IMG/VR virus record: IMGVR_UViG_3300037628_000122
Location: 1 to 43,287 of that record
Origin: a virus
Strand: one strand, 5' to 3'
Length of the DNA stretch: 43,287 nucleotides
Part shown: piece after piece, positions 1 through 43,287 of the stretch
Numbering within the stretch: position 1 is the first letter of the stretch
Layout of the letters: each line of letters starts with the position of its first letter
Notes under the pieces: generated by a model
Databases searched by the model: none
Seen by the model: only the letters and a program-made list of their open reading frames with translations
Told to the model about the DNA's origin: nothing
Translations under genes and position numbers: made by a program

Positions 1-19
1 TGTGATGTCCAACCCGTAT

Positions 20-35
20 GGCACATCCATGTGCC
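20..35. repeat. Short perfect inverted repeat downstream of the first gene
   Basis: GGCACAT and ATGTGCC flank CC, giving a perfect 7-bp palindrome just past the 3' end of the DUF932-like gene, which ends at 52. A real hairpin would be about 6 bp with a 4-nt loop. No T-run follows on the minus strand, so an intrinsic terminator is doubtful. It may be an operator or an mRNA 3'-end stabiliser. Confidence 0.3.
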
Positions 36-51
36 TGGGTCGGAGCGTTCG

Positions 52-807
52 TTACGCGGCTAGCGCGTGGTCGGTGACTTGATCCATCAGCTCGGTGAGA
101 GCGATGGTCCGCTTCGGCAGGCTCGCCATGCCTACGCCTTTGAGCGACTCGGTCGCAGCGTTGTGCAGCGTCCAGATCGTGCGCTCGCCGTTCTCGTTGA
201 GATGCTCAACGTGGCTCGGCTCGTAGTACTCGTTGACCACCTTCTCCACGCGCTGGGTGTTGATCACACCTTTGCGCAGCATCTGGATGATCACATGGTT
301 GGCGACGTGGTCCTTGACCTGGGCTTCACGGTAGCGTTTTACACGTACTCGCTCAGAGTCGTTGCGGCGCTCGATGCCGCGTACCAGTTCGCGTACGAAG
401 GGACGCAGACGGTTGCTCATGTTCTGCGGCGTGTGCTTGAGCTGGATGACAAAGTCGCCATTGAACTCAAGGTTGTCGCAGATCATCACGTCTTTGCCTT
501 GCAGCAAACCGCGAGTCAGCGTCTTGTCGTGCGAGCCTCGGAATCCAATGATCGTCTGGATGCCTTCGGCAATCGCGGTCAACCCAAGTACCTCAGCTGC
601 GCCGAACATCTGTGCGCCCTCATGGTTGAGTGCGTACGCCTGCTCACCGAAGTGAAGGTTCACCCGGCCCAGCTCGTCTTCGACTAGGTCGATGAAGTCG
701 CCGTGTGGGAAGGGTGAGTGGGTGCGTGTCGGTGCGGGCATCTCGACTTGGTTGAGCGCAACTCGCTCTACCAGCTTCGATCCGCACATTGCTATAAATC
801 CTCTCAT
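52..807 (-). CDS. DUF932-like phage protein
   Basis: 251 aa. The central stretch around residues 87-120 (GFRGSHDKTL, then GLLQGKDVMICDN and FNGDF) resembles the core of DUF932/TIGR03299 phage and plasmid proteins, which have RNSHDGS-type and VCTNGM-type motifs. The molecular function of that family is unknown. A basic middle section (residues 140-170, many Arg/Lys) could bind nucleic acid. The ATG at 807 is chosen because AGGAG lies 9 nt upstream in a start context that is repeated at 2840-2858. The gene is the last of the leftward early arm and has its own promoter at 852-880. Family assignment rests on remembered motif similarity only. Confidence 0.6.
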   Translation of the reverse strand: MRGFIAMCGSKLVERVALNQVEMPAPTRTHSPFPHGDFIDLVEDELGRVNLHFGEQAYALNHEGAQMFGAAEVLGLTAIAEGIQTIIGFRGSHDKTLTRGLLQGKDVMICDNLEFNGDFVIQLKHTPQNMSNRLRPFVRELVRGIERRNDSERVRVKRYREAQVKDHVANHVIIQMLRKGVINTQRVEKVVNEYYEPSHVEHLNENGERTIWTLHNAATESLKGVGMASLPKRTIALTELMDQVTDHALAA

Positions 808-821
808 CTGCTTTCGCTCCT
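803..821 (-). repeat. 19-nt translation-start repeat, copy 1
   Basis: The plus-strand sequence CTCATCTGCTTTCGCTCCT occurs identically here and at 2840-2858. Read on the minus strand it contains AGGAG, a GCGAAAGCAG spacer and the ATGAG start. Shorter relatives precede the starts at 3824 and 4887. It looks like a mobile or conserved ribosome-binding cassette of the early arm. Confidence 0.7.
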
Positions 822-851
822 ATGTCGAGAACCATTCCCGACTTCAAAACC

Positions 852-880
852 ATTATCGCACATTAGCGCTCCCGTGTCTA
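852..880 (-). promoter_or_regulatory. Sigma70-type promoter for the DUF932-like gene
   Basis: On the minus strand, TAGACA (-35) is separated by 17 nt from GATAAT (-10). The -35 runs into CACGGGAGCGC, matching the spacer motif of the promoters at 2995-3024, 4915-4943 and 16366-16393. It sits about 45 nt upstream of the ATG at 807, in the short gap before the Lar-like gene. Confidence 0.6.
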
Positions 881-910
881 CTCTTATTTTGTAAGTCACT
901 TGTAAGCGCC

Positions 911-1354
911 TCAGTTGTTGGCTGGGTGCTCGGGGTGACACATGGGACACGTGCTCGGCTGGGTGGCATGCCAGGGATGGTTGCAGCGATACGCACCCTT
1001 CTTATCGATCACGTCTTGGATCACACCTTGCGAGACGTGGAAGTGCTGCCCGATCTTCTCCATCGAGTTGCTGGTCTTCGCGTACATCCAGCGCGCCCTC
1101 TTCACCTGCTCGTAGCTGAGGGCTCGCGTGCGCCCCTTCTTGCCGCTTGTGCGCCAGTTCCACAGCCCTGTTACCTGCTCTTCGATATAGTCCATGAAGC
1201 TTCGGCCTTCCTGCTTCGCGTCCCAGTAGTCGGGCAGGCTAACGGGTCGTGTCTGCGCTCCGCAATTGGTGCACCGCACGTGATAGGAGAGGGAGTCTCG
1301 TTGCGTGAACTCAGCCTCGCCTGCGCAAAACGGACATCGCTGCAGCGTGCTCAC
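911..1354 (-). CDS. Lar-like zinc-ribbon protein with C-terminal HTH
   Basis: 147 aa from a GTG at 1354. The N-terminus reads CPFCAG, then a CTNCG pair about 20 residues on, the paired-Cys pattern of Lar-family restriction-alleviation proteins and related zinc ribbons. The middle (LSYEQVKRARWMY through IGQHFHVSQGVIQDVI) looks like a helix-turn-helix, and the C-terminus has another Cys/His cluster (CNHPWH, CPMCHPEH). The GTG start overlaps the stop of the upstream 37-aa gene as GTGA, which argues against the much longer open frame that continues upstream to 1525. An anti-restriction or DNA-binding regulatory role is possible but not shown. Confidence 0.6.
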   Translation of the reverse strand: MSTLQRCPFCAGEAEFTQRDSLSYHVRCTNCGAQTRPVSLPDYWDAKQEGRSFMDYIEEQVTGLWNWRTSGKKGRTRALSYEQVKRARWMYAKTSNSMEKIGQHFHVSQGVIQDVIDKKGAYRCNHPWHATQPSTCPMCHPEHPANN

Positions 1355-1464
1355 CACACTTGCCTTGCTGATTGCAGGAGGACGTCGCTGATGAACATGA
1401 CCCACGCGATTGCGATCACGGTCCACACAACCCACTTGTCGAGGAATGCTGTGAGTTTGATCAT
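1351..1464 (-). CDS. 37-aa single-span membrane protein
   Basis: A 37-codon gene, too short for routine callers. It begins MIKLTAFLDKWVVW and carries one hydrophobic segment (about residues 11-30, VVWTVIAIAWVMFISDVLL) with a charged tail. It is bracketed by coupled junctions: its ATG overlaps the upstream stop as ATGA, and its TGA overlaps the downstream GTG as GTGA. That double coupling is the main evidence that it is translated. Function unknown. Early phage membrane peptides of this size often act on host envelope functions (inference). Confidence 0.6.
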   Translation of the reverse strand: MIKLTAFLDKWVVWTVIAIAWVMFISDVLLQSARQVW

Positions 1465-1742
1465 GACAGCAGCTCCCACAGTCCACCCAGATTCGCGACG
1501 TAGAGTTCGACGGACGGCGGCGCATCCGTGAATACCGACGCGGCGCTTTCGTTACCCGTCAGAGGCAAGTTCTCCACGACATCGACCTTCTCAGCTATTG
1601 CAGAGGGTTCGTTCTCTTTCAGGTACACGGTGTGAATCCGGTAGACGACCCCTTGAGGCAGATCCTTGCGGACGTGGTACTGACCCACAGGGAACGGTGT
1701 GACCGTCCGCCCGACTAGATTGCTTTCAAATTTATTTGCCAT
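1461..1742 (-). CDS. Hypothetical protein, 93 aa
   Basis: I do not recognise this protein. It is 93 aa, starting MANKFESNLVGRTV, with alternating charged/hydrophobic segments predicted as beta-strands and an acidic middle. It is soluble, with no Cys. It overlaps the upstream gene by 11 nt and the downstream 37-aa membrane gene by an ATGA, so it belongs to a tightly coupled cluster of small early genes. Confidence 0.6.
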   Translation of the reverse strand: MANKFESNLVGRTVTPFPVGQYHVRKDLPQGVVYRIHTVYLKENEPSAIAEKVDVVENLPLTGNESAASVFTDAPPSVELYVANLGGLWELLS

Positions 1743-2049
1743 GTTGACACTCCTTAAGTAGTTGAGCTAAGTACATTCGTTGCACCATGTATCCCTGACA
1801 CTTGCGTTGGTGCGTCACGGTTCCGAAGTTCCGCTCATGCACATCAACGTAGGTGGTCGTGGGTTGGATGCGATGCCAGCCGTGGTCGATCTCGAACACT
1901 CTGTCAGCAGCGTAGCCTGCCTGCACTGGGGTACAGGGCACACGTCGTCCGATCTCAGCTAGGCTCATCTCTTCGATGCCGTCATCGACGATAGCGTTGA
2001 GGAGCACAGCAACGACGCGCTCGGCTCTCCCACGCACTGCGGGCCTCAT
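1732..2049 (-). CDS. Small protein with winged-helix-like region
   Basis: 105 aa. The segment at about residues 8-52 (ERVVAVLLNAIVDDG, MSLAEIGRRVPCTPVQAGYAADRVFE) reads like a helix-turn-helix or winged helix, followed by a basic C-terminal half. It may be an early transcriptional regulator (inference). The ATG at 2049 overlaps the upstream stop as ATGA. No family is recognised. Confidence 0.55.
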   Translation of the reverse strand: MRPAVRGRAERVVAVLLNAIVDDGIEEMSLAEIGRRVPCTPVQAGYAADRVFEIDHGWHRIQPTTTYVDVHERNFGTVTHQRKCQGYMVQRMYLAQLLKECQHGK

Positions 2050-2243
2050 GTCTGCGGTCCAAAGCTGACCACGATTGAGCCCTCAGGGAGACGGTACACG
2101 TTGATGCCGGGGAGCCCTTTCCACTCATCGATCTCTGCCCATGGCAGTTCTTCGGGGTACATGCGACGCAGGTCTTCTTCTGTGTCGTAGCTGAACTCCA
2201 CGTTGCCACCGATGGCGAAGCATCGAACGAATTGATTACTCAT
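2046..2243 (-). CDS. Hypothetical protein, 65 aa
   Basis: 65 aa, acidic, starting MSNQFVRCFAIGG, with no membrane segment and no motif that I recognise. Its start overlaps the upstream stop (ATGA at 2240-2243) and its stop overlaps the downstream start (ATGA at 2046-2049). The gene therefore lies in a translationally coupled chain. Confidence 0.55.
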   Translation of the reverse strand: MSNQFVRCFAIGGNVEFSYDTEEDLRRMYPEELPWAEIDEWKGLPGINVYRLPEGSIVVSFGPQT

Positions 2244-2527
2244 GACCCACTCCTATGCAGTGGCAAGCGTAGCCAGTCGAACGGCACGTCCATCGATCTG
2301 ACGGGACCGGTACCTTGGGTACTGAACAAAGGCCACACTTCGTTGGCGACGATGAGCGCAGAGCCCAGGCGCGGCAGAACGTAGTCATCCATGGTCCAGC
2401 CGTGATCGTCCTCGCCAGCGATCAGGATGCCCTGACCATTGGGATCGACGTGCACGACGCTGTAGTTGGAGGGCAGGTAGTCCTTCACCTGCTCGACATC
2501 ACCTTTGGTTATGATTGCGTATCTCAT
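2240..2527 (-). CDS. Hypothetical protein, 95 aa
   Basis: 95 aa, starting MRYAIITKGDVEQVKDYLPS. It resembles a small alpha/beta domain, with strand-helix alternation in the first 60 residues and a Pro/Arg-rich tail. No recognised family. The start overlaps the upstream stop by 4 nt (2524-2527, ATGA). Confidence 0.55.
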   Translation of the reverse strand: MRYAIITKGDVEQVKDYLPSNYSVVHVDPNGQGILIAGEDDHGWTMDDYVLPRLGSALIVANEVWPLFSTQGTGPVRSMDVPFDWLRLPLHRSGS

Positions 2528-2844
2528 ACGTCACCATCGTCGGTGCGTGCATAGACACTGATGCGAGTGTGGGCCTTCTTGTTGACCTTCTGGTTCGCAG
2601 CGAGCATCTGCCGTGACGGCTTCATCTTCGTTGCGATGGTCTTCCAATCGGGACCTACGCTATCCGGGACATCGGAGACCACCAGGCGGAAGAGTTCACC
2701 TTCCAGCTCGTGCACCCCAGCTTCCTGAAGCGTCTGGACCAGCGTCTTCTTCCGCTTCTCCAGCGTAGCGATCTGCGCCTTGATCTGACCGAAGTCATCC
2801 GCGACTGCTTTAAGGTTGTCGTCTTGCGTTTTGCGTTTACTCAT
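2524..2844 (-). CDS. Coiled-coil phage protein, 106 aa
   Basis: 106 aa from the ATG at 2844, with AAAGGAG 9 nt upstream. The first half (ADDFGQIKAQIATLEKRKKT and following) is a predicted coiled coil. The second half (GELFRLVVSDVPDSVGPDWK, then KKAHTRISVYAR) matches a pattern I remember in many phage hypothetical proteins with an N-terminal helical hairpin. Gam-like end-protection proteins share the coiled-coil style but the similarity is too weak to name it. The open frame continues upstream to 2934, but the RBS and the overlap with the 41-aa gene favour 2844. Confidence 0.55.
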   Translation of the reverse strand: MSKRKTQDDNLKAVADDFGQIKAQIATLEKRKKTLVQTLQEAGVHELEGELFRLVVSDVPDSVGPDWKTIATKMKPSRQMLAANQKVNKKAHTRISVYARTDDGDV

Positions 2845-2962
2845 CTGCTTTCGCTCCTTTGTGTTTGAGGTAACCTTTCTTCGCAGCCTTCTTGCGATCC
2901 GTATGCGTGCGTGCTTGACAGAATTGTCGTGCATGCTTGGCTACAAAGTTTCTCGGTTTCAT
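2837..2962 (-). CDS. 41-aa basic small protein
   Basis: A 41-codon gene starting MKPRNFVAKHARQF and rich in Lys/Arg/His (RTHTDRKKAAKKGYLKHKG). Similar short basic proteins of the MKPRN type are common in phage early regions, possibly nucleic-acid binding. It is the first gene after the promoter at 2995-3024, and its 3' end overlaps the start of the 106-aa gene by 8 nt. The second copy of the 19-nt start repeat is inside its coding sequence. The RBS is modest (GAGATGGA). Confidence 0.55.
   Translation of the reverse strand: MKPRNFVAKHARQFCQARTHTDRKKAAKKGYLKHKGAKADE
2840..2858 (-). repeat. 19-nt translation-start repeat, copy 2
   Basis: Identical to 803-821. On the minus strand it supplies the Shine-Dalgarno and ATG of the 106-aa gene while also encoding KGAKADE at the end of the 41-aa gene. 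Confidence 0.7.
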
Positions 2963-2994
2963 CGTTCCATCTCATTGGTTAAACTGCGATACGC

Positions 2995-3024
2995 AGTATA
3001 ACACGGGAGCGGTCCCGTTGTCAA
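2995..3024 (-). promoter_or_regulatory. Strong sigma70-type promoter with palindromic spacer
   Basis: On the minus strand there is a consensus TTGACA (3019-3024) and TATACT (2995-3000) with an 18-nt spacer, or TTATAC with 17. The spacer contains ACGGGA, CCGC, TCCCGT, a perfect 6-bp inverted repeat. The same half-site follows the -35 of the other three promoters of this set, which suggests a shared operator. It drives the 41-aa gene and the leftward small genes. Confidence 0.75.
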
Positions 3025-3479
3025 ATCTTATTTTCTTCCCTCAATTTGCCTGCCACCACATTCGCCCACTGGTGGGCACACTCGTTACTGTGGAACAGTC
3101 CGCGCCTATCTGGACCATAGTCACCAAGCCAGACTCGGACAGGGGTCTCGAACATGCGCATCTCGATGTCGCGTGCGTCCTCCTCCGCGTGACGCTTCTC
3201 CCACTGTCCGCGTAGCAGGTTTGTGTCAAAGGGTTCGTTGCTCCCAGGCATGAGGCGCATCTTCGCCTGCTCCTGACGCTCGACGCGATCCTCGTAGCGC
3301 TTCTGCTGCTCAGCCTGACGAGTACACAAGGTCTCGTACTTGTCCATCATCCGGTAGAAGGCACCCGCGTACTTCTCGCGTAGGAACTCGGTCACGTCTC
3401 GGTCGAGGGGGACGTACACTGTGCCGATCCATTTGCCCAGTGCTTTGCCGCAGTTGATGCAGTCGGGGCGATCACTCAT
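3021..3479 (-). CDS. Zinc-finger-like hypothetical protein, 152 aa
   Basis: 152 aa. The N-terminus has CINCGKALG and the C-terminus has FHSNECAHQWA, so the Cys residues at both ends could form one zinc site closing a long charged helix (residues 40-110, many Glu/Arg/Gln). This split zinc-finger pattern is seen in small phage proteins of unknown role. The ATG at 3479 overlaps the upstream stop as ATGA, so the longer frame to 3536 is not used. Its 3' end touches the -35 of the promoter at 2995-3024. Confidence 0.6.
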   Translation of the reverse strand: MSDRPDCINCGKALGKWIGTVYVPLDRDVTEFLREKYAGAFYRMMDKYETLCTRQAEQQKRYEDRVERQEQAKMRLMPGSNEPFDTNLLRGQWEKRHAEEDARDIEMRMFETPVRVWLGDYGPDRRGLFHSNECAHQWANVVAGKLREENKI

Positions 3480-3625
3480 GCGAAGACCCCCAGGTTGTTC
3501 TCCACCATCACCCAGATGAAGAAGGCTGCGTAACACATGCCACCGAAGATGATGAGGCTAAAGAAGAGCTTCCAGAGCTTCACGATCACCACGATGGCGA
3601 CGACTGTGACAATGATCTCAATCAT
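3476..3625 (-). CDS. 49-aa two-span membrane protein
   Basis: A 49-codon gene starting MIEIIVTVVAIVVIVK. It has two hydrophobic stretches (about residues 3-15 and 20-42) around a short KLWK turn, so it is a small integral membrane protein. Its ribosome-binding site is exceptional (see 3627-3638). It overlaps the upstream gene by 8 nt and the downstream gene by ATGA. It may be a holin-like or host-envelope-modifying early peptide, but nothing in the sequence decides this. Confidence 0.65.
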   Translation of the reverse strand: MIEIIVTVVAIVVIVKLWKLFFSLIIFGGMCYAAFFIWVMVENNLGVFA

Positions 3626-3824
3626 CGATCACCTCCTTGCACCGCACCTCATCTACAGTGAGGGGGATGCGGATGTCTTCCTCTTCACCAGGATCAATGA
3701 GCACGGAGTAAACGAACATCTCGCGTATCGCTTCGCACGTCTCCTCATCAGGCACGATGATCGCGACGTGCTGCTCTACGTTACTCGGTGCTAGGAGTAC
3801 TATTATCAGTAGCCAGGTTTTCAT
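3618..3824 (-). CDS. Small secreted or membrane-anchored protein, 68 aa
   Basis: 68 aa from the ATG at 3824, with AAGGAG 8 nt upstream. The N-terminus MKTWLLIIVLLAPS is a signal peptide or anchor, followed by a mainly acidic domain with two Cys (ETCEAIREMF and EVRCKEV) that could form a disulphide in the periplasm. No family is recognised. It overlaps the upstream gene by 44 nt. Confidence 0.6.
   Translation of the reverse strand: MKTWLLIIVLLAPSNVEQHVAIIVPDEETCEAIREMFVYSVLIDPGEEEDIRIPLTVDEVRCKEVIDD
3627..3638 (-). promoter_or_regulatory. Full-length Shine-Dalgarno, 12-nt match to the 16S 3' end
   Basis: On the minus strand AAGGAGGTGATC precedes the ATG at 3625 by one base. It is the exact complement of the 3'-terminal GATCACCTCCTT of bacterial 16S rRNA. 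Most genes here use 4-6 nt matches. It lies inside the end of the upstream 68-aa gene. Confidence 0.8.
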
Positions 3825-4032
3825 CTGCTTCTCCTTCGGGTTTGTGTTTGTTGGTGTGGTAGACCTTGTCGGTTTCATCGACCACGCGCCAGTAGTTGAC
3901 TAGGGTCCAGCGCATGAACAGGTCCTTCGCAGCGTCCATTGCTTCCTCAGGTGTCGGGTAGGTCACCGAGTTGCCAGACCAGGTGTCGTCGTCCTTGTCA
4001 GTGGAGACGTTGACTTGAATGCGATACTTCAT
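3781..4032 (-). CDS. Hypothetical protein, 83 aa
   Basis: 83 aa from the ATG at 4032, with TAGGAG 6 nt upstream. It starts MKYRIQVNVSTDKDDDTWSG and looks like a small alpha/beta domain (two strands, a helix EEAMDAAKDLFMRW, a strand) with a disordered acidic tail. Similar short proteins are common in phage genomes. No function is recognised. Confidence 0.55.
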   Translation of the reverse strand: MKYRIQVNVSTDKDDDTWSGNSVTYPTPEEAMDAAKDLFMRWTLVNYWRVVDETDKVYHTNKHKPEGEADENLATDNSTPSTE

Positions 4033-4070
4033 GGGTTCTCCTACTATGATGATTCCTTCAGGTTGGATCT

Positions 4071-4766
4071 TCACGTGATTGACTCCTTCGAGGTGTCGAG
4101 CGCGTTCAGCTCTTCCTGCCGTGGCTTGACGAAGGTCTCCAGCACCCAGGCGCTCCATCGGGTCTGCACTCGTCTCTTGCGTACGAGGATGCGGATGTAT
4201 TCCTGCCCTTCGAGCTTGTCCTGCATGATGTCGCTAGCGAGCAACATGATGAATCTATCCACGGGGGGTGATGATCCAAAGTGATTGCCCTCGATGTGCA
4301 GGCTGCGTCTGTAAGAGTTTCGCATCACCTCACGATAGTGTTGCAGCTCTGTGCGCAGCACCTTCGCCCGCTTCTCATCGTCGCTCACCGGCATGCAGAA
4401 CTTCTTGATGCCTGCGATCACCGACTCGACTATCTTATAGTCTCGTTGCCCATCACCAGATCGGTACCTACTACGCGATGCGATGCGTGGGCTGCTGAGA
4501 CGGAAGCGGTCCTTCGAGCGATACCGATAACCTGCAAGCTCGTATCCCAGGTGCCCTACCCTCTCACCGTCTTCGCTGAGGATCTGACGACGCAGTTGTT
4601 GGTGCTCAGTCGGGTTCTCATTCAGGGGGCTAAAACTGAGCGGTGCGATGTTGCGTTCGATCTGCTCCATCGTCCTGACTCGTGACTGGTGTGCTGCAAG
4701 CCGCTCGTCTTGGACGCGCTGATCAGCCTCTTTGTAACGCTGGCGTTTCTCTTCTTCAGTTTCCAT
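4071..4766 (-). CDS. Hypothetical charged protein, 231 aa
   Basis: 231 aa with Glu/Arg/Gln-rich helical ends and a very basic centre (residues 75-110, many Arg and Ser). Helical and probably soluble. I recognise no enzyme motif; a nucleic-acid-binding role is possible from the charge pattern. The ATG at 4766 has GAAGGAG upstream and lies within the last codons of the 43-aa gene. Confidence 0.6.
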   Translation of the reverse strand: METEEEKRQRYKEADQRVQDERLAAHQSRVRTMEQIERNIAPLSFSPLNENPTEHQQLRRQILSEDGERVGHLGYELAGYRYRSKDRFRLSSPRIASRSRYRSGDGQRDYKIVESVIAGIKKFCMPVSDDEKRAKVLRTELQHYREVMRNSYRRSLHIEGNHFGSSPPVDRFIMLLASDIMQDKLEGQEYIRILVRKRRVQTRWSAWVLETFVKPRQEELNALDTSKESIT

Positions 4767-4887
4767 TTATTTGCTCCTTCACAATGCGTTTTGCTATTTG
4801 ACGTTCCTTGCTGCGGGTACGCCGACGATTCTTTTTGTTCTCCTTGCGGGAGAGACTCATCTTGTAAGGCTCCGCTCCGTACTTCAT
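4756..4887 (-). CDS. 43-aa very basic small protein
   Basis: A 43-codon gene starting MKYGAEPYKMSLSR and continuing with KENKKNRRRTRSKERQ, almost all Lys/Arg. AAAGGAGCGAACGG precedes the ATG, a relative of the 19-nt start repeat. It is the first gene after the promoter at 4915-4943 and overlaps the next start by 11 nt. It probably binds nucleic acid (inference from charge). Confidence 0.55.
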   Translation of the reverse strand: MKYGAEPYKMSLSRKENKKNRRRTRSKERQIAKRIVKEQINGN

Positions 4888-4914
4888 CCGTTCGCTCCTT
4901 TCCTATTGAAGTGC

Positions 4915-4943
4915 ATCATATCACTGGAGCGTTTCCGTGTAAA
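4915..4943 (-). promoter_or_regulatory. Sigma70-type promoter for the leftward early genes
   Basis: On the minus strand TTTACA (4938-4943), 17 nt, TATGAT (4915-4920). The spacer starts CGGAAACGCTCCAGTG, sharing the CACGG-CGCTCC-GTG pattern of the sister promoters. It lies in the 91-bp gap between the PrimPol stop and the 43-aa gene. Confidence 0.7.
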
Positions 4944-4978
4944 GAGAGGCGAGCGGTAGTTTGTAATAGATTTGTAAG

Positions 4979-7120
4979 TCAGTCTTTAGAGAAGTAGCAG
5001 GTGACGCCATCCTGATCGGTCGAGCCTATAAGCTCAGCGTCGTGGAGCGAGTCGAGGATCTCAGAGAGTCGGTACTTGGGGATGCTGCGCGTGCCACGCG
5101 CTAGAACGGAGGGATGCATGAAGCCTCGCTTCAATAGACCCAGCTGCTTGTGTTGGGCTGGTTGGTTTGCGAGGTTGAAAAAGCTTTCAGGCTGACGGAT
5201 CATTCGCTCGACGATCTTCGACTGCTGCTCGGTGAGCGTGCCCGCACCTGTTAGTCGGATCTTCTCTTCCCAGCAGTCACAGCTCCAACGCACTATCTCC
5301 ATTGCCCAGTTCGCCAGGTCGTCCTCGATCACGGGTTTGAAAGGATCGATTCCTACAGCAGCTGTGCCTGCTAGGATCAGTGCGTTCTGATTCGCACGTG
5401 ACCAGGTAAATTCCTTACGCATCGAACGTTGACGGGCAGCTTCCTCGAACTCTTGGAAGCGGTTGTACGTCCTGGTAGTAGCGAACTCGACCTCAGTGAA
5501 ATCACCATCCGATACCTCGTGCTGCATCAGCAGACGCCCCTGCCGTTTGATTGCTGACGGGAACACTTTGCTGCGATGACGATTCAACGGAGGCATCCTC
5601 TCTCCGGTATCGAACAGGAGGAATCGGTTTACCACGCCCGTCTCTTGAGCCGTACTGGTTAGTGATTCCATGAGCATGTCGGGTTGAGCTGTAGCGAGGA
5701 GAACGAGGAAGGGGTGTATGAGATCAGGTATTTCTTTCTTGCGTCCTGGTGTTGAGCCGACAACTCCGTTGCCTTGACCGTAGAGCCTGATGATGTGCGT
5801 GATCGTTTGAAAGTCAGGACCGTTGATGTTCTTAGATGCTGCCAGGTTTCGAGCTGCTTCGTCCCAGAGCAGGCAGATGCTCCCCTCCTCCGCTAACGTA
5901 TCCAGCAGTGCGTAGTACGATTGGAACCCTTGAAAGGGCAACAGCATCCCACACTTCTCCGAGAACTCAGTGATCGCTGAGAGCACCGATCCTTTTCCGC
6001 CACCCGTAGGTGCAGTGACCATGCAGTATGGACTGATCGGTGTGTCCCACGTCTGCACGACGTACTTGTTGCTGCTCGCGTAGGCAGTGCAGATGAGACC
6101 TGTTGCTAGATCGAATACGGGTTGCTGAATGTATGATCGCTTGTTACACCACTTCGCAATATCACCGATGAGACCCGGTACGTTTAACCAGTCGGATTTG
6201 AAGTCGAGCTGCTTCTTTTTTGGTGCTAGTGTTTTCTTTGGTGTCAGCTCGATTTGGTGTTCTCTCGTGCCTGCCTTCAACCACTGCCGCAATGCGAGGA
6301 CGGTCTTCCTGGTCGTAAACTCTTCGAGCGACGTGAGCCCTTTGATGTGGTCGTCATCTTCGGCGTGCTGGATGGTGTTGACGACGGAACCCATGCGGTC
6401 CTTGATCTCTTCGTCCTCGTCCGCCACCTCACGCAGCACTGCCTGCATCACTCGAATAATTTTGTCGCGTTTCCACTTTGCGTGGCACAGGGCTCCTGTG
6501 CACGCATGAACATAATCGTGACGACCGTGTGCACCCTTCTCGGGATAGAAGTAGAGGAACACAGATGCGATTGCGATCTCGTCACCGAGTGCTTCCAAGT
6601 CGCGCTTCACGATCTCGAAAAAGAACTCATCGACGTGGATGAAGTATCGACCACCTTCCGGATGTTTGGATGGAGGCAGTACGGACTGTGCTCCCGTGGA
6701 CCTGATCTCAACGACCATGCCCAGCTCGTCCTTACCCTGGATCTGCCACTTCTTGGTTACGGCACCGACGCACCTGAAGATGTAGTGCGACCACTCCTTT
6801 CCCAGCCGACCGTAGATGAAGGTGGGGTACTCTTCGAGGATGTGCTCTGCTACCAGCGGTGCTGTGGATAAGTCTAGATCGAAATCGGTTGCCCAGTTTG
6901 ATGGCTCGCCCCAGAGACCTCCGAGATTGTCACCTAGCCGGAAGGCTTTGCCAAACTCATCGCTGACCAATCTGAGGTGTTGCCAGTTCTTGCCGCGAGG
7001 CCTTTTGGTCCCTTCGTGAAGCGGTACCGTGTAGACTCCTCGCTCCTCCCAATCAATTGCAGCTTGCTTAACATCGATTCCGGATTTACTCTGCTGCTTC
7101 TGTCCTGGGGGGTCTTCCAC
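4979..7120 (-). CDS. Bifunctional primase-polymerase / helicase (PrimPol with DUF3987-like ATPase)
   Basis: 713 aa, GTG start. The N-terminal domain (about 15-175) has the archaeo-eukaryotic primase pattern: TDFDLD around 78-83, SKH at 151-153 followed by PEGGRY, and a hydrophobic-Asp motif IHVDEF near 164. The C-terminal half has Walker A PTGGGKGS (371-378, Lys376) and Walker B ICLLWDEA (Asp420-Glu421), as in DUF3987/DnaB-like helicases of phage and plasmid replication proteins, and ends in a winged-helix-like region. It likely primes and unwinds DNA for the divergently encoded polymerase. AGGATAGAAG precedes the GTG. A basic linker (TPKKTLAPKKKQ, about 293-304) joins the halves. Confidence 0.85.
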   Translation of the reverse strand: MEDPPGQKQQSKSGIDVKQAAIDWEERGVYTVPLHEGTKRPRGKNWQHLRLVSDEFGKAFRLGDNLGGLWGEPSNWATDFDLDLSTAPLVAEHILEEYPTFIYGRLGKEWSHYIFRCVGAVTKKWQIQGKDELGMVVEIRSTGAQSVLPPSKHPEGGRYFIHVDEFFFEIVKRDLEALGDEIAIASVFLYFYPEKGAHGRHDYVHACTGALCHAKWKRDKIIRVMQAVLREVADEDEEIKDRMGSVVNTIQHAEDDDHIKGLTSLEEFTTRKTVLALRQWLKAGTREHQIELTPKKTLAPKKKQLDFKSDWLNVPGLIGDIAKWCNKRSYIQQPVFDLATGLICTAYASSNKYVVQTWDTPISPYCMVTAPTGGGKGSVLSAITEFSEKCGMLLPFQGFQSYYALLDTLAEEGSICLLWDEAARNLAASKNINGPDFQTITHIIRLYGQGNGVVGSTPGRKKEIPDLIHPFLVLLATAQPDMLMESLTSTAQETGVVNRFLLFDTGERMPPLNRHRSKVFPSAIKRQGRLLMQHEVSDGDFTEVEFATTRTYNRFQEFEEAARQRSMRKEFTWSRANQNALILAGTAAVGIDPFKPVIEDDLANWAMEIVRWSCDCWEEKIRLTGAGTLTEQQSKIVERMIRQPESFFNLANQPAQHKQLGLLKRGFMHPSVLARGTRSIPKYRLSEILDSLHDAELIGSTDQDGVTCYFSKD

Positions 7121-7261
7121 CTTCTATCCTCTGGGATGGGTTTATAGGATGAGGGCAGGGTAGCTACTGCCCAAATCCATCGGAGTGTTTATTGTCCGCC
7201 TGGACTGGACATCCTAGCGGGTAACCAGGACGCTGAAAATGACTTTCAGAAAAAAAGGCTC
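7121..7261. promoter_or_regulatory. Divergent replication control region (candidate origin)
   Basis: 141 bp between the oppositely oriented PrimPol and polymerase genes. It holds GGGCAG/CTGCCC (6-bp arms, about 7153-7172), TGTCC/GGACA (7193-7211) with nested GTCC/GGAC, and a hairpin at 7233-7249 just before the polymerase start. I see no convincing sigma70 pair on either strand and no member of the spacer-motif promoter family. Position and repeats suggest a control region and possibly an origin, but there is no iteron array or clear AT-rich unwinding element. Confidence 0.4.
7233..7249 (+). promoter_or_regulatory. Hairpin upstream of the polymerase RBS
   Basis: CTGAAA and TTTCAG are perfect 6-bp arms around the loop ATGAC, followed by seven As and the weak AAGG ribosome-binding site. 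It is probably an mRNA 5'-leader structure of the polymerase gene. It is not a rho-independent terminator on either strand, since the T-run on the minus strand precedes the stem. Confidence 0.45.
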
Positions 7262-9823
7262 ATGAGGAGCCTGAACCCCGACTGCACCGACTGTGATTTG
7301 CACGCAACCGCTCACACGGTTTGCATGGCTGGAGACGGTCCAGAGTCATCTGAGGACGTCCAGATCATTCTCGTGGGTGAGGCACCGGGCGCAAATGAGG
7401 ATCGGCGCGGGATACCTTTCATAGGCGAGAGCGGTCAGATTCTGCGCACGGAACTAGATCGCAACAAGCTCACCTCGAAGACCTACATCACCAACCTCGT
7501 CAAATGCCGCCCACCCAAGAATCGAAACCCCACCGCTGCCGAAATCAAAGCCTGCCGTCCCTACCTCGAAGCTGAGATCGAAAAACTCAAGCCAGATTAT
7601 GTAGTTACTGCTGGCGTGCCCGCGACGAAGACACTGTTCCGTGGCAAGGCGAAGATCAATCAGTTCCATGGTGAGGTGATCGAGAACGAGAAGGTGGACT
7701 ACATCGGCATGCCCATCTTCCATCCGGCGTACACGATGCGAGATCCGTCGAAGCTGCCCGGTTTGAAAGCTGACCTCGCTCGGCTCGCTCGGCTCATGAA
7801 GGGTGGCTTGCGCAACACCTCAGTCGAATGGAAAGTAGTGCGGCGCGGAAATCTCAGCAAGTTTATACAGGAGTTTGAGCAGGCTGATGAGTTTGCTTTT
7901 GATATAGAGGCATCGGGCCTTTTTCCGTTCAATCCTGAGAGCTACGTCACCGCTGTCGCCATAGCTCTGGTAGAGACCACGTGGGTCATTCCAGGATTCA
8001 TGCATCCGGATTATCAACAGTTTTCCCACAGTCCATTCGCTCACGGTAACGCACTTAAGCAATTGATGCAGCTGCTCTTTTTCATCGCCCGCCGAGACAA
8101 GAAAAGAAGTTATGCACAGAACGGGAAGTTTGATAACAAGTGGCTACGCTGCCATTTTGGAGGATCCTTCCGCCTAAGCTTTGACACCATGCTCGCCCAC
8201 CACCTGATCGATGAGAACGTCGGTCACGACCTTACCTCGATGTGCCGCACCTACCTCGATGAGCCTGAGTACGACATCCCGCTCACGGAGAAACATGGCA
8301 AGTCCGAGAAGCCTATGCGCAACTACAAGTACTGCGGTCAGGACGCAGCGTACACGCTCAGGCTGGGTCATCTCTTCGAGGAGATCCTAAGAGACCAACC
8401 CGACCTGCACAGGCTCTTCTGGAAGCTGGTGATGCCTGGAGCGCGTGCCATGGAGGAGGCAGAGATGGAAGGGCTCACCATCGACCCAGCTGCGCGCAAG
8501 GAGATCGGGCTCGACCTGCTCTCGCGTAAAATCACACTCGAACACGACCTAAACGACGCAGCAGGCTATGAGGTGAACTGGGATTCACCCCAGCAGATCG
8601 CACAGCTCCTATACGAAGAGCTGGGATTACCCTGCAAAATTCTGACGCCGAAAAAGAAAAAGAGCACATCTGAAACGGCTCTCCTCCACCTGATCGGAAA
8701 ACATGAGGTGGTGGATAAATTGATGGCATACCGCGAAGCCGCGAAATTTTTCAACACCTACATCAAGGGCTGGGAGCAGTACCGCATCGGAGACAAGTAC
8801 TTCTTCGATTACAAACTGCACGGCACCGTAACCGGTCGCTACAGCTCACCGCTGCACCCAATCCCTCGCGACGGATCCATTCGCAACCTCGTCACGGCAC
8901 CACCGGGGTGGACGTTGGTACCCATGGACATCAAGACCGCAGAGATGCGCATCGCTGCACACCTGTCGAAAGACCCGGAGATGATGCGCTGCTTCAACGA
9001 AGGTGTTGATGTGCACTGGCGCACCATGATCGAGACGCTCGCTGTTGGCACGCAAGGTGAGTTCGCCGGTCTCGTGAGGAAGACAGCGCACAAGCTCAAC
9101 CCAGCCTACAAGAAGGATTACAGCTACTCCGTTGCGTTGGACATGATGCTCTCCGAAGGACCGGGTATGTGCATGAAGATGGTACCGCGCTGGTACGAGG
9201 GACGCACACGAGCGAAGGCTATGAACTTCGGCTACCTCTACGGCATGCGCGAGCCCAAGTTCATCGAGCAGGCGAAGAAAGACTACGGATGGGAGCCGTC
9301 GATGACGGAGGCGAAGTCGTCACGCAACGCTTACTTCACTCTGTACTCTCGGCTCGAAGAGTGGCACAGAAAAACCAAAAAGCTCGCACGACTCAACGGA
9401 TACGTGCGTTGCCTAACAGGTCGTCTGCGTAGGCTCCCCGGTATCCATGCAAAGGACAGGAAGGTCAAGTCGGAGGCTGAGCGACAGGCAGTCAACTCAG
9501 GCGTGCAGGCAATGATCGGTGACTACAAAGCAATGGTCCTCATCGAGGTCCACCAAACGATCAGCCGTGACAAGTGCAGGCTCGTAGGCGAGCACCACGA
9601 CTCCGTGCTCACCATCGTCAAGGACGAACACATCGACGAGGTCGTGCCAAAGATGTTGAGGATCGCAGAGCGACCGAAGCTGATGGACACATTCAAAATC
9701 AATCTCAGCGTGCCCATGGAGGGTGAAGCAGAACTGGGACCATGGGGCAAGGGGACACATTATGAGGTTCGAGACAAGGGAGTTCGACGAAGGCCGCGTC
9801 AAGCAGTTGCTGCTAGTGCTTGA
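7262..9823 (+). CDS. Family-4 uracil-DNA glycosylase fused to family A DNA polymerase with 3'-5' exonuclease
   Basis: 853 aa with three domains. Residues 1-185 are a family-4 UDG: Fe-S cysteines C8, C11, C82 and C98, motif GEAPG at 39-43 and HPAYTM at 154-159. Residues about 205-375 are a DEDD exonuclease: Asp214/Glu216 (FDIEASG), NGKFD ending at 291, and YCGQD ending at 361. Residues about 385-835 are the polymerase: motif A MDIKTAEMR (Asp556), motif B RTRAKAMNFGYLYG (Arg648, Lys652, Phe656) and motif C HHDS (Asp780). Phe656 aligns with E. coli Pol I Phe762. Motif C has Ser781 where Pol I has Glu883. It is the phage replicative polymerase; the UDG could remove uracil or act as a specificity module. 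Strong call for all three domains. Confidence 0.95.
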   Translation: MRSLNPDCTDCDLHATAHTVCMAGDGPESSEDVQIILVGEAPGANEDRRGIPFIGESGQILRTELDRNKLTSKTYITNLVKCRPPKNRNPTAAEIKACRPYLEAEIEKLKPDYVVTAGVPATKTLFRGKAKINQFHGEVIENEKVDYIGMPIFHPAYTMRDPSKLPGLKADLARLARLMKGGLRNTSVEWKVVRRGNLSKFIQEFEQADEFAFDIEASGLFPFNPESYVTAVAIALVETTWVIPGFMHPDYQQFSHSPFAHGNALKQLMQLLFFIARRDKKRSYAQNGKFDNKWLRCHFGGSFRLSFDTMLAHHLIDENVGHDLTSMCRTYLDEPEYDIPLTEKHGKSEKPMRNYKYCGQDAAYTLRLGHLFEEILRDQPDLHRLFWKLVMPGARAMEEAEMEGLTIDPAARKEIGLDLLSRKITLEHDLNDAAGYEVNWDSPQQIAQLLYEELGLPCKILTPKKKKSTSETALLHLIGKHEVVDKLMAYREAAKFFNTYIKGWEQYRIGDKYFFDYKLHGTVTGRYSSPLHPIPRDGSIRNLVTAPPGWTLVPMDIKTAEMRIAAHLSKDPEMMRCFNEGVDVHWRTMIETLAVGTQGEFAGLVRKTAHKLNPAYKKDYSYSVALDMMLSEGPGMCMKMVPRWYEGRTRAKAMNFGYLYGMREPKFIEQAKKDYGWEPSMTEAKSSRNAYFTLYSRLEEWHRKTKKLARLNGYVRCLTGRLRRLPGIHAKDRKVKSEAERQAVNSGVQAMIGDYKAMVLIEVHQTISRDKCRLVGEHHDSVLTIVKDEHIDEVVPKMLRIAERPKLMDTFKINLSVPMEGEAELGPWGKGTHYEVRDKGVRRRPRQAVAASA

Positions 9824-9980
9824 GAGCAGGGAGGAGTCGCTTCTCATTGACGAGTGGTTAGGCGACTGCGTCAAGCACGGTGATGACGATGCCTGCCTGC
9901 CGATAAAGGCAGCGGTGAAGGTGTCGGACGGTGGACTCGGTGAGCACTACATAAGGATGGAACACCATGGTAACGCTTGA
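9762..9980 (+). CDS. Hypothetical protein, 72 aa
   Basis: 72 aa from the ATG at 9762, with AAGGGG upstream. It starts MRFETREFDEGRVKQLL, is acidic and mainly helical, and has no recognised motif. It overlaps the 3' end of the polymerase gene by 62 nt and the next start by 14 nt. It may be a polymerase accessory factor by position only. Confidence 0.5.
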   Translation: MRFETREFDEGRVKQLLLVLESREESLLIDEWLGDCVKHGDDDACLPIKAAVKVSDGGLGEHYIRMEHHGNA

Positions 9981-10170
9981 AAATGTTACGAGTATCGATC
10001 CCTTCGAGACTGACAGCTGGGAGGTAGGTCTTTTCGACGAAGACTGCGCAGGCAGGAAGCTCAAGGAACCGTTGCTCGGTGTACGCGTGAATGGGGGTAC
10101 GTGGCTCGAAGTCCGCGCACTGCTTCAACACATCGAGGATCGAAGGGACATAGCCGATGCCAACAGTTAG
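9967..10170 (+). CDS. Hypothetical protein, 67 aa
   Basis: 67 aa starting MVTLENVTSIDPFETDSWEV. A small acidic protein with a beta-rich first half and a helical end (RALLQHIEDRRD). The RBS AAGGATGGA precedes the ATG, and the gene overlaps both neighbours by about 14 nt. No family is recognised. Confidence 0.5.
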   Translation: MVTLENVTSIDPFETDSWEVGLFDEDCAGRKLKEPLLGVRVNGGTWLEVRALLQHIEDRRDIADANS

Positions 10171-11137
10171 CCACAGTGAAGTAGACAGCTACCGACGCTG
10201 CGCCAAGCGTTGGGAGTACCGCTACAAGACCGGGCTGAAGCGCAAGCTCAAAGGTGTTCGGCTCTACAAAGGCGAGATCCTGCACGAGATGCTGAACGCC
10301 TACGTCAGAGCGAAGATGCGCAAGGGCTACGTTGGTGACGACCCGTGGGACATCCTCGATTCGTATGCTGAGAAATACGCTGCGTACTTCGAGGAAGAGC
10401 GCGAGCACTACGGTGACATCATCGGTGACTGCGGTGCGATCTTCGAGGGCTACCTACGCAAGTACCGCAAGGACCCACTGACGTACGAGGCATCAGAGCA
10501 GGAGTGTTACTTCGACATCAGCGGCAAGCTACGCTTCGCTGGCTTCATCGACAAGATCGCAACTGACCAGGAATCGCGCAGGTGGATCGTCGATCACAAG
10601 TTCGTGCAGAACATCCCTACCGCAGAGGACAGGTTCAGTGATCTACAGTTGCTGCTCTACGTCTGGGCGCTGAGTAATAAGTCACCTGAACTCAACATCG
10701 ATGGTGTGATGTGGGACTACGCACGCTCGAAGGCACCGACCAAGCCTGAGGTGCTGAAGAAAGGTGGACTGTCGCAACGCAAGAACCTCGACTGTGATCC
10801 ACACACCTATATGAAGACCATCGCAGAGAACAATCTCAACCTTGCCGACTACAAAGACATGCTCGCTCATCTGGAGGGGAAGGAGGAGACGTTCTACGAA
10901 CGTGTGTTCCTGCCAAAGCCCAGTGCGCACATGATCGAGGAGGTCACCAGCGACTTCCTGGAGTCCGCGAAACAGATCCAGGAGAAGCGCAAACCCAAGG
11001 CACGCTGCGCTCGCACCATGAATCAATTCAACTGCAGCGGGTGTGAATTCCGACAGGTCTGCGAGGCAGACGTACGTGGGCTCGACGCAGAGTTCATCAT
11101 CAAAGCGGATTACACCCAACGTGAAATCGGAGACTAG
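10157..11137 (+). CDS. Cas4/RecB-like PD-(D/E)XK exonuclease with Fe-S cluster
   Basis: 326 aa. Active-site motifs in order: LHEML (His43), GFIDKI (Asp132), WIVDHKF (Asp146, Lys148) and the QLLLYVWA motif (Gln164, Tyr168). Cys15 together with CSGCEFRQVC (C293, C296, C302) gives the C...CxxCx5C pattern of the 4Fe-4S-stabilised nucleases Cas4, AddB and Dna2. The expected role is 5'-3' single-strand resection feeding recombination or replication repair. The neighbours fit, since a Sak4-like ATPase and an SSB candidate follow. No helicase domain and no CRISPR context, so it is not a Cas adaptation protein. Confidence 0.88.
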   Translation: MPTVSHSEVDSYRRCAKRWEYRYKTGLKRKLKGVRLYKGEILHEMLNAYVRAKMRKGYVGDDPWDILDSYAEKYAAYFEEEREHYGDIIGDCGAIFEGYLRKYRKDPLTYEASEQECYFDISGKLRFAGFIDKIATDQESRRWIVDHKFVQNIPTAEDRFSDLQLLLYVWALSNKSPELNIDGVMWDYARSKAPTKPEVLKKGGLSQRKNLDCDPHTYMKTIAENNLNLADYKDMLAHLEGKEETFYERVFLPKPSAHMIEEVTSDFLESAKQIQEKRKPKARCARTMNQFNCSGCEFRQVCEADVRGLDAEFIIKADYTQREIGD

Positions 11138-11140
11138 CTA

Positions 11141-11986
11141 ATGCCAGCAAAGAAGAAGCTGAGGAAGAAGAAGAAACGCGTAGCGAAGAAGGTATCGATC
11201 CTGGATCAGATCCAGTCAGTCAGTGAGCTGGAGACCAACCTCGTGATGCTCGTGTACGGTCGCTCTGGCACCGGCAAGACACACTTCGGCTCGACGTTCC
11301 CGAAGCCCTGCCTGTTCATCGACACGAACGAGCGAGGCACCGAGACCATCAAGCAGGTCGAGGACGTTGATGTCGTGCGTGTCACCGAGTGGGCACAGCT
11401 CGATGAACTGTACTGGGGACTCGTCAACAAGGAGACCGACGTCGAGTACGCGTCCATCGTGGTCGATCAGATCACCAACCTGCAGGACCTGGGCATGGCT
11501 GAAGTGCTGCGCAAGTCACGCAAGGGTAGGGACGAGACGTTCACCCAGCGCAACTGGGGACAGCTCTCCGGGATGCTGAAGCAGACGATCTCCGACTGGC
11601 GTGAGTTAGCTGACCAATACAACCTGTTATTCATTGCGCACGAGCGCATTGATGAACCCGGTGACGACGAAGAGGAATCCATCGAGCCCACCATTGGTGC
11701 TCGTGTGATGCCCAGCGTTGGATCCTTCCTCGACGGTGCGGTCGATTCAATCGGCTCTACCTACATCAAGGAGCGATGGGAAACGGAAGATAAAGAGGAA
11801 GTGCGCCATGTGGACTACTGTATGCGGCTCGGCCCACATGCGTTCTATTCGACCAAGATCCGCAGACCTGTTAGCGCAGGACCAATCCCAGAGTTCATCG
11901 TCGATGCGACGTACGACAAGATCAGACATCTGATTGCTGGGACAAAACCCCAACGTAAAAAACCAAGGAGAAAGGCAAATGCCTAG
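11141..11986 (+). CDS. Sak4-like RecA-fold ATPase (single-strand annealing/recombination)
   Basis: 281 aa. Walker A GRSGTGKT (40-47) and Walker B YASIVVDQ (Asp109) belong to the phage nucleotide-binding/AAA_24 group, which includes Sak4 recombinases. The first 17 residues are an extended Lys-rich tail and the C-terminus is also basic (KPQRKKPRRK). It sits between the Fe-S nuclease and the DUF669-like protein, the usual arrangement for a phage recombination set. It overlaps the next gene by 8 nt. Confidence 0.8.
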   Translation: MPAKKKLRKKKKRVAKKVSILDQIQSVSELETNLVMLVYGRSGTGKTHFGSTFPKPCLFIDTNERGTETIKQVEDVDVVRVTEWAQLDELYWGLVNKETDVEYASIVVDQITNLQDLGMAEVLRKSRKGRDETFTQRNWGQLSGMLKQTISDWRELADQYNLLFIAHERIDEPGDDEEESIEPTIGARVMPSVGSFLDGAVDSIGSTYIKERWETEDKEEVRHVDYCMRLGPHAFYSTKIRRPVSAGPIPEFIVDATYDKIRHLIAGTKPQRKKPRRKANA

Positions 11987-12752
11987 AACGAAAGCGCCTG
12001 CTAAGAAAAAGGCACCCGCTAAGAAGAGAGGTAAAGGACGTCGCAAAGCCAACGTGATCACCGTGGACTTCACGGATGTTGATGCTGGTGGTGCGATGCC
12101 GACACCGGATGGCATCTACACTGCTGAGATAAGAAGCGCTGAACCGGATGTCAGCTCGAATGGCAACGACATGATCGTCGTTCGCTACCGCACCAACATC
12201 GGCTCGACGGTGTTCGACCGTTTCATGCTGCTACCTCAGTCGCTGTGGGTACTCCGCACCGCACTGGAGTGCATGGGCTACGACACACCTGACGGTGAGT
12301 TCGAGTTCGACCCCGACGATCTGGTTGGGCAGCAACTCGGTCTGGAGATCACCAACGAGGAGTTCGAGGAGCGCGATCAACCTCGCGTAACAGGTTACCT
12401 CACACACGATGCTGCTGAAGCGCAGGTCGAGGAAGTGCCCGTCGAAGAAGAAGAAGAAGAGGAAGAGGAAGAGCCTGAGGAAGAGGAAGAAGAAGAGGAG
12501 CCCGAAGAGGAGGAGGAAGAAGAAGAGGAAGCGCCCGCTAAAAAGTCGCGCAAAAAAGCGCCCGCTAAGAAAAAGAAAGCGCCTGCTAAAAAGAAGAAGA
12601 CTGCACTTCGACCCGGTGCTCGTGTCACCTTTGAGGATGAAGGCGAAGAGTATAGCGGCGTGATCGAGGGTATCGAAGACGGTCTAGCTACGGTCGTGGA
12701 CGACGAAGAAGGTGAGTGGGAGATCCCCGTCGAGGAGTTGACGAAGGCGTGA
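11979..12752 (+). CDS. DUF669-like single-strand DNA-binding candidate with H1-like and acidic tracts
   Basis: 257 aa from the ATG at 11979 (AAGGAGAAAGG upstream). Residues 1-24 repeat KAPAKK. Residues about 25-145 (PTPDGIYTAEI, NGNDMIVVRYR, DPDDLVGQQLGL) resemble DUF669, an OB-fold SSB-like family often next to Sak4. An almost pure Glu tract covers 156-184, then KKSRKKAPAKKKKAPAKKKK at 188-207. Residues 209-257 look like a small SH3/KOW-type domain (GARVTFEDEGEEYSGVIEG). The acidic tract may act like the acidic tail of SSB proteins, and the Lys-Ala-Pro repeats resemble histone H1 tails. Confidence 0.7.
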   Translation: MPRTKAPAKKKAPAKKRGKGRRKANVITVDFTDVDAGGAMPTPDGIYTAEIRSAEPDVSSNGNDMIVVRYRTNIGSTVFDRFMLLPQSLWVLRTALECMGYDTPDGEFEFDPDDLVGQQLGLEITNEEFEERDQPRVTGYLTHDAAEAQVEEVPVEEEEEEEEEEPEEEEEEEEPEEEEEEEEEAPAKKSRKKAPAKKKKAPAKKKKTALRPGARVTFEDEGEEYSGVIEGIEDGLATVVDDEEGEWEIPVEELTKA

Positions 12753-14152
12753 TCCGTACGGAGCTACGCCCCTACCAGGACGTTGCCGCTCGTGCCGCTT
12801 GCGCGTACGACGGCTTCGCCCTGTTCCCGGAACAGCGCACAGGGAAGTGCCTGATCTCCCTCGCTATTGTGGATCGAATGAAACCCGAAGCTCTGGTGAT
12901 CATCTGCCCGAAGAAGGCAGTGCTCACCTGGGAGGAGGAACTCGATCTGCACATCGACATAGACTGGGACTGTGAGGTGTACATTCTCACGTACCAGGAG
13001 CTTGTTAAGAATCTGAAGCTGCGCAAGCAGTGGTACCGCTGGTCGAAAGAGTTCGTCGAGCACGACGGTCGCCTGATGGTGATCGCAGACGAGGCGCACT
13101 ACATCAAGAAGCCAGGTACCGCACAGTCACGAGTGGTACGCACGCTGGGCAAGCGAGCCGAGTACCGACTCGCACTCACCGGCACGCCCATCGACAAGAA
13201 CTACGAACAGTTCTGGGCGACCATGGACTTCATCCAACATGGCGTTGCCTTCCCGCCCACGTCTGAAGGGTTCAAGAAGATCTACTGCAACTACGAGACC
13301 GTGTTCAACAAGTCGCACACGAAATCCTGGCCTGAGCTGGTGGGGTACAACTACGAAAAGAAAATGCAGGAGATCATCGCCAAGTTCAGCTACCGCGTGA
13401 CGTTCAACGAGGCACGCATCGACATTGGCAAACCACCTGTGCGCATTCATCGGCGCAAGGTGAAGTTCGATCTCGATAAGGCAAGCCGTTCGATCTACAA
13501 CGAGATGAAAGAGGACCTGGAGGTTGTGATCGACGATCTCGAAATCGGTGCACCGTTGCCGATCACGCTAATACAAAAGCTGCAGCAGATCTGCGGTGGC
13601 TTTCTCCTACACCAGCAGCGCATCCCAGGCGAGAAGAAAAAGAAACGAATCGTCGTACCCATAGGTGACGAGAAGCTGACCACGCTCATGCAGATACTTT
13701 CAGGCATGGGCACAGAGAAGGTCGTCATCTGCTGCAGGTTCACCCACGAGATCGTGGCGATCCGTGAGAAGTTCGACGAGTTCGAGTGGACCTACAAAGA
13801 GATCAGCGGGTCGTCCGAGTGGGATGGTGAGTTCGATGTGGACTTCGTCATATTGCAGGTGAAGAGCGGGCTCGGTTTCGACCTGAGTGAATCAGCCACG
13901 CTTGTGTTCTACAGCTGGGACCACAGCTACATCACGTTCGAGCAGTCGCGGTTTCGCATCATGAACATGGAGACCACTACCAAGGTGACCTACCTGTTCT
14001 TGATCGCACGCGACACCATCGAAGAGGAATACTATGAAGCGATATCTCGGAAAAAAGACTTCGCAGCGCTCGTCCTCGACAAGCGACGTAAAAGAGAGAA
14101 TCGCAAAGGTGCGCGCCGAATTCGCAAAACCCATAAGAGGAGAGTCGCATGA
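12749..14152 (+). CDS. SNF2-type SF2 helicase
   Basis: 467 aa from a GTG that overlaps the previous stop as GTGA, with GAGGAG upstream. Motifs in order: Q-like ELRPYQ (5-10), motif I EQRTGKC (28-34), motif II IADEAH (112-117), motif III ALTGTPI (142-148) and the arginine-finger region QSRFRIMN near 405. The first lobe ends in a SNF2-like layout. Motif I has Cys34 where Thr or Ser is usual (codon TGC). It is probably an ATP-dependent DNA translocase or fork-remodelling helicase used with the nuclease/recombinase genes. Confidence 0.85.
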   Translation: MIRTELRPYQDVAARAACAYDGFALFPEQRTGKCLISLAIVDRMKPEALVIICPKKAVLTWEEELDLHIDIDWDCEVYILTYQELVKNLKLRKQWYRWSKEFVEHDGRLMVIADEAHYIKKPGTAQSRVVRTLGKRAEYRLALTGTPIDKNYEQFWATMDFIQHGVAFPPTSEGFKKIYCNYETVFNKSHTKSWPELVGYNYEKKMQEIIAKFSYRVTFNEARIDIGKPPVRIHRRKVKFDLDKASRSIYNEMKEDLEVVIDDLEIGAPLPITLIQKLQQICGGFLLHQQRIPGEKKKKRIVVPIGDEKLTTLMQILSGMGTEKVVICCRFTHEIVAIREKFDEFEWTYKEISGSSEWDGEFDVDFVILQVKSGLGFDLSESATLVFYSWDHSYITFEQSRFRIMNMETTTKVTYLFLIARDTIEEEYYEAISRKKDFAALVLDKRRKRENRKGARRIRKTHKRRVA

Positions 14153-14553
14153 CTCACGTACATCACGTACAAGTAAGTAAACAAGCAATTGAAAATGCAG
14201 CGGCATTTGCCTTTCAAGGTGCGCCTCGTTCATACATGGAAACGGAGTTCGAGTCTGATGACAGCAGTCTTTTTCAGAGATGGATTTACAAGGTGTATGG
14301 CTACGGTTGGCAAGGCGGAGAATCGGAGCTTCCTTTAACTCAACTCACACATGATGTAGTGCAAGCCCTCCGTCAGCTTGACGTGGGACGTGTTGCTATC
14401 GTGTGGCGTCGATACCCAGAAACGCATTTTGATCTTAACAACATGACAACCTACGCCTCGATGCGGTTCGCTGTGGTTGATGAGAGCTTGTGCCAAGTGA
14501 CTCTTGACTTGCTCCCTCTAGAAGACGGTGGGGAATACCCCCTCCTAACATGA
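14149..14553 (+). CDS. Hypothetical protein, 134 aa
   Basis: 134 aa, starting MTHVHHVQVSKQAIENAAAF. Alpha/beta and acidic, with a YGYGWQGG turn and a strand VGRVAIVWRRYPE. The ATG overlaps the helicase stop (ATGA) and its own stop overlaps the next start (ATGA). Codon use looks somewhat more AT-rich than its neighbours, so a different recent origin is possible. No function is recognised. Confidence 0.6.
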   Translation: MTHVHHVQVSKQAIENAAAFAFQGAPRSYMETEFESDDSSLFQRWIYKVYGYGWQGGESELPLTQLTHDVVQALRQLDVGRVAIVWRRYPETHFDLNNMTTYASMRFAVVDESLCQVTLDLLPLEDGGEYPLLT

Positions 14554-14996
14554 ACGAGGACAGTTTATGGCTGTGGCTGAGAGACATCGCGTTGCCTCTC
14601 GGTCACTACTCACGGATTGAGTCTGCGCACACTGCACCAGGCTTCCCCGACGTCGCCTACCAGCTCGCGTTCGGCATGGGACTGAGTGGCACCCTGGAGT
14701 TGAAGTACTCGAAGAACAAAGAGATCCCCTTCCTACACCCCCCAGGCAAACCAGGAATGCGTAAAACGCAGCTCACCTGGATCAAGAAGGAGGTCGAGTA
14801 CAACGGCTACGTGTTCATCATTGCTGAGGCTCCACCGGAGATCTACGTTATACCTGGAAACGCTGCTGCGGAAATCAATGGTGCAACTCGCGAAAAACTG
14901 TCAAAAATTTCTGTAGGAATTTTGAATCGCGAAGACTCCAAAAATTCTTACCACCAGCTGCACAATATTCTCACCACCTGGAGATACGATAAATGA
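14550..14996 (+). CDS. PD-(D/E)XK nuclease (VRR-NUC/resolvase-like)
   Basis: 148 aa. RIES (Glu24), GFPDV (Asp34) and GTLELKYS (Glu50, Lys52) fit the PD-(D/E)XK catalytic pattern E-x9-D-x15-ExK of small phage endonucleases of the VRR-NUC or Holliday-junction-resolvase type. A later strand VFIIAEAPPEIYVIPG agrees with the fold. It is likely to cut branched or recombination intermediates, in keeping with the neighbouring nuclease, recombinase and helicase. Which DNA structure it cuts cannot be told. Confidence 0.72.
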   Translation: MNEDSLWLWLRDIALPLGHYSRIESAHTAPGFPDVAYQLAFGMGLSGTLELKYSKNKEIPFLHPPGKPGMRKTQLTWIKKEVEYNGYVFIIAEAPPEIYVIPGNAAAEINGATREKLSKISVGILNREDSKNSYHQLHNILTTWRYDK

Positions 14997-15412
14997 CTGA
15001 ACGCAGTTGCACATACATGGACCCTTACAATGCTACACGCTGCACGGAGTGCGGTCGTGACCTCCCCTTGTGTGAGTGCGTACGTCCCGATGACATCGCG
15101 CATGATCGTATCCACAGTGCCGACGGTGTAGTGCTCGCGATGGTCAAAGGCGAGCTGATCGCTGCACGTAAAAAGTTTCCTGAGAGTACACACCAGCTCG
15201 CTGCGCTTATGGAAGAGGTGGGAGAGCTAGCCCAGGCAATGATGGAGCACGACAGGGACGGCAGTCAGACTATCGCCATGGTGCTGCGTGAAGCGGTGCA
15301 GGTTGCCTCCATGGCAATCCGTATCGCGACCGAAGGCGATGATAATTTTGCTTACATGTTTCCCACAGTTGAGGAAGAATTACCGAGAGGTCCCGTGCAA
15401 GATAGGTTCTAA
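14993..15412 (+). CDS. MazG-like NTP pyrophosphohydrolase with N-terminal Cys-rich segment
   Basis: 139 aa. Residues 62-115 ([20 protein letters not shown], then [18 protein letters not shown]) are the all-alpha MazG fold, with the EExxE metal motif and a second helix carrying E...D-like residues. The first 30 residues hold a Cys cluster ([13 protein letters not shown]) that could bind zinc, an extension unusual for MazG. MazG enzymes hydrolyse (d)NTPs, and phage MazG is proposed to affect host nucleotide pools or ppGpp. It lies directly before csrA. The start overlaps the nuclease stop as ATGA. Confidence 0.8.
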
Positions 15413-15413
15413 G

Positions 15414-15596
15414 ATGCTCATCCTCACCAGAAAAATTGGCGAGACCATCATGATCGGAGACGACGTGCAGGTCACGGTGCTCGGCGTGAAGGGAAACCAA
15501 GTCCGCATCGGTGTGGTCGCTCCCAAAGAGGTAGGCGTGCACCGCGAAGAAATCTATCAGCGAATCCAGGAGGAGAAGGACGATGGACAACGATGA
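15414..15596 (+). CDS. csrA: CsrA/RsmA carbon storage regulator homologue
   Basis: 60 aa from the ATG at 15414. The sequence is CsrA along its whole length: it begins [20 protein letters not shown], has [12 protein letters not shown] in the centre and [11 protein letters not shown] at the end. The RNA-contacting residues Leu4 and Arg44 are both kept. The usual GVNAPKEV is GVVAPKEV here. CsrA dimers bind GGA-containing hairpins in mRNA leaders and repress or stabilise messages for carbon storage, motility and biofilm genes. A phage copy could reset host metabolism or act on phage messages. It follows MazG with one base between and overlaps the next start by 14 nt. The longer upstream frame is not used because the CsrA family starts at MLILTR. 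Confidence 0.95.
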
Positions 15597-15906
15597 AATA
15601 ACTCAGCAGCAGATGACTCACTTTTGCGAGCGAGCACGTGCTGCCGTTTCGGCTGAGCGTGTAACCCTCGTCGCCAGCGTGAATGGCATGACCAACCTTG
15701 CTGCGTCATCGAGATCCGGTAGCAACGCAGAGGTGCTCGCAGACATCGTCGCTGACCTTGCACGTGCAATCGTGAGCATTGCTCCAGGGATCTCCATCAC
15801 CATCAACACCGATGACGGAGAGCCGATGATCATCGACGCAGAGACTTCACACATCGAACTGCAGAAACGAGTTATCGAGGACGTAAAGCATGGCAACCTG
15901 GGATGA
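15583..15906 (+). CDS. Hypothetical protein, 107 aa
   Basis: 107 aa starting [21 protein letters not shown] mixed alpha/beta protein with a long helix ([20 protein letters not shown]) and an acidic C-terminal half. Not recognised. Its start lies in the csrA 3' end (GGAGAAGGACG upstream), so translation is probably coupled to csrA. Confidence 0.6.
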
Positions 15907-16153
15907 GGAGCGAGCGTGGCAGATCATCAACACTGCGTTCGAGGAGATCACATCGGGACAGACGGGAGCTGTGGGTAAGTTCCAATGCGCCAAGGATCTG
16001 GTAGACTTACTCGGAAGCGTTAGGGCGGAAGCCGTAGGCTGGACATGGACTGAGGCCTGCTCGCAGCATGACAGGGGGATGGACGTACGTCGCTACGAGG
16101 TGCCCCTCTTGTTGGACAAGGTGAAGGAAGACCTCAACCCGGAGAGAAAATGA
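15890..16153 (+). CDS. Hypothetical protein, 87 aa
   Basis: 87 aa starting [20 protein letters not shown]. Helical, with a repeated Trp/Arg pattern and a charged C-terminus. No recognised family. Overlaps the upstream gene by 17 nt and the downstream one by ATGA. Confidence 0.55.
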   Translation: MATWDEERAWQIINTAFEEITSGQTGAVGKFQCAKDLVDLLGSVRAEAVGWTWTEACSQHDRGMDVRRYEVPLLLDKVKEDLNPERK

Positions 16154-16356
16154 ACGACCCAGAATTCCCTGACGGGAAGCTCAACGAAGAAGATGAAGGC
16201 GAGATCGGTGTCGCCATAGGCATAGAGGACGGCAGGGTGATCATCATGTTCCCGAAGCCCGTCGCATGGTTCGGACTGCCGGGGGAGCAATCGATTGAGA
16301 TGGGCAGGACCCTGATCAAACGTGGTCGAGAAGCCCTAGCTAAGGCAAAAGACTAG
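16150..16356 (+). CDS. Hypothetical protein, 68 aa
   Basis: 68 aa starting MNDPEFPDGKLNEEDEGEIG. Acidic N-terminus, then a beta-rich centre (VAIGIEDGRVIIMFPKPVAWFGL) and a basic helix. No recognised family. Its stop is 10 nt before the promoter at 16366. Confidence 0.55.
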   Translation: MNDPEFPDGKLNEEDEGEIGVAIGIEDGRVIIMFPKPVAWFGLPGEQSIEMGRTLIKRGREALAKAKD

Positions 16357-16365
16357 CCTTTTACA

Positions 16366-16393
16366 CGGGACCGAATCCGTGTATACTACTCCC
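16366..16393 (+). promoter_or_regulatory. Plus-strand sigma70-type promoter with palindromic spacer
   Basis: TTTACA (about 16366-16371), a 16-nt spacer and TATACT. CACGG and CCGTG flank eight bases within the spacer, the most complete palindrome of this motif in the window. The same half-site follows the -35 of the minus-strand promoters near 0.86, 3.0 and 4.9 kb. It probably starts a transcript for the 56-aa zinc-finger gene and the genes after it. Confidence 0.7.
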
Positions 16394-16419
16394 GTATAGA
16401 TAGAACCCGGAGAAGTATC

Positions 16420-16590
16420 ATGGCTGCAAGAGCGGCAACGGATAGCGTAGGCGCACAGCTTGCGATGATGCGGAAGCGCGAAGCGAAGACCTGTCAGAAC
16501 CCTGAGTGTGGTAGAAAATTCAAGGGACTGGCGATCACAAAATACTGCTCGGACGAGTGTCGCTTCAGGGCGGCTTACCTCCGCAAGTAG
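16420..16590 (+). CDS. 56-aa zinc-finger protein
   Basis: A 56-codon gene. It starts MAARAATDSVGAQLAMM and contains CQNPECGRKF then YCSDECR, a four-Cys zinc-finger pattern, with a basic linker. Similar small four-Cys proteins are common in phages. CCCGGAGAAG precedes the ATG and the promoter at 16366-16393 is directly upstream, so it is the first gene of that transcript. It may be a nucleic-acid-binding regulator. Confidence 0.65.
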   Translation: MAARAATDSVGAQLAMMRKREAKTCQNPECGRKFKGLAITKYCSDECRFRAAYLRK

Positions 16591-16614
16591 AGCAGTCAAA
16601 ATAGGAAATAAGAT

Positions 16615-16794
16615 ATGGCGTTCCTGAAACAACACCGCAAGGCAACCCTCGAACTGGAAGGGCGCAAGCTCAAAGGAAACTTTGATGTGAGCCTCACCAA
16701 CCAAGGAGATCGCGAGACTATCGTCGAGTTCATTTCCGAGATGCGCAAGCAGCTCAGAGAATTCGATCCCGCCCGTAAGAAAAACAAAAAGTGA
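16615..16794 (+). CDS. 59-aa charged hypothetical protein
   Basis: A 59-codon gene starting MAFLKQHRKATLELEGRKLK and ending in a Lys-rich tail (DPARKKNKK). ATAGGAAATAAG lies upstream. Its TGA overlaps the next GTG start as GTGA. No family is recognised. Confidence 0.55.
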   Translation: MAFLKQHRKATLELEGRKLKGNFDVSLTNQGDRETIVEFISEMRKQLREFDPARKKNKK

Positions 16795-17249
16795 CCACCA
16801 TCATGGTGGACCTCGAAGGCACGCTGAGCGATCACACGGATCGCTTACGCTTGCTGGAGACGACCACCCAGACCGATCCCAAGGACCGAGAAGCATGGAA
16901 GCGGTACTACAAGGGGCTCCCTGACGACGAGCCCCGCGAGTACGTTCTAGACGCAGTCAAACGCTGGATACGTGACGATTATAACATGATCGTTTACAGC
17001 ACCCGATTTCAAAACAAGTACATGCACGAGGAAGAGTGGCTGCGTGGTCACGAGTTGTGGTCACACGTCCAGCTGCTTCAACGACAACAGACCAAAGAGG
17101 AACGCTCCATCAAAGGACCAGACCTCGTTGCGATCTGGGCGTCAGAGTTGAAGCCTGCCATCCTCGTCGATGATCGCGAAGACGTGCGAGACAAGGTAAG
17201 CTTATGCTGCCCCGACATCAGAGTGTTCGGACCGGAGGATTTTCCATGA
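16791..17249 (+). CDS. HAD-superfamily phosphatase (PNK-phosphatase-like)
   Basis: 152 aa, GTG start overlapping the previous stop. Motifs: I IMVDLEGTLSD (about 4-14), where the second acid is Glu rather than the usual Asp; II VYSTRF; III IKGPDLVAIW (Lys); IV ILVDDREDV. This is the order of the HAD phosphohydrolases related to phage polynucleotide-kinase 3'-phosphatase domains and small nucleotide phosphatases. The substrate is unknown; a DNA or RNA end-repair or nucleotide role would suit a phage early gene. An internal ATG at 16803 would remove only the first four residues. Confidence 0.75.
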   Translation: MTTIMVDLEGTLSDHTDRLRLLETTTQTDPKDREAWKRYYKGLPDDEPREYVLDAVKRWIRDDYNMIVYSTRFQNKYMHEEEWLRGHELWSHVQLLQRQQTKEERSIKGPDLVAIWASELKPAILVDDREDVRDKVSLCCPDIRVFGPEDFP

Positions 17250-17542
17250 ATGCACAGTGCGCCGATGGATTTTTCTACCACCGCTGGTCTTACGACTACA
17301 CCTGCGAGAGGTGTGGAGCTAGTACTGGTTCTGCCGCGATCCGGGGAACGCTGCCCGTCGGGAGATGGGGGGACGACCCGTCTGCGTCTGCATTGCTCTC
17401 GACAGCCCACCTTGTTGATCCCGCATCCCGACACGATTCCCACCCGGAGTCTGACGTCGCATCGCTTGCTGCTTCTGCAGATGACCTCGCAGGCTCGGGG
17501 GCAAGTTTGATCCCGGCATTCCTGCGCCGCCAGGTCCAGTAG
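17246..17542 (+). CDS. Zinc-binding-like hypothetical protein, 98 aa
   Basis: 98 aa. The first 27 residues (MNAQCADGFFYHRWSYDYTC, then ERCGAS) look like a genuine small phage zinc protein, with Cys5, His12 and the CERC pair. GGAGG is 7 nt upstream and the ATG overlaps the HAD stop as ATGA. The last 75 residues lie opposite the end of the minus-strand Gly/Arg-rich gene and look low in information. Either the genes overlap tail to tail by 224 bp or one reading frame is overlong. Confidence 0.5.
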   Translation: MNAQCADGFFYHRWSYDYTCERCGASTGSAAIRGTLPVGRWGDDPSASALLSTAHLVDPASRHDSHPESDVASLAASADDLAGSGASLIPAFLRRQVQ

Positions 17543-18716
17543 CTCCAAGCATCTGCCGACCCGGCACCATCCCACCAGGACCACCAGGTTGCACGGGAGG
17601 CATGCCACCCGGAGGACGACCCAACCCCACCTGCTTCTGAGGCATACCTCGACCGGGACCTCGACCACGGAAGCCTCGTGGAGGAAGACCACGACCACGA
17701 CCACCTCGACCAGGGGAGCCACGTTGCATAGCAGCTCGCATTTGCGCAGATCCTCTCCTGCCCATTGACCCTCGTTGGCTTTGCAGTTGTGATTGCATCG
17801 CCTGCCGACCGGGGACACCCCTTGATCCACCAGGGAACCCACCGGCTCGTCGTGCGAACTGTCCAAGTCCACCAGCACCAGCTAGACCACCGAATTGCAT
17901 TTCCACAGGCTCCTCCTCTTCTTCCTTCGGTCGCAAGATGTTAGCGATCCGCGCTTTGTGTTCTCTCAGTTGACCGACGGGGTCCGTTGTCAATGGATAG
18001 CGGGCTGACGGCAACACTCTCTCCACAGCTTCTGGCGCAGGTGCTCGTGCAGCATCGTACTGCTCGTACTGTCGCTGCGCCTGTTGGGGCAAGTGTGCGT
18101 ACGGGTCCGCTGGGTCGTAGTACTTGTCGTAGTCGGTAGACGTTGGATCGGTGATGCCGTACTTCGTCATGAGCATGTCAGCTATCGACCCCTCTCGCGC
18201 AGGTCCACTCAGTCCACTGGGTCCAGCGGGTCCAAGCGTGGGGTGGTCTTCTTCACCAAGTGATGTTGCCTGCCCTGGATACCACACCGTGTACTTATCA
18301 CTCTCACCCGTAGTCTCCGGATACCAGCCAGCTTCTGTGAGGTCTTGTATCGTTGGGACCATTCCCAAGAAGGAGTCGGCCCACGGGGACCGCTTCTGCA
18401 GCTGCTTGAAACTCAGCGGCTCGGTGCCGTACCGCTCCTTATAGAACGCAACAGGATCTGCCCGCTTCGCTTCCAGTTCGGCTATTCCTCCCTTGATAGT
18501 CGCAGCAATGCCCTTGCCGCTTTTAAATGGGTTTGAGGTAGGGGAAGGACCTTTGGGAATGAGCTTCATGAGCCCACCTAACCCGTAGCCCTTCGCTTTC
18601 TGATCCGCGTTCATGAACTCAGTCGCCACGGCACGAGACAAACCCCCACCAGGCTTCTTCCATCCGTGTGCGACCGCTCGCATGAGCTTCGCTTGCTTTG
18701 GTGATTTTGATGGCAC
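17319..18716 (-). CDS. Gly/Arg/Pro/Met-rich protein with RGG-like repeats
   Basis: 465 aa from a GTG with AGGGAGGGAGGA upstream. Residues 1-45 (MPSKSPKQAKLMRAVAHGWK) match a short N-terminal type seen in phage hypothetical proteins. Residues about 46-265 are Pro/Tyr-rich, and from about residue 270 the protein is collagen/RGG-like (GSPGRGGRGRGLPPRG, RGRGPGRGMP) with MQFGGLAGAGG, another GGLA copy. It is the last gene of the structural operon, directly after the small terminase. The RGG-type tail suggests nucleic-acid binding; the function is unknown. Confidence 0.6.
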   Translation of the reverse strand: MPSKSPKQAKLMRAVAHGWKKPGGGLSRAVATEFMNADQKAKGYGLGGLMKLIPKGPSPTSNPFKSGKGIAATIKGGIAELEAKRADPVAFYKERYGTEPLSFKQLQKRSPWADSFLGMVPTIQDLTEAGWYPETTGESDKYTVWYPGQATSLGEEDHPTLGPAGPSGLSGPAREGSIADMLMTKYGITDPTSTDYDKYYDPADPYAHLPQQAQRQYEQYDAARAPAPEAVERVLPSARYPLTTDPVGQLREHKARIANILRPKEEEEEPVEMQFGGLAGAGGLGQFARRAGGFPGGSRGVPGRQAMQSQLQSQRGSMGRRGSAQMRAAMQRGSPGRGGRGRGLPPRGFRGRGPGRGMPQKQVGLGRPPGGMPPVQPGGPGGMVPGRQMLGATGPGGAGMPGSNLPPSLRGHLQKQQAMRRQTPGGNRVGMRDQQGGLSRAMQTQTGRPPISRRAAFPGSRQNQY

Positions 18717-18732
18717 TCTTCCTCCCTCCCTA

Positions 18733-19299
18733 TTATTCCTCTACCTTCCCGGTCCGACCATCGATGACGACGTTGTCGTCCTTCGGTTTGATCAGAGCCA
18801 GGATGCTGGACATCACCTCGCGTCGAGTCTCATCGCGCAAGCCAATGGGTGCGTTGTCATCCGTGCCACCATTTACACCCAGCTGCTGACGATCTTTCCA
18901 GTGAGCACGCTGCCGGTTAGTGAGCCAGAGCTTCGCTGCTGCGATGTCAGGCTTGTAGTGCCGCACCGTGTCCGCTCGGATGATGTCACCGTCCCACATG
19001 AAGACCTTCTCTTCGTCGTGGGTGTAGCCGACGGCTGACTGGTAGACAGCGGAGAGCACAGCTGCGTCCGCATCGGTGTAACCTTCTTCGAGCGCGTCTT
19101 TGAACAGCGGGTACTGCTTCTTCCAACGCTCCAGCTGCGACGGTGCGATGTCGAATATCTCAGACAGCTGCTCTTCCGGGATGCCACGCATGGCAATCGC
19201 ACGCACCTGATCGAGATGGTCAGGCAGGAAGAGTCGTGACCGCTCAGCCATCAGCCGACCGGTCCGGTTCCTAACGAGTTTCTTACGCCGCGCTGGCAT
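18733..19299 (-). CDS. terS: Terminase small subunit
   Basis: 188 aa. An N-terminal helix-turn-helix region (residues 30-65: LDQVRAIAMRG, EEQLSEIFDIAPSQLERWK) precedes the typical small-terminase signature: EGYTDADAAVLSAVYQSAVGY, then HYKPDIAAAKLWLTNRQRAHW. This subunit recognises the packaging site and forms the ring that recruits the large terminase. The start shares an A with the previous stop (TAATG at 19299). It lies unusually far downstream, after the tail and ejection genes, and no large subunit is in the window. Confidence 0.85.
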   Translation of the reverse strand: MPARRKKLVRNRTGRLMAERSRLFLPDHLDQVRAIAMRGIPEEQLSEIFDIAPSQLERWKKQYPLFKDALEEGYTDADAAVLSAVYQSAVGYTHDEEKVFMWDGDIIRADTVRHYKPDIAAAKLWLTNRQRAHWKDRQQLGVNGGTDDNAPIGLRDETRREVMSSILALIKPKDDNVVIDGRTGKVEE

Positions 19300-21659
19300 T
19301 ACGGTGCCTCCTCCTCATCTCCTCCGAGTCCTGTGACACCCCGCAAGTAATCTATCGAAGATTCAATCCCAGGCCCAACGAACCCAGACACTGCATCGTA
19401 GATCTTCTTCCCACCCATCCCGGTACTGCCCAGGATCTTCTCGAACGTCGTCGCTTCAGTTGTGGGCGCAAACGGATCCCGGTCGTCCTGCATGATGTCT
19501 TGCCCCAACCCGATAAAGATGGGACGCAGCTCAGCTAGAATTGAGCGCGCTGCAATGTCAGTAATATCCGCATGGTTCAGCTGGAGTAGGAGGTCTCGTG
19601 CGTAATCACTCTCGTGCATACGGGCAGCACTCACGATGCCCCACGTCGGTGGCATCAGCGCAGCTATCGTTCCCATGATCAGCTTTCTGCCACCCTTCTC
19701 CGACGCACCCGCTGCCAACAGTCCCATTCCTTCGAGAGCTTTGGACGCTTTGTTAGTTTGCTCCAGGTAGTTCATCCAGCCATCGACAAGCTCACGATCA
19801 TCACCGGTCCAAAACCTTTTCATGGCTCGCTGAAGGGGCTTGTCATTCTTCAGGACATTCACGATCTTGCGAGGGTCTACTGTCGTTGCGAGCATGTTGA
19901 TGTCGCTCAGATCGCCGCCCGCTTTCCGGAACACCTCTGCCATGGTGCGTGCACGAATTAGCTCGTGACCTACATCATCCGTGTGTTTGTACAGAGAATT
20001 CAAATCGGTCGTGCGCCCGGTCGCAAGCAGTCTGTCGATCAGCCCTGCATCTGCCCTCCCGTCTCTCACGGCAGCTTTGAGTGCTTTGTCCTCGATCTCT
20101 TTCATTTCCCTGAGACCCAGGCTGCGTGCAAGATCCCACTTGTTCCACCCTTCGAGGACGTTGCTCTCCTTAGCAAACCGGTGCATGTCTTTCATCAACG
20201 CGTCCGCCAGACTCTGTTTCATCTCGCCTTTCGGACCAGCTCGCATCGTCCCTTCCATCAAGCTGTTGAGGAAGAGGTCAGCGTCCTTAAAACTGAACGG
20301 CATAGTCGGTGGAATATCTGCCACAGCTCCCGGTTGCAACGCAGATACGTCGGGTCTGTAGATCCCCTCGAAGTCTTGACGCACCGAGTTGAGATAGTTC
20401 ATCAAGGGTCTTCGTTGATCAGGCTCCAACTTCGACGCAGCCTCTAACTGGTCGTCGATCATGTTCATGAAACTTCGGGGGTTTATGTTCCCTGAGCCCG
20501 ACAGTCTCTCGAACGCCTGCGTACGCAGCGAGTTGATACTGGCAGCAACTCTCCGACCGCTCTGCATGAACGACCCCGCGATGTACCGAGAGTAGTCGTT
20601 GTCTTGGAGATCGAAGTGACTGAAGATAGATTCCAGGGAGTCAAGGCGTTCCTTCGCTTGTCGTAGCTTCGTGCCACTGGTACCGATCAGTGGGATACGT
20701 TCAGCTGCCTTCAAAAATATCCGTCGAGGTGCCTTAATGGTTTCCATGAGCACGTCGGAGGTAGCGATCTTACGTCCCGTCCTGCGAGCGTAGTCGATAG
20801 CCGACGCGATGCCTCCAGGGATCACCACATTGTCCTTCGCGATGTCGTAGACCTTGCGCCCCAGTGATCCGACGGGTGTCATAACGTACTCAGGTAGTAG
20901 CCCGGTGACCGCACTGAAGGCAACCTCACCGGGATCCATCCTCCCACCCGCAGCCTCCTGTGCTTTCTGCAGTGCGTACTCGGTTGCACCTTCCGAAGCC
21001 ACAGCACGCCCTGCAGTTCTACGACTGACACTCTTGAGCGCTTGCTTCTTAGCTTCCCCGGTGAGCCCCTGCGTCATCGCTCTCATCGGAGCCAGAGCCC
21101 ACTTACCCGCAGGGGTATAAGTGAGGATGAGCCCTGCACCCTGCAGCACGTCCATCGCACTCATGCCGGGTCTGTTGATGACGAACTGTTCGTTCGTGTG
21201 CTTGTTAGTTACGACGGGGTCTCCCTCCGGAGACAACATAACATCAACATCTTCCGGGAACCGGGTCGTCAGGATGTCAGCTATCTCTAACGGGTCCGTC
21301 GTGGTCATGTTGAGCGCTGCTTGACTCGCTCGTTCGCCTGCTGCTGTCAGGCCTTGCTCCACGCCTGCCAGACCTAAGGCTTCCATCTCTGCTGACGGCT
21401 TCGACGGTGCTCGACCCTCCAGTGCAGCGCTGATGTCGGTCAGTTCGGGCAGACCCTCCAGCTTCTCAGGTGTCAGCTCCGGGTCGATGGCGTATCGTGA
21501 TATACCACGCTCCAGCAAGGTGGGATCTGCCTCTTCGTCCACGGCTTGCAGCTGCGCGAACAACTCGGGATCAATCTCCTCCAGTTGCGCCATCAGGTCC
21601 GGATCGATCAGGTTCGGATCGATCTCGCCACCGGCATCATCAAAGGTAGGCTCTGCCAT
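19299..21659 (-). CDS. Candidate internal virion/ejection protein, 786 aa
   Basis: 786 aa. An acidic N-terminus with repeated D/E-P-E/D-L units (residues 10-50), a long helical middle, and hydrophobic Gly/Ala patches near residues 660-690 (LLAAGASEKGGRKLIMG). The size, helix content and position between the 454-aa protein and terminase fit a podophage ejection protein. Similarity to a named family cannot be claimed. AGGAGG precedes the ATG. Confidence 0.55.
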   Translation of the reverse strand: MAEPTFDDAGGEIDPNLIDPDLMAQLEEIDPELFAQLQAVDEEADPTLLERGISRYAIDPELTPEKLEGLPELTDISAALEGRAPSKPSAEMEALGLAGVEQGLTAAGERASQAALNMTTTDPLEIADILTTRFPEDVDVMLSPEGDPVVTNKHTNEQFVINRPGMSAMDVLQGAGLILTYTPAGKWALAPMRAMTQGLTGEAKKQALKSVSRRTAGRAVASEGATEYALQKAQEAAGGRMDPGEVAFSAVTGLLPEYVMTPVGSLGRKVYDIAKDNVVIPGGIASAIDYARRTGRKIATSDVLMETIKAPRRIFLKAAERIPLIGTSGTKLRQAKERLDSLESIFSHFDLQDNDYSRYIAGSFMQSGRRVAASINSLRTQAFERLSGSGNINPRSFMNMIDDQLEAASKLEPDQRRPLMNYLNSVRQDFEGIYRPDVSALQPGAVADIPPTMPFSFKDADLFLNSLMEGTMRAGPKGEMKQSLADALMKDMHRFAKESNVLEGWNKWDLARSLGLREMKEIEDKALKAAVRDGRADAGLIDRLLATGRTTDLNSLYKHTDDVGHELIRARTMAEVFRKAGGDLSDINMLATTVDPRKIVNVLKNDKPLQRAMKRFWTGDDRELVDGWMNYLEQTNKASKALEGMGLLAAGASEKGGRKLIMGTIAALMPPTWGIVSAARMHESDYARDLLLQLNHADITDIAARSILAELRPIFIGLGQDIMQDDRDPFAPTTEATTFEKILGSTGMGGKKIYDAVSGFVGPGIESSIDYLRGVTGLGGDEEEAP

Positions 21660-21668
21660 GATTCCTCC

Positions 21669-23033
21669 TTACTGAACTCGGAACATCTTCGCTGGTGCTC
21701 CCTCTGGTTGGGGCACGTTGATGTAATCACCCTGCAGAATGCCGTACCTTTCCTTGTTATTCATCATCTCGTTGAACTCCGCACCCGTCTGAGGATCCCA
21801 CGCGTTCTGCTGGCTCCCCTGGTCACCGGGGTTCCTTGCCGTGGGCACCACGGGTCCTTCCTCTGTCTCGAACGGGATGTTCTCCCTGAATTTGAAGCCC
21901 AAGGTTGCACCTCGTCCAAGCATTTCATCACTGAGACCGTAGTTCACGATAGGCATTGAACCTGCCATGAGCTGACGAGCACTTGGACCACCTAGCTGCA
22001 GCATTTGGTCCGTAGCCACTACCTTATCTTCCAACAGTTGCACGAGCTGCTGCAGAATCTTTTCGTTGACTGCGGTAGAACGAGAAGCACCTGCTGCGAG
22101 TTCGGTCTTCGCAATCTGCAACTCCTTCGCGTTGATCTGTGTACCGAAGTGCTCCAAAGCGGCAAAGAGTTGGTCACCCATGAGTGCCATCAACATACCG
22201 TAATCAGCAACGCCTTCGGCTTCGCTGCCAAAGACCTCAGAGATTCTCTGGATGTAGGCTGAGATGCCACCTGTGCCACCTGCCGCCCGAACCTTCTTGA
22301 GCAGGTCGAGACCCCAGTACGAAGAAGCAAGACGTTGCTTCGCGATGCGTACTTCGTCGATCTGCTTATCGATGTCCTTTGGATCCAGTTTGCCTAGTGT
22401 CGCTGCTTTGTTAAGCGCGTACCTCAGGCCAGGATCCAAGTTGTCTGGCATCACTGCTTGTCCGCCACCGAATTCTTCGGGCAACTCTAGAATACGCATC
22501 CCACCTTTTATACGGGGGTCCAGGACGGCACGAACGAGTATATCTTTACCTTCGGGATCGTCCGGATTTGGGACGTAGGTATTGAAGCCTTGCATCCCTG
22601 CGCGTAGAGAGATCCTCATCTTCTCTTCTTCACCTATGATATCGATCTCACGCTCAGCGTAAGACTCTTCGGCCTCAGCCATCTCGGTTTCCATCTGCGC
22701 TAGACGTTCAGCACGCTTCTGCTCGAACCCTCGCTGCTCTTTCCCTTCCTCGCGTAACAAGCCAGCACTAACACCGAGTGACTCACCGAAGGCACCGGTC
22801 TTCGTCGGTGCCAACATACCTTGCGCGAGCGCGAGCCACTTCTGCGAGCGGTCATACTTCTGCTGTTTAAGCTGGTCGTACCCCTGCTGCAGACGACCGA
22901 GTGCTTTGTCTCGCGACATCCTGGAGATCTCACGTGCCTGCTCTCCGTATTTTGAGACCTGGGAGGGATCCTCTTGCTCATCAGGATCATCTCCCGTCGC
23001 TGCGGCAAGTCCACCCTCTTGGTAACTAGGCAT
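21669..23033 (-). CDS. Candidate internal virion/ejection protein, 454 aa
   Basis: 454 aa from the ATG at 23033; GGAGG is 8 nt upstream, so the TTG two codons earlier is unlikely. It starts MPSYQEGGLAAATGDDPDEQ, with the EGGLA motif at the very N-terminus. Long charged coiled-coil helices follow (residues 30-140), then an alpha-rich body. It overlaps the previous gene by 8 nt. Probably part of the DNA-ejection apparatus. Confidence 0.55.
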   Translation of the reverse strand: MPSYQEGGLAAATGDDPDEQEDPSQVSKYGEQAREISRMSRDKALGRLQQGYDQLKQQKYDRSQKWLALAQGMLAPTKTGAFGESLGVSAGLLREEGKEQRGFEQKRAERLAQMETEMAEAEESYAEREIDIIGEEEKMRISLRAGMQGFNTYVPNPDDPEGKDILVRAVLDPRIKGGMRILELPEEFGGGQAVMPDNLDPGLRYALNKAATLGKLDPKDIDKQIDEVRIAKQRLASSYWGLDLLKKVRAAGGTGGISAYIQRISEVFGSEAEGVADYGMLMALMGDQLFAALEHFGTQINAKELQIAKTELAAGASRSTAVNEKILQQLVQLLEDKVVATDQMLQLGGPSARQLMAGSMPIVNYGLSDEMLGRGATLGFKFRENIPFETEEGPVVPTARNPGDQGSQQNAWDPQTGAEFNEMMNNKERYGILQGDYINVPQPEGAPAKMFRVQ

Positions 23034-23211
23034 AAACAAATCCTCCTAACGCGTAGTCATCATCTTCCAACTGCACCGCTCCCCTCGCACGAGTCGTCAG
23101 GTCGCAGTGCGGGTAGATAATCCTCGACGCTTTCGACAACCCACCTTGCTCACGGTCCTTACCCATCAGGGAGCGCGCCCACCCCTTGACTGTTTGCCAG
23201 CCGGAACGCAC
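23026..23211 (-). CDS. 61-aa small protein with GG motifs
   Basis: 61 aa, GTG start. It has QGGLSKAS in the middle and ends YALGGFVYA, the same short Gly-Gly motif style as its larger neighbours. The stop overlaps the 454-aa start by 8 nt and the RBS of that gene is inside its last codons, which supports its translation. Its own RBS is weak, so the exact start is uncertain. Confidence 0.5.
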   Translation of the reverse strand: MRSGWQTVKGWARSLMGKDREQGGLSKASRIIYPHCDLTTRARGAVQLEDDDYALGGFVYA

Positions 23212-23219
23212 GGCGTTTG

Positions 23220-24326
23220 CTAAGCCGCCCAGCGCGTACTCCTGTTCATAGGGTACCGCTTTCCCCCACGAGCATAGTGCGCCAACCCTCCTCTGGCATA
23301 TCCATCGTCGTCGATGTATCCACCTTCAGCTTCCGTCAGACCTTTGTACGTGCCGTAGGCACCGACGATCTGTGCGAGACCCGACGGCTGGTACACGGAT
23401 GCCGGTCCAAAGTCGGTTGATGTCGTTGCTTTGTCTGTTGGCAGTCCGCGCACGATATCCGACATGAACTTGACTCGATCCATCGGCAGATCACGCTGTT
23501 CGAGGAAGTCAGAGTAGCCCAGGTCTAAGCTCGCCTGGTCCAGCCCACGTTGCTCTGCCCCGACGGCTTCCATCGCAGCTGCATCGGCGTAACCGAACTT
23601 CGATGCTGCCTCACCTAGTGCACCGAGTTGCTGGGCACCTTCCAGACCTAGCTGCCCTCCTGCGTAGTCCAGTTGTCCTGCGACCTGACCTGCTTGGATG
23701 TCTCGTCCGCGATCTGCACCGAAGAGTTGACCTGCTTGTCCGTAGGCACCCGACAGCGATGCAAGTCGTTGTTCTTCCAGACCTTCAGAGATATCCCTGA
23801 TACCCCTCATGCCGATCTGTTCCATGGATCCTTCGCCACCACGTGAGCCGTACGAGCCTGCTCCTGCGAAGGCGCGCTGCAAGCCGGGTACGAATTTCTC
23901 CTCCAACGTGCGTGTAGCGAGGCTCTCTTGACGGTCGAGCACGTTCTGGATGTATGGGTCCATGTAGCGCCCGACAGCGTCAGGGAACTCCTCAGTGCCT
24001 GCACCAAGGTACGGCTGCGCCGCCTCCAATGGCGACTGCCCACCAGTGACGTCCATGATCCCGCTAGCGGCTGCTTCCTGGTAAGGCTGGTACGCGCCCA
24101 CGTTTTCTTCGGTGAGCCCGAAGGCGGCTTCCTGAGCCGGTGTGAAGCCAGCGATGCGTGGTCCACCGTAGGGGATGTACGGCTCAGCTGCCGCTGCGTT
24201 AGCGCGAGCAATCAGACCCTGCGTGTAGTCGGACATCCACTTCGGGACGTTCTCGATGGTCTGCCCGTAGGTCGTGACTGACTTCGGGGGCTTACCCTCG
24301 AATAAGAAGTCGGTGACGCTGCCCAT
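23220..24326 (-). CDS. Candidate tail/ejection protein, 368 aa
   Basis: 368 aa. Long Ala/Gln/Gly helices (residues 110-270) typical of phage ejection proteins, then EAEGGYIDDDGYARGGLAHY and YARGGKRYP near the C-terminus, which are three GG motifs in 30 residues. The ATG shares a base with the previous stop (TAATG). Similar proteins are annotated as DNA-transfer or tail proteins in uncultured podophages, as far as I recall. Confidence 0.55.
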   Translation of the reverse strand: MGSVTDFLFEGKPPKSVTTYGQTIENVPKWMSDYTQGLIARANAAAAEPYIPYGGPRIAGFTPAQEAAFGLTEENVGAYQPYQEAAASGIMDVTGGQSPLEAAQPYLGAGTEEFPDAVGRYMDPYIQNVLDRQESLATRTLEEKFVPGLQRAFAGAGSYGSRGGEGSMEQIGMRGIRDISEGLEEQRLASLSGAYGQAGQLFGADRGRDIQAGQVAGQLDYAGGQLGLEGAQQLGALGEAASKFGYADAAAMEAVGAEQRGLDQASLDLGYSDFLEQRDLPMDRVKFMSDIVRGLPTDKATTSTDFGPASVYQPSGLAQIVGAYGTYKGLTEAEGGYIDDDGYARGGLAHYARGGKRYPMNRSTRWAA

Positions 24327-26266
24327 TAGATCGTCCCTCCTTGTGCGACGTTGTGTAAGCCACCGTGCTCATGCTGCACTGTACGACGGAGCTTCCTCAC
24401 GTTGCTCATGTACTTGCCAGGTGGTTTCGCCTTGTTACTGAACTCACCCTTCTTGAGATTCTTTCCCTTATGTTTCCGGAGGTTAGTACGCATCTCATCG
24501 AGACGTCGTGCACCTTCGTCACCAGATCCATCACCCAGGAGTGAGACCGACTCCGCATCGATCACGTACTCGCCATCGCTGAGTCGTGCCTCGATGTCAT
24601 CGGACCGACCGGAGCCTGGTCCCTTGGTGTAACCTCCGCTCGCGCTCACTCCCGGTGCCGCGTTGAAGACGTCTTCGGTCTGTTCCCAGTAGCCGCCTAA
24701 GGCAGCTGCGAGTCCACCGCGTGCACCCGTGAAGCTCGCCTCCTGCGGTGGGTAGTAGTAACCGTCGCCACCGTCAGACCAGCCTTCCGCTTCGAGCTGT
24801 CGCCGCTGCTGGACACCCTTGCGCCCATACTGAATTTGGACGCGATCACCTGCGGCAGGGTCAACACCGCGTGCTCCACGGGGAACACCTCCTGCCAGCG
24901 GAGCTTCGGGGATCTCACCCGCACTAGAGTCGAGTGGCGAACCGGAGCCCGCCTCACCTGCGAACGGCTCTGGTGCCAGGAACAAATGCTGACCGCTCTG
25001 CGGTGCGCCTGCCTGACCGTAGGTGTAGTAGTCCTGCTCGGGCATACCTTGGAATCGACGATCCATCTGGTACACGGGCAAGTTGCCCCGGAACTCTTCG
25101 GGCAACTCCGGAGCCTCACCCTCTTCGTAGTCGCTTTGTGTGACAGCTCCCAGAGCAGTCAGTGCAGGGATTCCGTACTTCATGAGCAGGTCGTCTTTCG
25201 GACCAACACCCTTACTACCCAGTCCACCCCCACCGACTGGAGGAGGACCTATAGCTGCCGGTTGCGGCACGCCGCGTTGACTTCCAGCCAGCAGTGTCGT
25301 CGGCGTGAACTCAGGGGTGAAAGTGGACCCAGCAGCGATGGGGTCGATCAAACCCGCAGGTTCGCCAACCATGGAGACCGGAGCGCCCGTGATCGGGTTG
25401 ACGCCTGCACCCTCACCGACGGTCATCGGTGTGCCTTCGAGGCCCAGCTTCTGCCGTGCTGAAGTTTGCATCCCTTTCTTACCTGGACGCGTCATGGCTC
25501 CCAGACCTCCCTGAAGCGCGCCTGAGGTGAAGTCGCCGCCGGTCAGCTCCTCGCCTGCTCCCGACAGCAGCGCGCTGCCTACGACGTCTGCGGTCTTCCC
25601 AGTGAGCCCCACGGACTTACCCAAGGCACTGCCTGCGCCGCCACTGATGCCGCCAGCGATGGCACCCTTGAGTGCGCCCTCCTTGCCGCCCGACATCGCA
25701 CCCAGTCCACCCCCGATGACGGCTTGACCGACCACTGCAGCTGCGGTGCCGGATGCACCCAGAGCCGCACCGATGGCTGCACCCAGTCCAGGCACGAAGA
25801 TCGCGAGCGCGATAGGCGCGACGATCTGGAATATCTCAGACTTGACGATCTTTTTGACACCCTTCTTCAGCTTCTTCCACACCTTGGACAGGAACCCGTA
25901 CTCACCGATGCCGGTATTCGGATTGATCTCAGGCGGACCCCACATCGAGGAGATCACCTCAGCTTCCTCAGGGCTCATGTGCAGCATGATCGAGTCGTCG
26001 CCACGTCCAGCTCGTCGCGTACGTTGAGCGGCACTATGGACGCTGCCACCACGCTGCTTCTTGACGTAGCCACCGATCTCGTAGAGCCTGACTTTCTTCG
26101 CATCCTTCTTCGGGATGCCCATGGCTTTCATCATCTCTTCGGCGGCGACTGTGTAGAGCAGCTCCTGACCTCCCGGTGCAGCCTCAATCTCCCGCGCATC
26201 CTTGACCAGGCTCTTCGACCCACCTGCGTCAGCGAGCATCGCAGCCAATCCACCTTGTGCTGGCAT
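24326..26266 (-). CDS. Candidate ejection/membrane-interacting virion protein, 646 aa
   Basis: 646 aa. It starts MPAQGGLAAMLADAGG. A long hydrophobic Gly/Ala section (residues about 145-220, IVAPIALAIFVPGLGAAIG and following) can insert into membranes or build a channel. GG motifs recur: IGGYVKKQRGGSV near 85, ARGGLAAALGGYW near 540 and HGGLHNVAQGGTI at the end. The membrane-active core and the GG repeats suggest an internal protein ejected into the host envelope, but a tape-measure role cannot be excluded. Confidence 0.55.
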   Translation of the reverse strand: MPAQGGLAAMLADAGGSKSLVKDAREIEAAPGGQELLYTVAAEEMMKAMGIPKKDAKKVRLYEIGGYVKKQRGGSVHSAAQRTRRAGRGDDSIMLHMSPEEAEVISSMWGPPEINPNTGIGEYGFLSKVWKKLKKGVKKIVKSEIFQIVAPIALAIFVPGLGAAIGAALGASGTAAAVVGQAVIGGGLGAMSGGKEGALKGAIAGGISGGAGSALGKSVGLTGKTADVVGSALLSGAGEELTGGDFTSGALQGGLGAMTRPGKKGMQTSARQKLGLEGTPMTVGEGAGVNPITGAPVSMVGEPAGLIDPIAAGSTFTPEFTPTTLLAGSQRGVPQPAAIGPPPVGGGGLGSKGVGPKDDLLMKYGIPALTALGAVTQSDYEEGEAPELPEEFRGNLPVYQMDRRFQGMPEQDYYTYGQAGAPQSGQHLFLAPEPFAGEAGSGSPLDSSAGEIPEAPLAGGVPRGARGVDPAAGDRVQIQYGRKGVQQRRQLEAEGWSDGGDGYYYPPQEASFTGARGGLAAALGGYWEQTEDVFNAAPGVSASGGYTKGPGSGRSDDIEARLSDGEYVIDAESVSLLGDGSGDEGARRLDEMRTNLRKHKGKNLKKGEFSNKAKPPGKYMSNVRKLRRTVQHEHGGLHNVAQGGTI

Positions 26267-26270
26267 CTTC

Positions 26271-26513
26271 CTACCCCTCGAAATTCGTGGTCAGGAACAG
26301 GCGCTCAGCCCAGTCCCGCCAGTTGTCAAATGTGTACGGATCGGGTGCGTCCTGCCCGATCTGATCTACGTCCCCGAACACTGTCGCTGCCCAGTCCTGC
26401 CACTTCTCCGGATCCATAAGCTTGCCGAAGTTCTGCGTCTCTTTCTCAAGCAGCGGGACCATGAAGTCAGCCCAAGTGATCACGTCGTCAAAGCCTCGCG
26501 GGTCAATGACCAT
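26271..26513 (-). CDS. Hypothetical protein, 80 aa
   Basis: 80 aa, starting MVIDPRGFDDVITWADFMVP. Acidic and Trp-rich (WADF, WQDWAATVFG, NWRDWAERLF), with three similar Trp-helix segments. The ATG overlaps the gp10-like stop as TGATG. It may be a small tail or assembly component; unknown. Confidence 0.55.
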   Translation of the reverse strand: MVIDPRGFDDVITWADFMVPLLEKETQNFGKLMDPEKWQDWAATVFGDVDQIGQDAPDPYTFDNWRDWAERLFLTTNFEG

Positions 26514-28075
26514 CAGCCCTCCAACCTCCCGTCAGCAGGTTCGATGTGCGCGTAGGTGTCACCGTACTCGTAGTCACCTGCCGCAGTGTTCGACTCGAAC
26601 CGGAAACTCATCAGCCGTTGGATCGTCTTCAGCTTAATCGTTTCGTCGGTGGGAGTGGACGGTGTTGCCGGGAATGTCACCGGAGCCTCCGTGATCTGCG
26701 TAGCTTTCGCGTTTGATCGACCTCGCACCGTCAGGCTCATGTCCCCTACCTGCACGATGTCAGGTTCGACACGTGCAACGCGAATCGACTTGGTGCCCTG
26801 CCCACCTTCGAGTAATGACAGCTCATGAGTCTCGAAGAAGGACTGGATCGCACTAATGGTACTGGTGCGAATTTTGTCCTTAACGGTCTCATGTTGCCAG
26901 AGCGTTCGACCGTTCGCCGTCACCTCGTTGTCCACCATGAAGGGACGCTGATACACGTCAGCGAAGATAGCCGCCGTGCGCCCCTGATCGACGTCGTCCG
27001 AATCGGGTAGTGCAGTGTCGTACCAAGTTTGCTCACGCACGTTGTAGATCACTGCGTGGGTGCACTCAGTAGCGCTGCCTTTCGGGAAGCACCACCAGAT
27101 CTCACCCCACCTGGGGATCTTGAACGCGAAGCACTTCTGCCGTGCCGAGAAGTTGATGTTGTCATAGAAGAAGTTGAGGTTCATAGCGTTCTGCAGCTCG
27201 CGCACGACACCGTTGAACATCAAGAAGCGGTCCACGCCTGCCCAGTAGTAGATGCCGTCATACTCGACGATGCCCTGCGAGCTGAGGATGCTGGTGCCAC
27301 GTGCGATGACATCGAAGCGGAAGACAGGTGCAGCGTCCTGGAATGTCGCACGGATGACAGAGTCGAGTCCCCAGAGCAACACCGCAGGACCTTGACCTGC
27401 ACCACGCAGCGGCTTGCCTGCGACGATCTTCTGCGTACCGATGTTCACCTCAACGGGCAGCGCTGAGAGATCGTTCGGTGTGCCGTTGTAACGGATGAGC
27501 CCGTCGCTGCCGAAGATGAACAGGAACTGAGTCGTGACAACGATGCCACCACTGACTGGTCCCGCTGTTCCCGTGTTCCATCCTACTGCGGCATCAATGT
27601 TGAGACCTACGACGTTCAAGATCGCTGGCGCATCAATCGTATCGATGTAGATATTCCGCCCAACCGAGTTATCGATGTTGGCTGCGTTCGGTGCACCGTG
27701 CGCGATTAACAAGTGGTTCCCCGTGCCTGCCGTGTCCGCGAAGATGTCGAACTGCCAGAGGTTGTCTGCGCTAGTTACGAAGCCTGCAGGAGTACGGTCA
27801 TTGAACACATTGAGAGAACCGTTCGACACCAGGTACTGCCCAATAGTGTCGGGGTGTCCCAGGTGCAGGTATTGAATGTCGTCTTGCGAGAACGAGTGCA
27901 TGCCACGAGTGATCTCGGGCACCGTGTCTGTCACCTGCTGGTAGCCACCCATCTTGCGAGGCTTGCCACGCTGGAACCGACACCACCGTCCATCGATATA
28001 GTTCGACCCCTCGAACCTCGAACCATCACGCTTGATGCCCGGTTGTGATGCTAGCAGTGCAGGTGCTTCAGCCAT
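26513..28075 (-). CDS. P22 gp10-like tail hub / DNA-stabilisation protein
   Basis: 520 aa from the ATG at 28075, which shares an A with the previous stop (TAATG). A succession of short beta repeats (GSRFEGSNYIDGRWCRFQRG, IQYLHLGHPDTIGQYLVSNG, GLIRYNGTPNDLSALP, GIYYWAGVDRFLMFNGVVRE) reads like the beta-propeller of podophage gp10-type hub proteins that seal DNA in the head. The start at 28102 would give nine unneeded residues. Confidence 0.68.
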   Translation of the reverse strand: MAEAPALLASQPGIKRDGSRFEGSNYIDGRWCRFQRGKPRKMGGYQQVTDTVPEITRGMHSFSQDDIQYLHLGHPDTIGQYLVSNGSLNVFNDRTPAGFVTSADNLWQFDIFADTAGTGNHLLIAHGAPNAANIDNSVGRNIYIDTIDAPAILNVVGLNIDAAVGWNTGTAGPVSGGIVVTTQFLFIFGSDGLIRYNGTPNDLSALPVEVNIGTQKIVAGKPLRGAGQGPAVLLWGLDSVIRATFQDAAPVFRFDVIARGTSILSSQGIVEYDGIYYWAGVDRFLMFNGVVRELQNAMNLNFFYDNINFSARQKCFAFKIPRWGEIWWCFPKGSATECTHAVIYNVREQTWYDTALPDSDDVDQGRTAAIFADVYQRPFMVDNEVTANGRTLWQHETVKDKIRTSTISAIQSFFETHELSLLEGGQGTKSIRVARVEPDIVQVGDMSLTVRGRSNAKATQITEAPVTFPATPSTPTDETIKLKTIQRLMSFRFESNTAAGDYEYGDTYAHIEPADGRLEG

Positions 28076-29877
28076 TACGAAGTCTGCACCCAGCGAATCC
28101 AAGAACCCGCTTTCATCTCTGAGTTACTAACCTCCGCTACCGACTGCGCCCACTGCACCCTGAAGGTGCCTGGACCACCTGCCATCTGGATCTGCATTTT
28201 GAACATGACGTGACCATTGGTCGCCCCAGACATAGTTATGAACTGTGTTTGTGCAGCACCTGATCCGTTGTCCTGTTCTCGTAGGTCGCTCCCTCCCCCC
28301 GATGCGAACATGGTGTACATGAACGACATGTCCGCCTCGCCAAGGGCATCGAGGGTAAAACGTCCACCTGCTACAAGGGACGATCTCATGTAGAGGTAGC
28401 CTTCAACGATATACACCGCGTTTGCGAGAAGGACGTTTGTCCCCGTGGTCAACACATCGACCAGTGCAGTGCTGTTGTTGACAGTAACGTCAGCGGTGAT
28501 CTGGTCGTAGACAGATACGCCTATCAGCGAAGCGGGAACGAATGCCGCGAGCTTCAGCGGCGTGACGATCCGTGTGTCATCGACGCCTGCATCCGTCTCA
28601 ACCTGCGTCGCTAGCTCTGCGCCGCCTAGTAGACCCTCCGTCGCTTGGATAACATCGACGTCGTCAGCGTTGACTAGGAGACCGACACCTGCGACAACAT
28701 CGAACGTACGGTCAGCTGCGAGAGTCCCACCCCCAGTCATCCCTGCGCCTGCGATCATATCTCTTGATGTCGGAGGCACCTGCAGGTTTGCCTGTGCACC
28801 ACCGACCGTCGTCGCACCTGTGCCGCCCTGACCGATGGTGATCGGGAACGACACGCTCGTAGATGACGATGCGTTGATGACGTCAGTGGCATCACAGTAG
28901 AGGATGACGCTCTCGCCTTGCGGGACAACCTGACCGGCACCTGCAGCCGTATCGATCTCTAGCGTGAAGGCACCCGTCGTCTGGTTGTCTACCCAGTACT
29001 GCTGTGTAGTATTCGGCACGACGATGCGACGGTTACCCGTGAGCACGCCTGTGAAGCGGTAGGAGATTCGGTCGAGGTTCGCACCGCTGAGCACGAAGTC
29101 ACCAGAGCCCGGTATCGCAATCGAAACAAAGTCGAACGCAATGGTCGAGCCAGTGCTCAAGCCGACGGTGAAGAAGTCCGTGCCGTCGGTGAAGATGAAT
29201 GCACTGTCCTCTGGATCAAGGTTGATGCTCGCACCACCATCGATCAGTCCCGACGGTGGCAGCACGTTGAGCGTGCCACTGCCTGAGTTGCGCAACATGA
29301 AGAACCAGTCGTTGGCAACGGCACCTGGTGACGGTAGGTTGGCTGTCCCCGCACCAGCGGTGTAGATCAGACACTTCGCTCGGTCACCATCGACTACCGT
29401 AAACGGTGTCGCAGCCTCGACGTCGGAATCGATCTGTTGGTTCAGCGTAGTGGTGATCGCTTTGATGCCAGCACCTGCCAGTGCAGAGGCTGATGCAACC
29501 GACACCGTGGCACCCAGCTGGGAGGTAGTCCACGTACCTGCAGTGGTGGTGTTGTCCGTGAGGATCAAAATCCATTGCTCACCCGGAGCTACCGACTGAA
29601 TAGTCCCACCCGTGCTATCGCGCACAGTGAAGGTGTTCGCGCCGATGTTACTGAATATTGCTTTGTTACCCGTGGACGTGAACGACGCTGAGGGCATGTC
29701 GATGTTGAGCGCTGGAGCACTGGTATCGATATCCATCCAATCAGCAACGACATTAAAGCCAGCGATCTGCTGCTCTCGCGGCCATTGCAGTGTGAGGTCC
29801 ACAGCTGTCGTGATCGAAAGGTAACTTGTGAGCGATGGGAAGATCGTCTCCCCACCAAAGACATCGGTGTAACTCAT
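28075..29877 (-). CDS. Tail fibre protein, 600 aa
   Basis: 600 aa. A beta-rich N-terminus with Ala/Thr repeats, then typical fibre repeats: GQGGTGATTVGGAQANLQVP, AGMTGGGTLAADRTFDVV and TRIVTPLKLAAFVP. The C-terminal 140 residues end in FRVQWAQ and AGSWIRWVQTS, closely similar to the end of the 810-aa fibre (32458-34890). It lies between the adaptor and the gp10-like hub, where tail fibres are expected. Host-receptor binding is likely. Confidence 0.72.
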   Translation of the reverse strand: MSYTDVFGGETIFPSLTSYLSITTAVDLTLQWPREQQIAGFNVVADWMDIDTSAPALNIDMPSASFTSTGNKAIFSNIGANTFTVRDSTGGTIQSVAPGEQWILILTDNTTTAGTWTTSQLGATVSVASASALAGAGIKAITTTLNQQIDSDVEAATPFTVVDGDRAKCLIYTAGAGTANLPSPGAVANDWFFMLRNSGSGTLNVLPPSGLIDGGASINLDPEDSAFIFTDGTDFFTVGLSTGSTIAFDFVSIAIPGSGDFVLSGANLDRISYRFTGVLTGNRRIVVPNTTQQYWVDNQTTGAFTLEIDTAAGAGQVVPQGESVILYCDATDVINASSSTSVSFPITIGQGGTGATTVGGAQANLQVPPTSRDMIAGAGMTGGGTLAADRTFDVVAGVGLLVNADDVDVIQATEGLLGGAELATQVETDAGVDDTRIVTPLKLAAFVPASLIGVSVYDQITADVTVNNSTALVDVLTTGTNVLLANAVYIVEGYLYMRSSLVAGGRFTLDALGEADMSFMYTMFASGGGSDLREQDNGSGAAQTQFITMSGATNGHVMFKMQIQMAGGPGTFRVQWAQSVAEVSNSEMKAGSWIRWVQTS

Positions 29878-30521
29878 CAGACGTTCTCCCTCGTTACGTT
29901 TCTATCGATGATCCGCTTCACGTCCTGTGCTTCGAGGATCGCAACGTCTCGGTCGTAGATGCCCTGCCACACCGCTATGCGTTCATCGTTCTTTAAGAAG
30001 GGAGTTGCCTGCAACAACGAACCATGGAGGATCGCATTGGGGGCAAAGTCCGTTGTCCAGTTTGTTTGATTCGCCGCATCTAACAAAGCAGGCAACTCCC
30101 AGTAATTGACCTCGAACGGATATGCGAAGTCCGCCGATGGTCCGATCAGCCAGTTGAAGTAGTCGTACTCAGCGTAGAACTTGGGCTGACCTGTCACATC
30201 CTCGTCGGGGTGGAATGTGCGCACGTACTCATAAGATCGTAGGAACAACTGCGTCCGTACTTGCGCTGTTCCCACACCGAAGTTGATCGAGATCGTATCC
30301 CTCCATCGATCAGGCTTTGGAATTACCGACTGCCCTATGGTCATGGTGTCCGTCACGACGCTCACGAAGCCCAACAACTTCACTGAGTTTGCAAGCTGTC
30401 TCTCAGCCAGGTTGATCAAACTCGGCAGCTGCTCGAACACTGTCTCGTCCACGGCTGTACCTCTTTCGAGGTACGCACGTAAGTCGTCCAGCAGCGAGTT
30501 GTATGTCATTGAGACAGCCAT
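29877..30521 (-). CDS. Phage adaptor / head-tail connector protein
   Basis: 214 aa. The N-terminal LINLAERQLANSVKLLGFVS and the central YEYVRTFHPDEDVTGQPKFY match the remembered pattern of podophage adaptor proteins (head-tail connector, tail-tube-A-like) that bind below the portal. AGGAG precedes the ATG, and the stop overlaps the fibre start as TGATG. Placed before the fibre and the gp10-like hub. Confidence 0.65.
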   Translation of the reverse strand: MAVSMTYNSLLDDLRAYLERGTAVDETVFEQLPSLINLAERQLANSVKLLGFVSVVTDTMTIGQSVIPKPDRWRDTISINFGVGTAQVRTQLFLRSYEYVRTFHPDEDVTGQPKFYAEYDYFNWLIGPSADFAYPFEVNYWELPALLDAANQTNWTTDFAPNAILHGSLLQATPFLKNDERIAVWQGIYDRDVAILEAQDVKRIIDRNVTRENV

Positions 30522-30531
30522 GGGTTACTCC

Positions 30532-30861
30532 TCAGGCAGGGGCGACTGTGTCGTCGTCCTCGACGGTTTCGGCTGCTGGCTCGGGCTCGGGTTCGGGTTC
30601 CGGCGTCGGCGCTTCAACCTCAGCAACCGGCTCTGGTTCCGGCGTCGGTTCTGGCTCATCAGGTACCTCTCCCTGCATCGCTGCCCACTCATCGGGTGTT
30701 GGTCCCCGAACAGCTGCTGCCATGGCTTCCAATTGCTCTTCTGTAACCCTGCCTGCATCGGCGTGCACCAGCAGCTCCGACGCTTGTGGGATTGTGACGA
30801 GACTGCCGCCCCCCATTCGGGGATGGCAGATCAGTTGGCTAAGTGCTGTCAGTACGCTCAT
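30532..30861 (-). CDS. Pro/Glu-rich tailed protein, 109 aa
   Basis: 109 aa from the ATG at 30861, which has GGAGG 6 nt upstream and overlaps the holin stop (ATGA), so the longer frame to 30882 is less likely. The first 60 residues are a small helical domain with EEQLEAMAAAVRG. The last 45 are a PEPEP-type repeat (EPEPTPEPEPVAEVEAPTPE), a rigid acidic tail. It may be a linker or assembly protein. No family named. Confidence 0.55.
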   Translation of the reverse strand: MSVLTALSQLICHPRMGGGSLVTIPQASELLVHADAGRVTEEQLEAMAAAVRGPTPDEWAAMQGEVPDEPEPTPEPEPVAEVEAPTPEPEPEPEPAAETVEDDDTVAPA

Positions 30862-31343
30862 GAAGAGCCTCCGTTTTTCCATTTATCAAAAGTACGCACA
30901 CCCATGTAGGTGAGCGCGGGGGATGCAATCGCGATAAACACTTCCCACTGGAAAGTGAGGCCCGCGAATACACCGGCAATCACTACACCATCCGGACCCG
31001 TCTGCGCAGTGAAGTGCGCCAGCAACGGAGCCACGATGGTCGAGAAGATCGCGTACGCAATGGTGAGGTACCACGACTGCCTCGCAATCTTCGGGCGAGT
31101 CTGTTTCGTGTACACGTCTGACTGGTGCAGCTCAGCGGTGATACGGCTGGTCATCGTTTCTTCAAACGCGATCTCGGCTTGACGTTCAAGATCTTTGTCC
31201 GCCAGCGTAGCCATCTCGAACTTGTGGACGAACTCAGCAGCCTTGTCCTTGTCCGGAATGAACTCGGATATAAGATCAGCTCCTTTGCTGAGTACCGTAT
31301 CGATAATTTTTCCTAGAATGGGAATTGCCACTTCTTGCTCCAC
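30858..31343 (-). CDS. Holin (3TM GTA-type)
   Basis: 161 aa. A charged helical N-terminal half is followed by two strong hydrophobic segments (residues about 91-112 SWYLTIAYAIFSTIVAPLLA, and 119-146 GVVIAGVFAGLTFQWEVFIA) and a short polar tail. This layout matches the 3TM holin family of gene-transfer-agent and phage lysis cassettes. It follows the endolysin and the 49-aa gene; holins form the membrane lesion that releases endolysin. Confidence 0.75.
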   Translation of the reverse strand: MEQEVAIPILGKIIDTVLSKGADLISEFIPDKDKAAEFVHKFEMATLADKDLERQAEIAFEETMTSRITAELHQSDVYTKQTRPKIARQSWYLTIAYAIFSTIVAPLLAHFTAQTGPDGVVIAGVFAGLTFQWEVFIAIASPALTYMGVRTFDKWKNGGSS

Positions 31344-31462
31344 ACGACCGTCTCGATGGTCAGGTCAATAGTTCGTTTCTCATCGACAGTTGCGATGCAC
31401 ACCTCGACACCGATGCCTAACAGCTTCAGTGACAAGAGATCCAACGGATTATTTAAGGTCAT
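31313..31462 (-). CDS. 49-aa hypothetical protein
   Basis: A 49-codon gene starting MTLNNPLDLLSLKLLGIGVE and ending in WSKKWQFPF. Its ATG overlaps the endolysin stop as ATGA and its 3' end overlaps the holin by 31 nt, so it sits inside the lysis cassette. It is amphipathic with no clear transmembrane helix. A lysis-regulating role is possible by position only. Confidence 0.5.
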   Translation of the reverse strand: MTLNNPLDLLSLKLLGIGVEVCIATVDEKRTIDLTIETVVWSKKWQFPF

Positions 31463-31902
31463 AGTCTTATCTCCACATGTCCCCAGTCCATGAACGTCTG
31501 ATCTTCCGTACTTCCGTCCATGTCCCAATCTCCACCCCAGCGCAGAACAGCTCCCTGCTCCTTCGCTGCGGCGAACCAAACCCCCGCTACCACCGCGAAG
31601 GCGTGCGTATCGCCCCACGGAATTTTGCCGCCGATGAGCACGCCGAAATCGATTGCTAACGAGCAAGGCATGCGTACGCCATCGGGCTCTTCTTCTTCAT
31701 TGTTGTGCGTGGACTCAGGCCAGGGCTTCTTAGATGCACCTGACTCGAACAACACGGTCTGGACTTCTTCGCCACGCCAGCCATGGATGATGGTGTAGTC
31801 CACGGGCGTCATCGTGATCGCAAGCATCGCCACCTCTTGCAGACGAGGGTGGCACGTAGCAATCCTGCCCGATGATTTATGCCCATACCTGAAGTCACCC
31901 AT
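31459..31902 (-). CDS. M15-type peptidoglycan endopeptidase (endolysin)
   Basis: 147 aa. Zn-binding pattern of peptidase M15C enzymes: His66 in the STHN segment, Asp85 in LAIDFG and His142 in DWGHVEI, with WGGDWDMDG between. It starts MGDFRYGHKSSGRIATCHPR, the usual N-terminus of T5-type L-Ala-D-Glu endopeptidases. The start at 31902 overlaps the upstream stop by 8 nt; the open frame continues to 31932 but would add only low-quality residues. It cleaves the stem peptide at lysis. Confidence 0.88.
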   Translation of the reverse strand: MGDFRYGHKSSGRIATCHPRLQEVAMLAITMTPVDYTIIHGWRGEEVQTVLFESGASKKPWPESTHNNEEEEPDGVRMPCSLAIDFGVLIGGKIPWGDTHAFAVVAGVWFAAAKEQGAVLRWGGDWDMDGSTEDQTFMDWGHVEIRL

Positions 31903-32161
31903 CGTCTGCCATCTTCTTAATGTCATCAGCAATCTGCTGCAGCAATATCACGTTGATTGCCTGCACCGTCTTGATGTCGGAGAGTTCGTCTTTCACTTCG
32001 AGCTTCTGCTCTATGACTTCTTCCTCGACTTCCTCGATAGCATCTGCGTTCTTCTCGATCTTCGCGTCCTGAGCATTCACCCAGTACCCCAGCCCCAGCA
32101 CCACAATGCCTGCGACTACAGTGATCGGAAGACTCGCCTTGCTCATGTCCATGCCGCTCAT
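31895..32161 (-). CDS. Membrane-anchored coiled-coil protein (spanin-like candidate)
   Basis: 88 aa. One N-terminal hydrophobic segment (about residues 11-27, LPITVVAGIVVLGLGYW) is followed by a Glu/Lys-rich coiled coil (residues 33-62). It resembles an inner-membrane spanin or a holin accessory, but the usual companion outer-membrane lipoprotein is not visible. Its start overlaps the previous stop (TGATG) and its end overlaps the endolysin start. Confidence 0.6.
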   Translation of the reverse strand: MSGMDMSKASLPITVVAGIVVLGLGYWVNAQDAKIEKNADAIEEVEEEVIEQKLEVKDELSDIKTVQAINVILLQQIADDIKKMADDG

Positions 32162-32439
32162 CAGTCTCCGTCACCCTCCCCTGTTTTCTTGCCGCCTTCG
32201 ATTCGCGACAGTCCAGGTGGATCCGGTTCACCATCACCGGCTGGTTTCTGTTCGGGGGGCGGCGCATTCACCAGCACCAACTCACCCGTTGCGAGAGCGT
32301 TCAACATGTTGCTCAACACGCCCAGCGCGCCGCCCATGGCGACACCCAGCGGGACCTTCAAATCTCTATCCGATAGAAGCTCCACACCAGCGGCTGCGGC
32401 GGCAGCGATCTGTTGGGGAGTTGCATTCATCATTGGCAT
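32161..32439 (-). CDS. Small protein with hydrophobic segment, 92 aa (lysis-cassette candidate)
   Basis: 92 aa. Residues 9-18 are Ala-rich, and a hydrophobic stretch (about 30-56, VPLGVAMGGALGVLSNMLNA) could cross the membrane once. A Pro/Glu/Gly-rich tail follows. It could be an antiholin-like membrane protein, by position next to the spanin-like and endolysin genes. AAAGGAG precedes the start. Confidence 0.55.
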   Translation of the reverse strand: MPMMNATPQQIAAAAAAGVELLSDRDLKVPLGVAMGGALGVLSNMLNALATGELVLVNAPPPEQKPAGDGEPDPPGLSRIEGGKKTGEGDGD

Positions 32440-32457
32440 TTCTAGTTCTCCTTTGGT

Positions 32458-34890
32458 TTAAGACAGCCTCTGGATTCGTATCCAGGAGCCTATCAATAGG
32501 GTGGTGTTACCCGCATCGGACGTGCCTTGTGCCCAACGGAAACGAACGTTGCCGCTTGCGGTAGCAAAAACTTTAGCGCTGATCGAGGCGTGGTAGACAA
32601 ACGCGGGGTTGGTAGTGTCAATCGTCAGCGAGCTGGCTGAGGTGAGCTGCAGGATGGTGTCCTCGATGCCCATGACTACAAGCCCATCCAGGTTGAAGCC
32701 TGCTGGACCGCGCAGGTCAAACTGAAAGTCACCTAAGTTGGAGCTACTGAAGTCGAAGAACATCTCCAGGCTGTAGCGCTCGTTGGCAACTACCGCGACA
32801 AGCAGATCTGCGTCGTCAGATAACGCAGCGTCGTTGGTGATCGTCTCTGACGTGGTCTTGAATGCGGTAGTGATCAAACCCCCGCTGCCACCGATATCAC
32901 TCGTCGTGAGCACACGCTCGAAGCCTGCACCAGTTAGCGTGTTGTTGACGAAGAAGCCACCGTTGGCTAACGAGTCAGTACGAGAGGTCTCAACGTTGTT
33001 GTGGAAGAACGCGATATCAGCATTGCGAGTAGCTTGCGCAATGATGTCCTCATTAGAGCCGCTTGAAGCCAGCTGCCTAATGTTCATATTGCCTGATGCG
33101 TCAACCCCGATATGCATCCCGCCAGTGTTGTTCCGTGATAAAAACACAGCCACAGTACCGGCTGAGGAATTATCGAGATCGACTGCCTGACCGAAAAAGT
33201 CTATGCCAACAGAGGTAGTTGCTGAACGACGTGTTGCATTGAAGAACTGCTCGACCGCACCATTCAGAAAGAAATTCATGAAACGATCTTGAATCACACC
33301 CGCGCCACTTAGCTGCGCGATAGCTCCGTCACCCGTTGTCACAGACGCAAAGAATGTAATGCCTCCAGCGCTGTTGAAAACCTTGAACTCGGTCGATGAT
33401 GCCGCAGAGTTGACCAAGTCAAGCCCGGTGCCGGTGACCTCTGCACCAATAGCCGTAGTGGCAAACCTCACCGTGCCGTCGAAGGACGCTTCCATCCCTG
33501 CATTAGCAAGCAGGGTAAGCATGGTCTCCGCGCCAGCCGTGCCACCAACAAAGCGGAAGTCCACGCCATCGACCGCGTTGAAGAGCATGTCAGTAGCGTT
33601 GAACACCAGCTGGACATCATTGCCTGTGCCGAAGCGAGCCTCATCAGCGTCGAGAAACGCAGCGTGCGCACCGAACGTCTGCAGCACTGAGAAGACGGTT
33701 AGGACGTCAGCGTAGTCAGCAACATTAGCTACGACGGCACCGACACGCCCCTCGAACGATGCGACACCAGCCGCAGCGAGGTCTGCTGTCGTCAGTACAC
33801 GCTCGAAGCCTGCACCTGTCGATTGGTTATCGACCTGCAGACCTCCAGCAGCGGGTGTGATTGTACGTGCAACGAATGCGTTCGACGGTCCGTGACCCAG
33901 CTGTGTATTGACGTTCGGATCAGCAAAGAATGTATTGATCGATAGGCCCGCGTCGTCAATGACCCGAAGGAGCATAATTGCGCCACGCTGCTGAGCTTCG
34001 ACACGGAAGTCCGCACCGATGTAGCCCATGACGCCCACCTGGGTAGGTGTCCCATTCCGTAGAGTGACGAGGGCATCCTGAGCCAGCCCAGGTGTCGCAG
34101 GATTGTTTGTCAGAACCCCGTGAACCGCGATGCCTGTGGTAATAGTGGTCAGAGAGACACTTTGAACACCCCCCGTTATCTCGTTTAGCTGCGCATCACC
34201 AGCACTAACATTTACATCAAAGGGATCCCAGTCAACGGAAGACGTACGTGCTCCAATAGCAGGACCTGCGCTCAGCGGGGTGTACATTCGGAAGAAACCG
34301 TCGGCATCTAAACCAATGTGCCCACGCTCTGTGATGATGAAAGAGCCTTGAGAAAAAACAAGTCGCCCACTGGTCGATGTCGCTTGGTCGATGAGCTGCA
34401 GATCGAACTGCCTGAGGATCATCAGGTTCCCGGTGTTGCCCCCCAAGATGTCGTACTCGAAATCGATATCTCCGTTGCCATCGATGTGAATCGCATTCTG
34501 CCCGATCTGGGTGACGTCGTTGCTAGAGCTGTAGACGAAGGCAACTTGCTCGACACCTGCGGGGCTTCGGGTTACGAGCTGAAGATTCGCACCGAACGCG
34601 AGGGACTCGAGTTTGAGGGTACTTGCCCCATCCCAACCCAACCTACCTGTCTCAAGTCCGTTAGCGTTTTCAAAAACCAGCTCGGCATCGTAGTCATACG
34701 GAAGCGCTGTACTCGGATCGACTATACCTGTGCCTATGAAACTTCCGGCTGAGGCGACAGTGATGTTGTCCGCTGCAACCCTCCGACTGACTTGTTCGCC
34801 ACCTTCGATGGTCTGCACCTCGAAGAAACTGTCAGCGCCGACCAACGGCAGTGCGGCAAATGGCAAATCTGAAATTCTTACATTAGGCAT
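32458..34890 (-). CDS. Tail fibre/tail spike protein, 810 aa
   Basis: 810 aa. It starts MPNVRISDLPFAALPLVGAD, the usual N-terminal particle-binding opening of podophage fibres. The body is Ala/Asn/Thr-rich beta structure with an internal duplication: TGAGFERVLTTADLAAAG (about residues 358-375) and TGAGFERVLTTSDIGGSG (about residues 665-682). The last 130 residues (ending RFRWAQGTSDAGNT, LIGSWIRIQRLS) match the end of the 600-aa fibre. It is likely a receptor-binding fibre. No enzyme motif is visible. Confidence 0.75.
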   Translation of the reverse strand: MPNVRISDLPFAALPLVGADSFFEVQTIEGGEQVSRRVAADNITVASAGSFIGTGIVDPSTALPYDYDAELVFENANGLETGRLGWDGASTLKLESLAFGANLQLVTRSPAGVEQVAFVYSSSNDVTQIGQNAIHIDGNGDIDFEYDILGGNTGNLMILRQFDLQLIDQATSTSGRLVFSQGSFIITERGHIGLDADGFFRMYTPLSAGPAIGARTSSVDWDPFDVNVSAGDAQLNEITGGVQSVSLTTITTGIAVHGVLTNNPATPGLAQDALVTLRNGTPTQVGVMGYIGADFRVEAQQRGAIMLLRVIDDAGLSINTFFADPNVNTQLGHGPSNAFVARTITPAAGGLQVDNQSTGAGFERVLTTADLAAAGVASFEGRVGAVVANVADYADVLTVFSVLQTFGAHAAFLDADEARFGTGNDVQLVFNATDMLFNAVDGVDFRFVGGTAGAETMLTLLANAGMEASFDGTVRFATTAIGAEVTGTGLDLVNSAASSTEFKVFNSAGGITFFASVTTGDGAIAQLSGAGVIQDRFMNFFLNGAVEQFFNATRRSATTSVGIDFFGQAVDLDNSSAGTVAVFLSRNNTGGMHIGVDASGNMNIRQLASSGSNEDIIAQATRNADIAFFHNNVETSRTDSLANGGFFVNNTLTGAGFERVLTTSDIGGSGGLITTAFKTTSETITNDAALSDDADLLVAVVANERYSLEMFFDFSSSNLGDFQFDLRGPAGFNLDGLVVMGIEDTILQLTSASSLTIDTTNPAFVYHASISAKVFATASGNVRFRWAQGTSDAGNTTLLIGSWIRIQRLS

Positions 34891-35243
34891 TAGGGCACAT
34901 CCTCTCCAAGCGTGGCGCTTTCGAGGACGCGCAAGTCGCCCCCTGCAGTCACACGCGGGTTACCACCAACCGTTGCTCGCACACCGTTGAGGCTGATTAC
35001 GTTGGGGATTGGACCCCCATCTGTCAGGGGTTCGTCCGGACGGTAGAACCGCAGCGTCACATCTTCTGTGTGTCGTGCAGGCAAACGATACGGATCGTAG
35101 TCGTCCAGGTCGTTCAAGCAGACTTTCAGCCCCGGTGAGTTGGGGTCTGAGTACAGATCTTCCAGGCTGAACTTCTGCCAGCAGCGTGCGCACACACCGA
35201 TGCCGTAAGTCGATCTGCCTGTCGGATCAATAAAAAGTGACAT
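34890..35243 (-). CDS. Structural protein with Cys-pair N-terminus, 117 aa
   Basis: 117 aa, starting MSLFIDPTGRSTYGIGVCAR. CARC near 18-21 and a later Cys (KVCLNDLDDYDPYR) could hold zinc. DPYRLPAR, as in other podophage connector-type proteins I remember, is followed by a beta-rich C-terminus. It lies between the gp4-like connector and the long fibre. Its stop shares a base with the fibre start (TAATG). Confidence 0.55.
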   Translation of the reverse strand: MSLFIDPTGRSTYGIGVCARCWQKFSLEDLYSDPNSPGLKVCLNDLDDYDPYRLPARHTEDVTLRFYRPDEPLTDGGPIPNVISLNGVRATVGGNPRVTAGGDLRVLESATLGEDVP

Positions 35244-35245
35244 CG

Positions 35246-36322
35246 TTACCTCGTGTAGGGCGATATGTTAGGTCGCCAGAACGTATCGGAGCCGTCACCT
35301 TCACCTGTCCAGGCGTCGTCGAGATACAGCTGCGCATCCGCATCGATGCGTGGAATGAGTTCTTCACGCACTTCTTTGATCTCACGCGCTAGCTGCTTCG
35401 CCAGCTGGCAGACGATGGCGAGGTACCAGCGATCAGGCACCTCCAGCTCGTCCGTCATCGTACCTACGTCCTGCATCTGTGACTGCACGAAGCCAGTGAT
35501 CTGCGCGAAGGTGAATTGGAACTGAGGGCTCGGCCAGATCTCCAGCTGCGGGATCGTGCGCTGTCGGTCGTACCAGAGTTGCGTCGGTCGCCCCAGGCTT
35601 GTCTTGTCAGGTAGGTTCGAGTAGTCCGTCCGGTTCAGCGTGGAGTAGAACGGGATCTCCTGCGGTGTGGTCTGGTAGACCATCTCGATGACGTCGAGCA
35701 CGGTGACGCCACCGAATGCACGCAAACGCCAGGAGTCGAATGCCGTGACTCCCTGCACGTCGAACCACAGCCATTCACCTGCGACCACGGTCGAGTCTGT
35801 CCGTGTGATAAACGTGGTGGACGTCACGAAGCCGTCGTTCGACGCCTCGATCACGTAGCTCCACCCCGTAGGAGTTGCTGCCGACACGTTGGGCAGGATG
35901 CCGAAGGTACGCAGAGCCTGTGCCGACGTCAGCGTCATCGTAATCGAACCATCTGGTGCCACCTGTGTGCACGCAGTTGTTAGGTCACTATCGAAAGCGT
36001 TGTCCGCAACGCCTTCCGTGGCAGTCGCAGTTCCTGTTATCCGCGTCTGCGTGCGCAAGTTGATGTTGAGGATGTCCTCCGTACCCAGAGGTAACGGTAC
36101 CGTCTGCTCAGCCTCGTATAAGGGGAGGATGATCGCGTCGATGTTCCACAGCTTGATGCCCCTATTCACGAGCGTCATGCAGAACATCCACATCAAGTCG
36201 AGTGCGATCTCCAGGTGTTCCCCTGTGATCTCTTGCTCAACCATTTTGCAGCGTCGAAACGCATGATCGATGATCTGCTGGTTCGTGAAGATCGTCGAGC
36301 CGACTGTCCCACTGGTAGCCAA
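35246..36322 (-). CDS. P22 gp4-like connector with inserted discoidin-like domain
   Basis: 358 aa. Residues 1-93 (FTNQQIIDHAFRRCKMVEQE, LIKLW-type helices) and 213-358 (PFYSTLNRTDYSNLPDKTS, LEIWPSPQF, EVPDRWYLAIVCQLAKQLAR) are the gp4-type DNA-stabilisation connector. Residues about 94-212 interrupt it: TEGVADNAFDSDLTTACTQV, then a beta-sandwich pattern ending SWRLRAFGG, which resembles an F5/8 type C (discoidin) domain. Connectors usually lack such a domain, so this one may show a carbohydrate- or host-binding face. The insertion has not been checked against a structure. Confidence 0.7.
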   Translation of the reverse strand: MATSGTVGSTIFTNQQIIDHAFRRCKMVEQEITGEHLEIALDLMWMFCMTLVNRGIKLWNIDAIILPLYEAEQTVPLPLGTEDILNINLRTQTRITGTATATEGVADNAFDSDLTTACTQVAPDGSITMTLTSAQALRTFGILPNVSAATPTGWSYVIEASNDGFVTSTTFITRTDSTVVAGEWLWFDVQGVTAFDSWRLRAFGGVTVLDVIEMVYQTTPQEIPFYSTLNRTDYSNLPDKTSLGRPTQLWYDRQRTIPQLEIWPSPQFQFTFAQITGFVQSQMQDVGTMTDELEVPDRWYLAIVCQLAKQLAREIKEVREELIPRIDADAQLYLDDAWTGEGDGSDTFWRPNISPYTR

Positions 36323-36331
36323 GGGATTCTC

Positions 36332-37138
36332 CTATTTGACCATCGGTGTGGATTTGAAGGGCAGACCGTAATGCGGACGCTTACCGCGCTGAGATCCCGG
36401 TGCCGCTTTTTTCGCTGCCGGTTTCGGAGGTCGATCATGCGTTGCCGTACCACTTCTCATAGACGCACGTGAAGCTGCAATCGCTTCCTGTGCTGTCTCA
36501 TCGATCTTCATCTCATGCTCTCGCATGGCACGAGCACCACGTGCTAACGCACCCTCACCGAGATGTCCTACGGACGGTGGGGACGGTGTTCTACCTCCCT
36601 CCTTCATACGCACAGCGCGTACGCCACCACCCTTCTTGAACTTCGGCTTGAGACGCTTGTGTCCGCCCGCTGCTTTGTCCTGCGCATCCGTAGACCCCGC
36701 AGGAACGAGCGCGTTATCCATCGGGTCCTGGGCTCTCGACTGCTGCACGAACTCAGCGGAGGTGTCTTTCACCCGACCACCACGCATGTAACCCATCTTC
36801 TCGCCTTCGGCGTATAACTTGTCGTGCATGCCGCCTTCCATGTAGCCGCCACCCGCAGCCTTGGTCATCGTTGACTTCGTACGCCTCGACTTTGGCCCGC
36901 GCTTAGTGGTCACGCCGACGGTACCCCCATGGGAGTAGTCGTCATCCTTCATGTGCCCCCCGTGAGCGGCACCAGGACCAGGTGCGCGTTTCTTCTGCGC
37001 AGCCGCCTTCACGTGATCTTTCACGTGTCCGCCACGCATGTAGCCCTTCACGGAACTCTTACCAGCTGACCCAGTGAACCCTTGCTCAGGTGGGAAGCTG
37101 AAGTCTTTAACGTATGTCATACCTACGTTCTTTTTCAT
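36332..37138 (-). CDS. Gly/Lys-rich repeat protein, 268 aa
   Basis: 268 aa, very basic. It has repeated GG blocks: GYMRGGHVKD, HGGHMKDD, GGYMEGGMHDK and GYMRGGRVKD, and KKGGGVRAVRMKEGGR later. The C-terminus is Lys/Ala/Pro-rich. Such proteins are frequent in uncultured phages and have no known function. It lies between the 84-aa protein and the gp4-like connector, so a virion component is likely. It shares the GG-motif style with the ejection proteins. Confidence 0.55.
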   Translation of the reverse strand: MKKNVGMTYVKDFSFPPEQGFTGSAGKSSVKGYMRGGHVKDHVKAAAQKKRAPGPGAAHGGHMKDDDYSHGGTVGVTTKRGPKSRRTKSTMTKAAGGGYMEGGMHDKLYAEGEKMGYMRGGRVKDTSAEFVQQSRAQDPMDNALVPAGSTDAQDKAAGGHKRLKPKFKKGGGVRAVRMKEGGRTPSPPSVGHLGEGALARGARAMREHEMKIDETAQEAIAASRASMRSGTATHDRPPKPAAKKAAPGSQRGKRPHYGLPFKSTPMVK

Positions 37139-37147
37139 GGTCGTCTC

Positions 37148-37402
37148 CTAACTCTGTAACCTGATCAAATAATTCTTACTCGCGATCAAATCGCGTACTC
37201 CTGCGTCGTCCTCGACCTCTTCCGATACCGAGTATCCAAATTCTTGTATCAATTCCTGCAGCTGCGAGAGGATCACTCGCGGTATTTCGATGTTGAAAGT
37301 GTCTGTCCCGTCACCGAACCGAACACGAAGCGACAAGCCCCGGTCACTCAGCTCGTTGACCTCGACGGAGAGTCGTTCGACGATGACGTCACGTTGTGCC
37401 AT
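37148..37402 (-). CDS. Hypothetical protein, 84 aa
   Basis: 84 aa starting MAQRDVIVERLSVEVNELSD. A beta-rich N-terminus is followed by a helix (VILSQLQELIQEFGY) and a charged tail. Its start shares an A with the previous stop (TAATG). It lies among tail genes; no family. Confidence 0.5.
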   Translation of the reverse strand: MAQRDVIVERLSVEVNELSDRGLSLRVRFGDGTDTFNIEIPRVILSQLQELIQEFGYSVSEEVEDDAGVRDLIASKNYLIRLQS

Positions 37403-38586
37403 TAGCGAGTGATCTCCTGATAGAAGTAGTACGCATCAACGTACGATGCTCTGTTCGCGACACCTATGAGCTTCATGATGTGCTCCGATATGAAGTGTCC
37501 GAAGCCTGTACCCGACGGGATGTTAGTCGTAATGGTTGCGACCGACACATCGTCAATGAAGTACTCCACCGACGTGCCGAGTGCGTTCACCTCGAACTCC
37601 ATTTTGAAGTACGTCGATGTTCCAACAGCTACACCGGTATCTACGGAAGTCTCGCCAATACCATCTTCAGTGATTGCCTGCCATCGATTGCCGTTCTGGT
37701 TGTCCTGAGCCTCAAACCCAATCCCCTGAAGAATGGTATTCGGCAGAGCCATGCTGAAGAAGCCATTGCGAATCACGTAGCGGTTGGCTGCATCGGAGGC
37801 AACAGCAGGAGACTGATACCAGCAACCATGACGTGTTAGTCCACCGACACCTACATGAAAGCCTTGCCCGAACTCCGAAAGTAGAAACACACGCCCAGCT
37901 GACGTCGCACCCGTGTTGAGTCCCCAGACACCTGGGTGATTGGTGAAGTCGTAGGCAGCGGTGGGCACAGAAACGGCAGCTCCTGCACCAGCTGAAATGG
38001 CAAGAAGACCTTCGGCCTGCAATCCGCCTGGAGGATCGATGAAGTCAGATGAAATGAGCGAACGAGTTGACATCCCCTCGTAGATTTTCTTCTGGGGTGC
38101 TGCAGCCTGCACAGCCCAAATCATTATGCATTTGTCGTTATTAGCAAAGAAGTCACCAGCGAACAGATCGTCTACTGGGATCGTGAACCATCCAACATTA
38201 TCAACTGACGGTCCTATGACATCGAAGATAACGAACTTGTTGGCTTCGGACTTCACCTGAAAGTAGAGTCGATCACCTGCACTGATCAGACCAAGAAGAT
38301 TTGAAACATCAACTCCGTTGTCGGTCAGGTCATCGATGAAGATCTCTGTGACGGTCGCATAAGCTGCCGTGTCAAACCTGAAGCGACCTGACCCTGGATC
38401 AGCTGCAACTGTGGACGTGCTAAATCTAAACTCTGCACTGAGGAGACCTCCACCTCCACCACCACCAGCAACCCAGTCGAAGTCGTAATTGTCGGCTGAC
38501 AGTTTTGTTAGAACCTCACCGAGTGCCCCACCCGCAGGGATGGGGATCGCTACGATCCCAGCAGTGCCTAGTCCTGATGACACCAT
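37402..38586 (-). CDS. Tail fibre-like protein with LamG-type C-terminus, 394 aa
   Basis: 394 aa. A Gly-rich linker (residues 40-50, AGGGGGGG) separates a short N-terminal part from a beta-rich body. Residues 200-394 read like a concanavalin/LamG-type jelly roll (FKMEFEVNALGTSVEYFIDD, VATITTNIPSG). It is likely a fibre or receptor-binding protein, encoded next to the coiled-coil protein. Confidence 0.6.
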   Translation of the reverse strand: MVSSGLGTAGIVAIPIPAGGALGEVLTKLSADNYDFDWVAGGGGGGGLLSAEFRFSTSTVAADPGSGRFRFDTAAYATVTEIFIDDLTDNGVDVSNLLGLISAGDRLYFQVKSEANKFVIFDVIGPSVDNVGWFTIPVDDLFAGDFFANNDKCIMIWAVQAAAPQKKIYEGMSTRSLISSDFIDPPGGLQAEGLLAISAGAGAAVSVPTAAYDFTNHPGVWGLNTGATSAGRVFLLSEFGQGFHVGVGGLTRHGCWYQSPAVASDAANRYVIRNGFFSMALPNTILQGIGFEAQDNQNGNRWQAITEDGIGETSVDTGVAVGTSTYFKMEFEVNALGTSVEYFIDDVSVATITTNIPSGTGFGHFISEHIMKLIGVANRASYVDAYYFYQEITR

Positions 38587-38590
38587 GCGG

Positions 38591-39133
38591 TCACCCCACT
38601 GCTTGCTTTAGAGTCTCGCTTACCGTCGCGAGTCTGGACTTCTCCTTCAGAAGTTGTTCTTCAAGGTCGTGAGTCTCAGCGAGCTGACGCTCCAGCTTCG
38701 CCTCCATGTTCTGGATGTGTTGCTCACGTCGTACGAGTTCTTGCTCTGTGCGTTGCGTCTCCGCGTAATTTTCCTGCGCCTTGTCACGACGACCTTGTGC
38801 GTCCTCCAAAGCTGCTTTAGCAGAATCTGTCATTTCCGCTGCTTCGCGTTTCGCTGCTTCGACGGTGCTCATCGCTTCCGCCTTCGCTCGTTCGCTCAGT
38901 TGCTTGGCTTCCTCGCGTGCCTTGTCTTTCTCCTCCCGTGCATCGGTGAGTTCGTGATCGATACGCCCACGGATCTCCATGATCTCGGAGGCAGTACCGG
39001 CTAGTTCGATCTGGTCCTTCAAACGTTGCTGCTCAGCTTTGAGCTGATCGAGTGCTTTCTTGAACGCCTTCGGGTCAGCCAACAGCTCAAGGACCTGCAT
39101 GAGCTGAGAGTCGCCTAGACCGGTGACGTTCAT
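38591..39133 (-). CDS. Coiled-coil structural protein, 180 aa
   Basis: 180 aa from the ATG at 39133 with GAGAGG upstream; the frame upstream to 39220 overlaps the previous gene and is unlikely. Residues 25-170 are one long coiled coil of Glu/Lys/Ala/Gln heptads (LKDQIELAGTASEIMEIRGR and following). It could be a scaffold, tail shaft or assembly protein. Confidence 0.6.
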   Translation of the reverse strand: MNVTGLGDSQLMQVLELLADPKAFKKALDQLKAEQQRLKDQIELAGTASEIMEIRGRIDHELTDAREEKDKAREEAKQLSERAKAEAMSTVEAAKREAAEMTDSAKAALEDAQGRRDKAQENYAETQRTEQELVRREQHIQNMEAKLERQLAETHDLEEQLLKEKSRLATVSETLKQAVG

Positions 39134-39144
39134 GCTGCTACCTC

Positions 39145-39474
39145 TCACGAGATACCCCCTGACGCCTGCACCACGGTCAACTGAGCTGTCCCTGCCCCTG
39201 CGGTGGTGCGCAGCCTGCACGCTTCAGGAGGAAACGCATAGTTCGAGTCCTGGGTTACTGACAGCCCATCGAGAATCGGGTGTGGGATCCAGTTCGCTGT
39301 CGCAGGGTTGAAGTTCACGTCGAACACGTCGTCGAACGTGTGCTCGACTAAGTAGGTGATCACACCATTCACCACGACGACCAGGCCTGTGTTCTGAGGC
39401 ACGGCATACTTGTCCAACGGAATCGGAGGACCCGTCTCTGGGCTACCTGTTAGGGATACCCTGACCGGTCTCAT
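39145..39474 (-). CDS. Small structural protein, paralogue of the 210-aa C-terminal domain
   Basis: 109 aa. From IPLDKYAVPQNTGL through EHTFDDVFDVNFNP to LRTTAGAGTAQLTVVQA it matches the C-terminal half of the 210-aa protein at 40340-40972 (VPLDQYISPFNVSL, VQFTFDDVFSG, MLTNSGLGTARFESLQA). It is likely a duplicated virion domain. Its ATG overlaps the previous stop as ATGA. Confidence 0.65.
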   Translation of the reverse strand: MRPVRVSLTGSPETGPPIPLDKYAVPQNTGLVVVVNGVITYLVEHTFDDVFDVNFNPATANWIPHPILDGLSVTQDSNYAFPPEACRLRTTAGAGTAQLTVVQASGGIS

Positions 39475-40340
39475 GCGTTCAGTCCATTAGCGATGGCTCT
39501 ATCCCAAACCGCAGTGAGGTTGGCGTCACTCCATAACACGTCATCGAGCATCACGCCGAAGATGAGCCCATCGAGGAATCCTGCTGGGACCGTGGTAGGC
39601 GTAGCGCCTATGGTCATCCGCACAGCTGGTGCTACTGCTACTAGCGTTTCAGCCCACCAATCATCCAGAGCACCTGTGCCGCCAACGGCGTTCGTGAGTT
39701 CAGCATCGGCTGAAGTGAAGAAAGTCCCATCCCAAAAGCAATTGCAACCTGCACCAAGTCCCGGCTGACGATAACCAATCATGTGCCATTCGTTCAGTGC
39801 AATGGCGGCAGCGCCAACAGGCAGAAGCTGCGAATTCATGAAATTCGCGCCACCGTCGAGCCGCGTGCGCACCCATAGCTCTGAGGTTCCTGCATTGTTG
39901 AAATAAAACAGCTCACCATTAGTGGCACCACCCGCATTGCCTTGGCTCCAAATCATCTGCGTGCCAGCGGGGTTAGTCTGGAGTTTGAAGAAGGCGAAGA
40001 TCGTGCCGATGTTGAAAGCCGAGTGCGACCCTGCCATGTCATTCGCAAACGTACTCAAGTAGTGACCCGTAGTGCCGTTGAACTCAGGCGCAGTCTGCGT
40101 GGGGTCTAACACCATCGGCGTTTCTGCCGCATGAGTTGGAGGGGGGACACCCGTATCAAGCAGCGCGGTAGAAGGCTCGGCTCCGTGGTCACTCAGGTTA
40201 TTGGCACCCGTGTTGAGTTCCCACATCTTGAAGAACTTCTTGGGCTTTTCGCGCTCAATAAGCTCCGAGACGGTGAGGGTACTTCCGCCTCCCCCACCAC
40301 CGGCTCCACCCCCCTGCACGGTGTTGTTAGTGACTCCCAT
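39471..40340 (-). CDS. LamG/concanavalin-like structural protein, 289 aa
   Basis: 289 aa. A Gly-rich start (VQGGGAGGGGGGST) is followed by a 250-residue beta-rich body with NIGTIFAFFKLQTNPAG, MIWSQGNAGG and ALNEWHMIGYR, the pattern of a LamG/concanavalin-type domain used for carbohydrate binding on virions. Its start shares an A with the previous stop (TAATG). Confidence 0.6.
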   Translation of the reverse strand: MGVTNNTVQGGGAGGGGGGSTLTVSELIEREKPKKFFKMWELNTGANNLSDHGAEPSTALLDTGVPPPTHAAETPMVLDPTQTAPEFNGTTGHYLSTFANDMAGSHSAFNIGTIFAFFKLQTNPAGTQMIWSQGNAGGATNGELFYFNNAGTSELWVRTRLDGGANFMNSQLLPVGAAAIALNEWHMIGYRQPGLGAGCNCFWDGTFFTSADAELTNAVGGTGALDDWWAETLVAVAPAVRMTIGATPTTVPAGFLDGLIFGVMLDDVLWSDANLTAVWDRAIANGLNA

Positions 40341-40972
40341 TAGGTAAGCCCAGCCTGCAGCGACTCGAAGCGAGCCGTCCCTAAACCGGAGTTCGTCAAC
40401 ATGCGCACTGCCTTCACATTCGAGATCAGGGTTGCTTGCGCATCAACAGCCAGAGCTGTCAGGTCCGTGTGGTCAAACCACGTGAACGGACCGCTGTTGC
40501 CACTGAACACATCGTCGAAGGTGAACTGCACTGTGTAGTTAAGCGCACCTGATTCGATGAGTACTGCCAAGCTGACGTTGAACGGAGAGATGTACTGATC
40601 GAGAGGAACCTCTTGCGAGGCTCCCACACCGTTCGTTCCGATCTCTACGTTCGTACCAAAGGCAGCATCCGCTGCGATCTGCGTGACCGTACGGAAGTTC
40701 ACTGCGGTTGCTACTACGCCTACGTTCGGACCTGCGATTGTCTCTTCGACAATGTTACCGCTGTCGTCGGTGCCGGTAACGGTGAAGTTGGTCGCGCTGA
40801 TGTTGCCAGCCGATTCCAACTCCACCTGCCGCTGCGCATCGAGTGTAGCGACACCACCTGTAGCAAAAGCCCCGTTGATTGCCAGGTCGCCTGCGGCACC
40901 CAGCTGTTGATCGAGACAAATGCCATTGGGGTCCGCCGCACCCAGCGTTCGTGTCTGAGCTACGGATCTCAT
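40340..40972 (-). CDS. Virion protein, 210 aa
   Basis: 210 aa with a beta-rich body. The C-terminal 90 residues are paralogous to the 109-aa protein two genes further on (39145-39474), and the N-terminal half is Ala/Thr/Gly-rich (ITGFTVTG-like strands). It is likely a minor head or decoration protein, by position among the genes after the major capsid gene. Confidence 0.6.
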   Translation of the reverse strand: MRSVAQTRTLGAADPNGICLDQQLGAAGDLAINGAFATGGVATLDAQRQVELESAGNISATNFTVTGTDDSGNIVEETIAGPNVGVVATAVNFRTVTQIAADAAFGTNVEIGTNGVGASQEVPLDQYISPFNVSLAVLIESGALNYTVQFTFDDVFSGNSGPFTWFDHTDLTALAVDAQATLISNVKAVRMLTNSGLGTARFESLQAGLT

Positions 40973-40975
40973 GGT

Positions 40976-41677
40976 TTAGTCCCTCTCTTTCGTCGCGAAG
41001 ATGTAGTCGAAATCTCCTACGAGCGCAGCAACTGCCCCTGCCTGCACACCGAAAGCGGGTTGCAGTTCACCGACAGGAAGCGCCAGACCATTCAGGTCAA
41101 GGAAGCCCAGAGCCACTCCGTTCACACCGTAGTACACACGGTCGATACCATCCCAGTACCACGCAGTTGTGAAGAGGTTCGTCGTGATCGTCGCGATTGC
41201 CACATCTGTCGCAATGTCAGCAGCTCCCGAACGCACGATGATGTCCAGCGTCGCAGCGTCGTCATCCTTGCGGAAGAAGACACCGTTGGCTGGAGTAAGA
41301 CCTCCACCGTCAGCCAGCCCAACCACGAGGTCAGAGTCAGTGGCATCGTCTACCGATTGCCGCGAGCGGAAGTACTGCTTGCGATTCGCCGCAGCCTCCA
41401 TCAGGAAGCTCTGACCGTTCTTGACGGCAAACTCGGAATCATTATCGGCACCGGCTGTGGTCAGCCGAAGCACACCACCGTCTACGTCTGCCAATGCCTG
41501 TGTCCCCGCACCTACACCAGAGAAGGTGAAGTCAGCTGCGGTGAAGTAGTCGAAGTCTTCCATGTAGTTATGGAAGCGCGTTGGGTCCAACTGAGCCATG
41601 GAGCCGAACATGTTGTTCGCGTTCCTGTTAGTGACCCCATTCTCAATGTTGGTGTTCTGAATATTTACAAAGCCCAT
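40976..41677 (-). CDS. Structural protein, 233 aa
   Basis: 233 aa starting MGFVNIQNTNIENGVTNRNA. The body has a beta-sandwich pattern (DFTFSGVGAGTQALADVDGG, VLRLTTAGADNDSEFAVKNG, VYYGVNGVALGFLDLNG), suggesting a head-decoration or lectin-like virion domain. The ATG at 41677 is preceded by TGGAGAA, which lies in the 3' arm of the hairpin at 41684-41706, so its translation may be regulated. Confidence 0.6.
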   Translation of the reverse strand: MGFVNIQNTNIENGVTNRNANNMFGSMAQLDPTRFHNYMEDFDYFTAADFTFSGVGAGTQALADVDGGVLRLTTAGADNDSEFAVKNGQSFLMEAAANRKQYFRSRQSVDDATDSDLVVGLADGGGLTPANGVFFRKDDDAATLDIIVRSGAADIATDVAIATITTNLFTTAWYWDGIDRVYYGVNGVALGFLDLNGLALPVGELQPAFGVQAGAVAALVGDFDYIFATKERD

Positions 41678-41683
41678 AAGGGT

Positions 41684-41706
41684 TTCTCCATTTCACGTCT
41701 GGAGAA
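41684..41706 (-). promoter_or_regulatory. Hairpin with sequestered Shine-Dalgarno (hairpin A)
   Basis: Read on the minus strand, TTCTCCA, the loop GACGTGAAA and TGGAGAA form a perfect 7-bp stem with a 9-nt loop. The 3' arm TGGAGAA is the Shine-Dalgarno of the gene starting at 41677, ending 6 nt before its ATG. It has the same loop as hairpin B upstream. Confidence 0.85.
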
Positions 41707-41710
41707 GTCG

Positions 41711-41735
41711 GGGGACCGTTTCACGTCCGGTCCCC
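41711..41735 (-). promoter_or_regulatory. Hairpin downstream of the major capsid gene (hairpin B)
   Basis: On the minus strand the 8-bp arms GGGGACCG and CGGTCCCC surround the loop GACGTGAAA, identical to hairpin A, four bases before hairpin A begins. It comes 18 nt after the capsid stop. No T-run follows, so it is not a standard terminator. It may protect the capsid mRNA or cause partial termination. Confidence 0.85.
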
Positions 41736-41752
41736 ACCACTTCTGGTTAAGT

Positions 41753-42682
41753 TTAGAGCCCTGGTGTGCCGAACACCGTTCGCGGATCCGTCCAGTCCGG
41801 AATGTAACGTTCCGTGGACTTGTACCGCATCGAGTCGGTCTCGAAGTCACCTTCCATCGACTTCTCCAGCCCTCGACGCATCATCATCTGGAGCCCACGA
41901 GGAGCATCCGTCTGCACCCACCACGCTGTGGTAGATGTGATACGCGAAAGGTTAGCTTGACCTTGATCAAGCAGACCCATCGAGAGGATTGGGTTGATGT
42001 CGTTGTTCGCCGTGCCTGCACGCAGGACCGACTTCAGCAACACCTCAGCCTGGAAGACTTGACTCGGACCAGTCACGATCTTGAGCGGAGTCAACCGGAT
42101 ACGCTTGCCGTTGTTGTCAACAGCGTTACGGACCTGGATAAGCATCTGCTCAAGCGACGTTTGCGACAGAGCCGCAGCAGTCGTTAACAGGTTCGAGAAC
42201 ACCCCACCTGCACTCCCACCGGGAGCAATCGGGTGGTTAGTCACGTTCAACGCGACACCGTCGCCACCGACAAACGCGCCGTTGAAAGCACGGTTGAAGA
42301 TGTTGGCACACAAAGTTTCCTTCGTTTCGATCATCGACTGAGCAAGGTGCTCAGAGTAGATCGTGCCGATGCGAATGTGATCACCGTCTTCGACGAGGAC
42401 CTTGGTCAACGCAAACGCTAGTCCGAAGACCTTGTAGACATAGCGCTGAATGAACAGCACGCCGCCAGCGTCAAACGTGACCGGGGTGCCATCAGGCATC
42501 TCGGGCGCAGCGTTGAAACCGAACAGGACCGGCTCTTCATGGTACGAACGGGGGGTACCCGTGCGCTCCGTGAATACACCTTTCCATTCGTCGGCACGCT
42601 GGTTGTAGATGCCGTCAAAGGTCTCGTTAAGGATTGGTTCTACGATTGACCGAAAGTCGGTCGATCTCATTGGAACAGCCAT
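41753..42682 (-). CDS. Major capsid protein (HK97-fold, Mu gpT-like)
   Basis: 309 aa. The pattern VTNHPIAPGGSAGG, then NNGKRIRLTPLKIVTGPSQV and TSTTAWWVQTDAPRGL resembles the Mu gpT-like type of HK97-fold major capsid proteins. Length and the position after a decoration-like gene agree. AAGGAGG precedes the ATG, as expected for a highly expressed virion gene. It is followed by the tandem hairpins at 41684-41735. Confidence 0.8.
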   Translation of the reverse strand: MAVPMRSTDFRSIVEPILNETFDGIYNQRADEWKGVFTERTGTPRSYHEEPVLFGFNAAPEMPDGTPVTFDAGGVLFIQRYVYKVFGLAFALTKVLVEDGDHIRIGTIYSEHLAQSMIETKETLCANIFNRAFNGAFVGGDGVALNVTNHPIAPGGSAGGVFSNLLTTAAALSQTSLEQMLIQVRNAVDNNGKRIRLTPLKIVTGPSQVFQAEVLLKSVLRAGTANNDINPILSMGLLDQGQANLSRITSTTAWWVQTDAPRGLQMMMRRGLEKSMEGDFETDSMRYKSTERYIPDWTDPRTVFGTPGL

Positions 42683-42698
42683 GATCTACCTCCTTCGG

Positions 42699-43250
42699 TT
42701 ATACAGCCGCTATATCAGCGACGTACTGGTGTTCAGAAATCTGCACTTGGACGATGGTGAACAGGTCACCAATTATGTTGTCCGCAGCAGGGTTAACACC
42801 GATGACTCGCAAGCCTGCATTCGCCGCCGCCGAAGCGATGGTGAGATCCTGGTTTGAAAGTCCGGTGGTCGCATTGCCTCCAGGGGCAGACCAGTCGAAC
42901 TGGTTACCGATGTTGGCTAAGATGAAGGGCGCATCCGCCTGGATCTCGTAAACGATATCCGGATCGAATGTGTAGTACGCGACGATCTCGGTAGCGACCT
43001 CGTTCGCTACCCAGTTGTTGGCGACTGCACGTCGCCCGTCAGTTCGAGTGAACTCCACGCCTTGGAAGACGCCTACAGCGCGTGCGCCTGCCGCCGCTGG
43101 TCCAATCGAACCATCGGCAAGAATTTGCACGGGAGAGAATTGAAAAATGTTCGTACCAAAACCCGACAGAATCGTCGTAATGCCTTGACGAAGAATGCCA
43201 GACGGATGAAACGCGGGCTTCAGCCCGAACGGAGATGCTACTGAACTCAT
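42699..43250 (-). CDS. Head decoration-like protein
   Basis: 183 aa, starting MSSVASPFGLKPAFHPSGIL. This N-terminus and the later sequence (VGVFQGVEFTRTDGRR, DPDIVYEIQADAPF, NIGNQFDWSAPGGNATTGLS) match remembered decoration-like structural proteins encoded directly before the major capsid gene in environmental podophages. GGAGGAAC precedes the ATG. It is probably a capsid-stabilising trimer. Confidence 0.65.
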   Translation of the reverse strand: MSSVASPFGLKPAFHPSGILRQGITTILSGFGTNIFQFSPVQILADGSIGPAAAGARAVGVFQGVEFTRTDGRRAVANNWVANEVATEIVAYYTFDPDIVYEIQADAPFILANIGNQFDWSAPGGNATTGLSNQDLTIASAAANAGLRVIGVNPAADNIIGDLFTIVQVQISEHQYVADIAAV

Positions 43251-43287
43251 TCGAGTTCCTCCGACTCAGGTTAAATTGTCCCGGAGG

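Follow-up and report, generated by a model that had tools for sequence, protein, structure and literature searches.

The gap between the major capsid protein gene and the next gene of an uncultured phage contains, on the minus strand, two adjacent hairpins with one and the same loop. Is this pair a genuine RNA element, and what would such an element do at this place in the head operon? The window analysed here is the whole virus record, 43,287 nucleotides. The sequence-only reading had placed two tandem hairpins with an identical 9-nt loop in the gap, and we confirm both the arrangement and its exact span, 41684-41735.

The twin hairpins and their genomic setting

The gap is 75 nt long, and the first hairpin (HP1) starts 17 nt past the capsid stop codon. 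Read 5'-3' from the capsid stop to the ATG of the next gene, it is ...AGAAGUGGU-GGGGACCG-GACGUGAAA-CGGUCCCC-CGAC-UUCUCCA-GACGUGAAA-UGGAGAA-ACCCUU-AUG, where the second stem and loop belong to HP2 (Table 1).

Table 1. Positions of the twin hairpins, the surrounding genes and the other RNAs found at the same junction
Feature	Position	Strand	Details
Head operon	43250-42699, 42682-41753 (capsid), then 41677-40976, 40972-40340, 40340-39471	-	
Major capsid protein gene (Mu gpT-like / major head protein)	41753..42682	-	stop codon 41755-41753
GGU abutting HP1 on its 5' side	41736..41738	-	invariant in all members (alignment columns)
HP1, 8-bp stem, 9-nt loop	41711..41735	-	GGGGACCG/CGGTCCCC, 41735-41728 with 41718-41711
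HP1 loop GACGUGAAA	41727-41719	-	
Linker, 4 nt	41707..41710	-	CGAC here, UAAC in most members (alignment A3)
HP2, 7-bp stem, 9-nt loop	41684..41706	-	TTCTCCA/TGGAGAA, 41706-41700 with 41690-41684
HP2 loop GACGUGAAA	41699-41691	-	
ACC after HP2	41681..41683	-	nearly invariant (alignment)
Next gene, 233 aa	40976..41677	-	predicted concanavalin A-like jelly roll (GH16/lectin fold)
Pseudoknot RNA	L009:3968-4040; HTVC023P = L146:4970-5042		equivalents in L016, L022, L026, L030, L032, L036, L037, L040, L041, L045, L048, L058, L061, L063, L068, L072, L073
Third junction type	after capsid stop		L011, L013, L014, L019, L020, L027, L029, L039, L054, L055, L144

The capsid protein matches major-head PHROGs (phrog_4523, E 1.5e-8, and phrog_371), falls just below the cut-off for the Mu-like gpT family in Pfam (PF10124), and shares 77% identity with a protein found in Caulobacter phages GB2A, RW, RLK and KcrB. 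In GB2A (L143), a homing endonuclease gene is annotated at 7043-8593, between the capsid gene and the next-gene homologue. The product of the next gene is assigned, with fair confidence, to the concanavalin A-like jelly rolls on the basis of its AlphaFold2 model (pLDDT 75.7, pTM 0.79), which in VIA-align reaches Z-scores of up to 15.9 to GH16 glucanases, with lectins ranking lower. The proteins encoded at this position in two relatives, DSL-LC04 and Pag-Yong1, are annotated as 'cement protein' / 'minor capsid protein', and these labels suggest a role at the capsid surface.

Within the window, the evidence for the element is modest. The 9-mer GACGTGAAA occurs in the 43 kb only as the two loops, both on the minus strand; two copies are also seen in 7 of 100 shuffled sequences, so that the repeat by itself is not significant. 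The 101-nt region folds better than shuffled versions of itself (z -2.63, 3/200), and we found no convincing hairpins of this loop type elsewhere in the window, which leaves HP1 and HP2 as the sole ones. Next to the loop, HP1 ends in a G-C pair and HP2 in an A-U pair, as the sequence-only reading had stated; its view of this difference as covariation does not hold, because two hairpins of one sequence are no evidence of covariation. It is the relatives that settle the reality of the element.

Comparative evidence for a selected RNA structure

Searching viral contigs by pattern and by protein gave 17 viral records with the element, the window included, all from uncultured phages and representing 14 distinct cores. 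In 13 main-group records and in a diverged set (L282, L283, L284 and L285), it occupies the junction of the capsid gene with the next-gene homologue. When the 15 other records were searched in full with a covariance model of 11 members, each gave a single strong copy, and no convincing extra copies were seen elsewhere in the genomes of the carrier phages.

The check that the sequence-only reading had itself proposed, an alignment of the region in related phages, upholds the structure. In the covariation alignment A3, comprising 11 main-group sequences, the 15 stem positions hold standard pairs in 11/11 sequences (HP1 8/8, HP2 7/7), and nine of the 15 change on both sides, a number that none of 500 shuffles attained. 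Four of these belong to the seven pairs of HP2, while position 5 of HP1 is seen as A-U, G-C, C-G and U-A. The covariation score is 0.327, compared to 0.114 in shuffles (0/500), and a one-base shift of the partner destroys the signal, lowering the proportion of paired cells from 98.8% to 51-56%, both figures referring to the whole structure with the tested P1 and loop-loop pairs (see below) included. When mapped on the tree of next-gene proteins, the varying stem pairs require 31 pair-state changes, and every one of these states is a standard pair. On this comparative evidence, the twin hairpins are a real, selected RNA structure with near-invariant loops and compensatory stems.

The strand and the nature of the molecule are indicated by the non-Watson-Crick stem cells, which on the transcribed strand are G-U only and never A-C; this speaks for transcribed-strand RNA and against a palindrome in DNA, which would not favour such a bias. 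A DNA-level feature (a cruciform, or direct repeats bound by a protein), or else an intrinsic terminator or attenuator, is a very improbable explanation of the site. Many capsid relatives, for example L009 and HTVC023P, do have a U-tailed, terminator-like hairpin at the junction, but in the window no U-tract follows either HP1 (CGACUUCUCC) or HP2 (ACCCUUAUG), and we reject an intrinsic terminator on this ground. A terminator scan lists nothing at the site; the loop limit of that scan, 8 nt, excludes a 9-nt loop.

The loops are far more constant than the stems. Most members have GACGUGAAA, and the variants are GACGUAAA, GACGUUAAA, GACAUGAAA, GACGCGAAA, AACGUGAAC, GAUGUAAA and GAUGUGAA. Loop starts in the main group are spaced by 28 nt, or one less in L274 and L275, where loop 1 has 8 nt. 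The linker and the length of loop 2 in L282, L283 and L285 differ from those of the main group, and HP1 can be extended to 13 bp in the L282 set.

This RNA element is not previously listed and belongs to no Rfam family. Covariance models of Rfam 15 gave no matches above the gathering threshold in the window and 13 relatives, and at the element site itself only chance-level matches, far under the thresholds, were seen. The scan of bacterial genomes yielded no element among the matches listed. As a control, at least 161 tandem GACGTGAAA pairs were collected from genome_contigs, and among the matches listed none had two independent stems of at least 5 bp; the single case with 6/6 stems is an array of identical tandem repeats. 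Tandem GACGTGAAA pairs in viral contigs outside the clade likewise included no two-stem case, searches of annotated phages at the DNA level gave no meaningful matches, and nothing relevant was found in the literature on the loop string or on hairpins at capsid junctions.

Some close capsid relatives (L001, L003 and L004), with capsid proteins 92-97% identical, are without the element, which is thus dispensable in such a phage. At the junction, contigs in this range of capsid identity have different hairpins and a different start of the next gene. Among the carriers, the capsid proteins are nearly identical, and the next-gene proteins diverge down to 28% identity. Taken together, these observations make the junction and the next gene look like modules exchanged right after the capsid gene.

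What the element may do

The sequence-only reading held that the second stem hides the Shine-Dalgarno (SD) sequence of the next gene. This is the case in the window, where the SD (GGAG, 41689-41686) lies within the 3' arm of HP2, 8 nt before the ATG at 41677, with a predicted unpaired probability of 0.05, and also in four other cores (L272, L274, L178 and L255); in all five the start codon follows 5-6 nt past HP2. As a conserved function, however, masking fails, since 9 of the 14 cores have a separate SD downstream of HP2, fairly accessible in several of them, with the start codon 18-25 nt past the hairpin. Even the window and L270, whose next-gene proteins are 91% identical, differ in the placement of the SD. 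Masking of the SD is therefore real in the window, but it is not what the members share.

Over the capsid clade as a whole, and compared with the SDs of other genes, those of the next gene have modestly lower accessibility (0.38 vs 0.45, p 0.008). This fact, and the occurrence of different RNA folds in the same slot (see below), make control of the post-capsid gene the most economical role. The best-supported function among the readings considered is translational tuning of the next gene, and the twin-hairpin RNA probably sets the amount of the lectin-fold protein that is made. A fuller proposal is put forward tentatively, from sequence comparison and with a little less than even confidence: within the late mRNA, some 60 nt would act in cis to adjust how well the gene that follows the capsid gene is translated. 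The two hairpins, working as one unit, would restrict the access of ribosomes to the next gene, directly in the window, where the 3' arm of HP2 contains the SD, and from a position just upstream of the SD in relatives. The conserved loops would serve as the contact point. The simplest contact permitted by the sequence would be of loop with loop, ACGU with ACGU, by 4 bp; it would lock the hairpin pair and thereby govern the opening of HP2. The chief alternative is contact with a partner that acts in trans. The purine-rich AGAAGU before HP1 could free HP2 by pairing with ACUUCU of its 5' arm.

A precedent for hairpin control at such a place is the coat operator of the single-stranded RNA phages MS2 and R17, a hairpin between the coat gene and the next gene, over the ribosome-binding site of the latter, through which the coat protein exerts feedback. 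Our element resembles it in its place in the gap after the coat or capsid gene and, in the window, in covering the ribosome-binding site. Unlike that operator, it belongs to a tailed phage with double-stranded DNA, has two hairpins with another loop and no bulged A, does not conserve the coverage of the SD, and has a putative protein partner only. An operator of the MS2/R17 type proper, with the 4-nt ANYA loop and the bulged A, is rejected, as the element has 9-nt GACGUGAAA loops and perfect stems.

Still, the partner of the loops may be an RNA-binding protein, possibly a dimer sitting on both hairpins, and most simply a structural protein of the phage, for example the product of the capsid gene or of the next gene, exerting feedback on the next gene. 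Constancy of the loops beyond the ACGU core (G1 and the AAA on the 3' side), as well as the two identical sites at fixed spacing, would suit a dimer of this kind. Yet both loops tolerate changes (GACAUGAAA, GACGCGAAA, AACGUGAAC, and loops of 8 nt), and capsid proteins 97% identical to that of the window occur without the element, so the capsid protein as such does not depend on the site; we regard a protein operator as possible but on the unlikely side. CsrA/RsmE sites are another known type of protein target, with a GA-containing hairpin loop near the SD and a requirement for ANGGAN/GGA in the loop region. The element shares the GA-containing loop near the SD; it was rejected as a site of this type because HP2 of the window, closed by an A-U pair, has no GGA, and neither does HP1 in several members.

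The hairpins may also act on the message rather than on its translation. A very stable HP1 could shield the capsid message from exonucleases at its 3' end or mark a site of cleavage, with HP2 belonging to the same barrier, so that the capsid mRNA would outlast the downstream message. HP1 is indeed very stable, at about -16 kcal/mol, with the predicted energies of all members lying between -14 and -19 kcal/mol, and a strong hairpin, often terminator-like, follows the capsid stop in nearly all relatives. A plain barrier, however, has no need for a conserved 9-nt loop or for its repetition in another hairpin, and many relatives have plain UUCG or GAAA loops at the junction; an element of processing or stability thus seems unlikely to us.

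The ACGU of each loop is self-complementary, and 4 bp may form between loops 1 and 2, as the sequence-only reading had suggested. The suggestion fares well in 12 of the 14 cores, which have four in-register loop-loop pairs, and in L283, where ACAU in loop 1 and AUGU in loop 2 are a compensated change, with L282 and L285 as G-U intermediates. It fares worse in L178, L194 and L255, where GACGCGAAA as loop 2 (with ACGC) breaks the in-register pairing; the cores L178 and L255 have only three pairs, or four when shifted. If a shift of register is allowed, loop complementarity of at least four pairs is found in all cores. With one compensated and one disruptive lineage, and few independent loop changes, the case for kissing is only suggestive, and side-by-side kissing is harder to picture in the L282 set given the 13-bp option for HP1.

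Neighbouring hairpins whose loops pair are known from the purine riboswitch, in which P2 and P3 stand side by side. The twin hairpins are similar in being adjacent, nearly equal and able to pair by their loops, and differ in having no ligand core and no Rfam match, while a closing P1 and the loop pairing are putative. Such a P1 could be formed by the flanking GGU and ACC, making a three-way junction; this helix shows no covariation on alignment A3, and within the main group the flanks are no more complementary than permuted ones (p about 0.21). The strand before HP1 is complementary to the 5' arm of HP2 (AGAAGU/ACUUCU in the window, GGAAAU/AUUUCU in L270), and in the main group the summed complementarity exceeds permutation with p about 0.018, a value uncorrected for kinship. 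A GNRA-like fold of the loop (GAC-GYGA-AA) was rejected, as it is broken by the GUUA and AUGA variants. Retroviral GACG tetraloops take part in packaging and dimer formation (PMC516450). The loops described here also start with GACG and may make a very short loop-loop contact; unlike the retroviral hairpins, they are of 9 nt, in a late operon of a phage, with no role in dimerisation or packaging indicated, and the likeness is structural only.

Other RNAs at the same junction

A different conserved RNA, of a pseudoknot type unrelated to the twin hairpins, is found at the capsid/next-gene junction of other relatives. Its P1 helix of up to 9 bp encloses a 3-bp hairpin and the strand ACAUGC, which forms the pseudoknot with GCAUGU just before the SD. 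Fourteen of its 18 pairs change on both sides, including five of the six in the pseudoknot itself, which is 100% paired. A model made without the pseudoknot finds this RNA in 32 of the 63 loci searched, HTVC023P among them, and it has no match in Rfam. The pseudoknot RNA looks riboswitch-like. At L064:4621, L067:5625 and L080:4691 it is located at least 700 bases past the capsid gene, apparently remaining linked to the gene downstream of it where other sequence intervenes.

In a third type of junction, a terminator-like hairpin precedes UGUCAAGCUUUUCAAGGAGAAGACA, a stretch that is near-invariant, forms a hairpin and contains the SD; L144 has a CGUC...GACG variant of it. Other phages of the capsid clade have short hairpins covering the SD at the junction.

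It is conceivable, though doubtful, that the twin hairpins represent a new class of phage riboregulator, in which a minimal 4-bp kiss of two hairpins would gate a capsid-associated lectin-fold protein, and which would belong to a set of mutually unrelated RNA devices (tandem hairpins, pseudoknot, SD hairpins) kept at this junction by the capsid lineage. To our knowledge, little is known about the control of capsid-operon stoichiometry by RNA structure in phages with double-stranded DNA. A well-supported RNA family, and an unrelated covarying pseudoknot at the same capsid/next-gene junction, the latter present also in the cultured Pelagibacter phage HTVC023P, make such control testable with simple reporters.
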